Below, piece after piece: positions 1 through 64,000 of a DNA stretch of 64,000 nucleotides. The position numbers were made by a program, and so were the translations under genes. This DNA comes from Acidobacteriota bacterium (GTDB lineage: Bacteria; Actinomycetota; Acidimicrobiia; Acidimicrobiales; RAAP-2): the NCBI GenBank assembly GCA_028873575.1, contig JAGWHY010000004.1, positions 1 through 64,000 on the forward strand. Direction: 5' to 3'. Below the pieces are notes generated by a model, which saw only the letters and a program-made list of their open reading frames with translations, searched no databases and had not been told where the DNA came from. Every line of letters begins with the position of its first letter. Positions within the stretch are counted from its first letter, which is position 1.

Positions 1-876
1 AGCGCGGACCGTGAGCCGGTGGTGACGGTCGCGCCGGGGACGGTGCTGGAAATCGAGACCTGGGACTGTTTTACCGGCCAAGTAGTGAGTGAGGCCGACA
101 CCCTCGAAAAGCTTGATCTCGCGCGAGTGAACAGCGCGACCGGACCCATCGCCGTGCACGGTGCCGAACCCGGCGATTCGCTTAGCGTCACGTTGCTCGA
201 TATTCGACCCAACGAACAGGGCGCGGCGATGTGCATCCCCGAATGGGGTCAACTTATTGACCAAGTGCACGCGCCGACGACGAGAATCTTCAAAGTTCGC
301 GACGGCGTGGTCACGATGAACGAACGGGTGTCGTTCCCGGCTCGGCCGATGTTCGGCGTGATCGGCGTTTCGCCGGCGTCGGGCGACGTGTCAACGTTTC
401 TCGCGGATCGACACGGCGGCAACATGGACGACCGCGTGCACGGCGTGGGCGCGACGGTGCACCTACCGGTCTTTCAAAGTGGTGGACAACTCGCGATCGG
501 CGACATGCACGCGTCGATGGGTGACGGGGAGATTTCGGGAACCGGCGTGGAGATCGGCGGCACCGCGCTGATCAAAGTCGATCTAATCAAGGGCCTCTGC
601 GGCGAGTGGCCCGTGACCGAGACCAACGACGCTTTCTACACCCACGGTACGTCACCCGACTCCATTGACGAGGCCCTGCGGCTGGCCTGCGAAGAGGCGT
701 CGCGACTCCTGGTGGACCAGTGGGGTTTTTCGCGCGAAGACGCGTTTATGTTTCTTTCGGTCGCGGGCGACCTCGGCATCGCGCAGTACTGCCATCCCTC
801 GCCGGGCAGCGTCATTGCGCGCATGCGCGTGCCGAAATTGGCGTCGAATCCGGGGCCGTTCGCTCGTCGGGGCTAG
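1..876 (+). CDS. Acetamidase/formamidase family protein, 5'-truncated by window edge
   Basis: Hydrolyses short-chain amides such as formamide or acetamide to ammonia and the acid (FmdA/AmdA family), in the cytosol. The reading frame is open to base 1 and the residues before the first possible start (GTG at 19) already fit the family, so the true start lies upstream. The hallmark stretch GDMHASMGDGE lies just past mid-protein, and the C-terminal HGTSPDSIDEAL and FLSVAGDLGIAQ segments are typical. The stop overlaps the end of the convergent methyltransferase gene by 4 nt. The family assignment is firm; the substrate is unknown. Confidence 0.88.
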   Translation, partial: SADREPVVTVAPGTVLEIETWDCFTGQVVSEADTLEKLDLARVNSATGPIAVHGAEPGDSLSVTLLDIRPNEQGAAMCIPEWGQLIDQVHAPTTRIFKVRDGVVTMNERVSFPARPMFGVIGVSPASGDVSTFLADRHGGNMDDRVHGVGATVHLPVFQSGGQLAIGDMHASMGDGEISGTGVEIGGTALIKVDLIKGLCGEWPVTETNDAFYTHGTSPDSIDEALRLACEEASRLLVDQWGFSREDAFMFLSVAGDLGIAQYCHPSPGSVIARMRVPKLASNPGPFARRG

Positions 877-1493
877 GACGCGGGGCGTTCGACGACGATT
901 CGGGTGAGATAGGCCCAGGGCTTAGGACCTTTGGCGTAGTGCTGGTCGAGCGTGACTGTGACAAAGCCCGCGTCCGTCAAGAGGGCGACCGGGTCGCGGG
1001 TGAGATGACAGCCGTCGGCCAGCGCGATCTCGAGCGGCTCGAGTCGGCGTTGCCACGCGGCGACCTTGGCGTCGGGGGAACGTCCGTGTTCGAGGACGTG
1101 AAGACGTCCGCCGGGGCGCACGACGCGGTGGAGTTCGCGCAACGCCGCTAACGGGTCTTCGATGGTGCACAGCGTGAAGGTCATCAGCGCCGCGTCGCAG
1201 GAGTCGTCGGCTAACTGCAGCGACTGACCGTCGAGGCCGACGAGTTCGACCGGCGTGCTCGACGTGGCAAATCGCTTCGCGGCCTCGCGTCGGGAGACCT
1301 CGGAAGGCTCCACGGCGTAGACCTTGGTGACGGTCGGTGGGTAAAAACGGAGATTGTTGCCCGCACCGAAACCGACCTCCACGACGGTCCCCGTGAGTCC
1401 GGCACAGATTAGGGACCGATCCCGGTCGAACGCCGACGACGCGCAGACACGGTTGATGAGCCGTGGGGCAATTTGGCGTTGGTAGAGGCCCAT
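873..1493 (-). CDS. Class I SAM-dependent methyltransferase
   Basis: A 206-residue cytosolic methyltransferase of the UbiE/Methyltransf_11 type. Motif I (VVEVGFGAGNN, about residues 37-47) forms the SAM-binding glycine loop, followed by an acidic residue ending strand 2 (YAVEPS) and motif LDGQSLQLADDSCDAA typical of small-molecule methyltransferases. The closing segment (LRELHRVVRPGGRLHVLEHG) is the usual post-II region. The ATG is preceded at exactly 6 nt by TAGGTT, so the transcript is probably leaderless. The substrate cannot be read from the sequence. Confidence 0.85.
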   Translation of the reverse strand: MGLYQRQIAPRLINRVCASSAFDRDRSLICAGLTGTVVEVGFGAGNNLRFYPPTVTKVYAVEPSEVSRREAAKRFATSSTPVELVGLDGQSLQLADDSCDAALMTFTLCTIEDPLAALRELHRVVRPGGRLHVLEHGRSPDAKVAAWQRRLEPLEIALADGCHLTRDPVALLTDAGFVTVTLDQHYAKGPKPWAYLTRIVVERPAS

Positions 1494-1499
1494 CGGCGA

Positions 1500-1505
1500 A
1501 ACCTA
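1500..1505 (-). promoter_or_regulatory. -10 element of the methyltransferase gene
   Basis: TAGGTT on the minus strand ends 6 nt before the ATG at 1493. It fits the TAnnnT-N6-start pattern repeated across this window, which predicts transcription starting at or next to the A of the start codon. Confidence 0.5.
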
Positions 1506-1516
1506 CTACCTCAGAC

Positions 1517-2599
1517 CTAGGTCAGCGCCGCCTGCTCGACGAAGTCGCGTAGCACTCGGCGCAACTCAATAGTCGTACGGTCCGCGCGCGTGTGAATCTC
1601 ACTCGTGAGGTCGAGGGGGAGCGCGAGTCGCTCGTACCGTGACTGCAACGCAAGGTCCTCTTCGACGACGGCGACCTCGAAGTCGATCGCCTCTTGGAGG
1701 CGATCACGCGACCCTTCGAGGTCGTTGCGCCACAGCGATGAGTAAATACGAACGGTCTCGTCGTCCTCGGGCGTCAGAAAGAAACCGATGACGTTCGAGC
1801 CGCCCGCGTCGAGGAAATCAATCGCGAGTTCCAGGTGGAAGGGCGCGGTGTATCGGTACGTTAGGCGTCGGCGTTGCACCAATGGTCGCAGTCCCGCCGC
1901 GACGCCCGGATCTTCGCGGTTGGCAAAGTCGTGCTCGTAGGTCGCGCGAAACGTAAAGCCGTCACGTTCGACCTGGTAGGGAGGGACCTCGCGCGCCTCA
2001 CTGTCGCCGAAGGTCTTGGCGTGCACGAAGGGAAAGTGCGCCACGTCGAGAAAGTTGTCGGCCAGGAGACCGGCGTGGCCGCGCGATCGAAGGACCGGTA
2101 AGTCCCCACGCCAGAACGCGGCGTCGTCGGCGGCCGCAAGGCTCGGGCGAGGCGTGAGCGGGGTCTCGGGGGCGATGAAGACCATGGCGTGTGATTCGTG
2201 CACACCTGCGGGGGCGCGCAGCGTGGCTTTGGGGGGAATCGTGGCGTGGGGGCCGAGCGCGGGGATTTCGACGCAATTACCCCGTTCGTCGAAGCGCCAC
2301 CCGTGGTAGCCGCATCGAATACCCGATCCCTCGCACTGGCCGAGCGAGAGTGGCGCTAGTCGATGGGGGCACTCATCGCGAAAGACGCGCACGGTCCCGA
2401 AAGGGTCGCGCCAGGTGACCCACGATTCGCTGAGAAGTCGCTCGCGGCGAGGGACCGCCGTAACGTCGGCTGATCGACAGAGGGGATGCCACGCTCGTCG
2501 CAGTGCGGGATGATTGTGTTTCAGCTCGGCGCGCACGCGCTGATTGTAGAACGCGTCGGCGTCCTGGTTAGTTTCTACTTCTTCGCGGGCACCGCGCAA
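1517..2599 (-). CDS. Rieske [2Fe-2S] non-haem iron oxygenase, alpha subunit type
   Basis: A 360-residue terminal oxygenase of the aromatic-ring-hydroxylating/O-demethylase superfamily. The Rieske cluster ligands are C77-x-H79 and C96-x2-H99 (CPHRLAPLSLGQ and RCGYHGWRFD). The mononuclear iron site follows as D185-x2-H188-x4-H193 (LDVAHFPFVH). The length and HFPFVH pattern resemble vanillate demethylase, phthalate and steroid 9-alpha hydroxylase oxygenases. No ferredoxin or reductase gene is adjacent, so the electron donor must be elsewhere. Its ATG lies inside the end of the upstream same-strand gene (25-nt overlap), suggesting cotranscription. The substrate is unknown. Confidence 0.88.
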   Translation of the reverse strand: MRGAREEVETNQDADAFYNQRVRAELKHNHPALRRAWHPLCRSADVTAVPRRERLLSESWVTWRDPFGTVRVFRDECPHRLAPLSLGQCEGSGIRCGYHGWRFDERGNCVEIPALGPHATIPPKATLRAPAGVHESHAMVFIAPETPLTPRPSLAAADDAAFWRGDLPVLRSRGHAGLLADNFLDVAHFPFVHAKTFGDSEAREVPPYQVERDGFTFRATYEHDFANREDPGVAAGLRPLVQRRRLTYRYTAPFHLELAIDFLDAGGSNVIGFFLTPEDDETVRIYSSLWRNDLEGSRDRLQEAIDFEVAVVEEDLALQSRYERLALPLDLTSEIHTRADRTTIELRRVLRDFVEQAALT

Positions 2600-3285
2600 C
2601 CCGCGGTGCCCTGTCCGCAGAGTCCCGAGACCTTGAACGCGAAAGGCTGATAGGCAACGACGGGTGCGCCGACGTCGATCTGGAGATCGCCGCCTGGTGG
2701 CAGCGCCACGTCACGAGGGTTGCCGGAAACGCGACGACCGTTCGAGAAGACGACGACGGCGCCGTGGGCCGGTCCGACTTGGGTGGCGGAGAGGGGTTGG
2801 CGCCACACGTCAAAGAACTGACCAAGCGTGAACGTGGCCTTCGCGGGCGCCTCCACGTGGATAATGCCGTCGGCGACGTGGGTGTGCAGCCAGTACAGGC
2901 AGTCGTAGATGCTGGTGTCGAGAAACGTACCGGAACGAAGGTGCTCAGTGAGGTACGGCTTCGTAATGCCGACGCCCGCGGGCAGAGCCTTTTGCACCCC
3001 GTCAACGAAGATCGCCAGGTGGACGTGCACGTGGTACTTGATGACCGCGTCCTTCTCGGGGCGACAGGTGAGGCCGTCGACGGGCGCGCCCGTCGCCGAA
3101 CTCGACGCGGAGGCCAACAGCGGCGCGTTGGTCATCAGCACACCTTCGGGGCCGACGACGTTTGGCGAGACAGTGCGATTTGAGGTGAGCGCCGCAACGC
3201 CACTGGCGACAGCCAGCACGGCCAACAACACGATAGGTACGTAACGCCTCGTGGGGCGTGGGGACCGAGGGGGGTTGGGGGTCAT
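2575..3285 (-). CDS. Membrane-anchored extracytoplasmic His-rich protein, unknown function
   Basis: A 236-residue protein with a short basic N-terminus and one membrane segment (about residues 16-34), then an extracytoplasmic domain. It contains a dense histidine patch (H85, H87, H89 in YHVHVHLAIFVDG) and a second one around C129-LYWLHTH-VADGIIH (H134, H136, H143), followed by FTLGQFFDVW. The alternation of histidines on predicted strands suggests a metal site, but this is inference. I recall similar sequences as unnamed conserved proteins. C74, C129 and two C-terminal cysteines could form disulfides. It sits directly upstream of, and overlaps, the Rieske oxygenase gene. Confidence 0.75.
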   Translation of the reverse strand: MTPNPPRSPRPTRRYVPIVLLAVLAVASGVAALTSNRTVSPNVVGPEGVLMTNAPLLASASSSATGAPVDGLTCRPEKDAVIKYHVHVHLAIFVDGVQKALPAGVGITKPYLTEHLRSGTFLDTSIYDCLYWLHTHVADGIIHVEAPAKATFTLGQFFDVWRQPLSATQVGPAHGAVVVFSNGRRVSGNPRDVALPPGGDLQIDVGAPVVAYQPFAFKVSGLCGQGTAGCAVPAKK

Positions 3286-3476
3286 GCTTCTATCTTCTCA
3301 GATGTACCGGAACCTCGCCACGCACGATTGACGCGGGGCGACGACCGTGGCGTGGCCGTCAACCAACGCGGGTAAGCGTGGCGCGGCGAACGAGGTTGAT
3401 CGCCACCTCGACTGTTTTGTCCTCACGGTCGATTCATCGGGGTGGCGGTCACGACATCGCGAGAGGATGCTAAGCC

Positions 3477-3767
3477 GTGAACATGGATCAAAAGGCGAAC
3501 GACGACTACCCGGTCATTACTGACGAGGAGTTAACCCGCCAGGCTCTCGCGGCGTCGCGCGAACCTGACGTCAGTCCCGACGCGGTGCCGTGGTCGGGGG
3601 CGTGGGCGAGCTCGCCGTTGCTCATTCCCGAGTGGTACATGCCGCGCCCGGGAGGATCGTCCCGCGGTCGGGGCGCGATGATCGTGATTGGTCTCGTGCT
3701 GGTGGGGTTCTTAACGATTGACGCCTGCGGGCTCTGCATCACGTCGGGCTTTCTTTCATTGGCCTGA
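3477..3767 (+). CDS. Small membrane protein of unknown function
   Basis: A 96-residue protein with an acidic hydrophilic N-terminal half (TDEELTRQAL motif) and a single C-terminal membrane segment (about residues 70-94) ending in a short Cys-containing stretch (DACGLCITSGF). Start choices are GTG at 3477 or ATG at 3483; GATGCT at 3466-3471 lies 5 nt before the GTG. It stands alone between a divergent gene and a convergent two-component system. I recognise no family. The codon pattern agrees with neighbouring genes, so I accept it as a probable gene. Confidence 0.55.
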   Translation: MNMDQKANDDYPVITDEELTRQALAASREPDVSPDAVPWSGAWASSPLLIPEWYMPRPGGSSRGRGAMIVIGLVLVGFLTIDACGLCITSGFLSLA

Positions 3768-3779
3768 GTACGCACGCGT

Positions 3780-4433
3780 CTAGTCGAATCGGCGGTCGTT
3801 TGCCCAGTGCGCGAGCTGGTGGCGATTCGAGAGCTGGAGTTTGCGCAGCACTGACGACACGTGACTCTCGACCGTTTTTAACGCGATGGCCAGTTCGCCC
3901 GAGATTTCCTTATAGGCGTAGCCCCGCGCGATAAGCCGTAAGACCTGTTGTTCACGTGGCGTGAGTTGGTCGAGCTCGGGATCAATCATCGCGACCTCGG
4001 AATCGCCAATCGAATCCTGAGCGAACGCGTCGAGCACGAAGCCCGCGAGTCGAGGTGAGAAGACCACGTCACCGGCGTCGACGCGGTAAATGGCGTCGAT
4101 GAGGTCGGGCCCTCGGATATTTTTGGTGACGTAGCCTCGCGCCCCCGCGCGCACGACGGAAATGACGTCCTGGGGCGCGTCGGAGACCGAGAGAGCGAGA
4201 AAGCGCGTCGCGAGATTGTGGGTCTGCACGGCGCGCAAAACGGCGACGCCACCACCCCCCGGCAGATGCACGTCGAGCAGTACGACGCTCGGGACGCGTT
4301 CGAGAATCATTTCCACCGCGGGTTCGACCTCGTCGGCCTCGCCCACGACATCGACCGCCCCGCGTAACGCGCTCCGCAAACCGGCGCGTATGAGTTCGTG
4401 ATCGTCGACGAGAAAGACTCGAGGCTGCGTCAC
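3780..4433 (-). CDS. NarL/LuxR-family response regulator
   Basis: A 217-residue regulator with an N-terminal receiver (acidic pair D10/D11, phosphoacceptor D54 in LLDVHLPG, conserved K in GYVTKNI) and a C-terminal LuxR-type helix-turn-helix (LTPREQQVLRLIARG, then KTVESHVSSVLRKL, about residues 155-200). It is the partner of the histidine kinase directly upstream: the genes overlap by 4 nt (GTGA), so they are translationally coupled. By analogy with other PspC-linked systems it probably controls envelope-stress functions, perhaps including the divergent PspC gene at 5833. Confidence 0.93.
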   Translation of the reverse strand: MTQPRVFLVDDHELIRAGLRSALRGAVDVVGEADEVEPAVEMILERVPSVVLLDVHLPGGGGVAVLRAVQTHNLATRFLALSVSDAPQDVISVVRAGARGYVTKNIRGPDLIDAIYRVDAGDVVFSPRLAGFVLDAFAQDSIGDSEVAMIDPELDQLTPREQQVLRLIARGYAYKEISGELAIALKTVESHVSSVLRKLQLSNRHQLAHWANDRRFD

Positions 4434-5692
4434 GGGTGCTCTCGACGTCGTGGCGTGCTGAGTCGAACCTCCGTGCCGTAGCCGACGCGCGAGTGGATGT
4501 CGACGTCACCTCCGTGCTGGCGGACCCGCTCCTCAATGGAGTGAACGATGCCCTGACGTCGAGCGTCGACGGCCGAGGTGTCGAAACCCACGCCCGTGTC
4601 GCGAACGTAGAGCGCGACACGTGCTGCCTCGACTTCGCCGTAGACCGCGACGGTGTCAACGCCCGACCACTTCGCGGCGTTGACCGCGGCTTCACGACCC
4701 GCTGCGATCAGCGCCAGAATCGAACCGTCCGCGACGCAGTCGCCGACGACGACCAACTCGACACGGATTTTGTAGTCGCGCTCGACGTCACCTTGCAATT
4801 CACGCAATAACTGTTGAAAGCTGGTGCTGTCGGACGTGGGCGCGTCGGTGGGGGCGAAGAGCCAGTCGCGTAAGGCGCGCTCTTGAGACCGCGCGAGACG
4901 AACGACCTCGGCGGGATCGTCGGCGGCGCGTTCAATGAGGGTAAGTGTCTGTAGCACGCTGTCGTGCACGTGCGCCGCCAAGTTTGCCCGTTCCTCGCTG
5001 CGGATGCGCGCGCGCCGTTCTTGGGAGAGATCGCGTACGTTTGTCAGCCACCACGGCGCGCCCAAAACGGCGAGACCGATCAGAAGAATTCCACCTCCGA
5101 CAAAGGCGGGTACGGCTCCGCCTAGGACCCCGCCGATTCGACTGAGAACCTGCATTCCCACGACGACCAAGACAACGCCGGGTAGTACGCGGAGCGCGAC
5201 CGCCCGCCAGCCGCGCGCCGACGCGGCGCCGAGCACCGGTGAGGCAGCGAGAACTTCTTGTAGGTGGTGGCGCTCGTCGCCTGACGCACCCCGCCACACG
5301 GCAACGCCCGTGGCGCACGCGATCACCACCGTGAAGACGACGGCGTCGGTGGCGCGGCGCGCGAAGAGGTTGAGAACAAAAAGAACGACGAGAGTCACCC
5401 CGCCTGAACCGATCAGGGTGCGCGCGGAGCTACGAGAGCGTAAGAGGTGTTGCGCGATTGACGCGTTGTCACCGTCGCGCGGTGTCAAGAGCCACAACAG
5501 GGCGTACAGCACGACACCCGCGCCAAAGAGGACACTGACGATGGCCACGACGACGCGCACACTCTTCGGACGCACTCCGAATCTTGTGGCGAGTCCGCCG
5601 CAGACGCCACCCAGAATCGCGTCGAGACGTGATCGCCGAAATGGCCGTTGAGGAACGCCAAGACGAGGTTGGCGTTCGCTAAAGGTCGTCAC
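4430..5692 (-). CDS. PspC-domain sensor histidine kinase
   Basis: A 420-residue membrane kinase. The N-terminal PspC domain (RLDAILGGVCGGLATRFG, residues 22-39, with a hydrophobic hairpin to about 70) is followed by further membrane segments to about residue 216. A HisKA_3-type dimerisation helix carries the phospho-acceptor H243 (HVHDSVLQTL), and a HATPase domain has the N box REAAVNAAKWSG and G box DTGVGFD. GAGGAGG precedes the GTG start by about 8 nt. The likely signal is membrane or envelope stress, inferred from PspC. It is coupled to the response regulator at 3780. Confidence 0.9.
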   Translation of the reverse strand: MTTFSERQPRLGVPQRPFRRSRLDAILGGVCGGLATRFGVRPKSVRVVVAIVSVLFGAGVVLYALLWLLTPRDGDNASIAQHLLRSRSSARTLIGSGGVTLVVLFVLNLFARRATDAVVFTVVIACATGVAVWRGASGDERHHLQEVLAASPVLGAASARGWRAVALRVLPGVVLVVVGMQVLSRIGGVLGGAVPAFVGGGILLIGLAVLGAPWWLTNVRDLSQERRARIRSEERANLAAHVHDSVLQTLTLIERAADDPAEVVRLARSQERALRDWLFAPTDAPTSDSTSFQQLLRELQGDVERDYKIRVELVVVGDCVADGSILALIAAGREAAVNAAKWSGVDTVAVYGEVEAARVALYVRDTGVGFDTSAVDARRQGIVHSIEERVRQHGGDVDIHSRVGYGTEVRLSTPRRREHP

Positions 5693-5820
5693 GCGGAATT
5701 CCTCCTCGGTGTGCTCAAGGTGAGTTTGTCACGGGGGGCTACCTCGCGCACGGGCCACAACCCTGAGATGTCGTCGCGTTCTCAGGGTTCTCCCCCATAG
5801 CCACCCGTCAGCCATCGTCG

Positions 5821-5826
5821 TACCGT
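5821..5826 (+). promoter_or_regulatory. -10 element of the PspC gene
   Basis: TACCGT lies exactly 6 nt before the ATG at 5833, consistent with a leaderless transcript. It sits in the 140-nt divergent intergenic region shared with the PspC-histidine kinase gene. Confidence 0.5.
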
Positions 5827-5832
5827 ACGAAC

Positions 5833-6729
5833 ATGAGCGACGTCACTCCCGGAACCGCATCGACCAGCGAACCTCGCCCGTTGCGACGAAGTAATCAACG
5901 CCTCTTCGGCGGGGTCGCGGGGGGTCTAGCCCAGCGTTTTGACCTTGACGCGCGCGTGGTGCGCGTCGCCTTCGTGTTAAGCACACTCCTTTGGGGAATC
6001 GGCGCGGCGGCGTACCTCGTGCTGTGGGTCGTCGTACCTAGCGAGTCACGCATAGACGAAGGTGCCCCGCCCACCAAGCGGCTCCGCGTCGCGCTGCTGA
6101 GCGGGGCGTTCGTTGTGGCGGTGGTTTTGATTTCGGCGTGGCAACCCCTTCGCTTCGTGGGGCCCGGCGCGGCGCTGGTTTGGGTGATTTTTCTGGCGGG
6201 ACTCGCCGTAGTGGCCGTCCGCACGCCTTCGCGCCCGCTCACGCTTCGTCGATTGTTGGGCTTTGGACTTCTCGGCGCGATGAGTGTGTTCATCCTTGTG
6301 GCGGGCGCCTTCCTCGGATTCGTGGCGTCGACGGGCGTACCATTTTCGGGCGGCGTGGGACTGCACGTCTACGACCCTTCGTCAATCGCGACGACCCAGC
6401 ACGAGTACTCCACCACCTTTGGCGAGACCAACGTCGATCTGTCGAAAGTGACGTTTCCGGTGACGGGGTTTCGCCTCGACGTGAGTGCGGCGGTTGGTGA
6501 GGCGATCGTGACGATACCGGCGAACGTGGTGGTCAACCTGCAAACCAACATCGGGGTCGGCGCCGTCTCCTACCCGCAGTGGAATAGGGCTCTCCAGACA
6601 TCCGCTTTTCGCACCACGCCTCGAGGGCTCACGCGCGGGGCGATCACGCGTGCGCCGCACCTCACGCTCCTGGTGCGCGTGGGCGTCGGTCAGATCATTT
6701 TGTATCGCGCGCCACTTACGCTTCGTTGA
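5833..6729 (+). CDS. PspC-domain protein with LiaF-like C-terminal domain
   Basis: A 298-residue protein. Residues 15-75 form a PspC domain (RSNQRLFGGVAGGLAQRFD plus a membrane hairpin) closely matching that of the divergent histidine kinase. Three or four further membrane segments run to about residue 165, and a beta-rich C-terminal extracytoplasmic domain (GETNVDLSKVTF, GVGAVSYPQWNR) resembles the toastrack/LiaF-C type. The shared PspC domain and divergent arrangement suggest it is the output, or a modulator, of the adjacent kinase. The assignment is by domain; the role in envelope-stress sensing is inferred. Confidence 0.82.
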   Translation: MSDVTPGTASTSEPRPLRRSNQRLFGGVAGGLAQRFDLDARVVRVAFVLSTLLWGIGAAAYLVLWVVVPSESRIDEGAPPTKRLRVALLSGAFVVAVVLISAWQPLRFVGPGAALVWVIFLAGLAVVAVRTPSRPLTLRRLLGFGLLGAMSVFILVAGAFLGFVASTGVPFSGGVGLHVYDPSSIATTQHEYSTTFGETNVDLSKVTFPVTGFRLDVSAAVGEAIVTIPANVVVNLQTNIGVGAVSYPQWNRALQTSAFRTTPRGLTRGAITRAPHLTLLVRVGVGQIILYRAPLTLR

Positions 6730-7705
6730 GCGCCCGCGCGATTCGTTCGTCGCACCAACTCGCTAACTGTTCCCCGGCTTGGAACTCCTCGGGAGCGGAG
6801 AGGTGTGTTTTCTTCAGTCGGTAGAGACGCCGAGGATGCCGGTCCAGCCAAAGTTGGCCCCCCGTTGGTTCGCTCGTCGGCGCACCGACGAGCCAGACCA
6901 AGGTGTCGGCTCCCTGATCCGGGGTGCGCAGCAGCGGTTTCACGGCTCGCTCGAAAAGGGGGATCCCGTTCGTCAGCCCGGGTGTGGCAGCCCAGCCGGG
7001 GTGGACGAGGTGAAAGGACACGCCCGAGGCGGCGTGCGCGCGTTGCCAGTAGGGGGTGAGAACGCACTGTGCGCGCTTGGCGCGTGCGTACGCGGTGGTA
7101 CCGCGATACGCGTCGACGGTCATCATGAGTTGGGCGAGATCGAAGCGTTCGGTGTACATCCCCCCCGAGGTCATGGTGATCACGCGAGCGTGCGCCGCGA
7201 GGCCGCCGTGCGCAAGAAGGTACTCAGTTAAGAGGTAGGGACTCAGCAGGTGCGTCGCCAACGTCGTCTCGAGCCCCTCGCGCGTTTCGGTGTAGGCCGG
7301 TAGCAGCGCGCCGGCGTTGTGCACGAGTGCGTCGACGGGCGTGCTGAGGGCGCTGAGTTCGCGCGCTAAGTCCCTCGCGTCGTTGAGTAGAGAGAGGTCG
7401 CAGCGATGCGTCCACACCTCACCGGAGGTGAAGAGCTGGACGTGGGCTCGCGCACTCGTGAGCTTGGTCTCGCTACGTCCGACTAGGTGGACGTGGGCAC
7501 CGAGTCGCGCGAGACGCGCGGCGGCCGCGAGGCCCAGTCCCGACGTGGCGCCGGTAATCACGACGCGACGGCCGAGTACGAAAGCGGGGTCACGCCATTT
7601 TTCAAGTCGCGAGCGCGCGACGTAACCCAGTCGCGTAAAACTCCCCACCACGGAGGCTTCGAGCGCTTCGTCGACGACGTGGGCCACTTGGGCGCGGGCA
7701 CTCAT
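6716..7705 (-). CDS. Short-chain dehydrogenase/reductase
   Basis: A 329-residue SDR with the cofactor motif TGATSGLG (T51-G58), NNAG-equivalent HNAG (about residue 129), catalytic S180 and Y206-x3-K210 (AYARAK). The ~40-residue N-terminal extension and overall layout resemble the DHRS12/retinol-dehydrogenase-like group that uses NAD(P)H. Its ATG overlaps the stop of the upstream SRPBCC gene (ATGA), so the two are a coupled pair, perhaps acting on the same lipid or aromatic ligand. Its 3' end overlaps that of the convergent PspC gene by 14 nt. Confidence 0.88.
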   Translation of the reverse strand: MSARAQVAHVVDEALEASVVGSFTRLGYVARSRLEKWRDPAFVLGRRVVITGATSGLGLAAAARLARLGAHVHLVGRSETKLTSARAHVQLFTSGEVWTHRCDLSLLNDARDLARELSALSTPVDALVHNAGALLPAYTETREGLETTLATHLLSPYLLTEYLLAHGGLAAHARVITMTSGGMYTERFDLAQLMMTVDAYRGTTAYARAKRAQCVLTPYWQRAHAASGVSFHLVHPGWAATPGLTNGIPLFERAVKPLLRTPDQGADTLVWLVGAPTSEPTGGQLWLDRHPRRLYRLKKTHLSAPEEFQAGEQLASWCDERIARALNEA

Positions 7706-8136
7706 GAGAAGTAGGTCGCGCGCAGCTTGGAACCCGCCGCTTCGCCGAGCTGCTGAATCGCCCGCTGCAAGAGTGGCTCCAGGAGTCGTGCCGGCCCCCG
7801 TCCCGACAGTCGAGCCTCGTAGCGCACCTCGGTCGTACCTTCGCCGGACGCCAGGAGCGTAACGGTGTCTTCAGAGATGTACCACCATCCCTTCGCGCGT
7901 AAAACGAGACGCCGTCCCGGGTCGAAGACGGCGACGCGGTACGTCAAGGTAAGCGAGCGACCACCCAGTTGAATCGTGAGGCGAAAGGCCGAATCGGTGG
8001 AGATCGCGCCACGGTCGAGTCGTTCGACCGCGGTAATGCTCGGGTCCCACCCCGACGCGTTCGTCATGTCGGCGAAGAAGTTCAAGACTTCCAGCGGGTC
8101 TTTCTTCGTCGTCGCTGCAAACTGATACGTCGCCAC
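7702..8136 (-). CDS. SRPBCC (START-like) ligand-binding protein
   Basis: A 144-residue protein with the polyketide-cyclase/SRPBCC fold pattern: an N-terminal strand, FFADMTNASGWDPSI helix-turn (the canonical position of the W-D-P motif), a run of amphipathic strands, and a long C-terminal helix (EPLLQRAIQQLGEAAGSKL). I place the start at GTG 8136 because AGGAGGT lies just upstream and the fold begins there; the longer open frame to 8343 would run over the divergent gene's start. These proteins bind hydrophobic ligands. It is translationally coupled to the SDR gene. Confidence 0.82.
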   Translation of the reverse strand: MATYQFAATTKKDPLEVLNFFADMTNASGWDPSITAVERLDRGAISTDSAFRLTIQLGGRSLTLTYRVAVFDPGRRLVLRAKGWWYISEDTVTLLASGEGTTEVRYEARLSGRGPARLLEPLLQRAIQQLGEAAGSKLRATYFS

Positions 8137-8140
8137 CGTG

Positions 8141-8147
8141 ACCTCCT
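8141..8147 (-). promoter_or_regulatory. Ribosome binding site fixing the SRPBCC start
   Basis: AGGAGGT on the minus strand lies 4 nt before the GTG at 8136. This near-perfect anti-16S match argues against the upstream in-frame starts that extend to 8343. Confidence 0.6.
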
Positions 8148-8266
8148 CATCCCAACCTAGGGTGAGCGTAGGCGTTCGGTGACGCGAGGTGGCCGGACGG
8201 TCGTCGGTGTGCCCAGTTGAGCGCGCGTCACCAACTCGGGCAGACTTTGACGATGCGAGCACACTC

Positions 8267-9361
8267 ATGACCGACCTCTTTGCCCCACTCACCTTTCGCC
8301 ACGGCCCGACGTCGAAGAATCGATTCATGCTGGCGCCGCTCACGAATCAGCAGAGTCACGACGACGGTACGTTGAGTGATCACGAGTACCAGTGGCTCAC
8401 GGCCCGCGCTCGGGGGGACTTCGGCGTTGTGTCGACGTGCGCCGCGCACGTGCAGGCGTCGGGTCAGGGATTTCCGGGACAGCTCGGTATCTACGACGAG
8501 CGCCACGTGGCGGGGCTGACCCGACTCGCGACGGGTATTAAGGAGCACGGCGCGCTCGCGCTTGTGCAACTGCACCACGCCGGACTGCGCGCGCCCACGG
8601 AACTGACCAGAACCACGCCCGTCGCGCCCTTCGACGATCCCAAATCGGGCGCGCGCGCATTGACGACGGACGAGGTTGAACAGGTCGTCGAGGCGTTCGT
8701 CGTTGCGGCTCATCGAGCAAAACGAGCGGGCTTTGACGGCGTCGAACTTCACGGCGCGCATAACTATCTCCTCTGTGAGTTTATAGAGCCCCTGCGCAAC
8801 ACGCGCGCGGACCGGTACGGCGGTTCGTTTGAGAATCGCTGTCGCGTCTTCTTTGAAATTATTGACGGCGTTCGCGCGCGTTGTGGTGACGACTTTCATC
8901 TCGCGATTCGACTTTCACCCGAACGATTCGCGATGTCGACCTCAGACGTGCTGGAGCTCTACCGACGGTTAGTGGACACGGGCGCGGTGGACCTGATCGA
9001 CCTGTCCCTGTGGGACGTCTTTAAAGAAGCAAGTGACGAGAACTTCCTCGGACGAAAACTTCTGGAGCTCTTCACGGCGATTGATCGCGGCGACACGCGG
9101 CTCGCGGCCGCCGGCAAAATCTACGGCGCCGCTGACGCGCGACGGGCCCTCGACGCGGGTCTTGACCTTGCCGTCTTAGGACGCGCGGCCATAACGAACC
9201 ACGACTTTCCACGTCAAACCCGTGACGACCCCGATTTCTCGATGCGCGCGCTCCCGGTGACCGAAGAGACGTTGACGCTGGAAGGTGTTGGCCCAGACTT
9301 CGTGACGTACCTGCGCGGTTGGCCGGATTTTGTGGCTGAGGTTGGTGGCGTCGGGGCGTAG
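8267..9361 (+). CDS. Old Yellow Enzyme-like NADH:flavin oxidoreductase
   Basis: A 364-residue FMN-dependent ene-reductase-type TIM barrel. The N-terminus (LFAPLTFR then KNRFMLAPLTN) is the standard OYE opening, LVQLHHAGLRA carries the substrate-site histidines, FDGVELHGAHNYLL and YGGSFENRCR are the classic signature, and the C-terminal LAVLGRAAITNHDFP binds FMN phosphate. I chose ATG 8267 because upstream in-frame residues do not fit the family. It is divergent from the SRPBCC gene. Likely substrates are alpha,beta-unsaturated carbonyls; the physiological one is unknown. Confidence 0.9.
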   Translation: MTDLFAPLTFRHGPTSKNRFMLAPLTNQQSHDDGTLSDHEYQWLTARARGDFGVVSTCAAHVQASGQGFPGQLGIYDERHVAGLTRLATGIKEHGALALVQLHHAGLRAPTELTRTTPVAPFDDPKSGARALTTDEVEQVVEAFVVAAHRAKRAGFDGVELHGAHNYLLCEFIEPLRNTRADRYGGSFENRCRVFFEIIDGVRARCGDDFHLAIRLSPERFAMSTSDVLELYRRLVDTGAVDLIDLSLWDVFKEASDENFLGRKLLELFTAIDRGDTRLAAAGKIYGAADARRALDAGLDLAVLGRAAITNHDFPRQTRDDPDFSMRALPVTEETLTLEGVGPDFVTYLRGWPDFVAEVGGVGA

Positions 9362-9583
9362 CCCGTCACGCAAGAAGTATCCGCGGCGCAGGCGTGCAGG
9401 TTTTACCGCTTCGCGCGCGAGGGTGCTCGAGCTCCGGTCGCGTCTCAAGGGAAACGACCGTTCAGGCCCGCCGCATGGTTTGGTGGACCCCGCGTGTCGA
9501 CGACGTGCCCCGATCACTCCTGCACGAGAACCGACGTGCTGGCGTCGTGCGTCTAATCCGTGGGCACCTCCGAGTGGAAGTGT

Positions 9584-9624
9584 CCCAGAAACCCTGAGAC
9601 ATGCTGACCCAGAAACTGTGAGAC
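9584..9624. repeat. Two 17-nt direct repeats next to tRNA-Leu
   Basis: Two copies begin CCCAGAAAC and end GAGAC, at 9584-9600 and 9608-9624, a 24-nt period with 15 of 17 bases shared. They sit 8-48 nt beyond the 3' end of the minus-strand tRNA-Leu gene. The rest of 9362-9583 shows no convincing gene. They could be the remnant of an integrated element or a protein-binding site; I cannot decide between these. Confidence 0.5.
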
Positions 9625-9634
9625 CTCAGAATGG

Positions 9635-9718
9635 TGGGCGAGGGGGGACTTGAACCCCCACATTCTTTCGAATACAGGCACCTGAAGCCTGCGCGTCTGC
9701 CAATTTCGCCACTCGCCC
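9635..9718 (-). tRNA. tRNA-Leu (anticodon CAG)
   Basis: The minus strand folds as a class II tRNA. The acceptor stem pairs GGGCGAG (9712-9718) with CTCGCCC (9636-9642), the anticodon loop contains CAG within TTCAGGT, there is a long variable arm, and the T loop is GGTTCAAGTCC. The 3' CCA is encoded at 9632-9634. It reads CUG codons. Confidence 0.96.
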
Positions 9719-9807
9719 TAGGACCTGGCAACTTTAGTCGACCCACGAACGACGCTCCACCGCGCGACCGGGCAATTCGCCCAGCGACCAGTACAGTTGG
9801 AACTGCC

Positions 9808-10455
9808 ATGGTTCTCAAAAGTGTGGAAAATCGCCTCGAGCGCCTCTTTGAGCGGACCTTCTCACGCTCCTTCAAGAGTGGCCTGCAACCAGTCGAAATT
9901 GGGACGCGCATCGTGCGCGAGATCGACTTGGCGCGACGAATCTCCACCCAGGGCGCAATTTCGCCCAACCTGATTCGCGTCTGGCTCGGTCCCGAAGACG
10001 CCGAGCGCTTCGAGGGCTTCCAAAAGGCGCTGGTGACCGAGCTCGAAGAGACGGTTCGCCAGCACGCCATCAGTGAGGGCTACGCCTTCGTCGGACCGGT
10101 GTCGGTGGAGATCTTCATTGACGACGACGTGAAGGTTGGCCAGGTCGAGGTGAAGGCGGAGTTCGAAGGTGGCGAGGCGCAACCTCGACTCATTTTGAGC
10201 GACGGTCGTACTTTTGCCGTTGGCGACGAACCGCTGATAATTGGTCGTAGTCCGGACGTGCACGTCGTCATCAACGACTCCAACGTGTCGCGACGCCACG
10301 CCGAAGTGTGGCGAACCAGTGAGGGCGTCGCGATTCGTGATCTGGACTCGACGAACGGCACGTTCGTCAACGGGCACCGTATTAGTGCGGTGTCGCTGTC
10401 GCCTCGCGACGACGTGACGATTGCCGCGCTGCACCTGCGGATTGAGTTGGCTTGA
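9808..10455 (+). CDS. fhaA: FHA-domain protein FhaA (DUF3662 + FHA)
   Basis: A 215-residue protein with an N-terminal DUF3662 domain (LKSVENRLERLFERTF, residues 3-18, through about 115) and a C-terminal FHA domain (IIGRSPDVHVVI, SRRHAEV, LDSTNGTFVNG, about 140-205) that binds phosphothreonine. In mycobacteria FhaA is phosphorylated by PknB and regulates peptidoglycan synthesis. It opens the fhaA-fhaB-pstP-pbpA-pknB-crgA cluster. The start is ATG 9808; a longer frame through the antisense of tRNA-Leu is spurious. TACAGT at 9792-9797 may be its -10. Confidence 0.93.
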   Translation: MVLKSVENRLERLFERTFSRSFKSGLQPVEIGTRIVREIDLARRISTQGAISPNLIRVWLGPEDAERFEGFQKALVTELEETVRQHAISEGYAFVGPVSVEIFIDDDVKVGQVEVKAEFEGGEAQPRLILSDGRTFAVGDEPLIIGRSPDVHVVINDSNVSRRHAEVWRTSEGVAIRDLDSTNGTFVNGHRISAVSLSPRDDVTIAALHLRIELA

Positions 10456-10907
10456 CCTTCGTCGCCGCGTCGTCGAACTACGCCGCGGTCATTCGACCAC
10501 TGCAGGTGTTGGTCATGGTGATCGTGGGACTCTTCTTTCTGCGCGTGCTTCGTGTGGCGGTCGTGGCGGCACGTCCGGTCGACACGGCGCCCAAGAGTGC
10601 TCGACGTCGCCGCGGCGGCGCGTTGGCGCTGGAGTTCATCGAACCCGTCGAACGTGCCGGTGAACGCGTGCCGGTCGAAACCACGCTCACCATTGGGCGT
10701 AGCGGCGACTGTGAGCTTTCACTCCACGACACGTATCTGTCGACGCGGCACGCGCGCGTGGTGGATGATCAGGGCGACCTGACGATTGAAGACTTGGGAT
10801 CGACCAACGGGACCTACGTGAATCAAGAGTTGGTGCAGGGTCGAATGCACCTCGAGCGCGGTGACATCGTGCAGGTAGGTGGCGTTTTGTTCGAGGTCGT
10901 TCGTTGA
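10452..10907 (+). CDS. fhaB: Membrane-anchored FHA-domain protein FhaB
   Basis: A 151-residue protein with one N-terminal membrane segment (about residues 15-38) and a C-terminal FHA domain (TIGRSGDCELSLHDTYLS, TRHARV, LGSTNGTYVNQ). Its TTG start overlaps the fhaA stop by 4 nt and its own stop overlaps pstP in the same way, so the three are translationally coupled. In relatives FhaB (FipA) recruits phosphorylated partners to the division and elongation machinery. Length and order match the actinobacterial locus. Confidence 0.93.
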   Translation: MTFVAASSNYAAVIRPLQVLVMVIVGLFFLRVLRVAVVAARPVDTAPKSARRRRGGALALEFIEPVERAGERVPVETTLTIGRSGDCELSLHDTYLSTRHARVVDDQGDLTIEDLGSTNGTYVNQELVQGRMHLERGDIVQVGGVLFEVVR

Positions 10908-12085
10908 CGCGTTGGCGGTACGCCGCGGCGACGGACACCGGACTCGTACGCCAGAACAACCAAGACGCCATCTACGTCGACGACCGTTTGGCCATCGTGG
11001 CTGACGGCATGGGGGGTCACGCCGCCGGTGACGTCGCGGCCACGATGACGATCGAGGCCGTGCGCGCGGAGTTTGGTGCTCGGGCCAATGTCGAAGGACT
11101 TTTCCGCGCGATTGAACGGGCGAATCACGACGTTTTGGCTGACGCGTCGACGAACCCCGAACACTTTGGTATGGGGACCACGGTGATCGCGATCGGTCTC
11201 ACTGAAGACGTCCAGGGCGTGGTCTCGCCCACGTTGGTGCACGTCGGCGATTCACGGGCCTACCAACTGCGCGACGGGGCGCTACGTCGACTCAGTGACG
11301 ATCACAGCGTGGCCGAAGAGTGGGTGCGCATGGGTCGCCTGACCCCCGATGAGGCCGCGGTGCATCCACGGCGCCACCAACTCACTCGCGGCGTGGGCGT
11401 CGAGTCCACCATCGCGGTCGACGTGATGTCCCTCGAGGCCCTGCCGGGCGATCGGGTCTTGCTCTGTAGCGACGGTCTGTCGAATGAGCTCGACGACGAC
11501 ACGCTGGCGCGACTGGCTAGTGCGCCCCGGGGTCTCGACGAGGCGGTCGAAAGCCTCGTCGCCGCGGCGCGCGCCGCCGGTGGTCGTGACAACATCTCGG
11601 CGGTGCTGGTGGAGTTCGACGAGGTCAACGTGGCCACGGTCCCCGTGAAACGAACGATTTCCTCGTCCCCGGCGCCGGTCACGGCGCCGACCACGCGCCC
11701 GAGCGTTCGACGACGCGCGCGCGTGACCTGGCGCGTGTGGGCGGCGGCGCTGGTCTTCGTGGGGGTCGGTCTTGGCTTCGTCGCGATCGTGCACTGGTAC
11801 GCGTACTCGACGTACTACCTCGCTAACGACGCCGGCACCATCGCCGTCTATCAAGGTCAGCCCAGTGGCGTCCTTTGGTATCACCCGAAGTTTCTGCTCG
11901 ACACGAATTTCCCGACGAGCCAACTAACCTCGGCCGACGCGGCGAGTCTTCGCGCGATGACGACGGAGCCGTCGGTGGCGGTCGCGTTGAACGTCGCCGC
12001 GACCTGGCACCAGCGATGGGTGTCGGGTCATCCTCATTCGACCACCACGTCCACGTCCACGACCTCGACGATCGCGAAGGGATAA
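10904..12085 (+). CDS. pstP: PP2C-family Ser/Thr phosphatase PstP
   Basis: A 393-residue phosphatase that reverses PknB-type phosphorylation. The catalytic domain (residues 1-235) shows the metal-binding motifs VADGMGGHAAGD, VGDSRAYQLRDG, LCSDGLSNEL and GGRDNISAVLVEF. A proline/threonine-rich linker leads to a membrane segment (about residues 274-295) and an extracytoplasmic tail ending in a Thr/Ser run. The start is TTG, overlapping fhaB by 4 nt. Only 3 nt separate it from pbpA; the rodA gene that usually lies between them is absent. Confidence 0.95.
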   Translation: MTRWRYAAATDTGLVRQNNQDAIYVDDRLAIVADGMGGHAAGDVAATMTIEAVRAEFGARANVEGLFRAIERANHDVLADASTNPEHFGMGTTVIAIGLTEDVQGVVSPTLVHVGDSRAYQLRDGALRRLSDDHSVAEEWVRMGRLTPDEAAVHPRRHQLTRGVGVESTIAVDVMSLEALPGDRVLLCSDGLSNELDDDTLARLASAPRGLDEAVESLVAAARAAGGRDNISAVLVEFDEVNVATVPVKRTISSSPAPVTAPTTRPSVRRRARVTWRVWAAALVFVGVGLGFVAIVHWYAYSTYYLANDAGTIAVYQGQPSGVLWYHPKFLLDTNFPTSQLTSADAASLRAMTTEPSVAVALNVAATWHQRWVSGHPHSTTTSTSTTSTIAKG

Positions 12086-12088
12086 CAC

Positions 12089-13582
12089 GTGTCACGACGT
12101 CTCGGCGTTCTTGCGGTAGTGATCTTTTTGTTACTCGCCGCCGTGGTGGTACAAGCCTTCAACATTCAATACCTGCGCGCGCCCGCCCTCGACGCCTCGC
12201 CGCTTAACCCCCGCAACTCGTCGGTGGGAACGAATCTGGCGCGCGGTTCGATCTACGCGGCCGACGGTAGCGTCCTGGCCGAATCGGTGCCCGCGGGGTC
12301 AAACGTCTATCGACGGGTCTACCCCTTTGGATCACTCACGGCGGGCGTGGTGGGCTTCTCCTCGCCGACCTACGGGACGTACTGGCTGGAAGCGCAGTAC
12401 AACAGTTACCTCACGCCCCACGCGCAGCCACCGCAGTCCTTCGAGCAACTTCTCGCGCCCACGAGCGCCGCGGATAGCGTCACCACCACCCTCGAGCCCG
12501 CGCTCGAGCGTGTGGCGGCGCGAGCTCTGGCGGGTCAAGATGGTGCGGCAGTTGTCCTCAACCCCACTAACGGCGACGTGCTCGCGATGTACTCAAACCC
12601 GACGTATAACCCCGCCCCGTTGACGTCGAGCGACTACGCCGTCGCCTCGGCCGCGTGGAAGAAGGACATCACCAATAACGCTCACGGATTCCCTCCATTG
12701 GGATCGGTCGCGACGCAGCAGACGTTCCCCCCCGGCTCCACGTTCAAGATCGTGACGACCTCAGCGGTCGTCACGCAACGCCCCGATCTCTTCACGAAGG
12801 TCTACCCGGTGAAGACGACCATCAGCCTGCCGAACTCCAACAAGACCCTTTCGAACTTCGGCTTCGGATCGTGTGGCGGCGATATTCCCCAGATGCTGCC
12901 GCCCTCGTGCGACACCGGCTACGCCCTGCTCGGACTCGACCTCGGGGCGAACGCGCTGGCGGCGACGGCCAATAGCTTCGGCATTAACCAGACGCCCCCT
13001 CTCGACTTTCCCGGCGTCGTGCCAAGTTTCTTTCCGGCGGCGAGTGACCTCGCCAATAACCTGCCCTTCGTCGCGTACTCGGCCATCGGTCAAGGCAACG
13101 TTCGCCTCACGGCATTGCAGAACGCTCTGGTTGCCGCGACAATCGCGAATCACGGGGTCATGATGGCGCCGCACTTCTTAAGTGAGGTGACGGCGCCCGA
13201 CGGCACGGTCGTCAAGCGCTACAAGCCCCAGGTCTGGCAAACGCCCTTGACGCCTGCCCAGGCCAGCGAGATCGTGCCCTTGATGCAGAACGTGGTGAAG
13301 TACGGGACCGCGGCCGGCATCTTTCCGGCCGCCGACAACGTGGCGGCGAAGACCGGTACCGCCCAGGTCGGCAACGCCGCCAAGAACACCGACGACTGGA
13401 TGATCGCCTTCGCGCCCGCCAACGCGCCCACGATTGCCGTGGCGGTCGTTTTGCCGTTCCAGTCCATTAGCCAAGAAGGCGCGACGGCCGCCGGTCCGGT
13501 CATCAAGTGTCTGGTGGAGGGCGCGCTGGCTCTGCAGGCGGGCCTTCCCGCTTCGGGAACGTCGACGACGTGTCCAAGTTGA
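12089..13582 (+). CDS. pbpA: Class B penicillin-binding protein (PbpA-like transpeptidase)
   Basis: A 497-residue cell-wall cross-linking transpeptidase with an N-terminal membrane anchor (residues 6-25), a pedestal domain and a C-terminal transpeptidase domain. The catalytic S217-T-F-K220 (PPGSTFK) and K421-T-G box (AAKTGTAQ) are intact. The second motif reads S273-C-D275 where the family normally has S-x-N, an unusual substitution. There is no PASTA domain. It lies between pstP and pknB, as in other actinobacteria, but without the SEDS polymerase gene rodA that normally accompanies it. Confidence 0.92.
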   Translation: MSRRLGVLAVVIFLLLAAVVVQAFNIQYLRAPALDASPLNPRNSSVGTNLARGSIYAADGSVLAESVPAGSNVYRRVYPFGSLTAGVVGFSSPTYGTYWLEAQYNSYLTPHAQPPQSFEQLLAPTSAADSVTTTLEPALERVAARALAGQDGAAVVLNPTNGDVLAMYSNPTYNPAPLTSSDYAVASAAWKKDITNNAHGFPPLGSVATQQTFPPGSTFKIVTTSAVVTQRPDLFTKVYPVKTTISLPNSNKTLSNFGFGSCGGDIPQMLPPSCDTGYALLGLDLGANALAATANSFGINQTPPLDFPGVVPSFFPAASDLANNLPFVAYSAIGQGNVRLTALQNALVAATIANHGVMMAPHFLSEVTAPDGTVVKRYKPQVWQTPLTPAQASEIVPLMQNVVKYGTAAGIFPAADNVAAKTGTAQVGNAAKNTDDWMIAFAPANAPTIAVAVVLPFQSISQEGATAAGPVIKCLVEGALALQAGLPASGTSTTCPS

Positions 13583-13623
13583 CCAGTAATCGTAACGAAG
13601 TAACGGCGTAGGCTGGTCTCGCT

Positions 13624-15537
13624 ATGGAGCCCGTGAACGACCCCCACCTCTACTCCAATCGCTACCGGGTCACGCACCTGATCGCGCGCGGTGGCATGGC
13701 CATGGTCTACCGGGCCCAAGACGAACTCCTCAATCGCGCCGTGGCGCTCAAGATTCTCTACCCCGAACTCAGCGCCGACCCCACCTTCGTCGAACGTTTT
13801 CGTCGCGAGGCGCAGGCGGCCGCCAACCTGTCGCACCCCAATATCGTTCCGGTCTTTGACTGGGGCGAGGACGACGGCACCTACTTCATCGTCATGGAAC
13901 TTATCGAGGGCACCTCACTCGCCGAGGTACTGCGGGATTCGTCGACGGTGACTCCGTCGCGTAGTGCGCAGATCATCGCGCAGGTCGCCGCGGCCCTGGG
14001 CTACGCGCACCGCAGTGGCGTGGTGCACCGTGACGTCAAACCGGGCAACATCTTGATCACGCGTGACGGACAGGTGAAGGTCACGGACTTTGGTATTGCC
14101 CAAGCGGTCGCGAGTGAGGATCATCTCGCCGAGGCCGGATCAGTCATGGGCACCGCCGCGTACTTCTCCCCCGAGCAGGCCGAAGGCGCCGCGGTCGACG
14201 GTCGCAGTGACGTGTACTCCCTGGGCGTCGTGTTGTACGAGATGCTGGTCGGTCGACCGCCCTTCGTCGGCGCGACGCCGCTCGAGGTCTCGAGTCAACA
14301 CGTCCACAGCGTCGTACCCCCACTCTCGGAGTTCTCGTCGGCCGTGCCCCACGACCTTGAGGCCATCGTGATGGAGGCGCTCGCGAAGTCGCCGAGCCAG
14401 CGCTACCAGACCTCGGACGAGTTTCGGGCCGATTTGCTGCGTTTCACCGAGGGCCAACCGGTGCACGCCACGCTGCGCGACGTGGCCTTCTTTGGCGCCG
14501 ACGCGACGCGTGCGGTGCCGATCACCAGTGGCGCCGACCGCACGCAGGCCGTTCCGGTGATGACCGGTCCCCGTCAAGACGTGCGGCGTCGCCGCCGCGG
14601 GGGCGCGGTACTGCCCATCGCGCTGGCGATCGTCCTCATCGCCGCGGCCGCCGCCGTGGGGTTGCTCTTGAACAACAAGGCCAAGGTCACCACGATGCCC
14701 GACCTCGTCGGCCAAACCATCGGCAACGCCACGCAGACGCTGGTGAACGACGGACTCCTCATTGGTAAGACGACGCTGGTTGCTTCGAACAAGCCCAGTG
14801 GCACGGTGATCGCGACCACGCCCTTGTCGGGCGCCAACGTCAAGAGCGGTCAGGCAGTCGAGCTCAAGGTCAGTCTCGGTCAAACGACGACGCCGGTGAC
14901 CATTCCGGACACGACCGGCATGTCGATCGGTGACGCCGAGTCGACGTTGCAGAAATTGGGCCTCGCCTTCAAAGTGAACTCCACGTCGACCGTGCCGCCC
15001 ACCGGCGCCACGCCCGACACGGTCTTGTCGCAGAGCCCCTCGGGCGGCACGAAGGGTAAGACCGGCGACACCGTGATCTTGTTCGTGCTCGCGCCCGGCG
15101 CGAAGTACCCCGTGCCCGACGTGGCGCTCATGACGAGCAACCAGGCCGCTTCCACGCTCGGCCAGGCCGGCTTGACGGTCGCGCCGACCGTGCAACGCCA
15201 GTGCTCCAACTCCGTGCCGACCGGCAACGTCGTGAAAACCAACCCTGCGGCCGGGACGCCCGTCGCCGCCGGAACCGCAATCGCGCTCATCACCTCCTCG
15301 GGGGTCTGCCAGGTCGTGGTGCCCAACGTGATCGGCGACACCCAGTCGGCCGCGAACTCGGCGCTGACCGCTCAAGGTCTCGTGGCCGCCTTCACGACGG
15401 CCGACACGACCCTGTGCACGCCAGCGCAAAACGGTCAAGTGGTGAGCCAGAGTGCCCCCGGCGGCTCCTCGGTGCCCTACAACACGACGATCGACCTCGC
15501 CGTCTGCCAGGGTTTCAGTAACGTCGGCTCGGGTTGA
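13624..15537 (+). CDS. pknB: PASTA-domain Ser/Thr protein kinase PknB
   Basis: A 637-residue membrane kinase. The kinase domain (residues 14-275) has the glycine loop ARGGMAMVY, K43, catalytic H135-R-D137, D155-F-G and an activation loop GSVMGTAAYFSPEQ. A membrane segment follows near residues 329-347, then four PASTA repeats (openings MPDLVGQ, IPDTTGM, VPDVALM, VPNVIGD) that bind peptidoglycan fragments. It controls growth and division by phosphorylating FhaA/FhaB-type partners, and PstP opposes it. A TAGGCT at 13609-13614 lies 9 nt upstream of the ATG. A neighbouring pknA is not present. Confidence 0.96.
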   Translation: MEPVNDPHLYSNRYRVTHLIARGGMAMVYRAQDELLNRAVALKILYPELSADPTFVERFRREAQAAANLSHPNIVPVFDWGEDDGTYFIVMELIEGTSLAEVLRDSSTVTPSRSAQIIAQVAAALGYAHRSGVVHRDVKPGNILITRDGQVKVTDFGIAQAVASEDHLAEAGSVMGTAAYFSPEQAEGAAVDGRSDVYSLGVVLYEMLVGRPPFVGATPLEVSSQHVHSVVPPLSEFSSAVPHDLEAIVMEALAKSPSQRYQTSDEFRADLLRFTEGQPVHATLRDVAFFGADATRAVPITSGADRTQAVPVMTGPRQDVRRRRRGGAVLPIALAIVLIAAAAAVGLLLNNKAKVTTMPDLVGQTIGNATQTLVNDGLLIGKTTLVASNKPSGTVIATTPLSGANVKSGQAVELKVSLGQTTTPVTIPDTTGMSIGDAESTLQKLGLAFKVNSTSTVPPTGATPDTVLSQSPSGGTKGKTGDTVILFVLAPGAKYPVPDVALMTSNQAASTLGQAGLTVAPTVQRQCSNSVPTGNVVKTNPAAGTPVAAGTAIALITSSGVCQVVVPNVIGDTQSAANSALTAQGLVAAFTTADTTLCTPAQNGQVVSQSAPGGSSVPYNTTIDLAVCQGFSNVGSG

Positions 15538-15556
15538 GGCAATAGCATCTAGAGCC

Positions 15557-15832
15557 ATGGCGAAATCACCCGCGAAGAAGTCCACCCGTAAGAGCGTGGG
15601 ACGCTACGTCGACCCTCAGACGCGCGGCCGCGTCACCCAGGCTCGTCCCGTGGGCGACGATCACAGTCCCCACTGGTACGGCTGGCTGATTCTCGACCTG
15701 ATGGCCTTTGGCATCTTGGTGATTCTGCTCAACTACCTTCTCGTACTGCCCGGTTCGGCGTCGTCGTGGTACCTGGTGCTGGGGTTAGTGACGCTCTTTA
15801 GCGGTTTCTACCTCGCCACGCGCTATCGCTAG
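15557..15832 (+). CDS. crgA: Cell division protein CrgA
   Basis: A 91-residue two-pass membrane protein with a Lys/Arg-rich cytosolic N-terminus, a first membrane segment around GWLILDLMAFGILVILLNY and a second around WYLVLGLVTLFSGFYLA. Length, topology and position next to pknB match CrgA, which stabilises FtsZ-ring components at the septum in actinobacteria. I use ATG 15557; the longer frame overlaps pknB. TAGCAT at 15543-15548 is a possible -10. Confidence 0.9.
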   Translation: MAKSPAKKSTRKSVGRYVDPQTRGRVTQARPVGDDHSPHWYGWLILDLMAFGILVILLNYLLVLPGSASSWYLVLGLVTLFSGFYLATRYR

Positions 15833-15836
15833 CGAA

Positions 15837-17015
15837 TTAGCCCAGTCGCTCGAGAATCGTCGCGTTGGCAAGTCCGCCGCCTTCGCACATGGTCAGTAGC
15901 CCGTAGCGGCCCGCGGTGCGCTCGAGCTCGTTGAGCAGCGTCGCGCAGAGCTTCGTGCCCGAGGCACCCAGGGGGTGTCCGAGCGCGATGGCGCCACCGT
16001 TGACGTTCACCTTCGCGAGATCGACGTGGAGTTCCTTCTGCCAGGCCAGCACCACCGAGGCGAAGGCTTCGTTGATTTCGACCAGGTCGACGTCGTCGAG
16101 GGTCAGGCCCGAGCGTTCGAGCACCTTCGTGGTCGCCGGAATAGGGCCCGTCAACATCGTGACCGGGTCGACGCCCGCCAGCGCGAAGGCGTGAAAGCGT
16201 GCACGCGGGGTGTAGCCGAGCGCGCGAGCGCGCTCTTCGCTCATGATCAGGACCGCGGACGAACCGTCGGTGATCTGCGAGGAGTTGCCGGCGGTTACCT
16301 TGCCGCCCTCTTTAAAGGCCGGCTTTAAGTTCGCGAGTGCCTCGACACTCGAGTCGGCGCGGATGCCCTCGTCGCTCGTCATGAGCTCGTCGGTGGGGTT
16401 ACCCTCCTCGTCGCGCAGGTAGATCGGAATGAGTTCGCGTTCGAAGCGACCTTCAGCGGTGGCGCGCGCGGCGCGTTGGTGACTCTGGACGGAGAAGGCG
16501 TCGAGCTCTTCGCGTGAGATGCCCCACTGATCGGCAATCATCTCGGCGCCGATGCCCTGATTCTTGAGTCCGCCCACCGGTTCGTAGCGCGCCTGGACGC
16601 GCGGACCGAAGGGGAACCCCGAGCCCTGGCCGACCGATGAACCCATGGCGACGCGAGTCATGGCTTCGACGCCCGCCGCGACGACCACGTCGTAGGCGCC
16701 CGACATCACGCCCTGGGCCGCGAAGTGCAGCGCCTGTTGACTCGAACCACACTGACGATCAATGGTCGTCGCCGGCACCGACTCGGGCCAGCCGGCGGCT
16801 AACACCGCGGAGCGCCCGACGTTAAAGGCCTGTTCGCCGACTTGACTGACGCAACCCATGATGACGTCGTCAATCAGCGCGGGGTCGAGGTCGTTACGGG
16901 CCGCCAGAGCCCGCAACGCCTCGGAAGCGAGGTCGACGGCGTGCCAGTTCTTGAGTTTGCCGTTGCGCTTACCCCCCGGGGTGCGCACCGCGTCTACGAT
17001 CACCGCGTTGATCAT
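15837..17015 (-). CDS. Acetyl-CoA acyltransferase (thiolase)
   Basis: A 392-residue thiolase of the FadA/steroid-thiolase type that cleaves or forms 3-ketoacyl-CoA. The acyl-accepting C89 is in DRQCGSSQQA, the catalytic histidine in GGAIALGHPLGASG, and the second cysteine in TMCEGGGLANA. EELDAFSVQSHQRA and ITDGSSAVLIMSEERA are standard. AAAGGA lies upstream of the ATG. It is divergent from the hotdog thioesterase at 17094. A second thiolase of a different subgroup lies at the right edge of the window. Confidence 0.93.
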   Translation of the reverse strand: MINAVIVDAVRTPGGKRNGKLKNWHAVDLASEALRALAARNDLDPALIDDVIMGCVSQVGEQAFNVGRSAVLAAGWPESVPATTIDRQCGSSQQALHFAAQGVMSGAYDVVVAAGVEAMTRVAMGSSVGQGSGFPFGPRVQARYEPVGGLKNQGIGAEMIADQWGISREELDAFSVQSHQRAARATAEGRFERELIPIYLRDEEGNPTDELMTSDEGIRADSSVEALANLKPAFKEGGKVTAGNSSQITDGSSAVLIMSEERARALGYTPRARFHAFALAGVDPVTMLTGPIPATTKVLERSGLTLDDVDLVEINEAFASVVLAWQKELHVDLAKVNVNGGAIALGHPLGASGTKLCATLLNELERTAGRYGLLTMCEGGGLANATILERLG

Positions 17016-17080
17016 GGGTCGTCCTTTCGCGAGGGCGCCGCGCCCCCACCGTCGGGAAGCCTAGAGGAGGGTGAAAGGGC

Positions 17081-17086
17081 TAGGGT
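17081..17086 (+). promoter_or_regulatory. -10 element of the hotdog thioesterase gene
   Basis: TAGGGT ends 7 nt before GTG 17094, in the same geometry as the other leaderless promoters here. This supports that GTG over longer in-frame starts further upstream. Confidence 0.45.
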
Positions 17087-17093
17087 CACGATC

Positions 17094-17528
17094 GTGGGCA
17101 GTGTCAAAAAGGACATGGATCGTTGGCTGGGTGACGGCGGCATGGCGCTGCTCGGCCAGTTGGGCGCGACCTTTACGAGTTACGGCGTGGACGGAGAAGA
17201 TTTGGGTTGGGTCGAGGGTGACTTCGTCCCCGCGGCGCTCGCCTGTAACCCCCACGGCGTGGTGCAGGCCGGCGTGCACGCGGTCTTGTTGGACGCGGCG
17301 ATGAACTTCGCGACGAACGCCGCGCTCGGCGCGAGTGATCGCACGCAGGCCACGATCGAACTCACGACGGAACTACTACGACCCGCGACGCGCGACGCGG
17401 CGTACCTGCTGCGCGGTGACGTCGTGCGATTGACCCGTCAGATTGCCTACGCCGAGGCCAGCGTCTTCGACGGCGACGAGCAGTTAGTCTCGCGCGCGAC
17501 CGGCACGTTTTTACTGCACCGCGCCTAG
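17094..17528 (+). CDS. PaaI-type hotdog thioesterase
   Basis: A 144-residue hotdog-fold protein. CNPHGVVQAGVHAVLLDAAMNFA matches the PaaI/4HBT active-site helix, in which the usual HGG appears as QAG followed by the conserved D. TQATIELTTELLRPATRDA is the typical second strand pair. Such enzymes hydrolyse acyl-CoA or aryl-acyl-CoA thioesters. The start was chosen at GTG 17094 because of the -10 element just upstream; ATG 17115 is the alternative. It is divergent from a thiolase gene, which suggests shared fatty- or aromatic-acid metabolism. Confidence 0.8.
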   Translation: MGSVKKDMDRWLGDGGMALLGQLGATFTSYGVDGEDLGWVEGDFVPAALACNPHGVVQAGVHAVLLDAAMNFATNAALGASDRTQATIELTTELLRPATRDAAYLLRGDVVRLTRQIAYAEASVFDGDEQLVSRATGTFLLHRA

Positions 17529-18485
17529 TTAGATGTGGTTCGCCGGGATCTGGCCGAGCCGGCCGGCCTGGTAGTCCTCGAAGGCCTTTTGGAGTTCGTC
17601 CTTCGTGTTCATCACGAAAGGTCCGTAGGCCGCCACGGGTTCGCGGATGGGCTCGCCACCCAAGATGAGCACCTCGTAGGCGCTCGTGCGCGAGTCCTGC
17701 GTGTCGTTGGCCGCGAGTACCACGTAGTCACCGTCGACGTTGACCGCCATCTGACCCTCATTGAGGGCGACGCGGTCAAGCCCCACGCTGCCCCCGCCCT
17801 GGAGTACGTAGGTGAGCGCGTTGTACGCGGGGTTCCAGGGCAGCACGAGGTTCGCGCCGGGCATGATGGTGGCGTGCACCAAGGTGATGGGCGTGTGCGT
17901 GGAGCCGGGTCCGGCGAACTCGCCGAGTGCGCCCGCGATGATGCGTACCACTGCGTCACCGTGGTCGTTGGTCAATAACGCCACCGCCTGAGCGCCGATG
18001 TCTTGGTAGCGCGGCGTGGTCATCTTTAACTTCGCCGGGAGGTTGACCCAGAGCTGGATGCCGTGGAAAAGGCCGCCCGAGTCGATCAACGCGTCCGGCG
18101 GACGTTCGATGTGCAAGATCCCCGCGCCCGCGGTCATCCACTGGGTCGCGCCGTTTTCGATGACGCCACCACCGCCAATCGAGTCTTGGTGAAGAAAGGT
18201 TCCCTCCATCATGTAGGTCACGGTTTCGAAGCCGCGGTGCGGGTGCCACGGGGTGCCCTTGGGTTCACCCGGACCGTAGTCAATCTCACCCATCTGATCC
18301 ATGTGGACGAAGGGGTCGAGGTCCGCGAGGTCGATCCCGGCGAAGGCGCGACGTACCGGAAAACCCTCGCCCTCGAGACCGCGTGGCGCGGTGGTGATCG
18401 ATTTCACCCGGCGCGCGCGCGCGCCGTCGCGCGGGGCGGCAACCTTGGGTAGTTCGAGCGGGTTATCGACGGTAATGGCGGGCAT
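17529..18485 (-). CDS. Pirin family protein
   Basis: A 318-residue bicupin. The N-terminal cupin holds the iron ligands H81 and H83 (PWHPHRGFETVTY), H125 and E127 (GILHIERP), and a C-terminal pirin domain follows (FAGPGSTHTPI, NALTYVLQGGG). Bacterial pirins act as quercetinase-like dioxygenases or redox-sensitive regulators; which applies here is unknown. The ATG at 18485 is preceded at 7 nt by TAGGCT, supporting this start over longer in-frame options. Confidence 0.92.
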   Translation of the reverse strand: MPAITVDNPLELPKVAAPRDGARARRVKSITTAPRGLEGEGFPVRRAFAGIDLADLDPFVHMDQMGEIDYGPGEPKGTPWHPHRGFETVTYMMEGTFLHQDSIGGGGVIENGATQWMTAGAGILHIERPPDALIDSGGLFHGIQLWVNLPAKLKMTTPRYQDIGAQAVALLTNDHGDAVVRIIAGALGEFAGPGSTHTPITLVHATIMPGANLVLPWNPAYNALTYVLQGGGSVGLDRVALNEGQMAVNVDGDYVVLAANDTQDSRTSAYEVLILGGEPIREPVAAYGPFVMNTKDELQKAFEDYQAGRLGQIPANHI

Positions 18486-18490
18486 GGCTT

Positions 18491-19279
18491 CTAGCCTAAT
18501 GACGGCCGTGAATTCTCTTTCCGCTCGTGACGCGCGACCAGCACCACGGTGAGGGCGATGACGCCACTCGAGAGCAGCGCCACCGTACCCGGGCCCCAGT
18601 TCTTGCCCCCGAGGGCGACCGGTCGCCCGAGCCAGTCGGCGAACGACGCCCCGAGCGGACGGGTCAAGACGTAGGCGCACCAAAAGCTTGCGATGGGTTG
18701 ACGACGTCGCACGGCGAATTTGAGGCCGACGGCACTAAAGAGCGCGAGGAAGAAGAGTCCCGACTTGAGGTAGCCGAGACCAAGCGTGGCGGCGCTGCCG
18801 TCGCCGACGGCGGTGCCGAGAGCGAAGGTCGCCGTCACGGTGCTCCAGTAGAAGAGTTCTCGTCGTGACGACGTGATCGAATGAATAGAGAGCGTGTGCT
18901 CTACCCGCTGCCAGGTGACGAAGACCACCGCGAGCGCGACGGCGAAGACTGCGCTGGAGACCGCGTAGGGGACCCCAAGACCCACGTGCACGACGTCGGC
19001 GCACATGGTGCCAAAGACGCTGACCATGACGACCGCGAACCAGTACGGGTACGTCGAGTAGCGCGACCGCGCGAGCTGGGCAACGAGGGCGCCGACGAAG
19101 ACGACGCCCGAGACCAGCACCGCCGCGACGGGGTTGAAACGGTGCACGAAGTAGTCCGACGTCGCCTCGCCCATGCCGGTCGTGAGCAACTTAAGAAACC
19201 AGAACTGGGCCGTGACCTCGGGGACCTTGGGGGTAGCGAAGCGCCACGAGAGGTAGCGCGTCGCGTGACGAGCGCTCAC
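18491..19279 (-). CDS. COG4705-like multi-pass membrane protein
   Basis: A 262-residue membrane protein with about seven hydrophobic segments. It shows the internally repeated signature of the COG4705 family: KVPEVTAQFWFLKLLTTGMG near residue 18 and a diverged copy RELFYWSTVTATFALGTAVGD about 120 residues later. The family function is unknown. Its GTG start overlaps the stop of the upstream thioesterase gene by 4 nt, placing it third in the chain aminotransferase-thioesterase-membrane protein. The pirin promoter is embedded at its 3' end. Confidence 0.78.
   Translation of the reverse strand: MSARHATRYLSWRFATPKVPEVTAQFWFLKLLTTGMGEATSDYFVHRFNPVAAVLVSGVVFVGALVAQLARSRYSTYPYWFAVVMVSVFGTMCADVVHVGLGVPYAVSSAVFAVALAVVFVTWQRVEHTLSIHSITSSRRELFYWSTVTATFALGTAVGDGSAATLGLGYLKSGLFFLALFSAVGLKFAVRRRQPIASFWCAYVLTRPLGASFADWLGRPVALGGKNWGPGTVALLSSGVIALTVVLVARHERKENSRPSLG
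18493..18498 (-). promoter_or_regulatory. -10 element of the pirin gene
   Basis: TAGGCT ends 7 nt before ATG 18485 and overlaps the last codons of the upstream membrane-protein gene. Confidence 0.45.
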
Positions 19280-19914
19280 GTCGCCTTGCGTAGGTGGGCG
19301 AGAAATCGTTCGGGGTCGACGGCGACGAAGAGCGCACTGGCGCTCGCTACTTCGGTCTCACCGGCGAGGACGCTCGCGACGAGGTGCAGCTTTCGTCCGT
19401 CGCGTCGGTCGAGACGCGCGCTCGCGACCAATGGCGTGTGGAGTGGTGTGGGCGCGAGGTAGGTGATGTTGAGCTGACCGGTAAAGGCCAGCAGGTCGTG
19501 CACCGCGAGTACGAGGCCCATCGTTTCGTCAATGAGCGCGGCCACGACGCCGCCGTGCGATCGCCCCGGCGCGCCCTCGAAGGCCCTGCCGAGCGTCACC
19601 TCCATGAAGGCGGTGTCCCCCTCGCGCCACAGAGACGCGCCGAGTCCCATCGGGTTGGTCGAGCCCGACACGATGGAATCGGCGAAGAGCTGACGACGTT
19701 CGTGGCGCCCTTCGGCGGGGACGGCCATTTTGAATCCGTCGAGTGAGTCGGGTAGTTCGCGAACGCGCCGCGGCGCGCGCGTAAGCAGCTCATTCATCGC
19801 GTGCAGGTGCTCGCGTAATTGGGCGAGGGCTTCGGCGTCGAGGTCGCGGGCCACGAACTCGTGCCCGAGTTCGCGCATCGCGCCGGCGACGTCAGCGCGT
19901 AAGTCGTCGCTCAC
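19276..19914 (-). CDS. PaaI-family hotdog thioesterase
   Basis: A 212-residue protein with a helical N-terminal region and a C-terminal hotdog domain containing the canonical GRSHGGVVAALIDETMG active-site helix and FTGQLNITYLAPTPLHTPL. The layout is close to THEM4/PaaI-like acyl-CoA thioesterases. The GTG start overlaps the aminotransferase stop by 4 nt (GTGA), and its own end overlaps the next gene by 4 nt, so the three genes form a tightly coupled operon. The acyl substrate is unknown. Confidence 0.87.
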   Translation of the reverse strand: MSDDLRADVAGAMRELGHEFVARDLDAEALAQLREHLHAMNELLTRAPRRVRELPDSLDGFKMAVPAEGRHERRQLFADSIVSGSTNPMGLGASLWREGDTAFMEVTLGRAFEGAPGRSHGGVVAALIDETMGLVLAVHDLLAFTGQLNITYLAPTPLHTPLVASARLDRRDGRKLHLVASVLAGETEVASASALFVAVDPERFLAHLRKAT

Positions 19915-21257
19915 GCGGCCCCTAGGTAAAACTGACCCGCGACCGCGAGGGCGCGATCGAGTCGTGCCAGTCCGTCGCGCGCCTCGGCGTCGCTGATCGT
20001 GCACGGCGGCACGACGTGGAGGCGATTGAAGTTGGCGAAGATTAAGAGGTCTTCGTCGCGACAGGCCGCGAGGAGCGCGTTCATGGCCGGCGAGCTCTGG
20101 CCGTAGGGCGCGAGAGGCTCACGTGAGGCGCGGTCGCTCACTAAATCGAGCGCGAAGAAGACGCCGAGTCCCCGAACCTCACCGATGACGTGGTGGCGTC
20201 GCGCGAGTTCCTCTAAGCCCGGGCGCAGCACCTCGTCGCCGATACGTCGCGCGTTTTCGACGATGCCCTCATCGCGCATCGCGTCCATGGTGGCGACGGC
20301 CGACGCGCAGGCCAGGGGGTGCCCCGAGTAGGTGAGGCCGCCCGGGTACACGCGATCGTTGAACGTAGCGCTGACGGCCTCGTTCAACACGACGCCGCCG
20401 AGAGGGACGTAGCCCGAGTTCACGCCCTTGGCGAAGGTCACGAGGTCGGGCGCGACGTCGTGATCGAGGTACGCGAACCACGAGCCGACGCGGCCGAAGC
20501 CGCACATGACTTCGTCGGCGATGTAGATGATCCCGTACCGGTCGCAGAGTTCGCGAACGCCGCGTAGGTAGCCCGGTGGCGGCACCATGATGCCGGCCGT
20601 GCCGGGGATGGTCTCCAAGATGATCGCCGCGATGGTCGAGGGACCCTCGAAGCGGATCGTGTCTTCGAGATGCTCGAGGGCGCGCTCGCACTCTTCGGCC
20701 TCGTTCGCGGCGTAGAAGGTTGAACGGTAGAGAAACGGGCCGAAGAAGTGCACCACACCCGCCGATCCCTGGTCGTTGGCCCACCGACGCGGATCGCCGG
20801 TCAAATTGATGGAGGTTGCGGTCGCGCCGTGGTAACTACGGTACGTGGCGAGCACTTTGGGGCGACCCGTGTGCAGCCGGGCCATGCGTACCGCGTGTTC
20901 CACGGCTTCGGTGCCGCCGTTGGTGAAAAAGACCTTGGCCGCCCCTTCGAAGGAGTGGTCGAGAATCCGCTCGGCCGCCTCGTAGCGAGCGCGGTAGCCG
21001 TGTTGGGGCGCGATGGTGGCCAGCACACTGGCCTGCTCGCGGATCGCGGCCACGACACGAGGGTGCTGGTGGCCGATGTTGGTGTTCACGAGTTGCGACG
21101 AGAAGTCGAGAAACTTAGTGCCGTCTTCGCTCGTGACGTACACGCCCTCGGCGTCTTTGATCATGAGCGGATTGAGGGTGGACTGGGCGGACCACGAGTG
21201 AAAGACCGACGCGCGCTCGCGCTCGACGCTGGTCAGATTCGAACGGTCTGTGGCCAT
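19911..21257 (-). CDS. Class III PLP-dependent aminotransferase
   Basis: A 448-residue omega-aminotransferase. The PLP lysine is K277 in FAKGVNSGYVPLGG, D248 in YIADEVMCGFGR binds the pyridine ring, and FFTNGGTEAVEHA binds the phosphate. The pattern is nearest to taurine-pyruvate and putrescine/beta-alanine aminotransferases, but the amino donor cannot be read from sequence. GAGGAG lies upstream of the ATG. It heads an operon with a thioesterase and a membrane protein. A second class III enzyme, GabT-like, is at 54492. Confidence 0.9.
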   Translation of the reverse strand: MATDRSNLTSVERERASVFHSWSAQSTLNPLMIKDAEGVYVTSEDGTKFLDFSSQLVNTNIGHQHPRVVAAIREQASVLATIAPQHGYRARYEAAERILDHSFEGAAKVFFTNGGTEAVEHAVRMARLHTGRPKVLATYRSYHGATATSINLTGDPRRWANDQGSAGVVHFFGPFLYRSTFYAANEAEECERALEHLEDTIRFEGPSTIAAIILETIPGTAGIMVPPPGYLRGVRELCDRYGIIYIADEVMCGFGRVGSWFAYLDHDVAPDLVTFAKGVNSGYVPLGGVVLNEAVSATFNDRVYPGGLTYSGHPLACASAVATMDAMRDEGIVENARRIGDEVLRPGLEELARRHHVIGEVRGLGVFFALDLVSDRASREPLAPYGQSSPAMNALLAACRDEDLLIFANFNRLHVVPPCTISDAEARDGLARLDRALAVAGQFYLGAA

Positions 21258-21378
21258 CGGGAAATCTCCTCTTCGTGCCCGCAGGCGCCAAAGCGTGGCG
21301 AACGGCGTAGTTGGTCAATTCTACGACGCGAGGTACGCGAGCTCTCGACGCCACGCGTTTGGCGCAACGCAGCCCCGA

Positions 21379-21384
21379 TACTGT
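21379..21384 (+). promoter_or_regulatory. -10 element of the YdeI-like gene
   Basis: TACTGT lies exactly 6 nt before GTG 21391. It supports a short protein starting there and a leaderless transcript. Confidence 0.5.
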
Positions 21385-21390
21385 CGAGTC

Positions 21391-21657
21391 GTGAGCGCGA
21401 CACGGGTCGAGGGCGGTGCGGTGCACCAACTGCCCAAGGATCTACGCGCGGCGCTCCTCGATCATCCAACCGCGCTCGAGACGTGGCGCGACATCACGCC
21501 CCTAGCTCGTAATGAGTTCATCTGTTGGGTGGACGACGCCAAGCAAGTGACGACGAGAGCTCGACGTATTCGCCGAACAATTGAGGAACTTGAGGAAGGT
21601 CAACGTCGACCCTGTTGCTGGCCGGGCTGCAAGCACCGCGAACGCAACGGACATTGA
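21391..21657 (+). CDS. YdeI/OmpD-associated family protein (short form)
   Basis: An 88-residue protein matching the C-terminal YdeI/OmpD-associated domain: LPKDLRAALLDHP, then TPLARNEFICWVDDAKQVTTRARRIRRTIEEL in the family order. In enterobacteria YdeI relates to peptide resistance; here no role can be assigned. It lacks the N-terminal DUF1905 domain often fused to this module. The tail (PCCWPGCKHRERNGH) carries three Cys and two His, which could bind a metal. Confidence 0.78.
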   Translation: MSATRVEGGAVHQLPKDLRAALLDHPTALETWRDITPLARNEFICWVDDAKQVTTRARRIRRTIEELEEGQRRPCCWPGCKHRERNGH

Positions 21658-21711
21658 GAACTGTGAAATCCGGGATTTGTTTGACGCGATGAGATTTGAC
21701 GCCCCGGCGCG

Positions 21712-22830
21712 TTAGGGGAGTTTCACTCGTGACCAGGTGGCGCCACCGTCGAGGGAACGTAGAAGTTGGGTCGACGCGGGTGAGTAGTTCTGGTCGCAGA
21801 TCACGACACCGTGCCGCGCGTTCGTAAAGACGAGGTTGCTGATGTCAACGCAGACCAACTTTCCAACGTCGACGAAACGACCACCGGGTTCATTGACGAC
21901 GTAGAGCCTTCCCTCTGACGCGGCGGTGTTGCCGTAATCAAGCAGCGCGCGTGACGGGCTTACGGGGTCAAACGCTCCACCACCGGTGCCCGAGAATTCG
22001 AAGCGCGAAACGCTCGACCAATGGTCGCCACCGTTGCTCGAGTAGAAGAACGAAACGAGCATTCCCGTGGGGCATTGGGCCCACAACGCGGTCATTGATT
22101 CAGGAGTGAGGCCACAGGCCGAAACGCTGCCGAGCGGTCGTGCGGGTTCGCGGGTCCACACCCGGCCCCCATCGTGCGAGACATAGAGCAACGCCACCCG
22201 TGGGGCCTGTACGTTTAGCCACACGTTCTGGTCGTACGCGGCCAATGAAAATCCACTCTTCGCGAGGGTCGTCGGAACCGAATTGAACTTCCATGTCTTC
22301 GCGTTCAGCGCCGAACGTGCGACGCGGTATCCCTCGCAGTGGTGCGCCACGCAGTGCGCGACGACGGCGTAGAGGCGGTCGTGCGTGATGACGAGTTGTG
22401 ATGTCGTTAAACCCGTAGCGATCTGTTGACGGTGCCACGATCGCGTTCCGTCGAGCGTCACGTAGAGATTCGTCGTCGAACCTTGCGTAAGCAGTGCGTA
22501 GCCGTCTTGGGCATTGGCAAAGGTGAGCGTACGAAGGTTGCCGAGGGGGTTGCCCGCTACGTAAGACAGTGCGGGTAAGTGGAGCATCGTGAAATGATCT
22601 CCGAAGTCGGTGGTTTCTTCGAGGCGAAGGCAGGGTTCGTAGGTACAACCCTCAATGAAGCCACTCACGACGAAGAGTCGTGAGGTACCGGCAACGTTGG
22701 CCACCATTAGTGGCGTGGACGGCGAGGTTGTGGAGGCCGCCAAGGAGCTCGTGGCGCTCACGACACTCACCGTCGTAAGGATGAGGGCGACCACGAGCGT
22801 TTGTCGCCAACCAGTCCAGGGTGCGTCCAC
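21712..22830 (-). CDS. Secreted Asp-box (BNR-like) beta-propeller protein
   Basis: A 372-residue exported protein with a signal segment (TLVVALILTTVSVVSATSSLA, about residues 9-29), followed by repeats carrying Asp-box motifs of the S-x-D-x-G-x-x-W type (SHDGGRVW, SSNGGDHW, SLDGGATW). These mark sialidase-like or photosynthesis-repair-like propellers. No catalytic sialidase residues are evident, so a binding or structural role is more likely. GTG 22830 was chosen because CACTAT lies 6 nt upstream; longer in-frame starts would put the signal peptide far from the N-terminus. Two other Asp-box proteins occur at 42796 and 53419. Confidence 0.75.
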   Translation of the reverse strand: MDAPWTGWRQTLVVALILTTVSVVSATSSLAASTTSPSTPLMVANVAGTSRLFVVSGFIEGCTYEPCLRLEETTDFGDHFTMLHLPALSYVAGNPLGNLRTLTFANAQDGYALLTQGSTTNLYVTLDGTRSWHRQQIATGLTTSQLVITHDRLYAVVAHCVAHHCEGYRVARSALNAKTWKFNSVPTTLAKSGFSLAAYDQNVWLNVQAPRVALLYVSHDGGRVWTREPARPLGSVSACGLTPESMTALWAQCPTGMLVSFFYSSNGGDHWSSVSRFEFSGTGGGAFDPVSPSRALLDYGNTAASEGRLYVVNEPGGRFVDVGKLVCVDISNLVFTNARHGVVICDQNYSPASTQLLRSLDGGATWSRVKLP

Positions 22831-22836
22831 GTACTC

Positions 22837-22842
22837 ATAGTG
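22837..22842 (-). promoter_or_regulatory. -10 element of the Asp-box protein gene
   Basis: CACTAT lies 6 nt upstream of GTG 22830. It departs from TAnnnT at the first base but keeps A2 and T6 and the spacing. Confidence 0.35.
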
Positions 22843-23017
22843 GCACCATGAGGGTCTTCGTGCTGTTGGAGCGTTGGCGACGCCTCGCGCCCTCCAATTG
22901 AGAAGAACCTTTCGCCTGAGTGGCCGTCGGGGATATTCGCCCGCGATTTTCGCTGAAAGCCCAACGTACACACTCAAGTTGTCCGCGCAGGGGCTCACTT
23001 CAGGACTGGCATTGTGG

Positions 23018-23091
23018 TGGGGCTAGTAAGAATCGAACTTACGACCTCGTCATTATCAGTGACGCGCTCTAACCGACTGAGCTATAGCCCC
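23018..23091 (-). tRNA. tRNA-Ile (anticodon GAT)
   Basis: A canonical cloverleaf on the minus strand. The acceptor stem pairs GGGGCTA (23085-23091) with TAGCCCC (23019-23025), the anticodon loop is CTGATAA, and the T loop is TTCGATT. CCA is encoded at 23015-23017. It stands alone rather than inside an rRNA operon. Confidence 0.97.
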
Positions 23092-23126
23092 GCAGGGGTA
23101 CCAATCTACACCAGGCTCTCGAGGCC

Positions 23127-23930
23127 TCAGGCGGGCGGCTCTTCCCAGAATTTGGCGGCGATGGACTGTGAGGCGGTCGCGAGGAGGGTGCCCGATTCGC
23201 TCCACAAGAACGCGGTGCCTTGCGCGAAACCGCCGTAGAGCGCGTGCATGCGAATTTCGCACAGCACCCATTCGCTCGGGACCAAGGAGGCAACGCGAAT
23301 GGAGTTGTCGAGACTACGACCCATGGTGTTGCGTCCCAAGGGTTGGGTTGCCCCACCGGACACGTAGTCGCCGAAGATGGCGAGGGTGGGGGCGGAGGGG
23401 GTCAGGTGGCCCGGCACGCGCGCCCACAGCGCGGAGATGGGCGAGCCCGGAGTGCCGTCGAGTTGATCGAAGGAACGCCCGAGGGCAATACGCGTTTCGA
23501 CGTGGTCGAAGATCGAGTTATTGAACCGTCGCGGCATGACGCGCTCGGGACACTCCAGTGGCGCGGCGACGTCGGGCATCGTGACCCACGGCGTGGGCGC
23601 GCTGAGCACGCCGGTACCAAATGAGCCGTTGACGGTCAAGATCTCCCGGTCGTCGACGAAGGTCGTCGCGCGCGCCTGCGTCACGTGCCCACCCACCACG
23701 GCGAGATCGGTCACGACGTTCACCGTTGCGCCTAAAGGTGCGTAAGAGAGGTACTGCGCGGTGGCCCAGATGGTCGGACGTTCACTGGCCTCTTCGAGGG
23801 CCACGAGACCCGACGCGAGACCGCAGCCGCCGAAGAGGAACTGGCCGGGCGTGATCAGTCGTTCGGTGACCGCGAATCGCCAGGTGCGTTCGTCGACCCG
23901 CGTCATCCCGAGGAAGTCGCGGACCTGCAC
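23127..23930 (-). CDS. TesB-like acyl-CoA thioesterase (double hotdog)
   Basis: A 267-residue protein with two hotdog halves. The N-terminal half has FLFGGCGLASGLVALEEA and QYLSYAPLGATVNV; the C-terminal half has FGDYVSGGATQPLG, SLDNSIRV and GFAQGTAFLWSESGTLLATASQ, the last being the usual TesB ending. It probably hydrolyses medium or long acyl-CoAs in the cytosol. GTG 23930 fits the family start (VRDFLGMTRVDE) and has TAACCT upstream; GTG 23957 is an in-frame alternative. It is divergent from the membrane gene at 23988. Confidence 0.82.
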   Translation of the reverse strand: MQVRDFLGMTRVDERTWRFAVTERLITPGQFLFGGCGLASGLVALEEASERPTIWATAQYLSYAPLGATVNVVTDLAVVGGHVTQARATTFVDDREILTVNGSFGTGVLSAPTPWVTMPDVAAPLECPERVMPRRFNNSIFDHVETRIALGRSFDQLDGTPGSPISALWARVPGHLTPSAPTLAIFGDYVSGGATQPLGRNTMGRSLDNSIRVASLVPSEWVLCEIRMHALYGGFAQGTAFLWSESGTLLATASQSIAAKFWEEPPA

Positions 23931-23987
23931 GACCAGTGAGGTTAGCGAAGGCGCCACGCGTCGCGCGCCAACGACCAGACTGGGTCG

Positions 23988-24593
23988 GTGCTAGATCCTC
24001 GATTCGTCTACCTCGCGGCGGGACTCGCGGCCATCGGCGGCTACGGCTACGTCGCGAGTACGTTGCGCGGCTCGACGCGACCCAATCGGGTGACGTGGTC
24101 GCTGTGGGGTCTCGAGGGTGTCCTGGCGGCAGTCAACGAAGTGCAACAACACGTCGGGCTCGCCGCGATTATGACGTTGATGCTCGGACTCGTCCCGATC
24201 GTGGTGGTGGCCGCCTCGTTTCGCAATCCCCACGGCGTCTGGTCCATTGGCCTCTTCGACGTGGTCTGCGGCGTGGTGTCACTGCTCGGGCTCGTCGCCT
24301 GGCTCTTCGTCAATCAAGCGACGCTGGCGTTAGTGACCTTCGTCGCCGCCGATCAGATCGCGGCGTTACCGACGCTGCGTAAATCGTGGGTCGCGCCCGA
24401 GACCGAATCACCGCGCGTCTTCTCGCTCGGGGCACTCAACTGCCTGATCACCGTTTTAACGCTGCGCGCCTTCACCTCGGCGGGCGTGCTGTTTCCGGGC
24501 TGCGTGATGGTGATGGACACGATCTTGGCTCTCATGATCGTGACGCGCGCGGGACCTCGGTGGCGCCAGGCCCGCGACGCGTCCGTGGCGTAG
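23988..24593 (+). CDS. Multi-pass membrane protein of unknown function
   Basis: A 201-residue protein with about six hydrophobic segments spread over its length and short loops, including PNRVTWSLWGLEGVLAA and FVAADQIAALPTLRKSW. The paired NRVTW and QIAALPTLRKSW motifs recur in small membrane proteins of the PQ-loop/SemiSWEET-like or COG-unassigned type, but I cannot name the family. The start is GTG 23988, with CAGACT 6 nt upstream. It precedes the ctaG-like gene by 27 nt. Confidence 0.7.
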   Translation: MLDPRFVYLAAGLAAIGGYGYVASTLRGSTRPNRVTWSLWGLEGVLAAVNEVQQHVGLAAIMTLMLGLVPIVVVAASFRNPHGVWSIGLFDVVCGVVSLLGLVAWLFVNQATLALVTFVAADQIAALPTLRKSWVAPETESPRVFSLGALNCLITVLTLRAFTSAGVLFPGCVMVMDTILALMIVTRAGPRWRQARDASVA

Positions 24594-24608
24594 GCCGCGC
24601 CGCGCCAG

Positions 24609-24614
24609 TACCGT
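24609..24614 (+). promoter_or_regulatory. -10 element of the ctaG-like gene
   Basis: TACCGT lies exactly 6 nt before GTG 24621, predicting a leaderless mRNA. Confidence 0.5.
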
Positions 24615-24620
24615 GACCGG

Positions 24621-25463
24621 GTGGTGGCGCTTCCCTTTCACCTGCACGTCATTGCCCTCATCGCGATTCTCGCCGGCCTCGTGAGCGTCGTGCGCGTCTC
24701 GACGACGAGGCGTGAACGACTGCTCGGGAGTGTCGCGGTCGCCGGCTTCGCCGCCGTCACCCTGTGGCCCGTCGGCGACGTCGCGGCGAGTGTCTCGCTG
24801 AGCGTCGCGACGCTGCAGCGACTCGTGCTCATGCTGCTCGTCGCGCCACTCATGATGCTCGCGGCGCCCACGTCGACCTGGGTAGCGGTAACCCGTCCCG
24901 CGTTCGTTGACGCCGTGGCCCGTCGACTCGTGCGTCCGGTGCCGGCCCTCGCGATCGTGACGATCGTCGGCACTTTCACGTTGTCGGTGCCGGTCGTCGA
25001 TTGGGGTGCGCGATCGTTGTGGGCGAGAGATCTCATCATCGTGGGTGTCGTCGCGCTCGGGGTCGTCTTATGGCTCCCGGCCCTCGGCCTGGTACCGGGC
25101 GCGCGCCGCCTGAGCGAGGTCGCGCGCGCCGCTTACGTGTTCGTCGCGGCGCTGGTGGTCACGAGTCTTTCGCTGGTGTGGATCTTCGCGAAGCATCCGC
25201 TCTACCCGGCGTTGCACTCTCAACAACGGTTCGTGCACCTCTCGCCGCTGGCCGACCAGCAGGTCGCCGGATTCGTGGCGAAGTTGGGGGCGTATCTCCC
25301 CATGTGGATCGTGGCCTTCGTGATCTTCTCGCGCGCCGATCAACGCGGCGTCGATCTCGAGTCGTCGCCGTTGCACTGGGCCGACGTCGAACGTGAACTC
25401 TTGCGCGCGGAGCGTCAACGTCGACGCGCGCACGCACGAACGTCGGCACCCACGGGGGAGTAG
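24621..25463 (+). CDS. ctaG: Caa3-type CtaG family cytochrome oxidase assembly protein
   Basis: A 280-residue membrane protein with about seven segments and a basic C-terminal tail. FHLHVIALIAILAG, LQRLVLMLLVAPLMMLAAP (the conserved H/Q-rich helix of this family) and SQQRFVHLSPLADQQVAGFVAKLG fit the caa3_CtaG family, which aids Cu-site maturation of haem-copper oxidases. The context agrees: ctaA, ctaB and a TlpA-like thioredoxin lie within 5 kb. The oxidase subunits themselves are outside the window. Its stop codon overlaps the tRNA-Ala promoter. Confidence 0.82.
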   Translation: MVALPFHLHVIALIAILAGLVSVVRVSTTRRERLLGSVAVAGFAAVTLWPVGDVAASVSLSVATLQRLVLMLLVAPLMMLAAPTSTWVAVTRPAFVDAVARRLVRPVPALAIVTIVGTFTLSVPVVDWGARSLWARDLIIVGVVALGVVLWLPALGLVPGARRLSEVARAAYVFVAALVVTSLSLVWIFAKHPLYPALHSQQRFVHLSPLADQQVAGFVAKLGAYLPMWIVAFVIFSRADQRGVDLESSPLHWADVERELLRAERQRRRAHARTSAPTGE

Positions 25464-25466
25464 ATT
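25461..25466 (+). promoter_or_regulatory. -10 element of tRNA-Ala
   Basis: TAGATT begins 17 nt before the mature tRNA and overlaps the ctaG stop codon. A start about 7 nt downstream would give a very short 5' leader. Confidence 0.45.
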
Positions 25467-25477
25467 GGTGACTCTTT

Positions 25478-25550
25478 GGGGACGTAGCTCAGTTGGTAGA
25501 GCGCGGGCTTTGCAAGCCTGAGGTCGTGGGTTCGAGACCCATCGTCTCCA
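25478..25550 (+). tRNA. tRNA-Ala (anticodon TGC)
   Basis: A cloverleaf with acceptor GGGGACG/CGTCTCC, anticodon loop TTTGCAA and T loop TTCGAGA. CCA is not encoded. It is a single gene, not part of an rRNA operon. Confidence 0.97.
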
Positions 25551-25555
25551 CGTAG

Positions 25556-26497
25556 CTAGAGGTTCTGGTAGTGCTCTCGCCAGATCAATCGATAGACGCG
25601 CGTCTTGCGCGGAATCGACCGCAGGCCCGGAATAAAGGGCACGAAGAGCAACACCACCGAGAGCAGCATCATCACGCCCCAGACCTGCACGTCGGCGTTG
25701 GCGCTCGTAGAAAAGGGCGTCACCTGGTACCAGAAGGTGTAGAGCCACAGCCACGCTTGGCCGGGGTAACTGCCGGTTTCGTTCATCATGCCCCACTGCG
25801 TGCCGAGCAGGTGGTCCTTTTGCGCGAGGCTGGCGAGGTACGACCCGTCGGAGAGAAAGAGCAGTGGCTTCGTGTAGTTCGTCGTGTAGAACCCGTGCTG
25901 CGTGACCAGCGCCTGATCGAGCGCGCCACTACGCGCCATCATCGTGAGGTCGTTGATGAAGAGTGGTACGGGCCCCGCGTTGGTGGCCGGGACGACAATT
26001 TGGCCGTGGGCGTAGGTCATCTGGGTGGCGGCCTTGGTGTAGTTGTCGACCCAACCCGAGCGGGTCGAGGCGGTGGCGCCGCGCCAGGCGTCGAGCGCTT
26101 GGGTGAGCGCTGATTGATCCGGCAGCGCCGTCAAGGGGTCGATGACGAAGTCCTGGATGGTGTTGACGGGCTGGTGGACGCCCACCCACTTGGCGAGGGA
26201 GAGGGGCCCGAGCTTTTGTCCGTCACTCGCGGTGTTGTAGGGCGCGCCGTACTGTGCCGTCCCCGAGGTGCCGTTGAGTTCGCTTAAGGCGGTCTGGGCG
26301 AAGTCGACGGGCGTCGCGTTCGACCACGTCTTGATCGTCACGGCGTGTTCGTCGGGTGAACTAAAGATCAACGCCAGGGCCACCGTGAGTACCGCGACGA
26401 CGACCAGGGCGATGGTGCCCTCTTTAATGATGTCGTAGGGGGTGTAGCCACCGCGCCACTCGGGCGCGTCCACGTCGGGGCGAAAGGACTTACTCAT
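25556..26497 (-). CDS. Cytochrome b-associated membrane subunit with large external domain
   Basis: A 313-residue protein with an N-terminal segment (TPYDIIKEGTIALVVVAVLTV), a ~200-residue extracytoplasmic domain without recognisable haem motifs, and a C-terminal segment (VQWGVMMLL-like, then FVPFIPGLRSIPRKTRVYRLIWREHY). The ending resembles the C-terminal part of quinol-oxidising cytochrome b/subunit IV. It overlaps the cytochrome b gene by 4 nt and closes a three-gene operon. The most likely role is the second half of a split b-type complex, but no Rieske or cytochrome c gene is adjacent. Confidence 0.7.
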   Translation of the reverse strand: MSKSFRPDVDAPEWRGGYTPYDIIKEGTIALVVVAVLTVALALIFSSPDEHAVTIKTWSNATPVDFAQTALSELNGTSGTAQYGAPYNTASDGQKLGPLSLAKWVGVHQPVNTIQDFVIDPLTALPDQSALTQALDAWRGATASTRSGWVDNYTKAATQMTYAHGQIVVPATNAGPVPLFINDLTMMARSGALDQALVTQHGFYTTNYTKPLLFLSDGSYLASLAQKDHLLGTQWGMMNETGSYPGQAWLWLYTFWYQVTPFSTSANADVQVWGVMMLLSVVLLFVPFIPGLRSIPRKTRVYRLIWREHYQNL

Positions 26498-27120
26498 CGT
26501 GCCGCCTCCACTTTCTCGTCGGCGAAGGGCGGCACGACGCCCTTAACGCGCACCATCAAGACGTGCAAGGCCGTCAGCACCACCGCGGCGAGCGGCAGCA
26601 GCACGATGTGCCACATCAGCATCTGGCCGAGGTTCAACACGTTAAAGATTGCCCCGGCGCCGGTTGAGTTGATGCCGTCTTTGGCTTGGGTCGTGATCCA
26701 CTGCGAGTCGAAGTTGCTCTGGCTGGCGTAACCGGTGAAGGCCGTCGCGATGGAGGTGAGAAAGGTGACGACGCCCGTCATCCAGGTCAACGTGCGTCCG
26801 CCACGCCACGAGGCCATAAAGAACTTGCCCCAGAGGTGAATCACCATGGCGAAGAAGAAAATCTCCACACTCCAGAGGTGCAGCGAGTTCACGAAGTGAC
26901 CAAAGGACGAGGTGTGCCACCACTGCGGACCAAAGATCGCGAGCACGCAGCCCGTCGCGATGACGACCATGAGGGCGGCCAGCGTCGTCACGCCAAAGAC
27001 GTAAATCCACGACGAGACGTACGAAGGCTGCGTGTCGGGCAGGAGTTTCTCGGGTGGCAGTTTCCCCTCGGCGCGGCGACGCAGCCGCGTCGTCCACTGT
27101 CGATCAATCTCGGTGGTCAT
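26494..27120 (-). CDS. Cytochrome b6-like protein (N-terminal four-helix half)
   Basis: A 208-residue dihaem cytochrome b core. Haem ligand pairs are visible as H81-x13-H95 (HLWSVEIFFFAMVIH) and H171-x14-H186 (HIVLLPLAAVVLTALH); the 14-residue spacing in the second pair is the b6 rather than the mitochondrial bc1 type. It should pass electrons from quinol within the membrane. It overlaps the upstream small gene and the downstream subunit gene by 4 nt each. The length is that of cytochrome b6 alone, so the C-terminal helices must be supplied by another protein, probably its neighbour. Confidence 0.85.
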   Translation of the reverse strand: MTTEIDRQWTTRLRRRAEGKLPPEKLLPDTQPSYVSSWIYVFGVTTLAALMVVIATGCVLAIFGPQWWHTSSFGHFVNSLHLWSVEIFFFAMVIHLWGKFFMASWRGGRTLTWMTGVVTFLTSIATAFTGYASQSNFDSQWITTQAKDGINSTGAGAIFNVLNLGQMLMWHIVLLPLAAVVLTALHVLMVRVKGVVPPFADEKVEAAR

Positions 27121-27299
27121 CGATTCTCCTTACGACTACGACGTCCGGGGAACGGGGCGAGGAGCGCGACGACGAAGGTCGCCACCATCAACGTCATGAC
27201 TAACGCGTTGGCCACGCTGACTTGAATGAAGTGCCAGTGCAGAAAGTGGCCGGGATGATCGAGGTTGATCAGGGCGCCTACGGAATTGAACCAACTCAT
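27117..27299 (-). CDS. Small membrane subunit of the cytochrome b module
   Basis: A 60-residue protein with one central membrane segment (about residues 27-46) preceded by a conserved-looking HPGHFLHWHFIQVSVAN stretch holding three histidines and followed by PFPGRRSRKENR. I recall similar small proteins beside cytochrome b genes in actinobacteria. The ATG at 27299 was chosen because upstream in-frame residues look random. It overlaps the cytochrome b gene by 4 nt. It may be a structural or assembly subunit. Confidence 0.68.
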   Translation of the reverse strand: MSWFNSVGALINLDHPGHFLHWHFIQVSVANALVMTLMVATFVVALLAPFPGRRSRKENR

Positions 27300-27374
27300 C
27301 ACGAATCCTTCTTCGAGGTCTCTCCAGAGTTTGGCCGACGACGGGCGTCCTCGACTAGGGACCAAGGACCTTTT

Positions 27375-28313
27375 TTAGGCGGCGACCAGTTCTCGCTTGG
27401 TACCGGGCACGCGATCGCGCGCGCACTGGCGAAGATTGAACTGCGTCACGCCGATGGTCAGTGAGATCGCGCCCGCGACGTGGAGTTCGACCAACCAGGC
27501 GGGCAGGTGCGTCAAGTACTGGGTCGCGCCGATGGCCGCTTGGATCAAGGCGATATAGACGAGCCGACGTACGCCGTGCTTGAGCGCCGTGGGGGCCGCG
27601 CTACGCCAGATCGCGGCGAGCAGTCCCGTTACGAGCCCGATAAACAACACCGCGGCGAGCGAGTGCACCCACGCGGCCGACGAGAGCGCAAAGGGGAGTC
27701 GTCGCGCGACGAGCTGACCGGAGAAGGAACCGGCGTGCGGTCCCGATCCGGTCGTGGCGGTGCCCGTGGCGACCAGTACGACGAAGGGAATCCACAGCAG
27801 TCGCGCGAGGAGTTTGAAGTAGGGATCACGTACGTCGGCGCGCGCGTGCGGGCCGTAGACGTACTTGGCGTGGTGGTACAACGTCGCGCCGACGCTCACC
27901 ATGCCGAGCGAGAGAATCATGTGCGTGGCGACCAGCCACGGGTTGAGCTTGGAGTAGACGACGAAGGCCCCCAAAATGGCGTCGGCGATTACGCCCAGAA
28001 TTAACGAAAAGGACAGCCAGGTCAGGTCGTGTCGGCGCTCCTCACGCAGCAACGAGGCCAGGTACGTGGCGATCGCGACCAGCACGAGGGCAATCGTGAC
28101 CACGCGGTTGGAGTACTCAATGAGGGGATGAATACTCCACGAACCGCTGATGCGGTGGCGAAAACAGGTGGGCCAGTCGGGGCAGCCGAGACCCGATCCG
28201 GTGAGGCGAACCGCCGCTCCGGTCAGGACAATGACGATCATCGCGAGGAACGACGCGAAGGCGAACCAGCGAAATGTGGGCGCACTTATTTTTCGAGTAC
28301 TCAAAACGGACAC
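27375..28313 (-). CDS. ctaA: Haem A synthase CtaA
   Basis: A 312-residue, eight-helix membrane enzyme oxidising haem O to haem A. The diagnostic N-terminal motif GAAVRLTGSGLGCPDWPTCF is present, followed by EYSNRVVT (conserved Glu and the first histidine region), ATHMILSLGM and ELHVAGAISL, which supply haem-ligand histidines. It is divergent from ctaB with a 42-nt gap, so the two haem-A pathway genes share a promoter region. Confidence 0.95.
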   Translation of the reverse strand: MSVLSTRKISAPTFRWFAFASFLAMIVIVLTGAAVRLTGSGLGCPDWPTCFRHRISGSWSIHPLIEYSNRVVTIALVLVAIATYLASLLREERRHDLTWLSFSLILGVIADAILGAFVVYSKLNPWLVATHMILSLGMVSVGATLYHHAKYVYGPHARADVRDPYFKLLARLLWIPFVVLVATGTATTGSGPHAGSFSGQLVARRLPFALSSAAWVHSLAAVLFIGLVTGLLAAIWRSAAPTALKHGVRRLVYIALIQAAIGATQYLTHLPAWLVELHVAGAISLTIGVTQFNLRQCARDRVPGTKRELVAA

Positions 28314-28342
28314 TCGCTTAGCCTAGGGACTGAATCGACTCC

Positions 28343-28348
28343 TAGACT
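28343..28348 (+). promoter_or_regulatory. -10 element of ctaB
   Basis: TAGACT lies 7 nt before GTG 28356, in the 42-nt ctaA-ctaB divergent region. It supports this start and a leaderless transcript. Confidence 0.5.
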
Positions 28349-28355
28349 GTCCCGA

Positions 28356-29270
28356 GTGACAATCACGGCACCTTCCACCACCTCGACGCGCGACGTCCTT
28401 AAGGGCTACGTCGCGCTGACCAAGCCGCGCATCATTGAACTACTGCTCGTCACCACGATCCCCACGATGGTGGTGGCGGCGAAGGGGATCCCCGGCCTCT
28501 GGCTCATCGTGGCGACCCTCATCGGTGGCACCCTCGCCGCCGGCGGCGCCAACGCGTTCAATATGGTGATCGACCGCGACATCGACGCGGTGATGGAGCG
28601 CACCAAGCGCCGTCCCCTCGTCACCGGCGTGATGACGCCGCGCGCGGCCACGATCTTTGCGGTCGCTCTCGAAATCGTGGCCTTTGCGGTCCTCGCCCTC
28701 TGGGTGAATCAGCTTTCGGCCTGGCTCGCCATGTCGGCCACCGCCTTTTACGTCGTGATCTACACCCTGATTTTGAAGCGCCGCTCCAAGCAGAACATCG
28801 TCATCGGTGGCGCCGCGGGCGCCGTGCCGGTCTTGATCGGCTGGTCGGCGGTGACCAACTCGCTGGGCTGGACGCCCGTGTTGTTGTTCCTCGTCATCTT
28901 CATTTGGACGCCGCCGCACTTTTGGGCGCTCGCCGTGCGCTACCGCGACGACTACCAAGCCGCCAACGTGCCGATGATGCCCGTCGTCGCGTCGCTGCGC
29001 CGCACCACGCTCGAGATCCTCATCTACTCGGTTCTGATGTGGGCGCTCACGGTCCTGATCGGGCCGACGGCCCACCTGGGCTGGATCTACGCCCTGAGCT
29101 CAATGGTGCTCGGAGGCGTCTTCACCTTCTACGCCCTGTTGCTGTACCGCCACGCGCGCAGTGGCGTCGCGGACGTCGCCGAGGCGATGCGCCTCTTCCA
29201 CTACTCGATTACGTACCTGTCAGCACTCTTTCTCGTGATGGCCGTTGACGTCCTTGTCCGATACCACTAA
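28356..29270 (+). CDS. ctaB: Protohaem IX farnesyltransferase (haem O synthase)
   Basis: A 304-residue UbiA-superfamily prenyltransferase transferring farnesyl to haem B. The Asp-rich motifs NAFNMVIDRDIDAVMERTKRRPL (in the first half) and YRDDYQAANVPMMP (second half) are diagnostic, as is FIWTPPHFWALA. About nine membrane segments are predicted. Its start is GTG 28356; the much longer open frame upstream overlaps ctaA and is not coding. The TlpA-like gene overlaps its 3' end. Confidence 0.96.
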   Translation: MTITAPSTTSTRDVLKGYVALTKPRIIELLLVTTIPTMVVAAKGIPGLWLIVATLIGGTLAAGGANAFNMVIDRDIDAVMERTKRRPLVTGVMTPRAATIFAVALEIVAFAVLALWVNQLSAWLAMSATAFYVVIYTLILKRRSKQNIVIGGAAGAVPVLIGWSAVTNSLGWTPVLLFLVIFIWTPPHFWALAVRYRDDYQAANVPMMPVVASLRRTTLEILIYSVLMWALTVLIGPTAHLGWIYALSSMVLGGVFTFYALLLYRHARSGVADVAEAMRLFHYSITYLSALFLVMAVDVLVRYH

Positions 29271-29835
29271 GCCGCCGCGGGGTCGCCCGTCACCGATGAT
29301 GTTCGTCTCGTTGGGCATCGGGACGACGGTGGCGATCGTGCTGATTTTGATCGTGTCGCTCCTGACCAACGCGCGTAACGCCAACGCGCCGTCGGGGGCG
29401 CTGCCCCCGAGTGCGCTGGTGGGTAAGCACGTGAAGGCCTTTTCCGCGCCGGGTCTCGTCGGGGGTACCGTGCGCGCGCCGTGGGCCAGTGGGCACCCGG
29501 GCGTCGTGATCTTCTTCGCGAGTTGGTGCACGCCCTGTCAAAAGGAACTGCCCAAGGTCGCCGCCTACCTCGACGCGCACGCGACGGGCCCCGTGCGCGT
29601 GCTCGGGGTGGACGTCAACGACGCCAACGCCGCCGGCTCAAAATTCGTGCGAAAGTCCGGCGTGCACTTCGCGGTCGGCACCGATCCCAACTTCACCATC
29701 ACCGCCGGGCTCTTTGGCTTTGGCCAAATTCCTGAGACCGTCTTCGTGAACGCCCAGGGCGTCGTTCAGCAGGTGTACTTCGGGGCGATTCCGGTTAACC
29801 AGTTAAAGGCCGGTTTGGCGCGACTTGGCGCCTAG
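29245..29835 (+). CDS. TlpA/ResA-like membrane-anchored thioredoxin
   Basis: A 196-residue protein with one membrane segment (about residues 19-41) and an extracytoplasmic thioredoxin fold. The redox motif is W-C-T-P-C (FFASWCTPCQKELPKV), and the cis-proline region is FGFGQIPETVFVN. TlpA/ResA proteins reduce cysteines of apocytochromes or Cu chaperones for oxidase assembly, which suits its overlap with ctaB. The start is uncertain: TTG 29245 and TTG 29254 overlap ctaB, and ATG 29296 is the first ATG. Confidence 0.86.
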   Translation: MTSLSDTTKPPRGRPSPMMFVSLGIGTTVAIVLILIVSLLTNARNANAPSGALPPSALVGKHVKAFSAPGLVGGTVRAPWASGHPGVVIFFASWCTPCQKELPKVAAYLDAHATGPVRVLGVDVNDANAAGSKFVRKSGVHFAVGTDPNFTITAGLFGFGQIPETVFVNAQGVVQQVYFGAIPVNQLKAGLARLGA

Positions 29836-30560
29836 TCGAAGCGAAACGTTCGCGCGGCCAGTAGTGGCGCGATCACGGCCCACAGTCCGAGACTCAGCCA
29901 GTCGCCGGCGCTCGGGAGACCACCATGCTCCAGGACGCGACGTAGGCCCTGCGCCATCGCGCCCGACGGGAGGGCGACGACGACGCGCTGCACCACGCCC
30001 GGCAGTGAGCTCAGTGGCACCACGATGCCCGACAACAGCAACAACACCAAGTACAGGCCATTACTCGCGGCGAGATTAACTTCGGCGCGCAGGCGACCGG
30101 CGAGCGCGAGACCGATGCCCGCACAGCCCGCGCTCCCCAAGAGCAGCGCGACCACGACCGCGGCCGCGCCCGTCGTCGCGCCCCGGGGATGCCAGTCGAG
30201 CACGAGCGCCACGGCGCCCAGCACGAGGACCTGCAGCAACTCAGTCACGAGCACGCCGGCGATTTTGGCGGCGATGAGTCGCGGGCGCCCCAGTGGCGTG
30301 ACGTGCAGGCGTCGCAGGACGCCAAAGTTTCGCTCGAAGCCCGTCGCGATCGAGAGCGCGACGAGCGCCGTGGACATCACGCACAGCGCGAGGATGCCCG
30401 GCGTGATGAAGTCCACGCGTCGCCCGGGGGCGCTCACGACGTGGGTCTGGGTGAAAAAGACGAGCAAGACGACCGGGATGCCGATCGTGAGCAGCAGAGT
30501 CTCACCTCGGCGAATGGTCATCACGACCTCCGCGCGGGTCTGCGCCCACCAGGCTCTCAC
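29832..30560 (-). CDS. ABC-2 type transporter permease
   Basis: A 242-residue permease with six predicted membrane segments, including the conserved ABC-2 patterns FITPGILALCVMSTALVALS and LLLLSGIVVPLSSLPGVVQ. It is coupled by a 4-nt overlap to the ATPase gene upstream, forming an exporter of the drug/lipid type. The substrate is unknown; its closeness to the haem-A genes is on the opposite strand and may be incidental. Confidence 0.88.
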   Translation of the reverse strand: MRAWWAQTRAEVVMTIRRGETLLLTIGIPVVLLVFFTQTHVVSAPGRRVDFITPGILALCVMSTALVALSIATGFERNFGVLRRLHVTPLGRPRLIAAKIAGVLVTELLQVLVLGAVALVLDWHPRGATTGAAAVVVALLLGSAGCAGIGLALAGRLRAEVNLAASNGLYLVLLLLSGIVVPLSSLPGVVQRVVVALPSGAMAQGLRRVLEHGGLPSAGDWLSLGLWAVIAPLLAARTFRFD

Positions 30561-31468
30561 GAGCGCGTCCGTGTGTTCTCGTCGGTGACGAGTTCGAGGT
30601 AGCGCTCCTCGAGCGACGCGCGCGTGCGCAGTGAGACGATCGTGACGTCGCGCGCGCTTAAGAAGGCGTTGAGCTCACTGAGTCGCGCGGGCGTTGAGGC
30701 AACCTGACAACGCAGGGTGTACACGTTTTCCTTGGTCACGGCGCAGTTGAGGAGCGCCGCGACGGCCGTGGCGTCGACCTCGCCGGAGAGTTCGACGATC
30801 ATTTCGGGCGCGCCAGCGAGCTCGTCAAGTGTCCCTTCGGCCAACACGCCGCCGCGGTGCAGAATGATCAACCGGTCACAGAGTCGCTCGGCCTCAACGA
30901 GTTCGTGGGTGGTGAGGAGGAGCGCACATCCCCGGTCACGCTCAGCCTGAATGATGTCGCGAATGACCTGGCGACCTTCGGGGTCGACGGCCGTGGTCGG
31001 TTCGTCGAGAATGAGCGCGCGCGGTCGTCCGAGAAGGGCCAACGCGAGCAGCGTGCGCTGTTGTTCGCCGCCGCTCAATCGCCGCCAGGGGGTCGTGGCG
31101 CAGTGGCGTAGGGCTAAAAGATCGAGCAGCTCGTCGGGCTGACGCGGCGCGTCGTAGTACGACGCGGTGAGGCGCAGGACGTCGCGTGGGGACATCGGGA
31201 ACCACACGCCACCTCGTTGCAAGAGTGCGCCGGTGCGCACGGTCACTTCGTGATGGTCACGCGTCGGGTCGAGTCCGTGCACGCGCACCGTGCCCGAGGT
31301 GGGCGAACGAAAACCGAGCAACGTCTCAACCAGCGTGGTCTTCCCGGCCCCGTTGGGTCCCAACAGGGCCACGACCTCGCCGTAGTCGCAGTGCAGCGTC
31401 ACGTCGTCGACCGCGTCGAGCGTGCCGAAGCGCACCCGAAGATTGACGACGTCGAGGGCGTGGCTCAC
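30557..31468 (-). CDS. ABC transporter ATP-binding protein
   Basis: A 303-residue ATPase with Walker A GPNGAGKTT (about residues 36-44), signature LSGGEQQRT, Walker B ALILDEPT and the H-loop TTHELVEAE. A ~90-residue C-terminal extension (IVELSGEVDATAVAALL onward) is typical of DrrA/NatA-like exporters. It pairs with the permease at 29832 and lies divergent from serS. Confidence 0.93.
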   Translation of the reverse strand: MSHALDVVNLRVRFGTLDAVDDVTLHCDYGEVVALLGPNGAGKTTLVETLLGFRSPTSGTVRVHGLDPTRDHHEVTVRTGALLQRGGVWFPMSPRDVLRLTASYYDAPRQPDELLDLLALRHCATTPWRRLSGGEQQRTLLALALLGRPRALILDEPTTAVDPEGRQVIRDIIQAERDRGCALLLTTHELVEAERLCDRLIILHRGGVLAEGTLDELAGAPEMIVELSGEVDATAVAALLNCAVTKENVYTLRCQVASTPARLSELNAFLSARDVTIVSLRTRASLEERYLELVTDENTRTRS

Positions 31469-31515
31469 GAGTATGCAAACTAGACGCTTCGACGGAGCCT
31501 TCGAACGCTCGTCGG

Positions 31516-31521
31516 TAGGCT
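31516..31521 (+). promoter_or_regulatory. -10 element of serS
   Basis: TAGGCT lies exactly 6 nt before the serS GTG at 31528, predicting a leaderless mRNA. Confidence 0.5.
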
Positions 31522-31527
31522 GGCAAC

Positions 31528-32835
31528 GTGATTGACCTGGTCCAACTGCGCCGCGAACCCGACGAGATCAAGGCCGCCCTCGCGCGTCGGGGCGTCTCGA
31601 GCGCCACCATGGATGAGGTCATCGTGCTCGACGTCGAGCATCGACGCCTGCTCCAAGAGGCGGAGAGCCTGCGCGCCGAGATTAAGGATCTCTCGCGACA
31701 GGTGGGTGAGGCCCGTCGTGACCAGGACACGGCCCGGGCGGAGAGTTTGACGGCGCGCTCGCGCGCCCTCGGTGACGAAGAGCGCGCCGCGCGCGAGGCC
31801 ACTGACCGCGTCGCCGCGTCGCTGCGCGAGTCGTTGTTGATGATTCCTAACGTGCCCGCGGACGACGTACCCGAGGGCCTCGACGAGAACGACAACGTGG
31901 AGATCGACCGGTGGTGGGTCGGCAAGGAGGAGGGACAACCCTTCCCCGAGTACGCGCCGCATCAGCGCGTGGCGCACTGGGACGTCGGTAAAGAACTCGG
32001 CATCTTGGACCTCGAGGCGGGGGCGCGTCTCGCCGGATCGATGTTCCCGCTGTATCGCGGCGCGGGGGCTCGGTTACTTCGCGCGCTGGGGGCCTTCGCG
32101 CTCGACGCGCACCTCGACGACTACGAGGAGATTCGACCCCCGAGCTTCGCCCTGACCGAAACCATGACCTCGACCGGACACCTACCGAAGTCCCAAGACG
32201 ACATGTACGCGATTCCGCGCGACGACCTCTGGGCCATTCCGACGGCCGAGGTGCCCCTCACCTCGATGCACCGAGGCGAAATTTTGGACGAGTCGCGTCT
32301 GCCCATTCGTCTCACCGCTCAAACGGCCTGCTTTCGTCGCGAGGCCGGCGCCGCGGGGCGCGACACGCGCGGACTCCTGCGCGTGCACGAGTTCGACAAA
32401 GTCGAGTTGTTCGCCTACTGCACGCCCGAGCAGGCCGACGCGGCCCACGCCGACATCCTGGCGCGCGCGGAGGGACTCCTGCGTTCGCTGGGACTGACCT
32501 ATCGACTCTTGCGGCTGTGCACGGGTGATCTGGGATCGTCCTCGGCGCGGACCATTGACCTCGAGGTCTTTAGCCCCGGGGTCGACCGCTGGCTTGAGGT
32601 GTCATCCGTGTCGTGGTTCCGGGACTATCAAGCCCGCCGGGCCAACGTGCGCTACCGCCGCGCTGACGGCACGACGGCCCTCGTGCACACGGTGAACGGT
32701 TCGGCGCTCGCCTGGGCGCGTATTTGGGCGGCGCTCGTGGAGACCTATCGCCAGAGTGACGGCACGGTCCAGCTTCCCGACGTGTTGAGTCCGTACCTCG
32801 GTGGCCGCACGCGCCTTACGCCGAAGGTTTCGTGA
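31528..32835 (+). CDS. serS: Seryl-tRNA synthetase
   Basis: A 435-residue class II synthetase charging tRNA-Ser and tRNA-Sec-type substrates. The N-terminal coiled-coil arm (residues 28-105) is followed by motif 2 (TACFRREAGAAGRDTRGLLR) and motif 3 (NGSALAWARIWAALVE). Full length and start (GTG, DLVQLRREPDEIKAAL) match the family. Its 3' end overlaps the convergent regX3 gene by 20 nt. Two tRNA-Ser genes lie in the same window. Confidence 0.97.
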   Translation: MIDLVQLRREPDEIKAALARRGVSSATMDEVIVLDVEHRRLLQEAESLRAEIKDLSRQVGEARRDQDTARAESLTARSRALGDEERAAREATDRVAASLRESLLMIPNVPADDVPEGLDENDNVEIDRWWVGKEEGQPFPEYAPHQRVAHWDVGKELGILDLEAGARLAGSMFPLYRGAGARLLRALGAFALDAHLDDYEEIRPPSFALTETMTSTGHLPKSQDDMYAIPRDDLWAIPTAEVPLTSMHRGEILDESRLPIRLTAQTACFRREAGAAGRDTRGLLRVHEFDKVELFAYCTPEQADAAHADILARAEGLLRSLGLTYRLLRLCTGDLGSSSARTIDLEVFSPGVDRWLEVSSVSWFRDYQARRANVRYRRADGTTALVHTVNGSALAWARIWAALVETYRQSDGTVQLPDVLSPYLGGRTRLTPKVS

Positions 32836-33541
32836 CCTCGAAGCGGTAACCAACCCCGCGCACCGTGGAGATGAGTTCGGGTTTTTTGGGGTCTTCTTCG
32901 ATCAGTGAGCGCAGGCGTTTGATGTGCACGTCGAGGGTCTTCGTGTCACCGACGTAGTCACTACCCCAGACGCGGTCAATGAGGACGTCGCGCGTCAAGA
33001 CCCGACCGGGATTTTCGAGCAACAGTCGTAGCAGCGCGAACTCCTTCTTGCGTAGCTTCACTTCAACGTCGTTCACGAAGCAGCGCCGCGCGTCGAGTTC
33101 CATGCGTAAGGAACCAAAAGCCAAGACGTCACTTTCTTCGTAGGCGGCGGGCGATTCACGTCGACGCAGGACCGCGCGGATGCGCGCGACGAGTTCGCGC
33201 AGGCGGTAGGGCTTAGTCACGTAGTCGTCGGCGCCGACCTCGAGCATCAACACCATGTCGACCTCTTCGCCCTTGGCGCTCACGATGATGATCGGCACGT
33301 CACTGGCGGCCCGTACGGAGCGACAGACGTCGAGCCCCGACAACTTGGGCAGCATCAGGTCCAACAAAATGACGTCGAAGCGGCCCTCTTCGAACATCGC
33401 GAGCGCCTCTTGGCCGTCGCGCGCGATCGTGGCGTCAAATCCCTCGCGGTCGAGCCCGATCGTCAAGGCTTCGATGAACGACTCTTCGTCCTCGACGACC
33501 AGCACTCGAGTGCGACGCTCGTGCGATTTGGACTTGCTCAC
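32816..33541 (-). CDS. regX3: OmpR-family response regulator (RegX3-like)
   Basis: A 241-residue regulator with a receiver (E17/D18/E19, phosphoacceptor D61 in ILLDLMLPKLSG, K in VSAKGEEVD) and a winged-helix DNA-binding domain (KLRKKEFALLRLLLENPGRVLTRDVLIDRVWG, GVGYRFE). It is the partner of the kinase directly upstream, with a 4-nt GTGA overlap. SenX3-RegX3 and PhoR-PhoP pairs control phosphate starvation in actinobacteria, and a PHO-box-like array lies at 45533. The symbol follows the gene arrangement and similarity; MtrA-like identity is less likely. Confidence 0.82.
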   Translation of the reverse strand: MSKSKSHERRTRVLVVEDEESFIEALTIGLDREGFDATIARDGQEALAMFEEGRFDVILLDLMLPKLSGLDVCRSVRAASDVPIIIVSAKGEEVDMVLMLEVGADDYVTKPYRLRELVARIRAVLRRRESPAAYEESDVLAFGSLRMELDARRCFVNDVEVKLRKKEFALLRLLLENPGRVLTRDVLIDRVWGSDYVGDTKTLDVHIKRLRSLIEEDPKKPELISTVRGVGYRFEVTKPSA

Positions 33542-34836
33542 AACTGGTTCGCCGGCAGTTCCAGGGTGAAGGTGGAGCCTTCGCCTTCGCGGGAGTCGAC
33601 GAGCACCGAGCCGCCGTGATTCTGGGCGACGTGGCGCACGATGGAGAGGCCGAGCCCGGTGCCCCCGGTCTCGCGCGCGCGACCCGGGTCAACGCGGTAG
33701 AAGCGTTCGAAGATGCGCTCTAAGTCCTTCGCGGGAATGCCGACGCCACGGTCGCGAATGCTCACGTGCACCCAAGGGCCGACGACGTCGCCCTCGTCGG
33801 TGGTGCTCGCGTCGACGCGCGTGATCTCGAGGTCGACGACGCCGTCGCGCGGCGAGTACACCACCGCGTTTTCGAGCAGGGCGTGCACGGCTGACGTCAA
33901 TTGGCGACGATCGCCGAACACGACGGGGTTGTCGAGTGGCTCTTCGAAGTGAACCTTGATGCCGTGTTGCTCGGCGGCCGTGCGAATGCGTTCAATCGCG
34001 TCGGCCACGATGAGCACGACGGAGACCGGTTCGCGACTCGGCGAACCTTGGCTCTCGATGCGCGAGAGATCGAGCAGGTCTTCGATGATGCGATTCACGC
34101 GAAAGGCTTCGGAGTTGATGCGCTCGGCCAGTCGCTGGGCCACGGTGGGGTCGCGTTCGAACTGGAGGGTTTCGGCCAGCAGGCCGAGCGCGCCCATGGG
34201 GGTCTTGAGCTCGTGCGAGACGTTGGCGATGAAGTCACGACGAATGTCTTCGAGGCGTCGACGTTCCGAGACGTCCTCAATAACCGCGAGCACGCCCAGT
34301 GATCGACGCCCGTCGTCGATGACGGTCGCGCGGATCGTCAGGGTTCGCCGCGGGGGGCCGTAGATGTCAATCGTGCGTTCGGCGACGCCCTGGTGCCAAC
34401 TCTCGGCGAGCACCTCGGTCACGGCCTGGGCCGCAATGGCCTCGCCGTAGCGACTGGCCATGAGCTGCTCGGCTTGGTGGTTGCGGAACAAGACCGCCCC
34501 GCTCTCGTCGCAGAGTACGAGCCCGAGGGGCAGCGAGTCGAGGGAACGCCGGAGTCGCACGGACTCGGCGCTGGACTCACTGACCGCGGTCGTGGCGGCG
34601 CTCGTGACCTCCTCGAGGTAGTTCAACGCGGCCTCAACTTTGCCACGGTCGTCGTGGGGTTCGGCCCCCAAGCGTGAGCCGAGCGCGGTGAGGCGCTGGG
34701 CAATGGCGCGATGACCGCGCCGGCGATAGAACAACATGCCCAAGAGGCCGCCGACGAGCAACACGCCCGCGCCGGCGACGTAGATCAGCGTCGGTGGCCA
34801 GTGAGACGCGAAATTTTTACCGAGGGCCAGGAGCAC
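33538..34836 (-). CDS. senX3: SenX3-like sensor histidine kinase
   Basis: A 432-residue kinase with one N-terminal membrane segment (IYVAGAGVLLVGGLLGMLFYRRR), a PAS-like sensor domain (LDSLPLGLVLCDESGAVLFRNHQAEQL), a HisKA domain with FIANVSHELKTPMGALG and a HATPase domain (N box LLENAVVYSP, G boxes RDRGVGIP and GGTGLGLSIV). GTG 34836 was chosen because GAGAAT lies 6 nt upstream; TTG 34875 is the longest alternative. In mycobacteria SenX3 answers phosphate limitation. It is coupled to regX3 and divergent from the secretion operon at 34914. Confidence 0.85.
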   Translation of the reverse strand: MLLALGKNFASHWPPTLIYVAGAGVLLVGGLLGMLFYRRRGHRAIAQRLTALGSRLGAEPHDDRGKVEAALNYLEEVTSAATTAVSESSAESVRLRRSLDSLPLGLVLCDESGAVLFRNHQAEQLMASRYGEAIAAQAVTEVLAESWHQGVAERTIDIYGPPRRTLTIRATVIDDGRRSLGVLAVIEDVSERRRLEDIRRDFIANVSHELKTPMGALGLLAETLQFERDPTVAQRLAERINSEAFRVNRIIEDLLDLSRIESQGSPSREPVSVVLIVADAIERIRTAAEQHGIKVHFEEPLDNPVVFGDRRQLTSAVHALLENAVVYSPRDGVVDLEITRVDASTTDEGDVVGPWVHVSIRDRGVGIPAKDLERIFERFYRVDPGRARETGGTGLGLSIVRHVAQNHGGSVLVDSREGEGSTFTLELPANQL

Positions 34837-34842
34837 GGCTCC

Positions 34843-34848
34843 ATTCTC
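34843..34848 (-). promoter_or_regulatory. -10 element of senX3
   Basis: GAGAAT lies 6 nt before GTG 34836 on the minus strand. It keeps the A2/T6 pattern of this genome's leaderless promoters. A single GTTCACA lies further upstream at 34884-34890, too little to call a PHO box. Confidence 0.35.
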
Positions 34849-34913
34849 GCAGACTCCCTTCACCGGCGCGCGCAAGCGACCGTTGTGAACTCCCTTAGAG
34901 AGAGTGGGTTCCC

Positions 34914-35198
34914 GTGTTACTCGTTGATCTACCCAATAGTCCCTCCACCGCGAATCTGCCCGGCAGCGCGGTTCTTCAAGAGCTCGCCAACGGCGTCGCG
35001 GGCTGGGCGCTGGTGGGTGCCTTCATCGCGCTGGTGCTCGGCGCGGGACTGTGGGCCCTCGGCAGTCACACCCAAAACATGCACCAATCAGCCCAGGGCC
35101 GGCGCGCGGTGTTGACGTCGCTGGGGGCGGCGATCTTGATTGGGGCGGCCCCGCACCTCATCAACTTCTTCTTCACCAAAGGCTTGGCGGTTCACTAA
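34914..35198 (+). CDS. VirB2/DUF6112-like small membrane protein
   Basis: A 94-residue protein with two hydrophobic segments (WALVGAFIALVLGAGLWALG, residues 30-49, and LTSLGAAILIGAAPHLINFFF, 67-87) separated by a short polar loop. This layout fits the small VirB2/TrbC-like or DUF6112 proteins that open actinobacterial conjugation-type clusters. It starts the five-gene operon; the next gene's ATG overlaps its TAA by 1 nt. There is no signal peptidase-type cleavage site that I can identify. The role, pilin-like or channel component, is inferred from position. Confidence 0.65.
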   Translation: MLLVDLPNSPSTANLPGSAVLQELANGVAGWALVGAFIALVLGAGLWALGSHTQNMHQSAQGRRAVLTSLGAAILIGAAPHLINFFFTKGLAVH

Positions 35199-36310
35199 TG
35201 AACCACGTGGCCTGTATCTTGGCGCCGGCCGGGTGCGCGGTCGGCGCCCTCGCCAAGTCGACCTTCGCCGACCTCTTCAACGCGTGGACGAGTTGGATCC
35301 TCGCGAGCGTGCAGTGGCTCTTCAACGCCTGTGGTCGGGTCTTAACGTCGCTGAGCGATCCGCGCCTCGTGCTTCGCGCCACGGCCGGTCCCTTCGCCGC
35401 CCTCGAGGTCGTGTCCCCGGCCCTGCTCGCGGTCGGGCTCATGACGTCAACGCTGCACGCGTTGCGTCTGGCCGAGCCGGCGCGACTCTGGCGTGAGTAC
35501 TTTGGCGTGCTGCCGGCCTGCGTGGCCGGCGTCGTGCTCGCGCGACCCCTGGCGCTGCTCGTGCTCGAGGCGGTGAATCAGATGAGTTCCGCCGCGTCGA
35601 GCGGCGTGGTCGCGTCGGAGCATCAACTCGTCTTGGGCGTGACCAACTTGACCGCGAACGTTCCCGGCTTCGGGCTCTTCGTGATCGCGGGTGGCTTGGC
35701 GATTGGGACGTGGCTGTTGTGGTGTGAGCTCCTCGTGCGCGACGTGCTGTTAGCCCTGTTGCTCGTAACCGTCCCACTCCTGGTGCCACTGGCGACGTTC
35801 ACGTCACTGCGGCGCGTCGGCTGGCGACTGCTGGAGACCTTCGTCGCCGTGGCCGCGTCGAAGTTGGTGATCGTCGTGACGCTAGTGCTCGGCCTCGCTG
35901 AGGTGCACGGTAATGGCGCGATCGGCGTCGTGACGGGTCTGGTCACGCTGGTGCTCGCGGCGGCGTCACCGTTCGTGATCTTGCGCGTCGTGCCGATCGT
36001 GGAGCATTCGGCTCTGCACGCGGTAGAGGGACTGCGTGGACGCGCCGCGCGCGGTGGGGCGTCCGTGAGTTCCTCGCCGTACGCCCACGCGGTCGAGTAC
36101 TTGCGACCCGACGTCGGTCCTCCGACGCCCCCGCCCCGCGGACCCGACCTGGGTCTCGAGATGTGGCCGGGTTCACCCGAAGCCACCGTGCCCGAGTACG
36201 ACGGTGAACCGGTCCCCCCACCGATCGGTACGCCGCGATCAGTGGGGGGACGGCGCCACGTGTCCGAGGACGAGATGGGTCCGGTGATTGGCTGGCACTT
36301 TGACGAGTGA
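35198..36310 (+). CDS. VirB6/TrbL-like polytopic membrane protein of a T4SS-like cluster
   Basis: A 370-residue protein with about seven membrane segments from residue 1 to about 275 and a hydrophilic, proline-rich C-terminal tail (VGPPTPPPRGPDL, PVPPPIGTPR). The topology, length and position before the PrgI/VirB4-like genes match the VirB6/TrbL inner-membrane channel subunit of type IV secretion systems of Gram-positive type. Sequence similarity in this family is weak, so the assignment leans on topology and context. Confidence 0.68.
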   Translation: MNHVACILAPAGCAVGALAKSTFADLFNAWTSWILASVQWLFNACGRVLTSLSDPRLVLRATAGPFAALEVVSPALLAVGLMTSTLHALRLAEPARLWREYFGVLPACVAGVVLARPLALLVLEAVNQMSSAASSGVVASEHQLVLGVTNLTANVPGFGLFVIAGGLAIGTWLLWCELLVRDVLLALLLVTVPLLVPLATFTSLRRVGWRLLETFVAVAASKLVIVVTLVLGLAEVHGNGAIGVVTGLVTLVLAAASPFVILRVVPIVEHSALHAVEGLRGRAARGGASVSSSPYAHAVEYLRPDVGPPTPPPRGPDLGLEMWPGSPEATVPEYDGEPVPPPIGTPRSVGGRRHVSEDEMGPVIGWHFDE

Positions 36311-36311
36311 G

Positions 36312-37349
36312 GTGACGCGCCTGGCCGAGAGTGACGCGCGCCTGCGGTGGATGGGGGTCCGTCCCCACCAGGCGCTGGCCGCCGTCACCAGCGCACTCCT
36401 CGTCGTGGCGGGACTCACCGGCGCGCTCGGCCCCACGTGGTGGGTTTCGGGCGCCGTGTTCGCCGCGACGACGGGCCTGCCGTGGGGGGTGGCCGACACC
36501 GTCGGCGAACTCGCGGCGGTGGCGCTCGCCTTTGGGGCCCGTGAACGATTCCACCACGCGCGGTTGCTCGACGTCGACGGTGACGCCGTCGTCGTGGCCG
36601 GGGGAACGACGGCGTTGCACTGCTACGAACTCGACCATCGAGGGCGGCTCGATCTCAACGGGGGACGCGAACGAATTGGCGACGCGCTGCGTGAATTGGC
36701 GGATGTTCTGGCCCAACGCGACGTGACGTCACACGTGTCGCTGCACGTCCTGCGCGACGAGGAAGGTACCCGTACGTTCCTAGCGCTGGCTCCCGGAATC
36801 AGCGCGCCGTCGGGGTGGCGTGACGTCGCGACCCCGACGGCGTTGCTCTCGACCGGCGCGCGCTTGGAGCGTTGGACGTACCTACGGAGTCGCCATGGCG
36901 TGACGCGAACTTTTCGCGTCTTTGATTTTGGTGGTGTGCGGGTCGATCAGCCACTGCTCGAAGCGTGGCAGCGTCACGCCCCCGCCGCGATGTGGTCACT
37001 GCAGGTCGAGGTCGTGAGCGTTTCTCGCGCTCGTCGCGTCAGCGCACGGGCCGCGCACCAGTTCGACAGTGACGTCGCGGCCGCGACGGCCGCGGGATTT
37101 CGACGCAGCGCCCGTACCCAGCGCCGCCATCTGCGCGTAACCCGTCGGGAGGCTCTGGTCGCGCAAGGTCGCGCCCTGGTGCGCGTCGCGCTCTACGTGA
37201 CCTGCCAAGCCGACACGCTCGTCGCGCTGCGCGCGCGTGAGCGTTTATTAATCGACAGTGCCAACGACGCGGGACTGCGACTGGAACGTGGGTGGGGCCG
37301 TCAGTTCGCGTGGTGGAGCGCGCAGTTGCCCGGTGGTCCCTCGTGGTAG
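36312..37349 (+). CDS. SCO6880/PrgI-like T4SS protein
   Basis: A 345-residue protein. Two membrane segments (about residues 21-55) resemble the VirB3/PrgI module, and the rest resembles the N-terminal domain of VirB4/CagE ATPases without a P-loop (YVTCQADTLVALRARERL, then GWGRQFAWWSAQLP just before the stop). This matches the SCO6880 family of actinobacterial conjugative clusters. In-frame starts are TTG 36288, TTG 36300 and GTG 36312, and no ribosome site decides; GTG 36312 is the choice that avoids overlap. The VirB4-like ATPase gene follows with a 7-nt overlap. Confidence 0.72.
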   Translation: MTRLAESDARLRWMGVRPHQALAAVTSALLVVAGLTGALGPTWWVSGAVFAATTGLPWGVADTVGELAAVALAFGARERFHHARLLDVDGDAVVVAGGTTALHCYELDHRGRLDLNGGRERIGDALRELADVLAQRDVTSHVSLHVLRDEEGTRTFLALAPGISAPSGWRDVATPTALLSTGARLERWTYLRSRHGVTRTFRVFDFGGVRVDQPLLEAWQRHAPAAMWSLQVEVVSVSRARRVSARAAHQFDSDVAAATAAGFRRSARTQRRHLRVTRREALVAQGRALVRVALYVTCQADTLVALRARERLLIDSANDAGLRLERGWGRQFAWWSAQLPGGPSW

Positions 37350-38515
37350 CGCGTGCGTGGACGCACTGGGCGACCTCCGAGGACCTCGGTACGTTCGGGT
37401 TGCCCGCGCACGACGCCGGTACGGGCTTGGTCGGCGCGCCACTCGGCGACGCCCAGTTCGGTGACCCCTTCGTCCTCGACGTCTTTGACGCGTACCAGGC
37501 GGGTCTGATCACTAATCCCAACGTGGTGGTAGCCGGCGCCATCGGCGCGGGTAAGAGCACCGTGGTGAAGATGCAACTTCGCCGCGCGTTGGCCCGCGGG
37601 CGACGGGTGGTGGTGCTCGATCCCAAGGGTGAGTACGGCCCGCTCGCTCGTCACCACGGTTACGCGCCGGTCGTGCTCGGTCGAGACGGGTGGTGTGACC
37701 CCTTCGGTGAGGTCGACCAGGAGGGCTCGAGTCTGTTGCGGTTCCTGCTCGCGAGCGCGCTGGGTGAGACTCTCGGGGTCGAGGAGCACTTCGTGATCGA
37801 CGAGGTCTGGCGCGACGTCACCGTGGCGCGGCCCCGACGCGTGCTGCGCCACGCGCTGGCGACCCTCGCGCGCAGCGTGGTCGATCCCACGCCTTCGCCG
37901 GCGCGCCGGGTCGCCCTCGGACTCCATCGATTGGTGGAGGGTGACCTACGAGGACTCTTTGACGGTGACGGTGAGCCTCTCACTCTCGACGGCGACCTTG
38001 TGGTGGTTGATCTCTCCGCGCAGTGGGCGAGTAGCGCGCTGCCCCTGGCCCTCTTGGCGGTGGTGGCCGCGGCGCGCCGGGTCTTGGGCGGCGGCGATCG
38101 CCTCGGGTATCTCGTGCTCGACGAGGCGTGGTCACTGCTCGGCGACGAGTCGGCTCTCGAGTGGCTGCGCGGCTCGTGGAAGCTCGCGCGTGCGCGCGGC
38201 GTCGCGCACGTGCTCGTCCTGCATCGATTCAGTGACGTGGCGTCGGTGGCGAACGCGGGTACCGCGCAACTTGAACGGGCCCGCGGACTTCTCCGCGAGA
38301 CTGAGACGGCCTGGCTCTTTCGCCAGCCGCCCGACGAGGCGCGCGAGATTGCCGACGTATTGGCACTCAGTTCGCTCGAGACGCGCTACCTGCGGACACT
38401 GCCGCGCGGCGGCGCGCTCGTGCGCTACGGCCCGCACCGCTCCATCGTTCGCGTGACGCCCGACGCGCACGACGCGCCACTCGTCGACACCGACGACGTG
38501 ATGCGTCTCGCGTGA
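37343..38515 (+). CDS. VirB4-like T4SS ATPase
   Basis: A 390-residue P-loop ATPase of the VirB4/HerA group, the motor that energises type IV secretion. Walker A is GAIGAGKS (residues 65-72) after YQAGLITNPNVVV, the usual VirB4 lead-in; VVVLDPKGEYGPLA is the conserved DPKGEY box; Walker B is YLVLDEAWSLL. ETETAWLFRQPPDEA near the end is also typical. It supplies the ATPase half missing from the preceding gene. GTG 37343 overlaps that gene by 7 nt, and its stop overlaps the coupling-protein gene by 4 nt. Confidence 0.85.
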   Translation: MVARAWTHWATSEDLGTFGLPAHDAGTGLVGAPLGDAQFGDPFVLDVFDAYQAGLITNPNVVVAGAIGAGKSTVVKMQLRRALARGRRVVVLDPKGEYGPLARHHGYAPVVLGRDGWCDPFGEVDQEGSSLLRFLLASALGETLGVEEHFVIDEVWRDVTVARPRRVLRHALATLARSVVDPTPSPARRVALGLHRLVEGDLRGLFDGDGEPLTLDGDLVVVDLSAQWASSALPLALLAVVAAARRVLGGGDRLGYLVLDEAWSLLGDESALEWLRGSWKLARARGVAHVLVLHRFSDVASVANAGTAQLERARGLLRETETAWLFRQPPDEAREIADVLALSSLETRYLRTLPRGGALVRYGPHRSIVRVTPDAHDAPLVDTDDVMRLA

Positions 38516-39717
38516 ACGTCCGCCCACCCCTCGGGGTTCGCTTCGTAGGGCCGGTCGCTTGGGGACCCACCACGTACCTCGAGCGTGACAGTTCGCTGCT
38601 CGTGGTGGGGCCGACCCAGTCGGGGAAGACCTCGTCGCTCGTCGTGCCGGCGATTCTCAATTGGCGTGACGCGCTGGTCGTCACGAGCGTCAAGCGCGAC
38701 GTGGTGGCCACCACCCGAGAGTGGCGCGAGGCGTTAGGTCAGGTGACGGTGCTCGAACCCGGCGAGGAGTCCGGGCTGACGTTTAATCCCATGGAGGGTC
38801 TGCGCTCGCTTCGCCACGCGTCGCGCGTCGCGCGCGACCTCACGTTGAGCGCGGGTGACCGCGGCGAAGGCGAGTTTTGGAACGCGCTCGCGACCAAACT
38901 CGTCGCGGCCCTCATGGTCGTGGCCGCGTCGCGCGGGGCGAACATCTTCGAGGTAGCTCGCGTGGTCGAGCGTCGAGCTCTCGAGGCGTGGGCGCGGGGT
39001 GACGACGACGCGAGCGCGATTCTGCGTGGCTTCCTCGACTACGAACCGCGCACGCTCGACAGCGTGCTCACCACCGCCGAGACCATGCTCTACCCCTGGC
39101 GCTTCCCCCAACCACTGGCCGCGATTCGGCGCGTCGTGCACGGCGCGAACACGCTCTACCTCTGCGCGCCGCAGGGCGAGCAGCGCCACTACGAGGCTCT
39201 CTTTCGTGGCGCGCTGCGCGCCGTACTGGACGAACAGCAACGACGCGTCGATCAGGGACGCTCGCGCGAGGTCTTGTTCGTCCTCGACGAAGCGGCCACG
39301 GTCGCCTCGCTCGATGAACTCGACCAACTCGCCGCCACCGTGCGGGGGCTGGGCGTCACGCTGGTGACGGTCGTGCAGGACTTCGCCCAGCTTCGGGCGC
39401 GCTGGGGCGAGCGCGCCTCGTCGATCGTGAACAACCACGCGACGCGCGTGGTCTTGGCCGGCCTCGCCGATCCCACGGTAGGGACGTACCTGCCCGAACT
39501 CGTGAGCGCGCCCGAGGGTCAGCCGGCGCGTTCGCTACGCCGGGCGCCGGGACGCACGGCCTTCGTCGTGAGCGGTCGGCGCGCGCCGTATCGGGTGCGC
39601 CTGCGTCCGTGGTGGCGCGTGCGCGGGTTGCGCGATCGAGGGACCGAGGCGACAAAAGTACGATTCGCCCATGGCCCTAACGCCCTCGCCCCTCCAAGAG
39701 CAGATCTTCGCCATTGA
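38512..39717 (+). CDS. VirD4/TraG-type coupling ATPase
   Basis: A 401-residue P-loop ATPase of the type IV coupling protein family. Walker A is GPTQSGKT (residues 33-40), FNPMEGL is the conserved FNP box, and Walker B plus the following helix read VLFVLDEAATVASLDELDQL, then VTLVTVVQDFAQL, hallmarks of TraG/VirD4. It lacks an N-terminal membrane domain, so it would be soluble or recruited by the membrane partners. The start GTG overlaps the VirB4-like gene by 4 nt, and its 3' end overlaps the ROK kinase gene by 47 nt in another frame. Confidence 0.85.
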   Translation: MNVRPPLGVRFVGPVAWGPTTYLERDSSLLVVGPTQSGKTSSLVVPAILNWRDALVVTSVKRDVVATTREWREALGQVTVLEPGEESGLTFNPMEGLRSLRHASRVARDLTLSAGDRGEGEFWNALATKLVAALMVVAASRGANIFEVARVVERRALEAWARGDDDASAILRGFLDYEPRTLDSVLTTAETMLYPWRFPQPLAAIRRVVHGANTLYLCAPQGEQRHYEALFRGALRAVLDEQQRRVDQGRSREVLFVLDEAATVASLDELDQLAATVRGLGVTLVTVVQDFAQLRARWGERASSIVNNHATRVVLAGLADPTVGTYLPELVSAPEGQPARSLRRAPGRTAFVVSGRRAPYRVRLRPWWRVRGLRDRGTEATKVRFAHGPNALAPPRADLRH

Positions 39718-40468
39718 CGTCGGGGCGACGAACATCAAGTTCTGTCACGTCAATCAAGAAGGCGAACTGCTGCGCGGCGTGCGTCGACGCCCCACGCCCT
39801 ACCCGTGCAGCCCCGAGCGACTGATGGAATTTCTGGTGGAGCGAATCACGAAGAGCGGCTGTCGCCGGGTCGGCGTGGGGTTCCCCGGCGAGTTCCGCGA
39901 CGGCTTCGTGGTGCGCCCGGGCAATCTTTCGCGCCCCGGGGGCGTGACGACTGAGGTCGATCCGGCGCTCGAAGAGCGGTGGCGTGGCTTCGCGCTGCAG
40001 GACCGCCTGCGCGAGGCGACCAAGCGCGACGTGCGCGTCGTTAACGACGCCACGATGGCCGCTCTTGGCTGTTGCGGTGACGAGCCCGTGGAGGTCGTCT
40101 TGACGTTGGGCACGGGGCTCGGCCTCGCGCTCTGTCGCGACGGGCGATTGCAAAAGGTACGCGACGTCGGCGCGGAGATCTTTCGTGACGAGCAGACCTA
40201 CGACCAGTGCGTGGGCGAGCGGGGACGTGCCGCGGGTGACGAACGCTGGAACGAGGCGGTGCTCGCGGTGGTCACGCGCTTCGCCGAAGAGTTCGACGCC
40301 ACCGTGGTGCACTTGGCCGGCGGCAACGCCCGTCGCGTCACGCCACTCATGTTCGAGGGGCTGCGCGCGCGCGTCGTGATCGACGGGAACGAGGCGCCGA
40401 TCCACGGGGCGGCGCGGCTCTTCGGTGAGGACTACGCCCGCGCGACGGGCGCCTTGCGCGAAGGTTAG
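39671..40468 (+). CDS. ROK-family kinase, polyphosphate glucokinase-like
   Basis: A 265-residue sugar kinase. The ATP/phosphate motifs AIDVGATNIKF (residues 14-24), VVNDATMAALG and LTLGTGLGLALC are the ASKHA signature. The C-terminal half (ERWNEAVLAVVTRFAEEF, VVHLAGGNARRV) matches polyphosphate/ATP glucokinases of actinobacteria. The region where ROK sugar kinases carry a zinc-binding motif reads DVGAEIFRDEQTYDQCVGE, without that motif, as in PPGK. The ATG lies inside the end of the coupling-ATPase gene. It phosphorylates glucose, with ATP or polyphosphate as the inferred donor. Confidence 0.8.
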   Translation: MALTPSPLQEQIFAIDVGATNIKFCHVNQEGELLRGVRRRPTPYPCSPERLMEFLVERITKSGCRRVGVGFPGEFRDGFVVRPGNLSRPGGVTTEVDPALEERWRGFALQDRLREATKRDVRVVNDATMAALGCCGDEPVEVVLTLGTGLGLALCRDGRLQKVRDVGAEIFRDEQTYDQCVGERGRAAGDERWNEAVLAVVTRFAEEFDATVVHLAGGNARRVTPLMFEGLRARVVIDGNEAPIHGAARLFGEDYARATGALREG

Positions 40469-41394
40469 GCGCGCGTCGCGACGCTGGTCGGGGCGAAGTA
40501 CTCGCTTAAGTACTTCTCGCCTTCGTCACAGAGAATGGTCACCACGACGGCGTCGGGTCCCAGCTCGTCGCGCAGTCGTCGCGCCGCGACGACGTTGGCG
40601 CCAGAGCTTGGACCCACGAGAAGACCGTGGCGTCGGGCGAGTTGACGCATCTCGGCAATCGCGTCGTCACTGTGTACCGCGACGACGCGGCTCACGAGTT
40701 CGCGGTGGCGGGCAAAAAGCGCCGGCACGAAGCCGTCGGCGATCCCCTCAATGTGGTGCAGGTTCACGTCGCCGCACTGGATCGTGCACGACTCGGCCGG
40801 TTCGAGCGCGACGAGGAGCACGTTCGGATTCGCCGCCCGGAGTGCCTGGCCGACGCCGATCAAGGTGCCCCCGGTGCCCACGCCCATCACGAAGGCGTCC
40901 GGCACGCGCCCCGTACCTAGTTGGTCGAGAATCTCCGCGCCGAGCCAGGCGCAATTCTCTTCGACGTTCCACTCGTTCTCGAACTGTCGTGGCGCGAAGT
41001 GTCCGGGACGTGACGCGAACTCCGTGACGACCTCGAGCGCTTCGTTGACGTGAAAGTCACCCACCTGGTGCAGTTCCGCGCCGAAGGCGGTCGTGATCGC
41101 GGCGCGTTCGGGGCTGAGCCCCTCGGGAGTCACCACGATCATGCGATAGCCCTTCACCGCCGCGACCATGCTCATCGCGTTGCCGGTGTTGCCGCTCGAG
41201 GCTTCAACAATCGTGTCGCCGGGTTTGAGCAGGCCCTCGCGCTCGGCGCGCTCGATGATGTAGCGCGCCATGCGGGCCTTGATCGACCCCGATGGGTTGA
41301 GGTACTCAAGTTTGAGCCAGAGACCTTCGACGTGGAGGAGAGGAGTGTTACCAATCGCCTCGAGAATGCTCGTCGAGATCCGCGGCGAGCTCAC
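40465..41394 (-). CDS. Cysteine synthase family PLP enzyme
   Basis: A 309-residue fold-type II PLP enzyme that makes or modifies cysteine from an activated serine. The PLP lysine is K39 in NPSGSIKARMA, the loop ASSGNTGNAM binds the carboxylate, and GTGGTLIGVG binds the phosphate. The signature PSSGANVVAA near the C-terminus is standard. CysK and CysM cannot be separated here; cystathionine beta-synthase lacking the CBS domains is another option. It overlaps the M20 hydrolase gene by 4 nt, suggesting joint action on an N-acylated sulfur amino acid. Confidence 0.87.
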   Translation of the reverse strand: MSSPRISTSILEAIGNTPLLHVEGLWLKLEYLNPSGSIKARMARYIIERAEREGLLKPGDTIVEASSGNTGNAMSMVAAVKGYRMIVVTPEGLSPERAAITTAFGAELHQVGDFHVNEALEVVTEFASRPGHFAPRQFENEWNVEENCAWLGAEILDQLGTGRVPDAFVMGVGTGGTLIGVGQALRAANPNVLLVALEPAESCTIQCGDVNLHHIEGIADGFVPALFARHRELVSRVVAVHSDDAIAEMRQLARRHGLLVGPSSGANVVAARRLRDELGPDAVVVTILCDEGEKYLSEYFAPTSVATRA

Positions 41395-42584
41395 GCGACG
41401 TCCTCAGCGAGGGTGAGGGCAGCGTGCGTGAGCACGCCCGCCGCGACGCGAAGCGCCCCGTCGTCGACGAAGAAGTCGGGACTGTGGTGCATGCCACTCG
41501 TGCCGTCGCTCCCAGCGCCGCCGACGAAGAGGTAGCAGCCCGGCACGCGGCGCCAAAACTCGGAGACGTCGTCACTCGGCGACGCGGGCGGCACCGTCAA
41601 CACGCTCGCGTCGCCGACGACCGCGCGCGCACTGGCCATCGCGACCTCGGTGACGAAGGGGTCGTTACGCACCGCGGGCGCCACCTCGCCGAAGCTCAAC
41701 TCGTACGTCACCGCGAAGCGTTGCGCGATCTCGTCGAGCAGCGCGCTCAGACGCGACCGCGTTTCGTCGACCTGTTCGTCGGTGAAGGTGCGAATCGTGC
41801 CGCGAAGGAGTGCCTGACGGGGTACCACGTTGTTGGCCGTCCCGGCGCTCAGCACGCCGGCCGAACAGGCGCAGTTCGCGCCTTCGAAGGTCAAGCCATC
41901 GACGACTTCGCCGAGACGAGGCGCGAGGGCGCTGACGGCGAGTACGACGTTGCCGTCGGCGACGGCCATCGCGCCGTGTCCGCCGGCGCCGCGGAGGGTG
42001 ACCGTGATCGCGCAGGCCTCGCTCATCATGACGCCCGGTCGCGTCGCGACGACGCCCACCGGCGCGAGCGAGGTGACGTGCACGCCGAGGCCGTAGTCCA
42101 CGGGGTGCTCGTCGAAGATTCCGCCCTCGATCATGGCGCGCGCGCCACCTAAGCCTTCCTCGGCCGGCTGGAAAACCAGTGTGTACTCGCCCGCGATCTG
42201 GTCCCGGTAGCGAGCGAGGAGATCGGCGACGCCGAGGAGCGCCGCGGTGTGCACGTCGTGGCCACAGGCGTGCATGACGCCGTCGTAGCGCGATCGGTAG
42301 GGCAGGTCGCGTTCTTCGTGCACGGGTAGCGCGTCGATGTCGGCGCGCAACATGACGCGCTGGCCGGGTCGCGCGCCGCGTAATTTCGCGATCGCGCCGG
42401 TGGGCGTGGGCGTCGTGAAGAGTTCCCACCCGAGTTCGCGCAATCGTTGAGTGACCACCTCGGTCGTGCGAAACTCCTGGAAGGAGAGCTCGGGGTGTGC
42501 GTGCAGGTCGTGACGACGATTGACCATGTCGTCGTTAACCGCGTCGAGGAGTTGGGGCAGGTTGTTGAGAGCGGAAGTGGTCAC
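41391..42584 (-). CDS. M20-family amidohydrolase (hippurate hydrolase-like)
   Basis: A 397-residue metallo-hydrolase removing N-acyl groups from amino acids. The metal ligands lie in MHACGHDVHTAALLG and QPAEEGLGG, with a later His in LGVHV and a C-terminal SGMHHSPDF. The N-terminal RRHDLHAHPELSFQE is the family hallmark. The inserted dimerisation domain occupies the middle third. It is the first gene of a two-gene operon with the cysteine synthase-like enzyme. Comparable enzymes deacetylate S-substituted N-acetylcysteines, which would fit the partner, but the substrate is inferred. Confidence 0.9.
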   Translation of the reverse strand: MTTSALNNLPQLLDAVNDDMVNRRHDLHAHPELSFQEFRTTEVVTQRLRELGWELFTTPTPTGAIAKLRGARPGQRVMLRADIDALPVHEERDLPYRSRYDGVMHACGHDVHTAALLGVADLLARYRDQIAGEYTLVFQPAEEGLGGARAMIEGGIFDEHPVDYGLGVHVTSLAPVGVVATRPGVMMSEACAITVTLRGAGGHGAMAVADGNVVLAVSALAPRLGEVVDGLTFEGANCACSAGVLSAGTANNVVPRQALLRGTIRTFTDEQVDETRSRLSALLDEIAQRFAVTYELSFGEVAPAVRNDPFVTEVAMASARAVVGDASVLTVPPASPSDDVSEFWRRVPGCYLFVGGAGSDGTSGMHHSPDFFVDDGALRVAAGVLTHAALTLAEDVA

Positions 42585-42653
42585 GAACCCGATGGTAGGG
42601 CAGCCTCGGCCGCCCTCGCGGAGGCTGGGCTAGACTGGACCCTCAGTATCAAC

Positions 42654-42727
42654 GCGGCTGTAGCTCAGCGGATTAGAGCATCGGTCTACGGAACCGAGGG
42701 TCGGGGGTTCGAATCCCTCCAGCCGCA
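42654..42727 (+). tRNA. tRNA-Arg (anticodon ACG)
   Basis: A cloverleaf with acceptor GCGGCTG/CAGCCGC, anticodon loop CTACGGA and T loop TTCGAAT. CCA is not encoded. TAGACT at 42631-42636 is a likely -10. The A34 of this tRNA is the substrate of the TadA deaminase encoded at 56094. Confidence 0.97.
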
Positions 42728-42795
42728 CGACAGTGACCCAAAGCCGATTCGATGGTCACGTCTTCGCCGCCCAGCGCCACGACCGTGAATGGGCC

Positions 42796-43467
42796 ATGAT
42801 GAAAGCGTTGGCGTCATTGACGCGCGGCGTCGAACGTGAAGGGCGGGAGGTAACGGCCACGAAAAAATCGTTCGGTCTGTTGATTGGCGTGGCCGTTCTG
42901 CTCGCCGGAGTACCCAGCGCGTCATTCGCCGCGAACTCGTGGCCGGCGACGTTAGTCATGCAGCGGGGTCTTTCGCAGTCGCGGTACTTTCACCCACCCG
43001 CTTGGGGCACCGTGCTTTCGCCGCGTCAGGCGAACGACGTCGCGCTGCGGGAATCCTCGCGCGGCGCGTGGTGGGGCGTGTGGCGTCAAGGCGGGGGCCC
43101 ACCCGAGCTCGCGGTGCGTAGCGTCGACGAGGGCCAACACTGGGTGGTGGCCAGTCCCGTACTGGCGAGCGACTGGGTCGGCGGTGGTATTTACTACGTC
43201 AACGCGGTCTACCCCGAGAACGCGTCGACCGTCGTGATCGTGAGTAACGCGGTGATTGACCTCACGACGGACGGAGGGCGTCGGTGGTATCAGTACGTCA
43301 ACACCGCCGACGACTGGACGATGCGCGTGCGCTTTCGTGGGGGCGCGCTCGAACTGCTGGTTCGCCCCGCGCCCTACGCCACCGCGTTGGCGAACACGCG
43401 AGCGACCTACCACTTGAGCGTGCGCGACCATCGTTGGCGTCGCGTGTCCGTGCAGGCCTCGCCCTAG
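42796..43467 (+). CDS. Secreted Asp-box-like protein, unknown function
   Basis: A 223-residue exported protein with a signal peptide (KKSFGLLIGVAVLLAGVPSASFA, cleavage near ASFA-AN). The mature part contains Asp-box-like turns (SVDEGQHW, TTDGGRRW) and is only about half the length of the other Asp-box proteins in this window, so it may form a partial propeller or dimerise. ATG 42796 or ATG 42799 precedes the signal; a longer frame to 42733 is less likely. It starts about 70 nt after tRNA-Arg. Confidence 0.68.
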   Translation: MMKALASLTRGVEREGREVTATKKSFGLLIGVAVLLAGVPSASFAANSWPATLVMQRGLSQSRYFHPPAWGTVLSPRQANDVALRESSRGAWWGVWRQGGGPPELAVRSVDEGQHWVVASPVLASDWVGGGIYYVNAVYPENASTVVIVSNAVIDLTTDGGRRWYQYVNTADDWTMRVRFRGGALELLVRPAPYATALANTRATYHLSVRDHRWRRVSVQASP

Positions 43468-43492
43468 GGAGCGTTCGCCGGCGTCGAGGGGC

Positions 43493-43957
43493 TTACGAGT
43501 TCTCCACGACGACGCCAATCAGCAAGGCGCTCGTGACGAGGGCGAGAACCACCGGGTAACGCTTTCGATCGACCACCTCGCGTAGTTGCTCCAACACCTT
43601 CCACGAAACGGCGCCGGCCCGCGCGATGCTGAGGAGTCGAAGTACCTGCAACCCTCGTAAGGGGCGAAGCAGCGGCAACGCGATCACGATGAGGTCAAGG
43701 AGGTGACGTCGCACGAAGGTGCCGCGCGCGGGCGCGAGCACGAGCTTGATCAGGTACTCGACCGCGAAGACGAGCCAGAAAATGGTGTCGAGTACGAGGA
43801 AGACGTGATTCGTCGACGCGGGGAGCGACGTGAAAAAAGAAATCTCGAGGACCGGAATCCAGAGAATGCCGAGCACCATCATGGGTACTTCGGTGGCCCC
43901 GGCGAATCGGTCGAACGTCGTTTGGGAACGAGATGTGATTTTCATACGTCTGGCCAC
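43493..43957 (-). CDS. Voltage-sensor-like membrane protein lacking a pore domain
   Basis: A 154-residue membrane protein matching the S1-S4 part of voltage-gated cation channels. S2-S3 acidic residues lie in FWLVFAVEYLIKLVLAP and HLLDLIVIALPLL, and an S4-like helix has arginines at R98, R101, R107 and R113 (LRPLRGLQVLRLLSIAR). A following segment (YPVVLALVTSALLIGVVVENS) corresponds to the start of S5, but the protein ends there, without pore loop or S6. It is either a natural voltage-sensor-only protein or a channel gene truncated at its 3' end. The start is GTG 43957 or ATG 43945. Confidence 0.7.
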   Translation of the reverse strand: MARRMKITSRSQTTFDRFAGATEVPMMVLGILWIPVLEISFFTSLPASTNHVFLVLDTIFWLVFAVEYLIKLVLAPARGTFVRRHLLDLIVIALPLLRPLRGLQVLRLLSIARAGAVSWKVLEQLREVVDRKRYPVVLALVTSALLIGVVVENS

Positions 43958-43985
43958 CCAGGTTAAAGCAGCGCCGGCGGCGGCG

Positions 43986-45434
43986 TTAGTGGGTTAACTC
44001 ATCGCTCGGCCGTGGCGGCGTGACGACGTGGCTCGACGAGGGTTCGACGAGCAGTGGCGCCTCAAAGATTTCCGCCGACGCCTCTTCCAAGGTCTGTCCC
44101 ATGGGCTCGGGCAGGGCCAATCTGGTCAAGATCGCGCCCACGATGGACACGCTGGCCATGACCGCCATCACGCCACGTACGCCCATGCTGTTCAAGAGAT
44201 GGGGAACGAACAGGGCGCCGAGAAACGCCCCAAATTTGCCCGCCGCGGCGGAGATTCCGTCACCCGCACCACGAATGGCGGTGGGGAACACTTCCGAGGG
44301 GTAGACGAAGGTCGTCATGTTGGGGCCAAACTCGACGAAGAAGTAGCTAAAGCCAAAGAGCGTGAGGAAGACCCAGACTTTTTCGGTCACGCCTGGCACC
44401 AAGGCGATGACGAAATAGGCGGCGGTCATCATCAAGAAGCCCTGAATTTGTATACGACGTCGACCCAGTTTGTCGAGTAACGCGACCGCGACCCAGTAAC
44501 CAGGTAGCGCGCACACCGTGAAGATCGCGAGTGAGATCAGCGTGTGGTTCAACAGCGTGCCGTTGGGTTGGAGCGTTTTGAGAATCAACGGGCTCGAGAC
44601 GGAGTTGCCGTAGTACGCGATATCGAGCAAGAACCACGCGCCGGCGGTGCCAATGAGTCGCTTGAGGAAGGGCTTCGACGTGAGGCGGGCGCGGGCGGAC
44701 GCGCGCGGAGTGACGACGACCGGGCGGGTCGACGCGTCGTCGCCCAGCGTCCAGCGCAGCGTCTCGGCCGTAGTCTCGCCGTCGCCCTTCACCGCCAGTG
44801 TGAATCGCGGTGTTTCACGAATTTTGCGTCGTAGGTAAATCACCGAAGCGGCCGGCACGGCGCCCAGAGCCAACATGAGACGCCAGGCGACCCCGTTGCT
44901 GACGCCCGTCGCGAGGAAGATTGACGCGATGAGTGGCCCCGCGAGGAGGCCAAAGCCCTGCATCGCGAACACGGTGCCAATGAGGCGGCCGCGCGAACGG
45001 CGGTTCGCGTACTCCGCGGTGATGACCGCCGAGGTGGCGTAGTCCCCGCCGACGCCCAGTCCCACCAACACGCGAAAGATCATGAGCGACGTGAAGTTCC
45101 ACGACAGGGCGGACAGAAGCGCGCCTACGACAAGAATGGTGACCTCAACGCCGTACATGCGCTTGCGGCCCAAGCGGTCCATCAACTTGCCGAACGTGAT
45201 GGCCCCGACCACGGAGGCCAAGAGCGAGATTGAATTCAGTAGAGAGATTTGATTCGTCGAGAGATTAAAAATGGGCGTCAAGATCACCGTGACGGTACCG
45301 ATAATGAAGAGGTCGTAGGCGTCGGTGAAAAAGCCCATCCCCGCCGTGAACACCGTGAGCCAGTGTTTGCGGTTGAGGGAGGCTTCGTTGAGCGCGTGGT
45401 AGGCGTCGGGGCTCTGTGGGCCAGCGTTCGTCAC
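43986..45434 (-). CDS. MFS transporter, phosphate:H+ symporter (PHS)-like
   Basis: A 482-residue, 12-helix permease. GMGFFTDAYDLFIIGTV in helix 1 and GLGVGGDYATSAVITAEYA in helix 4 are characteristic of the PHS inorganic-phosphate branch of the sugar-porter group, and GKLMDRLGRKRMYG is the MFS loop motif. The central cytosolic loop is about 60 residues. AGGGAGAG lies before the GTG. A PHO-box-like array at 45533-45572, 99 nt upstream, supports phosphate as the substrate. Related branches carry aromatic acids or sialate, so the assignment is likely but not proven. Confidence 0.78.
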   Translation of the reverse strand: MTNAGPQSPDAYHALNEASLNRKHWLTVFTAGMGFFTDAYDLFIIGTVTVILTPIFNLSTNQISLLNSISLLASVVGAITFGKLMDRLGRKRMYGVEVTILVVGALLSALSWNFTSLMIFRVLVGLGVGGDYATSAVITAEYANRRSRGRLIGTVFAMQGFGLLAGPLIASIFLATGVSNGVAWRLMLALGAVPAASVIYLRRKIRETPRFTLAVKGDGETTAETLRWTLGDDASTRPVVVTPRASARARLTSKPFLKRLIGTAGAWFLLDIAYYGNSVSSPLILKTLQPNGTLLNHTLISLAIFTVCALPGYWVAVALLDKLGRRRIQIQGFLMMTAAYFVIALVPGVTEKVWVFLTLFGFSYFFVEFGPNMTTFVYPSEVFPTAIRGAGDGISAAAGKFGAFLGALFVPHLLNSMGVRGVMAVMASVSIVGAILTRLALPEPMGQTLEEASAEIFEAPLLVEPSSSHVVTPPRPSDELTH

Positions 45435-45532
45435 TGTCGTACTCTCCCTTGAGGTCAGTCACCTTGTCGGGTTTCGCTGACGCGCAACCCACTCCACTTT
45501 CGCCGACGCCCGTAACAAGGTCCCTACGGGAA

Positions 45533-45572
45533 AGTGAAGCCAGCGCGAACGTTACGTGAACATTTGGTGAAC
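45533..45572 (-). promoter_or_regulatory. PHO-box-like array of 11-nt direct repeats
   Basis: Reading the minus strand towards the MFS gene, four 7-mers occur at strict 11-nt spacing: GTTCACC (45566-45572), GTTCACG (45555-45561), GTTCGCG (45544-45550) and CTTCACT (45533-45539). This matches the layout of Streptomyces PHO boxes, 11-nt direct repeat units with GTTCACC, bound by OmpR-family PhoP/RegX3 regulators. It lies 99 nt before the MFS start codon. Confidence 0.75.
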
Positions 45573-45711
45573 TCAATCCGACGTGGGTCACGAGAATTTT
45601 CCCTGGTCGCTCCGTGGCGACGACCACGAGTCGGGGGTCGCCACCCCAAAATGTCGTGAGATTTGAACGAAGTTGCGGGTGGCCAACTCTCGACCCGTCG
45701 GGCGCGAGCGA

Positions 45712-45796
45712 TAGAGTTAAGGGACACCGACCCCTCGCGGAGAGGGTCGTCCGCCCGTCTGGCGGCCGTCCAAACACTACGTTTTAGGAGTTTTTC
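45712..45796 (+). promoter_or_regulatory. sqdB promoter and structured leader
   Basis: TAGAGT at 45712-45717 is a possible -10. The transcribed leader would contain two hairpins: CGACCC...GGGTCG (45728-45749, with an inner CTC/GAG extension) and CCGCC...GGCGG (45751-45765). The ribosome site AGGAG (45786-45790) lies 6 nt before the sqdB ATG. The 362-nt region 45435-45796 holds this leader, the PHO-box-like array and no gene. Confidence 0.45.
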
Positions 45797-46993
45797 ATGA
45801 AGATTCTCGTTCTGGGTGGCGACGGATTTTGCGGCTGGCCGACGTCGCTGCACCTCTCCGATCAAGGGCACGAGATCACGATCGTCGACAACTTGAGCCG
45901 TCGTGAAATTGACCTGGAACTCGAGGTGGAGTCCCTGACCCCGATTCGCCCGATGGGCGAACGTCTCCGGGTCTGGAAGGAACTGACGGGCAACGAAATT
46001 CGCTTCGTGCACCTGGACTTGGCCGAAGAGTACGACCGGCTTGAGGCACTGATTGCCGAGACCGCGCCCGACGCCATCGTGCACTTCGGCGAACAGCGCG
46101 CCGCGCCGTACTCCATGCGCTCGACGGCGGCCAAGCGCTACACCGTCGACAACAACGTGCGTGGCACGCACAACGTCCTGGCGGCAATCGTCGCGACCGG
46201 CCTCGACGTCGCGCTGGTGCACTTAGGGACGATGGGCGTCTACGGCTACGGCTGGTCGGGCTCGGCGCCAATCCCCGAGGGCTACTTGACCGTGAAGGTC
46301 CCCACCCCCGACGGCGACATTGACCGAGAGATCTTGCACCCGGCGAACCCTGGGTCGGTGTACCACATGACCAAGACGCTCGACCAGTTGCTCTTCGCCT
46401 TTTACGCGAAGAACGACGGACTGCGCATCTCCGACCTGCACCAGGGCATTGTTTGGGGAACCCAGACGCCCCAAACGGTCCTCGACGAACGACTCATCAA
46501 CCGCTTCGACTACGACGGTGACTACGGCACCGTGTTGAATCGCTTCTTGATGCAGGCGGCGATTGGTCACCCCCTCACGGTGCACGGCACGGGTGGTCAG
46601 ACGCGCGCGTTCATTCACATCCGCGACACCGTGCGCTGCATTCAAATTGCGCTGGAGAATCCGCCGGCCGCCGGCGATCAGGTGAAGGTCTTCAACCAGG
46701 TCACCGAGACGCACCGCGTCGCGGAACTGGCCGAGATGATTTCTAAGTTGACGGGCGTCGAGGTGGCGTACCTGCCCAACCCGCGCAAGGAGGCCGCTGA
46801 GAACGAGCTCAACGTTGATCGAGAAAAGTTCTTGGAGTTGGGCCTCAACCCCACGCGACTTTCCGAAGGACTGCTCGAAGAATCTCGCGACGTCGCCGTG
46901 AAGTATCGCGACCGCGCCGACACCACGAAGATCATCGCTCGCTCCACCTGGCGCAAGGGCATGGAAGTCTCGCCCGACCTCGTCAAGGAGTAA
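45797..46993 (+). CDS. sqdB: UDP-sulfoquinovose synthase (SqdB/SQD1-like)
   Basis: A 398-residue extended SDR that makes UDP-sulfoquinovose from UDP-glucose and sulfite, the head-group donor of sulfolipid SQDG. It follows SQD1 closely: GGDGFCGWPTSLHLS at the NAD site, ESLTPI, VHFGEQRAAPYSM, catalytic T145 (LGTMGVYG) and Y189-x3-K193 (YHMTK), then GHPLTVHGTGGQTRAFIHIRDT. AGGAG precedes the ATG. No SQDG synthase gene (sqdX/sqdD) is adjacent. It is divergent from the phosphate-transporter candidate, as expected if both serve phosphate limitation; use in glycan sulfonation (Agl3-like) is an alternative. Confidence 0.92.
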   Translation: MKILVLGGDGFCGWPTSLHLSDQGHEITIVDNLSRREIDLELEVESLTPIRPMGERLRVWKELTGNEIRFVHLDLAEEYDRLEALIAETAPDAIVHFGEQRAAPYSMRSTAAKRYTVDNNVRGTHNVLAAIVATGLDVALVHLGTMGVYGYGWSGSAPIPEGYLTVKVPTPDGDIDREILHPANPGSVYHMTKTLDQLLFAFYAKNDGLRISDLHQGIVWGTQTPQTVLDERLINRFDYDGDYGTVLNRFLMQAAIGHPLTVHGTGGQTRAFIHIRDTVRCIQIALENPPAAGDQVKVFNQVTETHRVAELAEMISKLTGVEVAYLPNPRKEAAENELNVDREKFLELGLNPTRLSEGLLEESRDVAVKYRDRADTTKIIARSTWRKGMEVSPDLVKE

Positions 46994-47001
46994 CGAAGAA
47001 T

Positions 47002-47020
47002 CCCCGTCCTAGTGACGGGG
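47002..47020 (+). other. Perfect 7-bp hairpin between sqdB and the next gene
   Basis: CCCCGTC and GACGGGG pair perfectly around the loop CTAGT. It starts 9 nt after the sqdB stop. No U-run follows, so if it acts as a terminator it is not a classical intrinsic one. It contains the alternative GTG start (47012) of the next gene, which favours GTG 47039 as the real start. Confidence 0.45.
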
Positions 47021-47038
47021 ACGTGTGAGAATCAAGCC

Positions 47039-47509
47039 GTGCCGTCGATCTACGAGTACGTGCGCCACCCTCGAGCCGAGGAGTTGCGTGCCAGTAAACC
47101 CGTCAAGACGGCGGACGTGCGACGCACGAATCACCCCAACTTTTTCGTGCGACTCAACGCGCGCTTTGGCCTGAAGGTGACCTTGGCCGTGGGGACGATG
47201 TGGTGCGCGTACCTCTTCACGGTGCTGGCCCTCTTCGCACTGCCGTCCGCGATCAAACAAGGGACCTACTACATCATCGTGTGGCTTTCGAGCAGCTTTT
47301 TGCAACTGGTGCTGCTGCCCATCATCATCGTGGGCCAGAACATTCAAGCCACCGCGGCCGACAAGCGCGCCGAGGACACCTACAAAGACGCCGAAGCCGT
47401 GCTCAAAGAGGCCGAGGAGATCCAACAGCATCTCCTCGCCCAGGATCAGGCAATTTCGGACATCGTGGCGCGCCTCGAAAAGCTCGTGGCGCCCCCGGCG
47501 AGCGCCTAG
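47039..47509 (+). CDS. Two-pass membrane protein with C-terminal coiled coil, DUF1003-like layout
   Basis: A 156-residue protein. The basic N-terminal half precedes two membrane segments (about residues 48-68 and 78-98, ending LVLLPIIIVGQNIQA) and a C-terminal amphipathic helix of heptad character (EDTYKDAEAVLKEAEEIQQHLLAQ). This order resembles DUF1003 proteins, whose second segment also runs into a QN/R motif and a helical tail. Function unknown. The start is GTG 47039; GTG 47012 lies in a hairpin. Confidence 0.72.
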   Translation: MPSIYEYVRHPRAEELRASKPVKTADVRRTNHPNFFVRLNARFGLKVTLAVGTMWCAYLFTVLALFALPSAIKQGTYYIIVWLSSSFLQLVLLPIIIVGQNIQATAADKRAEDTYKDAEAVLKEAEEIQQHLLAQDQAISDIVARLEKLVAPPASA

Positions 47510-47518
47510 GCGTGCGGC

Positions 47519-48763
47519 CTAACGGACGCCGGCGCTTTGGGCCGCGTCCGCTATCTGGCTACGTAACTCGTTCCAGGTGGGTAAGCAGCCCTTCAAGATG
47601 GCCAGGCGAAACGGCTCGGCGAACTGCGCGAAGTTGGCGCACTGCGTATTCGTCGAGACCGTGGCCAGCATGCTCGCGCCGACCGTGAGGTACGTCATCG
47701 CGCGAATCAAGTGGTTGACGCGTTTCTTCTCGTCGTCGCTCGCGTTTTCGAGAGAGTTGACGACCTTCGCGAGCCCACTGGTCTGATCTTGAATGGCGTT
47801 GAGCAGTAGCTCGTTGTACGGCGCGGCGAGGGCGAACTCCGTGGTGAAGGCGCGTCGTACCGAGTGTTCGGGGCTGGTCGCGCGATAGAGCATCTTGGAG
47901 ATCGCGTCTTCTTCGAGAACGCGCACGAAGTTACTCGCGCGCATCCAGCGCGCGCGCATTAGTTCACGAAACGACGTCGCGACGAGATCCTCTTTGGAGT
48001 CGTGCAGTTTGTAGATCGCGCCGGGTGAGCAGTTGGCGCGACGCGCGATGCGCGAAATCGTCGCCCGGGTGTAGCCACTGCGACCGACGACGAGGAAAGT
48101 GGCCCACGCTAACTGCGAGCGAAGGTCGTTGGACGTGGGGGCGGTGTCGTGAATGAGCGTCTCGGTGAAGGGGCGCACGGGCACCGTACGGGGATCGGTC
48201 TCGAGTACTTCGAGGAGCACGCCTTCGACGATGCTCTGATACTCCTCGTCGCGACCGAGGTACGCGTCGGCGAAGATCTCCGCCACCATCATCGCGAAGA
48301 GCATCAGCGCGCGGGTGAACTCCGGCGACGCGTCGGGTGACTTCGTGTCTTCGGCCTCGAGTGATCCCTTGATGAAGATTTCGACCTCTTCGAGCAGGGT
48401 CGGCAGTCGACGGGCCGTCATCAGGAGTTGGATGGCGGCTACGTCGTTCGGACCCGCGTTCTTGACGTGCGTGAAGAGCGCCGCGGCACTCTCGGCGCCC
48501 GGACTCTTCGCGGCGTTCAGACAGAGGTCAAAGAGTGTGTTGATTCGTTCACCGAGTCGCGAAATCCATAGGTCCACCAGGAGCTCACCAAAGTCCTCGT
48601 AGCGCGCGTAGGTTGCGCCGTGCGTGAGGCCGGCCCGGTGACTGACGTCACGCAGCGAAAGGTGGTCGACGCCCACGCGCATCAGTTCGTCGATGGCCGC
48701 GTCGCGAATGGCCGAGTCGTTCGCGACGGCCCGCGCGCTACGGGTCCGGCTGGTTTTAGGCAT
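47519..48763 (-). CDS. Tandem TetR-type transcriptional regulator
   Basis: A 414-residue protein containing two TetR-like units. The first helix-turn-helix lies near residues 15-60 (LSLRDVSHRAGLTHGATYARYEDFGELL) and the second near 210-260 (ATISRIARRANCSPGAIYKLHDSKEDLV), each followed by a ~150-residue helical ligand/dimer region. TetR proteins normally have a single ~200-residue unit and work as homodimers, so this could be a covalent pseudo-dimer. GGGGTATG marks the ATG 48763. It faces the small gene at 48846 across an 82-nt divergent region, a possible operator site. Confidence 0.85.
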   Translation of the reverse strand: MPKTSRTRSARAVANDSAIRDAAIDELMRVGVDHLSLRDVSHRAGLTHGATYARYEDFGELLVDLWISRLGERINTLFDLCLNAAKSPGAESAAALFTHVKNAGPNDVAAIQLLMTARRLPTLLEEVEIFIKGSLEAEDTKSPDASPEFTRALMLFAMMVAEIFADAYLGRDEEYQSIVEGVLLEVLETDPRTVPVRPFTETLIHDTAPTSNDLRSQLAWATFLVVGRSGYTRATISRIARRANCSPGAIYKLHDSKEDLVATSFRELMRARWMRASNFVRVLEEDAISKMLYRATSPEHSVRRAFTTEFALAAPYNELLLNAIQDQTSGLAKVVNSLENASDDEKKRVNHLIRAMTYLTVGASMLATVSTNTQCANFAQFAEPFRLAILKGCLPTWNELRSQIADAAQSAGVR

Positions 48764-48845
48764 ACCCCAGGGTAACGAACAAACGCAGAATCGCCTCGCA
48801 TGGTGGGCGCCACGGGAGGCGTCGGGTAGGTGCGAAGATTGGCGC

Positions 48846-48989
48846 GTGACGCCTCTTCTGCTGTCGACCGTGGTGAACGTGCACCGCGGGGTGGCGTTGC
48901 CGGCGGCGCGCGTCATCGTCGTCGCCGTACCGGTCACGATTGGCTTTCTGTACTGGTACTTGATCGCGCGGCGTCGGGGCGGACGTTGA
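48846..48989 (+). CDS. Small single-pass membrane protein
   Basis: A 47-residue protein: a hydrophobic stretch (about residues 20-41, VRVIVVAVPVTIGFLYWYL-like) and a basic end (ARRRGGR). Its GTG start at 48846 has AAGATT a few bases upstream, and its TGA overlaps the next gene's TTG start, suggesting coupling to the DUF3445 gene. Too short for family assignment; accepted because of the coupling and topology. Confidence 0.45.
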   Translation: MTPLLLSTVVNVHRGVALPAARVIVVAVPVTIGFLYWYLIARRRGGR

Positions 48990-49795
48990 GTATTCCCTAC
49001 GTACCCCTCGACGGTCGCGATTGGCGATTCACGATGGGACTGCGTCCCCTCAACGTCGCGAAGTGGCTGGAGTTCGACGAGCACGTCGACGACGAACTGG
49101 CGCTAAAGACGCAACTGTTGCGCGAACGATACGACGACGTCGTCGCGACGCTGCCGGGTAGCGAGGAAGCCGCGGCGGAACTCGTGCGCGAACTTACGGC
49201 GAACCTTGAGTCGTACCATCCGACGCGCTCGCGCGCGATCAGCGACGAACACCCCATCGTCGCGGCCAGTCGACTCGTGCAAGAGGACCTGTGTCTCCTC
49301 GAGCGGCGCGACGCGTGGCGCTTAAGCGCGGCCTGCGTGTGCTTTCCTTCACGGTGGTCGCTGGCGAGCAAGCTGGGCGCGACGCTCGACGAGATTCACG
49401 GTCCCGTGCCCGGTTACGACGACGCGCTGGCCGGGCCGACGAACGCCTTTTTTGATCGACTCGGCGCCGAGCGATCGTACTGGCGACTGAACTGGACGTT
49501 GCTTGATTCGCCGGTGCTGCACCAACCACGTGGCGCGCGACGTCCGCCGAGCGGCGCGCTGTCGGACTGGTTCTTTCGCGTGGAGCGTCAAACGCTGCGA
49601 CGCTTGGCGCGCAGCGGGGCCGTCGTCTTTACGATTCGCACCTACGTCGCGCCGGCGACCACGCTGGTGCGCGAGCACCCGGACTTTGGCGAGCACCTGT
49701 GGCGCGCGCTGGCGTCGGCGCCACCCGCGGTGCAGGACTACAAGGGATGGCGAGGCGTCGCCGATCGACTCGCGGACGCGCTCAGGAGCGGATGA
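48986..49795 (+). CDS. DUF3445 protein (haem-dependent oxidative N-demethylase alpha-like)
   Basis: A 269-residue protein with all main DUF3445 blocks: FTMGLRPLNVAKWLEFDEH, then LVQEDLCLLERRDAWRLSAACVCFPSRWSLASKLG and IHGPVPGY, RSYWRLNWTLLD, and a closing FTIRTYVAPATTL. The family includes the alpha subunit of haem-dependent oxidative N-demethylase (dimethylamine monooxygenase). The partner subunits are not adjacent, so the activity is uncertain. The start is probably TTG 48986, overlapping the small membrane gene; ATG 49034 is possible. Its end overlaps the convergent acyl-CoA dehydrogenase gene by 14 nt. Confidence 0.83.
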   Translation: MSIPYVPLDGRDWRFTMGLRPLNVAKWLEFDEHVDDELALKTQLLRERYDDVVATLPGSEEAAAELVRELTANLESYHPTRSRAISDEHPIVAASRLVQEDLCLLERRDAWRLSAACVCFPSRWSLASKLGATLDEIHGPVPGYDDALAGPTNAFFDRLGAERSYWRLNWTLLDSPVLHQPRGARRPPSGALSDWFFRVERQTLRRLARSGAVVFTIRTYVAPATTLVREHPDFGEHLWRALASAPPAVQDYKGWRGVADRLADALRSG

Positions 49796-51002
49796 GGTCC
49801 TTCGCGATCGCGATCACCTGCATCTCGTCGGTGCCGGCGTAGATGCGAAGGACGCGCGCGTCACGGCTCAGCTGTTCGACGCGGTACTCCGCGATGTAGC
49901 CGTTGCCGCCAAAGACCTGGATCGCGTCGTCGGCGACCTGACAGGCCGCCTGCGCGGCGTAGAGCTTCATGGCCGAGGCCTCGGCAAAACTGGGCGTGAC
50001 CCCGTCGAGGGAGCGTTCCACGTGCGCGAACACCATGTTGCGCACGTTGAGGCGAGCGACCTCCATGTTGGCCAACTTCAACTGCACGAGTTGGTACTCG
50101 CCTATCGCCGTACCCCAAAGCTTGCGCTCCTTCGCGTAGGCCACCGCGAGTCGACAGCACTCTTCGATGATGCCGAGCGCCATCGCCGCGACGCCCGCGC
50201 GCTCGGCCACGAAGTTGTCCTTCGCGCTCTGGCGACCGCCGCCGCGCGGCTCTTCGGTTTCGCCCAAAAGTCGATCGCGTCCGACGCGCACGTCACTCAA
50301 GAAGACCTCACCCGTGGGTGAACCGTGCTGACCCATTTTGCGCATGGGCTTGGCCTGCTCGAGTCCGTCCATGCCCTTGTCGAGCACGAAGGTGAGCACC
50401 TTGCGATCGCGCCAGGGCGTGTCGCTGCCGTCGTCGAGTTTCGCGTAGAGGACGATCGTGTCGGCGTAGGGGCCGTTGGTGATCCACGTCTTTTGGCCGT
50501 TGAGTACGTACTCGTCTCCGTCACGGCGCGCGCTGGTACGCATGCCACCCAACGCGTCCGAACCGGAGTCGGGTTCGGTGATGGCCCACGCGCCGACTTT
50601 GTCGAGGGTCATGAGATCAAGGGCCCAGCGCTCCATCTGGGCGGGCGTGCCGAGTTTGTTGATAGTGCCCGCCGCGAGTCCGGTCGACACGCCCAGTGAG
50701 GTGACGAGGCCCGGACTGACGCGACACAACTCAATCGTGGGGATGAGCGTGAGCGCGGGGTCACCGCCCCCGCGTCGCGGCGCTGGCGCGTCGTCGCCGA
50801 GACGTTTGCGCTCGAGTTGGCGCTTGAAGTTTTCTTCGGCCATCGCGCGAAGGCCGAAGGTTCGGTACATCGTGCGAAGGATCTCGTAGGGCGGCAGACC
50901 GTGGTGTTCGAGGTCGTCGAGGTGGGGGCGAATCTCCTCGTCCACGAATCGACGCATGACGTCAATGATCGCCTGGTGTTCTTCCGACCACTGATACATC
51001 AC
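49782..51002 (-). CDS. Acyl-CoA dehydrogenase
   Basis: A 406-residue FAD enzyme oxidising acyl-CoA to enoyl-CoA. AWAITEPDSGSDALGG and KTWITNGPYADTIVL are the FAD/substrate motifs of the middle domain, FVAERAGVAAMALG opens the C-terminal domain, and QVFGGNGYIAEYRVEQLSRDAR with IYAGTDEMQ is the classic ending. Start ATG 51002 or ATG 50999. It stands alone, so chain-length preference cannot be inferred from neighbours. Confidence 0.93.
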   Translation of the reverse strand: MMYQWSEEHQAIIDVMRRFVDEEIRPHLDDLEHHGLPPYEILRTMYRTFGLRAMAEENFKRQLERKRLGDDAPAPRRGGGDPALTLIPTIELCRVSPGLVTSLGVSTGLAAGTINKLGTPAQMERWALDLMTLDKVGAWAITEPDSGSDALGGMRTSARRDGDEYVLNGQKTWITNGPYADTIVLYAKLDDGSDTPWRDRKVLTFVLDKGMDGLEQAKPMRKMGQHGSPTGEVFLSDVRVGRDRLLGETEEPRGGGRQSAKDNFVAERAGVAAMALGIIEECCRLAVAYAKERKLWGTAIGEYQLVQLKLANMEVARLNVRNMVFAHVERSLDGVTPSFAEASAMKLYAAQAACQVADDAIQVFGGNGYIAEYRVEQLSRDARVLRIYAGTDEMQVIAIAKDLIRS

Positions 51003-51029
51003 GCACCCCCGCGTCTCGCGAGGGCCATC

Positions 51030-51650
51030 CTAAGGGACGACGGAAGAACCTTTCGCTCCACTCAACATCTGTTCGAGATACGCGCGCAGCCAAAACGATT
51101 GACCGAGTGCCACCAGTACCGGCGCGACGCCGAGCCAGGGGTCTTGGTGAAACTGCAAGGTGAAGAGGACTAACAAGACGGTGTCGGACACGACGCGACG
51201 CGTGGGTGACGCGCCGAGGCGTTGGGTGAGTTGCGCGTTGACGACCTCGACGTTGACCAGGGGCACTAAAGCGCCCAGTGACCAACGGCCCTGGAGTTCG
51301 CGCGCCGCGAAGGCGTAGGCCGCGGAGCCGACGAAGAAGAAGGTCAGCGCCAGCGCCATCGCGCTCGCCGCGAACCAGGTGGGAACGGGGTGTGCACTCC
51401 CGGGCCAGTGCGACAGCACGCTCACGTACAGGCCAAGCCCACCGAGCACACCGACGACGCCGTAGCGCGCGACGCGATTGAGCGCGCGCAGCAAGGGCAG
51501 CGCGTCAAACACGCGCCGCGTGTCGGGCGCGGACCCGTAGGAACGGGTCATCGCGGACCACGCAGTGCCGGTCCACACGCGCCACTGGCGTTCGCCCGAG
51601 GGGTCGGGGTACCAACCGGGGGGTGGCGTCGCCGACGTCGTCAAACTCAC
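51030..51650 (-). CDS. DUF2510-containing membrane protein
   Basis: A 206-residue protein. The N-terminal PPGWYPDPSGERQWRVWTGTAW is a DUF2510 motif, common in actinobacterial membrane proteins. About four membrane segments follow (near residues 63-83, 98-120, 130-148 and 165-190). Function unknown. GTG 51650 was chosen because GAGACT lies 6 nt upstream; a longer frame to 51803 would overlap the divergent aldehyde dehydrogenase gene. Confidence 0.75.
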   Translation of the reverse strand: MSLTTSATPPPGWYPDPSGERQWRVWTGTAWSAMTRSYGSAPDTRRVFDALPLLRALNRVARYGVVGVLGGLGLYVSVLSHWPGSAHPVPTWFAASAMALALTFFFVGSAAYAFAARELQGRWSLGALVPLVNVEVVNAQLTQRLGASPTRRVVSDTVLLVLFTLQFHQDPWLGVAPVLVALGQSFWLRAYLEQMLSGAKGSSVVP

Positions 51651-51656
51651 CGCACT

Positions 51657-51662
51657 AGTCTC
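51657..51662 (-). promoter_or_regulatory. -10 element of the DUF2510 gene
   Basis: GAGACT lies 6 nt before GTG 51650, the spacing seen at other leaderless starts here. Confidence 0.35.
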
Positions 51663-51689
51663 CCATGCAAAGCCGAGTGGGGGGCGTCG

Positions 51690-53432
51690 ATGAGTCGAGT
51701 ACGGGGGGCGTCGGCACCGACGTCGGGTGCGCAAGATCACGGGGGTCTGGACGAACGCGCGCTGGACGAGGCGCTCAGTGCGGTCGCGGCGCGCGCACGT
51801 CACTGGGCCGAAACGCCTCCCGCACGACGCGCCGAACTACTCGCGCGCGTCGTGGCGGACACGCACGACGTCGCCGACGCCTGGAGCGCCGCCGGTTGCG
51901 CGGCGAAGGGGTACGACCCCTTGAGTGGCGAGGGCGGCGAGGAACTCTTTAGTGGGGTGGGCACCTTCTTGCGTCTCGCCCAGGCCCTGCGCACGTCGAT
52001 GCTCGATCTCGCGCGCGTGGGACGGCCGCGCTACCCCGGTCCAGTCAAGCATCGTCCCGGGAACCGTCTGAGCGTGCAGGTCATGCCGGCGTCAACGTTC
52101 GACAAAATTCTCTACGCGCGCCAGACTGGCGAGATCTGGACGCAACCCGGCGTCGACGAGGCGCAGCTTCAGGCGGGTCAGGCGCTCGCCTACCGCGATC
52201 CACTCGCCCACGCGGGCGTCGCCCTGGTACTCGGCGCGGGCAACGTGGGCTCGCTCGGCCCGCGTGACGTGCTCCACAAACTCTTCGCTGAGGGCAAGGT
52301 TGTGGTCTTGAAGGCCAATCCGGTCAACGACTACCTCGTGGAGTACTGGGAGCACGCGTTGGCCGCACTGATTGACGAGGGCGTGCTTCGCGTGGTCCGT
52401 GGTGGCGCGCAGGTTGGCGCCTACCTAACGGGACACGACCTGGTAGACGAAATTCACGTGACGGGCTCGGACAAGACGCACGACGCCATTGTCTTTGGCG
52501 TGGGCGACGAGGGTGCCCGGCGCAAGGCGCGCGACGAACGCTTGATCACGAAACCGGTCAGTTGTGAACTCGGCAGTGTGTCGCCGGTCGTGATCGTGCC
52601 CGGTGACTGGAGCGAGAGGGAGATCGAGTACCAGGCTCGCCACGTGGCCTCGATGATCGCCAACAACGCGGGCTTTAACTGTCTGACGCCGCGCGTCCTG
52701 GTTACTTCGGCGCACTGGGCGCAGCGCGCGAAGTTTCTCGACGCGCTCGAGGGCGTCTTCGCGACGCTCGCGCCGCGGCGCGCGTACTACCCAGGCGCGG
52801 CGTCGCGTCGTGACGAGTTTCTCGCCCAACATCCCGAGGCGCGTCAGATCGGCGTCGCCGGCGACGGCGAAATGCCTTGGACGCTTATTCGCGACGTCGA
52901 CGCGACGAACCCCGACGACATCTGCTTCAACGTCGAGGCGTTTTGCGCGCTGACCAGTGAAACCGCCCTCGAGAGTGCCTCGCCGGCTGACTTCTTAGAT
53001 GAGGCGACGACATTTTGCAACGAGCGGCTGTGGGGCACGTTGTCGATGACGATTCTCTGTGACCCGCGGACGATGAAACGGCCCGACGTCGCGACCGCGC
53101 TTGATCGCGCGGTCGCCGAGTTACGCTACGGCTCAATTGGCGTGAATCTCTGGCACGCGATGAGCTTCGCCTTCGCCACGACCGCGTGGGGCGCCTACCC
53201 CGGACACCCCGTCACCGACATTCAGTCGGGGAGCGGTTTCGTTGGCAACACGTACCTGTTCTCCTCGGTGGAAAAGTCCGTCGTGCGCGGACCCTTCGTC
53301 GTCTCCCCGGCGCCGCCCTGGTTCGCGACCAACCGTCACGCGCACGCGACTCTGCGCAAGCTCTTGGACTTCGAGGCGGCCCCGTCGTGGCGCAAAGTGC
53401 CCGCGCTGCTACGCGCGGCTATGACGAAATAG
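51690..53432 (+). CDS. Atypical aldehyde dehydrogenase superfamily protein (~580 aa)
   Basis: A 580-residue ALDH-fold protein, longer than the usual ~490. The coenzyme domain is clear (VALVLGAGNVGSLGPRDVLHKLFAEGKVVVLKANP, IHVTGSDKTHDAIV). The glutamate motif reads ELGSVSPVVI, with S in place of the second G of ELGG, and the catalytic cysteine lies in NNAGFNCLTPRV rather than GQ-x-C. CFNVEAFCALTSETAL and FVGNTYLFSSVEKSVVRGP extend the C-terminal domain. It may act on an unusual aldehyde or acyl donor. The start is ATG 51690, divergent from the DUF2510 gene. Its end overlaps the lipoprotein gene by 14 nt. Confidence 0.83.
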   Translation: MSRVRGASAPTSGAQDHGGLDERALDEALSAVAARARHWAETPPARRAELLARVVADTHDVADAWSAAGCAAKGYDPLSGEGGEELFSGVGTFLRLAQALRTSMLDLARVGRPRYPGPVKHRPGNRLSVQVMPASTFDKILYARQTGEIWTQPGVDEAQLQAGQALAYRDPLAHAGVALVLGAGNVGSLGPRDVLHKLFAEGKVVVLKANPVNDYLVEYWEHALAALIDEGVLRVVRGGAQVGAYLTGHDLVDEIHVTGSDKTHDAIVFGVGDEGARRKARDERLITKPVSCELGSVSPVVIVPGDWSEREIEYQARHVASMIANNAGFNCLTPRVLVTSAHWAQRAKFLDALEGVFATLAPRRAYYPGAASRRDEFLAQHPEARQIGVAGDGEMPWTLIRDVDATNPDDICFNVEAFCALTSETALESASPADFLDEATTFCNERLWGTLSMTILCDPRTMKRPDVATALDRAVAELRYGSIGVNLWHAMSFAFATTAWGAYPGHPVTDIQSGSGFVGNTYLFSSVEKSVVRGPFVVSPAPPWFATNRHAHATLRKLLDFEAAPSWRKVPALLRAAMTK

Positions 53433-54462
53433 GCAGCGAGACCAGCGTCGTCGCGCCCACCGCGGCGCAACGACGCGGTCCACAGGCGACGTTGAGCAGT
53501 CCCGTGGGCACGTAGCGCAACGTGACGGGCTCGACGCGAGCGCCGTTCACGCGTTCGAGCCGCGGCGCGTTCGTGGCGCTGGCGCCCACCGCGACGCATC
53601 GTCGTAGCGAGGCGCACGCGAAGGCGTTCGTTCCCGGCAGCGTCGCTAGTCGCGACCAACGCCCGCCGAAGTTTGCGGTGCGCACGACTTCGCTCGATCC
53701 GGCGTTGGCTAACGCGACGCAAGTGGTCCGACGACACTGGGCCACGTTCAGCGAAGTCCACGTACGAGGGACCGTGAGTGTGGTCCACGTGACACCACCG
53801 TCGCGGGTGACGGCGAGGGACGCGCGGTCGGCACTCGACGCGCTCACCAAACAGTTAAAGATCGCCGCGCAGGCGACTGACGTCACGCTTTCGCCGCTGG
53901 CCCACGACATCGTGAGCGGCGTGGACCACGTGAGGCCCGCGTCGGCCGAGAAACTGAAACGCTCGTCGCCGTTCGCGCCAAGGTCAACCAGATCGCAGTT
54001 ACCCGCGGCGTCGCACGACAGCGCGCGCACGCCGAGTCCGCCCGGTGGCGGCGTCGCGTTCATCAGTTCGTGCGTCGTCGCGTCAAAACGCCAGAGCAGA
54101 TCGGCGCGGCCGTCGGTCCCCGCGACGAGACAGGAGTTCGCGCTACAGGCGGTCGTCGCGAGCGACGGTGCCGTCGCGACCGGGGTCGCGAGAGTGACCC
54201 AGTGGCCACTCGGCGTCGCGAACTGGGCGGTGGCGACCGGTCCGACGCCACTGAGTGACGTCCCGGTCGCGACGCACACGTCGTCGCGCGCGCAGCCGAC
54301 CTGTGAGAGGGCGACGGAGATGCTCGAGGCCGGTACCCCGAGTACGGGGGGTGTCGCGCGCGAGCTCGACGAGCCACAGGCGCTGAGCACCAGCGTCGAG
54401 GTGAGTATCGCGCCCGCGACGACGAGGCGTGCGCGACGACGTCGAGAGGCGGATCGTGACAT
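53419..54462 (-). CDS. Lipoprotein with seven Cys-pair repeats (predicted beta-propeller)
   Basis: A 347-residue lipoprotein: basic N-terminus, hydrophobic segment and lipobox LSAC with lipidated C29. The mature part holds seven evenly spread C-x4/5-C pairs, each followed by a V-A-G/V-S strand (CARDDVC, CSANSC, CDAAGNC, CAAIFNC, CRRTTC, CASLRRC, CGPRRC). Asp-box-like turns (SADAGLTW, TRDGGVTW) occur between them. The repeat number suggests a seven-bladed propeller with one disulfide per blade, a prediction. The function is unknown, perhaps surface binding. Confidence 0.75.
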   Translation of the reverse strand: MSRSASRRRRARLVVAGAILTSTLVLSACGSSSSRATPPVLGVPASSISVALSQVGCARDDVCVATGTSLSGVGPVATAQFATPSGHWVTLATPVATAPSLATTACSANSCLVAGTDGRADLLWRFDATTHELMNATPPPGGLGVRALSCDAAGNCDLVDLGANGDERFSFSADAGLTWSTPLTMSWASGESVTSVACAAIFNCLVSASSADRASLAVTRDGGVTWTTLTVPRTWTSLNVAQCRRTTCVALANAGSSEVVRTANFGGRWSRLATLPGTNAFACASLRRCVAVGASATNAPRLERVNGARVEPVTLRYVPTGLLNVACGPRRCAAVGATTLVSLPISS

Positions 54463-54491
54463 GAGTGGTCTCCGCGCCGAGGGCGCCGCGG

Positions 54492-55829
54492 CTAGCTCGC
54501 CGAGCGAACGGCGGCGCTCAGCACGGCGAGACCGTCGGCCAACTGCTCGTCGGAGATGACGAGCGGCGGTAAGAGTCGGATGACGTTGCCGTAGGTCCCC
54601 GCCGACAGCGCGATGACGCCCTGTTGGTTGCAGTACGACACGATGGCCTTGGCGGCCGCGGCGTTGGGGTTCGTGGTACCGGGCTCGATGAGCTCAATCG
54701 CCACCATGGCGCCGCGTCCGCGGACGTCGCCGATAATTGCGACGTCTTGCTGGAGCGTGCGTAACGTGGCGAGCATCGTGGCGCCGAGTTCGCGCGCTCG
54801 CGCGGCAAGATTTTGATCGCGCATCGTCGCGATCGTCGCCAACGCCGCCGCGGCGGCGACCGGATTACCCCCGTAGGTGCCGCCGAGCCCACCCTCGTGC
54901 ACCGCGTTCATCAGTTCGGCGCGACCGGTCACTGCCGCGAGGGGCATGCCGCCCGCGAGACCCTTGGCCGTCGTGACGAGGTCGGGCACGACGCCCTCGT
55001 GATTGACCGCGAACCAGTCACCGGTGCGACAAAAACCACTTTGAATCTCGTCGGCGATAAAGACCACGCCGTGGCTGGTCGTCCACGTCGACAGCGCCGG
55101 AAGGAAACCGTCGGCGGGCACGATGAAACCACCCTCGCCCTGGATGGGCTCGATGAGCAACGCGGCGACGTTGTGCGCGCCGACTTGGGTTTCGATCAAT
55201 CGAATGGCCTGCGCGGCCGCCTCGGCGCCGCTCAAACCGTCACGGAACGGGTAGCTCATCGGCACGCGGTAGACCTCGGGCGCGAACGGTCCGAAGCGAT
55301 CCTTGTAGGGCATGTTCTTCGCGGTGAGGGCCATGGTGAGATTCGTTCGACCGTGGTACGCGTGGTCGAAGACGACAATCGCCGGTCGACCCGTCGCCAG
55401 ACGCGCAACTTTGATCGCGTTCTCGACCGCTTCCGCGCCCGAGTTGAACAAGGCACTGGTCTTGGCGAAATCGCCGGGCGTGAGTGCGGCCAGTTCTTCA
55501 CAGACCTTCACGTAACTCTCGTAGGGGGTGACCATGAAACACGTGTGCGTGAAATTCGCGACCGCTTCGCTGACCGCGTCGACCAGCGCCGGCACGGCGT
55601 GACCAATGGACGTGACGGCGATGCCCGAACCGAGATCGAGAAAGCGATTGCCGTCGACGTCTTGCAAAATGGCGCCCTCGCCACGTTCCATGTAGACGGG
55701 CAGACCCTGGGTGAGTCCGTGGCTGACGGTGGCGCGACGACGGGCGTGCAGCTCTTGGGACTTGGGCCCAGGAATTTCGGTCACGACCCGACGTTCGGTG
55801 CCGATAGACGAATCAATTGACGAAACCAT
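54492..55829 (-). CDS. gabT: 4-Aminobutyrate aminotransferase (GabT-like)
   Basis: A 445-residue class III aminotransferase converting GABA and 2-oxoglutarate to succinate semialdehyde and glutamate. The PLP lysine K289 is in TTAKGLAGGMPLAAV, D260 in FIADEIQSGFCR, and FNSGAEAVENAIKVAR binds phosphate. LIEPIQGEGGFIVP is the GabT-type substrate loop. AGGAGA lies before the ATG. No succinate-semialdehyde dehydrogenase is adjacent; the atypical ALDH gene 1 kb away is not an obvious partner. Confidence 0.9.
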   Translation of the reverse strand: MVSSIDSSIGTERRVVTEIPGPKSQELHARRRATVSHGLTQGLPVYMERGEGAILQDVDGNRFLDLGSGIAVTSIGHAVPALVDAVSEAVANFTHTCFMVTPYESYVKVCEELAALTPGDFAKTSALFNSGAEAVENAIKVARLATGRPAIVVFDHAYHGRTNLTMALTAKNMPYKDRFGPFAPEVYRVPMSYPFRDGLSGAEAAAQAIRLIETQVGAHNVAALLIEPIQGEGGFIVPADGFLPALSTWTTSHGVVFIADEIQSGFCRTGDWFAVNHEGVVPDLVTTAKGLAGGMPLAAVTGRAELMNAVHEGGLGGTYGGNPVAAAAALATIATMRDQNLAARARELGATMLATLRTLQQDVAIIGDVRGRGAMVAIELIEPGTTNPNAAAAKAIVSYCNQQGVIALSAGTYGNVIRLLPPLVISDEQLADGLAVLSAAVRSAS

Positions 55830-55940
55830 GGTGCTCTCCTGGACGTTGCGCGTGGTGGAAACGTTTCCAGCGTACTTCGCGACTTTTAGTGTCGCGCGAG
55901 AAGCGAAAACGGGTGACCGAAGTCACCCGTTGCTCGCTGG

Positions 55941-56025
55941 CGGAGGAGGTGGGATTTGAACCCACGGTGCCCGTAGACACAGCAGTTTTCGAGACTGCCC
56001 GATTCGGCCGCTCTCGCACCCCTCC
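55941..56025 (-). tRNA. tRNA-Ser (anticodon CGA)
   Basis: A class II tRNA: acceptor GGAGGGG/CTCCTCC, anticodon loop CTCGAAA, long variable arm, T loop TTCAAAT. CCA is encoded at 55938-55940. It reads UCG codons and is a substrate of the serS product. Confidence 0.96.
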
Positions 56026-56081
56026 GGCAACGAGTCTACAACGGCCACGAGACCCACTTTCGGGCGTGCGCGGTGGTTGGC

Positions 56082-56087
56082 TACGCT
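56082..56087 (+). promoter_or_regulatory. -10 element of tadA
   Basis: TACGCT lies exactly 6 nt before ATG 56094, the spacing of the leaderless promoters in this window. Confidence 0.45.
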
Positions 56088-56093
56088 CGCCAG

Positions 56094-56543
56094 ATGTCCG
56101 ACGACGAGCGATTTATGCGCGAGGCGCTGGCGGCCGCCGCGTTCGCGGCGACGCACGACGACGTGCCCGTCGGGTGCGTACTGGTGCGCGACGACGAGGT
56201 CATCGCGGTGGGGGAGAACCGGCGAGAGGTCGACGCGGACCCGACGGCACACGCCGAGGTCGTCGCGCTTCGCCGGGCCGCACTCGCGCAGAGTCGTTGG
56301 CGTATGGACGGCGTCACGGCCTACGTCACGCTCGAGCCGTGCGTCATGTGCGCCGGCGCGCTCTTGAACGCGCGCGTCGAGCGGGTCGTGATCGGCGCCC
56401 TCGACGAGAAGGCCGGCGCCGTGGGTTCGCGTTACAACCTCTTGAGCGATCCACGACTCTTGCACGAAGCGCGTTTGACCTACGACGTCGGCGTCGAAGA
56501 GTCCGCCGCTTTACTCCGCGCGTTCTTCGAGTCGCGCCGCTGA
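56094..56543 (+). CDS. tadA: tRNA-specific adenosine deaminase TadA
   Basis: A 149-residue zinc deaminase that converts A34 to inosine in tRNA-Arg(ACG), whose gene is at 42654. The zinc/proton-shuttle motif is H53-A-E55 (TAHAEVVALRRA), and the second zinc motif is P82-C83-x2-C86 (LEPCVMCAGAL). The C-terminal GSRYNLLSDPRL loop binds the anticodon. ATG 56094 is supported by the -10 element 6 nt upstream. The order tadA-SRP RNA-dnaX-recR is common in actinobacteria. Confidence 0.93.
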   Translation: MSDDERFMREALAAAAFAATHDDVPVGCVLVRDDEVIAVGENRREVDADPTAHAEVVALRRAALAQSRWRMDGVTAYVTLEPCVMCAGALLNARVERVVIGALDEKAGAVGSRYNLLSDPRLLHEARLTYDVGVEESAALLRAFFESRR

Positions 56544-56576
56544 CGCCCTTTTCGTCGTCAGCGTCGCGACGTCGAG

Positions 56577-56978
56577 CTACTCGCCGAAATACTCCTCGTC
56601 GGTGACGTGCTGCATCCAGTTCGTCTCGGGCTCGTCACTCGGGCCGACACCTTCGGTGATCGACAAGTGGGTCATGTAGTGATCGGCGAGCGCGCCGTGC
56701 CAGTGGACTTCGTGCGGCGGGGTCGTGACGACGTCGCCCGCTTGAATGATGACGCGCTCTTGACCCTTGGTCTGCACCTGACCGACACCGTCGGTGACGC
56801 ACAGGGTCTGGCCGAGGACGTGGGAGTGCCAGGCACTGCGCGCGCCCGGGCTGAAGCGCACCGAGTTCACCCGAATGCGCGAAGGCTCTTCACCCGTCAC
56901 GATCGGATCAATCCAGACCTCGCCAGTGAACGTCTCGCTTACGCCCTTCATGGTGGCTGGCTTCGATTTCTTTTCCAT
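56577..56978 (-). CDS. Small cupin-domain protein
   Basis: A 133-residue single cupin. The metal-binding motif 1 appears as FSPGARSAWHSHVLGQTLCVT (with Q in the usual Glu position) and motif 2 as GDVVTTPPHEVHWHGA. It resembles the carboxymuconolactone-linked/YhhW-type cupins often annotated as CD-family cupins. GGAAGGA precedes the ATG. The reaction is unknown. Confidence 0.88.
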   Translation of the reverse strand: MEKKSKPATMKGVSETFTGEVWIDPIVTGEEPSRIRVNSVRFSPGARSAWHSHVLGQTLCVTDGVGQVQTKGQERVIIQAGDVVTTPPHEVHWHGALADHYMTHLSITEGVGPSDEPETNWMQHVTDEEYFGE

Positions 56979-57036
56979 GGTTTTCCTTCCGGTCGTCGAC
57001 CGATCGTCGTACGGTCAGTCCAACACTGCAACGTGG

Positions 57037-57121
57037 CGGAGGAGGTGGGATTTGAACCCACGGAAGGTTTCCCTTCACACGATTTCCAATCGTGCCGATT
57101 CGGCCGCTCTCGCACTCCTCC
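57037..57121 (-). tRNA. tRNA-Ser (anticodon GGA)
   Basis: A class II tRNA: acceptor GGAGGAG/CTCCTCC, anticodon loop TTGGAAA, long variable arm. CCA is encoded at 57034-57036. It shares D- and T-arm sequence with the tRNA-Ser 1.1 kb upstream. Confidence 0.96.
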
Positions 57122-57239
57122 AAAGGGCACCCTTCATGAATCGAATGCCGGCTCGTTAGGCTACCTGACGCCGTCACGCGCCTCTCGGTCTCGTCGTCGA
57201 CGGGTGGCGCCGGCCGGGAAGCAATGAAGGGTTCTTGGG

Positions 57240-57245
57240 TAAACT
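57240..57245 (+). promoter_or_regulatory. -10 element of the SRP RNA gene
   Basis: TAAACT ends 5 nt before the start of the longest stem that can be drawn for the SRP RNA (57251), a suitable distance for a transcription start. Confidence 0.45.
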
Positions 57246-57250
57246 GGCGA

Positions 57251-57384
57251 CGCCGAGATTGAAAGCGGTGGTCGGGTCCCGTGCGACGACCGTTCGTGAA
57301 CCGAGTCAGGGGTGGAAGCCAGCAGCTCTCAGCGGATTGTGTTGGGTGCCACGGATCGCCTGGCCACCGCTTTGGACCTCGGCG
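57251..57384 (+). ncRNA. ffs: Signal recognition particle RNA, small bacterial type
   Basis: The conserved Ffh-binding tip is present: GTCAGG, a GGAA tetraloop within GGTGGAAGCC, and AGCAGC on the return strand (57305-57326). The stem closes through AAAGCGGTGG (57262-57271) with CCACCGCTTT (57364-57373), and a further CGCCGAG (57251-57257) with CTCGGCG (57378-57384) across an internal loop. This gives about 112 or 134 nt depending on the outer helix. Its position before dnaX is typical. It guides Ffh-dependent membrane targeting. Confidence 0.88.
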
Positions 57385-57400
57385 TGCGACAGCGCGCCGT

Positions 57401-57406
57401 TAGCAT
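57401..57406 (+). promoter_or_regulatory. -10 element of dnaX
   Basis: TAGCAT lies exactly 6 nt before GTG 57413, predicting a leaderless dnaX transcript separate from the SRP RNA. Confidence 0.5.
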
Positions 57407-57412
57407 CGGTGC

Positions 57413-59158
57413 GTGCGTGAGCCTTCGTCGTCTCTGATTCAAGTCGAGGGCGTCACCTCGCTCTATCGCCGTTTTCGCCCCGGACGGTTCGCCGAACTGC
57501 GTGGTCAAGATCACGTCGTGCGGGCGCTGCAGGGCGCGGTCAATAACGACCGCGTGTCGCACGCCTACCTCTTTTCTGGGCCACGCGGTACGGGTAAGAC
57601 CACCACGGCGCGCGTGCTCGCCAAGGCCCTCAACTGTGAAAACCCCGTTGACGGTGACGCCTGTGGCGTGTGCGCGAGTTGCGTCGCGATCGCGAAGGGC
57701 GCGTCGCTCGACGTGGTGGAACTCGACGCCGCGTCGAACAACGGCGTCGACGACATTCGTGAGATCACCGCTGGCGCGTGGCATAACACGCCCGGCCGCT
57801 GGAGAATTTACATCTTCGACGAGGTCCACCAACTCTCGAAGGCCGCTTCGGCCGCGCTCTTGAAGACGTTGGAGGAGCCACCCCCGCACGTGGTGTTCGT
57901 GCTGGCGACGACCGATCCGCACAAGGTCTTACCCACGATTCGTTCGCGCACCCAGCACCTCGAGTTTCGCCTCTTCGCGGGCGACACGCTGGGGTCGCTT
58001 TTGCGTGAAGTGGATCACGCGGCCGGACTGCGCGCGGACGACGCGATCATTGAAGCGGCGGTTCGTCTCGGTCGCGGTTCGGCGCGTGACGCGCTGAGTG
58101 CGCTCGATCAACTGCTGGCCACTGGGGCGCTCGACGAGACGCAACCCTCCTTTGACGCGTTACTGGGGGCGCTCGTGGCCAGTGACGCGGTCGAGGCGCT
58201 GCGCGCGCTCGCGACGCTCTCGCACGAAGGCTGGGACCCCGAGCAGTTGACCGAGAACCTCGTGGCGGAGGTCCGTCAGATCTTCTTATTGCAGGTGGCC
58301 CCCGAGGTGGCCGACGCCGTGGACCACGATCGCGAACGATTGACGACTTGGGGCCAACAGTTGGGTCTCGCGCGAAGTGTTCGCGTCCTCGAAACCCTCG
58401 GCAAGGCCCTGCGCGATATGAAGAGCGCGTCCGAGAAGCTGGTGACGCTTGAAGTCGCGTTGGTGCGTCTCGTTCGCCCCGACCTTGACGCGACCTACGA
58501 GGCGCTCGACGAACGCCTGAGCAAGCTTGAGCGTGGGGCGCGCCAGGTCCCCGCTCCCGCCCCCGCCACACCGCCACCCCCGCCGCCACGTCGGCCGATT
58601 GGCGCGAGCGCGGCGGACGCGCCACCCACGACGCCGCGTGACTCGTCTGCGTCGACGCCGCCCGACGTGGCCCACGCGTTAACGCCGACGACCGCCGCCG
58701 AATCCGCGCCGCTGCGTGAACCCGCAACCACGCCGACTCCTCGAACCGAGAGCTCGGCGTTGAACTTTGAGGACGTGCGAGAACGCTTCACCGCGAACGT
58801 GATTCCGCGGACGTCGCGCGCGGCCCAGTTACTCCTGCGCACGGCGCGCGTGGAGGGACTCACCGGGACGACCCTCACGATTGCGGTGCCCAGCGAAGAG
58901 TCGCGCCAAAATACCGAGATGATCGCGCAGGGACTGCGCAGCGCGATGGAGCACGAGTTCAAAACGCCCCTGCAACTGTCGTGGATCGTCGACCCGTCGC
59001 TGACCGGGTCTCCGATCAGCGACGCGCATCGCGCGCCGCCGGCGGCCGCGCCCGTCGTCGACGACGAGGGCGACGACGACGGACCCGTCGTCGTGGTGGA
59101 CTCCGCGGCGGCGCACTTGATCACGGAGATGTTCCCGGGCGCCGAGGAGATCTCGTGA
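57413..59158 (+). CDS. dnaX: DNA polymerase III subunit gamma/tau
   Basis: A 581-residue clamp-loader ATPase. Walker A is GPRGTGKT (residues 56-63), the zinc module is C75, C84, C87 and C90, and Walker B/sensor regions read YIFDEVHQLSKAA and VFVLATTDPHKV. The arginine-finger motif reads SRT where SRC is common. A proline-rich linker (about residues 375-440) precedes a C-terminal tau-like domain (NFEDVRERFTANVIPRTS). I see no obvious slippery A-run for frameshifting to gamma. Its stop overlaps recR. Confidence 0.95.
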   Translation: MREPSSSLIQVEGVTSLYRRFRPGRFAELRGQDHVVRALQGAVNNDRVSHAYLFSGPRGTGKTTTARVLAKALNCENPVDGDACGVCASCVAIAKGASLDVVELDAASNNGVDDIREITAGAWHNTPGRWRIYIFDEVHQLSKAASAALLKTLEEPPPHVVFVLATTDPHKVLPTIRSRTQHLEFRLFAGDTLGSLLREVDHAAGLRADDAIIEAAVRLGRGSARDALSALDQLLATGALDETQPSFDALLGALVASDAVEALRALATLSHEGWDPEQLTENLVAEVRQIFLLQVAPEVADAVDHDRERLTTWGQQLGLARSVRVLETLGKALRDMKSASEKLVTLEVALVRLVRPDLDATYEALDERLSKLERGARQVPAPAPATPPPPPPRRPIGASAADAPPTTPRDSSASTPPDVAHALTPTTAAESAPLREPATTPTPRTESSALNFEDVRERFTANVIPRTSRAAQLLLRTARVEGLTGTTLTIAVPSEESRQNTEMIAQGLRSAMEHEFKTPLQLSWIVDPSLTGSPISDAHRAPPAAAPVVDDEGDDDGPVVVVDSAAAHLITEMFPGAEEIS

Positions 59159-59757
59159 ACTACCCGCCGGCGCTGCAAGCCGTGGTGGACGAACTCGGAC
59201 GCTTTCCGGGCGTCGGTCCGAAGTCGGCTCAGCGCATCGCCTTTTGGATGATGCGTCAACCGAGCGAGGACGTCGAGCGATTGGCCGGCGCGCTGCGCGA
59301 AATGTCAACCCGGCTCGCCTTTTGCGAGCGCTGCTGCAACGTCGCCGAGACCGGTGGCCTGTGCGTGATCTGCGCCGACGAACGTCGCGACCAGACCATC
59401 ATCTGTGTCGTGGAGAATCCGCCCGACGTCGTGGCGGTCGAGCGCTCCGGTGCCTTCCGCGGGACCTACCACGTGCTGCACGGCGTCTTGAATCCGTTGG
59501 AGGGCGTCACGCCCGATCGACTGCGTATCCAAGAGTTGCTGCAGCGTTTGCACGGTCCGGTCAAAGAAGTCATCTTGTGCTTTAACTCCAACGTCGAAGG
59601 TGACCACACCGCCATGTACCTAAGTCGACTGCTGCAGGTGCCCGGTCTCGTCGTCTCCCAGCCGGCCAGTGGGTTACCCGTGGGCAGCGACGTCGAGTTC
59701 GCCGACGACCTGACCTTGGGTCGCGCCCTCGAAGGACGACGCGTCCTCACCGACTAA
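59155..59757 (+). CDS. recR: Recombination mediator RecR
   Basis: A 200-residue protein of the RecFOR pathway loading RecA at gaps. The helix-hairpin-helix is LGRFPGVGPKSAQRIAFW, the zinc cysteines are C57, C60, C70 and C73 (CERCCNVAETGGLCVIC), and a Toprim domain follows (ICVVENPPDVVAVERSG, CFNSNVEGDHTAMYLSR). The Walker-like ending GSDVEFADDLTLGRALEGRR is conserved. GTG 59155 overlaps the dnaX stop by 4 nt; dnaX-recR coupling is widespread. Confidence 0.96.
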   Translation: MNYPPALQAVVDELGRFPGVGPKSAQRIAFWMMRQPSEDVERLAGALREMSTRLAFCERCCNVAETGGLCVICADERRDQTIICVVENPPDVVAVERSGAFRGTYHVLHGVLNPLEGVTPDRLRIQELLQRLHGPVKEVILCFNSNVEGDHTAMYLSRLLQVPGLVVSQPASGLPVGSDVEFADDLTLGRALEGRRVLTD

Positions 59758-59761
59758 ACCC

Positions 59762-60667
59762 CTAGGCGAAGTGGGCGACGCAAAACGCGCCGACGCCGAG
59801 GCAGTACAGCCCGAAGGGCGTCAACGTCTTCGTGGTGAAGTACCGCACTAAGAATCGCACCGACACGTACGCGGCGATCGCGGCGAAGAGGGCGCCGACC
59901 AGGGTCTGGGCGCGTACGCCGTGGCCTAAGGGTCCGAAGAGATCGGGCAGTTTCAACACGCCCGCCGCCAAAATGATCGGCGTCGCGAGGAGGAACGAGA
60001 AGCGGGCGGATTCTTCGTGGCTGTAACGGCCAAGGAGCCCGGCCACCATCGACACTCCACTACGCGAGATGCCGGCGAAGAGCGCGAGAATCTGCGACGA
60101 ACCGATTACCACGGCCCCGAGGGGACGCATCGTGGCGAGCGTGCGACGCCGCGCGTGACGGCCCTGGCCACGTCGCAGCCATTCGCCGATGAGGAGAATG
60201 ACGCCGTTGAGCGTCAGAAAGATCGCGGCGTCGAGTGGCTTCGCGAAGAGAACGCGGAACTTCTTCTCGAAGACCAGTCCGACGAGTCCGACCGGCACGC
60301 TGGCGAGCACGAGTAACGCGAGTAGGCGGTACTCGGGGTTCGTGGTGGCGTCGTCCAAGCGCCACAGCGCGCGCGGGCCGCGCTCGCGGGCGCGGCGCAG
60401 CTGGTCACCCAGGCCACGGGCCAGTTCGAACCACGTCGCGCGGTAGTAGACGAGCAGACCGGCGGCGGTGCCCACGTGCAGCCCGACGATGAAGGCGAGA
60501 AAGAAGGACCGTGGTTGGCTCTGGGCCGCGACCAGGTTGTGCCAGCCAAAGAGGCTGGGCACCAGCACCGAGTGACCCAAACTCGAGATGGGAAAGAGCT
60601 CGGTGACGCCCTGAAGTAAGCCCATGATGACGGCTTGAACGTAGGTCAAGGGGCTCAGCACGCCCAC
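59762..60667 (-). CDS. uppP: Undecaprenyl-diphosphatase UppP (BacA)
   Basis: A 301-residue, eight-helix membrane phosphatase recycling undecaprenyl diphosphate for peptidoglycan synthesis. Motif 1 reads GVTELFPISSLGHSVLVP and motif 2 AGISRSGVSMVAGLLGRYS, the two active-site loops. The variant ISSLGH (rather than ISSSGH) is seen in a longer actinobacterial subgroup with an inserted basic loop, as here (RRARERGPRALWRLDD). It is convergent with recR. Confidence 0.93.
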   Translation of the reverse strand: MGVLSPLTYVQAVIMGLLQGVTELFPISSLGHSVLVPSLFGWHNLVAAQSQPRSFFLAFIVGLHVGTAAGLLVYYRATWFELARGLGDQLRRARERGPRALWRLDDATTNPEYRLLALLVLASVPVGLVGLVFEKKFRVLFAKPLDAAIFLTLNGVILLIGEWLRRGQGRHARRRTLATMRPLGAVVIGSSQILALFAGISRSGVSMVAGLLGRYSHEESARFSFLLATPIILAAGVLKLPDLFGPLGHGVRAQTLVGALFAAIAAYVSVRFLVRYFTTKTLTPFGLYCLGVGAFCVAHFA

Positions 60668-60694
60668 AGGCTAAACGCTGAGCCAAACTAGGGC

Positions 60695-61198
60695 GTGCGG
60701 TCTCTCATCCTCGTGCGTCACGCGAAGGCGGTCCCGGCCGGCGCCGGGACGAGCGACGTCGAACGCGCCCTGAGCTCGCGTGGGGTGGCCCAGTGCGCGC
60801 AACTTCGTCGTCGGATCAGCGACCCCGACGATCTCGGTCGCTACGGCCCCGTCCACGCCTTAGTCAGCGCGGCCGCGCGCACGCGCGAGACCTTCGAGTT
60901 GGCCTTCGCGGGCACCTCGTTCGTTGAGGGAGTGACGTACTCACCGACTATCTACAACGGCGCGCGCGACGTGTCCGCCGACGACTTGCTCGCGGCGTTG
61001 GTGGAGGTCGACCCCCTCGAGGGCTCGCTACTTGTCGTCGCGCACAACCCGAGCGTGGCCGAGTTGTTGTGGGCGTTAACGGGTGAAGTTTTGCGTGACG
61101 GCTACCCGACGGCCGGCCTGTGCGTGATTACCCTCCACGGCGCGGGACGAGTGGATGAGTGCGCGTACGAGCTCGTGGAACGCGTCGTCGTCGATTAG
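60695..61198 (+). CDS. SixA-type histidine phosphatase
   Basis: A 167-residue histidine-phosphatase-superfamily protein. The R-H motif is at R8-H9 (LILVRHAKA), SAAARTRETFELAF carries the second arginine, and VVAHNPSVAELLWAL the second histidine, an order typical of SixA phosphohistidine phosphatases. The target is unknown. The start is GTG 60695, divergent from uppP. Its TAG stop abuts the left inverted repeat of the mobile-element-like segment and forms part of the flanking 8-bp repeat. Confidence 0.88.
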   Translation: MRSLILVRHAKAVPAGAGTSDVERALSSRGVAQCAQLRRRISDPDDLGRYGPVHALVSAAARTRETFELAFAGTSFVEGVTYSPTIYNGARDVSADDLLAALVEVDPLEGSLLVVAHNPSVAELLWALTGEVLRDGYPTAGLCVITLHGAGRVDECAYELVERVVVD

Positions 61199-61332
61199 GG
61201 GATTTGGACAAAGGTAAAACCTTTTGCCGTTCGTGGCTTTGCAGGCCACGCTTCGTGGTTCGTGACCACCGGAGCCAGCAGCGATCACCGCGAGAAAGGC
61301 ACGCTTCGACCAGGTAAAATCGGCTTGTTTCT

Positions 61333-61398
61333 GGTTCCGCAGAACTGAAGTCCAGGGTCCGCAAAACTGAAGTTCATGGTTCGCAGAACTGAAGTTTG
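61333..61398 (+). repeat. Three tandem 22-nt direct repeats upstream of the ATPase gene
   Basis: Copies begin at 61333, 61355 and 61377 and share the core CGCAGAACTGAAGT (CGCAAAACTGAAGT in the middle copy). The 22-nt period is two helical turns, so a bound protein would lie on one face of the DNA. The third copy overlaps the -35 region of the ATPase promoter, which suggests an operator or iteron array. Confidence 0.75.
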
Positions 61399-61401
61399 CG
61401 G

Positions 61402-61407
61402 TATAAT
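61402..61407 (+). promoter_or_regulatory. -10 element TATAAT of the DUF4143 ATPase gene
   Basis: A perfect TATAAT ends 6 nt before GTG 61414, with TTCGCA at 61380-61385 as a possible -35 (16-nt spacer). A leaderless transcript is predicted. Confidence 0.6.
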
Positions 61408-61413
61408 AATCTG

Positions 61414-62691
61414 GTGCCGGCTCAGTCCTATCCCCTGCGAAAGCGGCGGGCTCTGGCCCTGACCACCACTCTCATGGCCGACGCGCCGGTCGTACTCCTC
61501 GAAGGCCCTCGAGCCGTGGGGAAATCTACGCTCCTGAACCAAGTGGCCGCCGCACAGAGCGGTCGCGTGGTCGACCTGGACGAACCGGCGACAAGAGACG
61601 CTGTAGTGGCGGACCCGGCACTGGCGGTGTCGGGGGAAGGTCCGGTGTGCCTGGACGAGTACCAGAAGGCACCCGAAGTACTCGAGGCCATAAAGGCTGA
61701 ACTGAACAAGCACACTGCACCGGGCAGATTTGTTCTGACTGGTTCCACCCGACACGACTCGCTCCCAGTTACCGCGCAGTCACTCACTGGGCGCGTGACC
61801 TCCCTAACCGTGTTCCCACTCTCCCAGGGGGAGCAGTGTGGTGTGCACGAGGACTTCCTGGAAGTTGCTATCAACGACCCGTCCAAAGTAATCACCAGGC
61901 ATCTGGCCACTACGACTCGGCCCGATTACATCGCTCGTGTCACGTGCGGGGGTTTCCCCCTCGCTCTCGCCGCTTCTTCCGGTGACGCTCGGCGCCGGTG
62001 GATCCGAGATTACGTCCGACTCACGCTTGAGCGCGACGTCCGAGACCTCAGCAATCTTCGTCAAGGGGACAAACTACGAACACTTCTGGATCGCCTGGCG
62101 GGACAGACCGCCCAAGTCCTCAACGTGGCGAAGGCGGCTGAGGATGTGGGACTTACCGACAAGACGGCAGAAAGCTACGTCAACCTTTTGGAGAAGGTGT
62201 TCCTGGTCTACCGTCTCGAGGCGTGGGGGACGACCCTCATTGCACGGACCTTGTCGAAACCGAAGGTACATGTGCTCGACACCGCCGTGGCGGCCGTGCT
62301 GATGCGACTCACTCCGGAGAAGCTGACCACCATTGATGCTACAGCCAGTAAGAAATTTGGTCACCTGGTTGAGACGTTCGCAGTCGGCGAACTGAGGAAA
62401 CAGGCCTCCTGGATCGAGGGGATCACGGGCATCGGTCATTGGCGCCATCATGACGGAGACGAAGTCGACCTGATTATCGAGCGCGAGGACGGGGGAATAC
62501 TGGGTTTCGAGATGAAAGCTGGAGGCCGGGTGTCGGGACCAGAGTTGAAAGGGTTGGCCCACCTGAGGGACAGCGTGGGAGACCGATTCCTTGGTGGCTT
62601 CGTCCTCTACTTGGGAAAGCGCTCTTACACCTACAGTGACCGGATTCACGTAGCCCCGCTCGATCGACTTTGGACTCCGATCGGCGACTGA
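61414..62691 (+). CDS. AAA ATPase with DUF4143 domain (COG1373-like)
   Basis: A 425-residue protein. An N-terminal AAA-type domain has Walker A GPRAVGKS (residues 31-38), Walker B VCLDEYQKAPE and sensor FVLTGSTRHD. The middle carries the DUF4143 domain, with a winged-helix-like part (VLNVAKAAEDVGLTDKTAESYVNLLEKVFLVYRL). The C-terminus shows a PD-(D/E)xK-like pattern (HDGDEVDLIIERE then FEMKAG), hinting at a nuclease fold. Function is unknown; such genes are patchily distributed and often look horizontally acquired. It is the sole gene of the inverted-repeat-bounded segment. Confidence 0.88.
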   Translation: MPAQSYPLRKRRALALTTTLMADAPVVLLEGPRAVGKSTLLNQVAAAQSGRVVDLDEPATRDAVVADPALAVSGEGPVCLDEYQKAPEVLEAIKAELNKHTAPGRFVLTGSTRHDSLPVTAQSLTGRVTSLTVFPLSQGEQCGVHEDFLEVAINDPSKVITRHLATTTRPDYIARVTCGGFPLALAASSGDARRRWIRDYVRLTLERDVRDLSNLRQGDKLRTLLDRLAGQTAQVLNVAKAAEDVGLTDKTAESYVNLLEKVFLVYRLEAWGTTLIARTLSKPKVHVLDTAVAAVLMRLTPEKLTTIDATASKKFGHLVETFAVGELRKQASWIEGITGIGHWRHHDGDEVDLIIEREDGGILGFEMKAGGRVSGPELKGLAHLRDSVGDRFLGGFVLYLGKRSYTYSDRIHVAPLDRLWTPIGD

Positions 62692-62853
62692 TGGCGCTGG
62701 CCTGGCCCAGCTGAGGCAGGCACTGGAGTTCACTGAGTCTCCGTCGGCCGAGAACCACGTCAGGTCGGTGTTAGGGCCTCATTGTCCCGCAAGGATCTTC
62801 CACGCGACCGCGTTTGTCCGAACGGTTGGGGGATCCTTGTCCAAATCCCTCGA

Positions 62854-64000
62854 CTAGAGCGAACGCAGAATCGCGCCGTCGCCCTGACCGCCCCCGCCGC
62901 ACAGCGCCACCGCCGCGACGCCGCCGCCGCGACGACGCAGTTCGTAGAGCGCGGTTAGCGCCAAGCGCGTTCCCGACATGCCGACCGGGTGTCCGAGCGC
63001 GATCGCGCCGCCGTTGACGTTGATCTTGTTCTCGTCGATGCCCAGATCGTCGGCCGAGGCGAGTCCCACCGCCGCGAAGGCCTCGTTGATTTCGAACAGG
63101 TCGAGACCCTTCACGTCGAGCTGCGCCTTGGCGGCGGCCTGTTGAATCGCGCGCGAGGGTTGCGTGAGCAGCGACGCGTCGGGTCCGGCGACTTGGCCGT
63201 AACTGACCAGTTCACCGAGGGGGGTGAGTCCCAGTTCGGCGCAGCGCTCTTCGGACATCACGATGAGCGCGGCCGCCCCGTCGGAGATCTGTGAGGCGTT
63301 GCCGGCGGTGATGGTCCCGTCCTTTTCGAAGGCGCCTCTCAGCGCGGCCAGTGACTCGACCGTGGTTTCGCCGCGCACGCCCTCGTCGGTCGCGACCTGC
63401 AGCGGGTCGCCCTTACGCTGGGCGACGGCGACGGGGACGATCTCTTCGGCGAAGCGGCCCGAGGCGATCGCGGCGGCCGCCAGTTGGTGGCTGCGCGCCG
63501 AGAACTCGTCTTGACGCTGACGCGTGATGGCGCCTGCGTTGTAGCGCTCGGTGGCCAGTCCCATCGCGCAGTGGTCGAAGGCGCAGGTCAGTCCGTCGAA
63601 CATCATCGAGTCGACAACCTTCTGGTCGCCAATGCGGTAGCCGGCGCGCGCGCCTGGGAGGAGGTAGGGCGCGTTGGTCATGGACTCCATGCCCCCGGCC
63701 ACCACCACGGCGGCTTCACCGGCGCGAATCATCAGGTCGGCGAGGTAGAGAGTCTGCAGTCCCGACAGGCAGACCTTGTTAATCGTGGTGGCGTGCACGC
63801 TCATCGGCACGCCGCCGGCGACGGCCGCCTGGCGAGCCGTGATCTGGCCCTGTCCGGCCTGGATGACTTGGCCCATCAAGACCGCGTCGACGCTCTGGGG
63901 GTCGACGCCGGCGCGCTCCAGGGCGCCCTTAATGGCCACGCCACCTAGATCTTGGGCGCTAACGGAGGCAAAGGCTCCCGACAACTTGCCAATGGCGGTG
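62854..64000 (-). CDS. Acetyl-CoA C-acetyltransferase (thiolase), 5' end beyond window
   Basis: A degradative/biosynthetic thiolase condensing or cleaving acetoacetyl-CoA. The visible part runs from TAIGKLSGAFASVSAQDLGG, near the usual N-terminus, so only about 10-15 residues are missing at the right edge. The acyl cysteine is in INKVCLSGLQT, the histidine in GGAIALGHPVGMSG, and the second cysteine in VALCGGGGQGDG. CGGGGQG is of the AtoB/PhbA type, unlike the thiolase at 15837 (CEGGGLA). Its stop lies 4 nt outside the right inverted repeat of the mobile-element-like segment. Confidence 0.93.
   Translation of the reverse strand, partial: TAIGKLSGAFASVSAQDLGGVAIKGALERAGVDPQSVDAVLMGQVIQAGQGQITARQAAVAGGVPMSVHATTINKVCLSGLQTLYLADLMIRAGEAAVVVAGGMESMTNAPYLLPGARAGYRIGDQKVVDSMMFDGLTCAFDHCAMGLATERYNAGAITRQRQDEFSARSHQLAAAAIASGRFAEEIVPVAVAQRKGDPLQVATDEGVRGETTVESLAALRGAFEKDGTITAGNASQISDGAAALIVMSEERCAELGLTPLGELVSYGQVAGPDASLLTQPSRAIQQAAAKAQLDVKGLDLFEINEAFAAVGLASADDLGIDENKINVNGGAIALGHPVGMSGTRLALTALYELRRRGGGVAAVALCGGGGQGDGAILRSL

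Follow-up and report, generated by a model that had tools for sequence, protein, structure and literature searches.

The window analysed here, a stretch of 64,000 nucleotides, carries an array of short direct repeats resembling a PHO box between two divergent genes. The array lies on the minus strand at 45533-45572 and consists, read from 45572 to 45533, of the four 7-mers GTTCACC (45572-45566), GTTCACG (45561-45555), GTTCGCG (45550-45544), and CTTCACT (45539-45533), which are separated by aaat, taac, and ctgg and thus fall at a pitch of 11 nt. The end of the last unit is 99 nt from the GTG start codon, at 45434, of a minus-strand gene (43986-45434) that codes for a transporter of the MFS class and is the presumed target. 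An extra, weak unit (TGTTACG, 45517-45511, minus strand) stands in phase two steps further down, at a place where relatives often have a unit as well. An earlier description made from the letters of the window (the sequence-only reading) had reported four GTTCACC-related 7-mers at 11-nt spacing on the minus strand, followed after 99 nt by a PHS-like MFS gene, and this was exact. On the other side of the array, on the plus strand, is sqdB (45797-46993). The minus strand also carries, in one operon, genes for a RegX3-type response regulator of the OmpR family (32816-33541) and a histidine kinase resembling SenX3, PnpS, and PhoR (33538-34875).

The product of the presumed target gene is very probably a Pi:H+ symporter of the PHS/PHT1/Pho84 type, because an alignment shows it to be identical to the fungal symporter PiPT at 13 of the 13 residues assigned to the phosphate pocket and the proton path (PMC6761603). 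In the PDB, the best matches are to plant PHT1;11 and to PiPT. Among the NCBIfam models, that for phosphate:H+ symporters (TIGR00887) is best by far at 322.8 bits, which is short of the equivalog cut-off of 610.3 bits and leaves the equivalog name unwarranted. The protein thus resembles the PiPT/PHT1/Pho84 symporters (TC 2.A.1.9) in its near full-length alignment and in all of the phosphate and proton residues, but differs from them in being bacterial, short, and below that cut-off. The earlier naming of the gene as a PHS-type phosphate symporter is upheld, as a prediction, by these residues and by the best NCBIfam model. The divergent neighbour, which the earlier reading did not identify, codes for a UDP-sulfoquinovose synthase (SQD1/SqdB). 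It matches the SQD1 structure 1qrr over its full length (E = 5.5e-103, residues 2-387) and reaches 335.6 of the 575 bits of its NCBIfam equivalog cut-off.

When scored against four copies of GTTCACC, the array reaches 23/28, the maximum of the window on either strand, and the next unrelated site reaches 20. The highest score among 200 simulated windows (first-order Markov, with the same dinucleotide make-up) was 21/28. The whole genome of 1,796,465 bases was searched with a three-unit pattern, GTTCACN5GTTCACN5GTTCNC, rather than by a full matrix scan, and the array was the sole match with zero mismatches; by an arithmetic estimate, about 0.0002 matches to the 17 fixed bases would be expected by chance. 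Taken alone, one short motif in one genome could be a chance repeat. Among 150 genomes of the family, a symporter gene was detected in 81, and 87 upstream regions were scored. Of these 87 regions, 67 hold three units that together score at least 16/21 on the strand of the gene and at a pitch of 11, compared to a count of 0 or 1 at pitches of 8-10 and 12-15, none on the opposite strand at the same threshold, and an average of 0.07 after dinucleotide shuffling of these sequences. The conservation is not a product of redundancy, since some 50 arrays differ from one another. A chance repeat, given next to no probability, is already refuted because both strand and pitch are conserved, and the score above the simulated windows and the uniqueness in the genome also speak against it.

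The 50 non-redundant arrays give a unit consensus of GTTCACC-N4, with four free positions and 3 to 7 units in each array; some relatives carry units resembling GTAACC or GTTACC. No -10 element was found at a fixed distance downstream of the array among 52 sequences. The genomes are mostly draft assemblies with predicted start codons, and distances are approximate. With its four direct repeat units on one strand, its 7-nt core and four variable nucleotides at a pitch of 11 nt, and its position in phosphate-gene promoters, conserved in relatives, the array has the make-up of a PHO box, and the description of it as PHO-box-like holds, core and pitch alike matching the published boxes.

Other phosphate genes of the genome share the element in part. 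On another contig (C65), the genes run in the order pstB-pstS-pstC-pstA; a three-unit box scoring 17/21 lies 84 nt upstream of pstS, and pstB is preceded by a weaker box of 15/21. Both positions carry boxes in relatives as well. In the 1,500 nt before pstS, 10 of the 25 relatives scored carry an array that reaches 16/21 or more, and the opposite strand gives none. The regions upstream of phoU (about C46:74854-75522, on the contig of the window but outside it) and senX3 hold no box in this genome. The enrichment of the motif before phosphate genes, proposed earlier as a check, is thus seen for the pst and symporter genes (67/87) and fails for phoU. Within the genus, the symporter is present in 31 of the 32 genomes that have this PstS versus 12 of the 45 that do not (Fisher p = 1.5e-10). 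The gene order of the pst cluster, in which pstB and pstS each have a box, is itself unusual (L024:12468-16563).

The element is of a known kind, while its target and its lineage are new. The PHO box bound by PhoP in Streptomyces coelicolor is described as 11-nt direct repeat units with a GTTCACC core, several in tandem, standing before phosphate genes that include pstS (PMC4415409, PMC7866108). The array shares the core, the pitch, and the tandem units and differs in its predicted target, a PHS/PHT1-type symporter. The review of actinobacterial phosphate transport names Pst and Pit as universally conserved, and its available text gives no PHS-type symporter among the transporters (PMC7866108). 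In Microlunatus phosphovorus, the PolR site GTTCACnnnnnGTTCaC stands before pst and pit genes, and oxygen sensing has been proposed for PolS/PolR (PMC6754071); this site has the same core and pitch, but two units rather than four and another target transporter. In Mycobacterium smegmatis, RegX3 has the site GT/GTCAcc-n4-cG (Glover et al., cited in PMC7884335), with nearly the same core and pitch, and a RegX3 orthologue is present here; the difference is that the pst-linked regulators found in the comparison of this lineage belong to a second RegX3-like clade. A literature search, whose reach extended to few subscription papers, found no paper on the Pho regulon in Acidimicrobiia.

The array is highly likely to be a PHO box of the actinobacterial type, bringing the symporter gene (43986-45434) and pstBSCA into a phosphate-starvation regulon. 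It is read as a PHO box because it is unique in the genome, conserved in pitch and strand, and shared with pstS and pstB, and because its consensus equals the published core; what is directly established is the array with its strand and pitch, its conservation before the symporter, the boxes upstream of the two pst genes, and the residues of the symporter. Binding by a regulator, activation, and a phosphate signal are what we infer from this. When phosphate is scarce, an OmpR-family regulator of the RegX3/PhoP group would be phosphorylated, bind the 11-nt units head to tail, and recruit RNA polymerase to the symporter promoter. Several points count against this explanation, namely the lack of a box before phoU and senX3-regX3, the score of only 13/21 before the gene of a second RegX3-like regulator (on contig C73, and called C73 here), the missing fixed -10 element, and the symporter score below the equivalog cut-off.

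Direct-repeat sites are common to OmpR-family regulators, of which this genome has at least eight, and the array could in principle be the site of another member, such as MtrA, GlnR, or the like, leaving the gene outside phosphate control. The GTAACC/GTTACC-like units of some relatives would fit this, but the consensus GTTCACC is the PHO core of the literature, and such an array also stands before pstS, pstB, and the pst-linked regulators, so this alternative appears quite improbable. Somewhat less remote, though still unlikely, is a role of the array in controlling (or also controlling) the divergent sulfolipid gene, which would connect a shortage of phosphate with the replacement of lipids. 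The lipid head group made by SqdB is free of phosphorus, and the array sits in the intergenic region common to both genes, at a distance of 225 nt from the sqdB start. However, the orientation of the array matches the symporter, and the symporter adjoins sqdB in no relative examined. With strand-aware scoring, none of the 58 sqdB upstream regions of relatives holds an array, and the array was rejected as a control element of sqdB on this count.

Which regulator reads the array is a separate matter, with two candidates. One is the RegX3-type regulator of the window, whose best PDB match is RegX3 itself (2oqr, 254 bits). The sequence-only reading had placed it 11 kb away; it is indeed encoded nearby, but its gene is 12 kb from the array, and the start of the senX3-regX3 operon 10.7 kb. 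The other is the C73 regulator, a RegX3-like response regulator (C73:49115-49822, L032:7113-7823, minus strand) with no adjoining kinase. It is possible, at rather less than even chance, that the window RegX3 and its SenX3-type kinase read the array, as in mycobacteria, and that the C73 paralogue does something else. The window RegX3 is, of all the regulators of the genome, the closest to RegX3 of M. tuberculosis (56% identity versus 51% for C73), its recognition-helix region LIDRVWG-DYVGDTKTLDVH-KRLRS is almost identical to that of mycobacterial RegX3, and its cognate PnpS/PhoR-like kinase adjoins the gene. Against it, almost every genome of the family encodes a RegX3 orthologue, even those that lack pst and the symporter and mostly have no arrays, so that the presence of RegX3 does not track arrays or Pho targets. 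Nor is the window RegX3 linked to pst or preceded by a PHO box of its own: senX3 in this genome has no box, and in 18 relatives the regions directly upstream of regX3 score 11-13/21 and hold no box.

The regulators beside pst belong to the other clade. In seven genomes from two other genera, a RegX3-like regulator gene is convergent to pstSCAB, and in six of six scored, an array of 16-17/21 lies upstream of the regulator gene (loci L350, L351, L353, L358, L359, and L360, in genomes G249, G219, G237, G278, G264, and G242, respectively), suggesting that these regulators are likely autoregulated. A maximum-likelihood tree groups them with the C73 clade (100/99), apart from the RegX3 clade (100/99), and several of the genomes with a pst-linked regulator also encode a RegX3-clade gene. 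The earlier proposal that RegX3 reads the array, chosen for its proximity, is not supported, on two counts, namely its presence in genomes without the targets and the membership of the pst-linked, box-preceded regulators in the other clade. Because its clade is pst-linked and PHO-box-preceded in other genera, the C73 regulator appears the better candidate and is somewhat favoured over the window RegX3; the support for it comes from linkage in other genera. If the C73 regulator were the reader, a kinase whose gene does not adjoin its own would have to phosphorylate it, and the SenX3-type kinase (33538-34875) may be the one. Co-occurrence was rejected as a means of choosing, as the C73 type and the RegX3 type are both nearly universal, also in genomes without pst and symporter. 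In four genomes of the same genus, a C73-type regulator lies 3-4 kb from the symporter; the arrangement is real, but the four are near-identical strains and represent one event. The gene of the C73 regulator itself adjoins genes for a bcp-type peroxiredoxin and pyruvate dehydrogenase, neighbours that recur in another genome (G337, L354).

The symporter of the window does not follow its genus. It clusters with the symporters of other genera (100/91), apart from those of its own, and the genes beyond sqdB are conserved. The symporter therefore seems to have arrived together with its promoter beside sqdB, suggesting horizontal acquisition; differential loss is the alternative. In its own genus, 33 of 77 genomes have neither the symporter nor this PstS. 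Downstream of sqdB, a block conserved in assemblies of Acidimicrobiaceae includes a gene (48830-49795) resembling HODM_asu, the alpha subunit of haem-dependent oxidative N-demethylase.

Taken more broadly, and with a probability we would put a little under even, this Acidimicrobiaceae-like lineage may have moved its phosphate control to a second RegX3 paralogue, which in this genome has no kinase beside it, with a eukaryote-like PHT1/Pho84-type symporter, moving between genera along with its PHO box, as the most strongly marked target. The GTTCACC-type PHO box, studied in Streptomyces, mycobacteria, and their kin, is now extended to a deep, uncultured actinobacterial family, and the predicted function of its target links it to a third type of phosphate importer, in addition to Pst and Pit. 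The setting apart of two RegX3-like regulators also matters for annotation, since in this group it may be a mistake to label any RegX3 as the regulator of phosphate genes.

A scan of the family with the three-unit pattern gave about 180 matches versus 19 for the reversed control (a hand tally), and many of these sit 100-200 nt upstream of a symporter gene. No clear further member of the regulon emerged from the matches; the other genes behind them, including MgtC, Bestrophin-like, HlyD-like, and GH26 genes, appear once each. The MgtC-family gene (L335:657-1439, G301:C10) has a five-unit PHO array directly upstream, in a genome that carries neither the symporter nor PstS.
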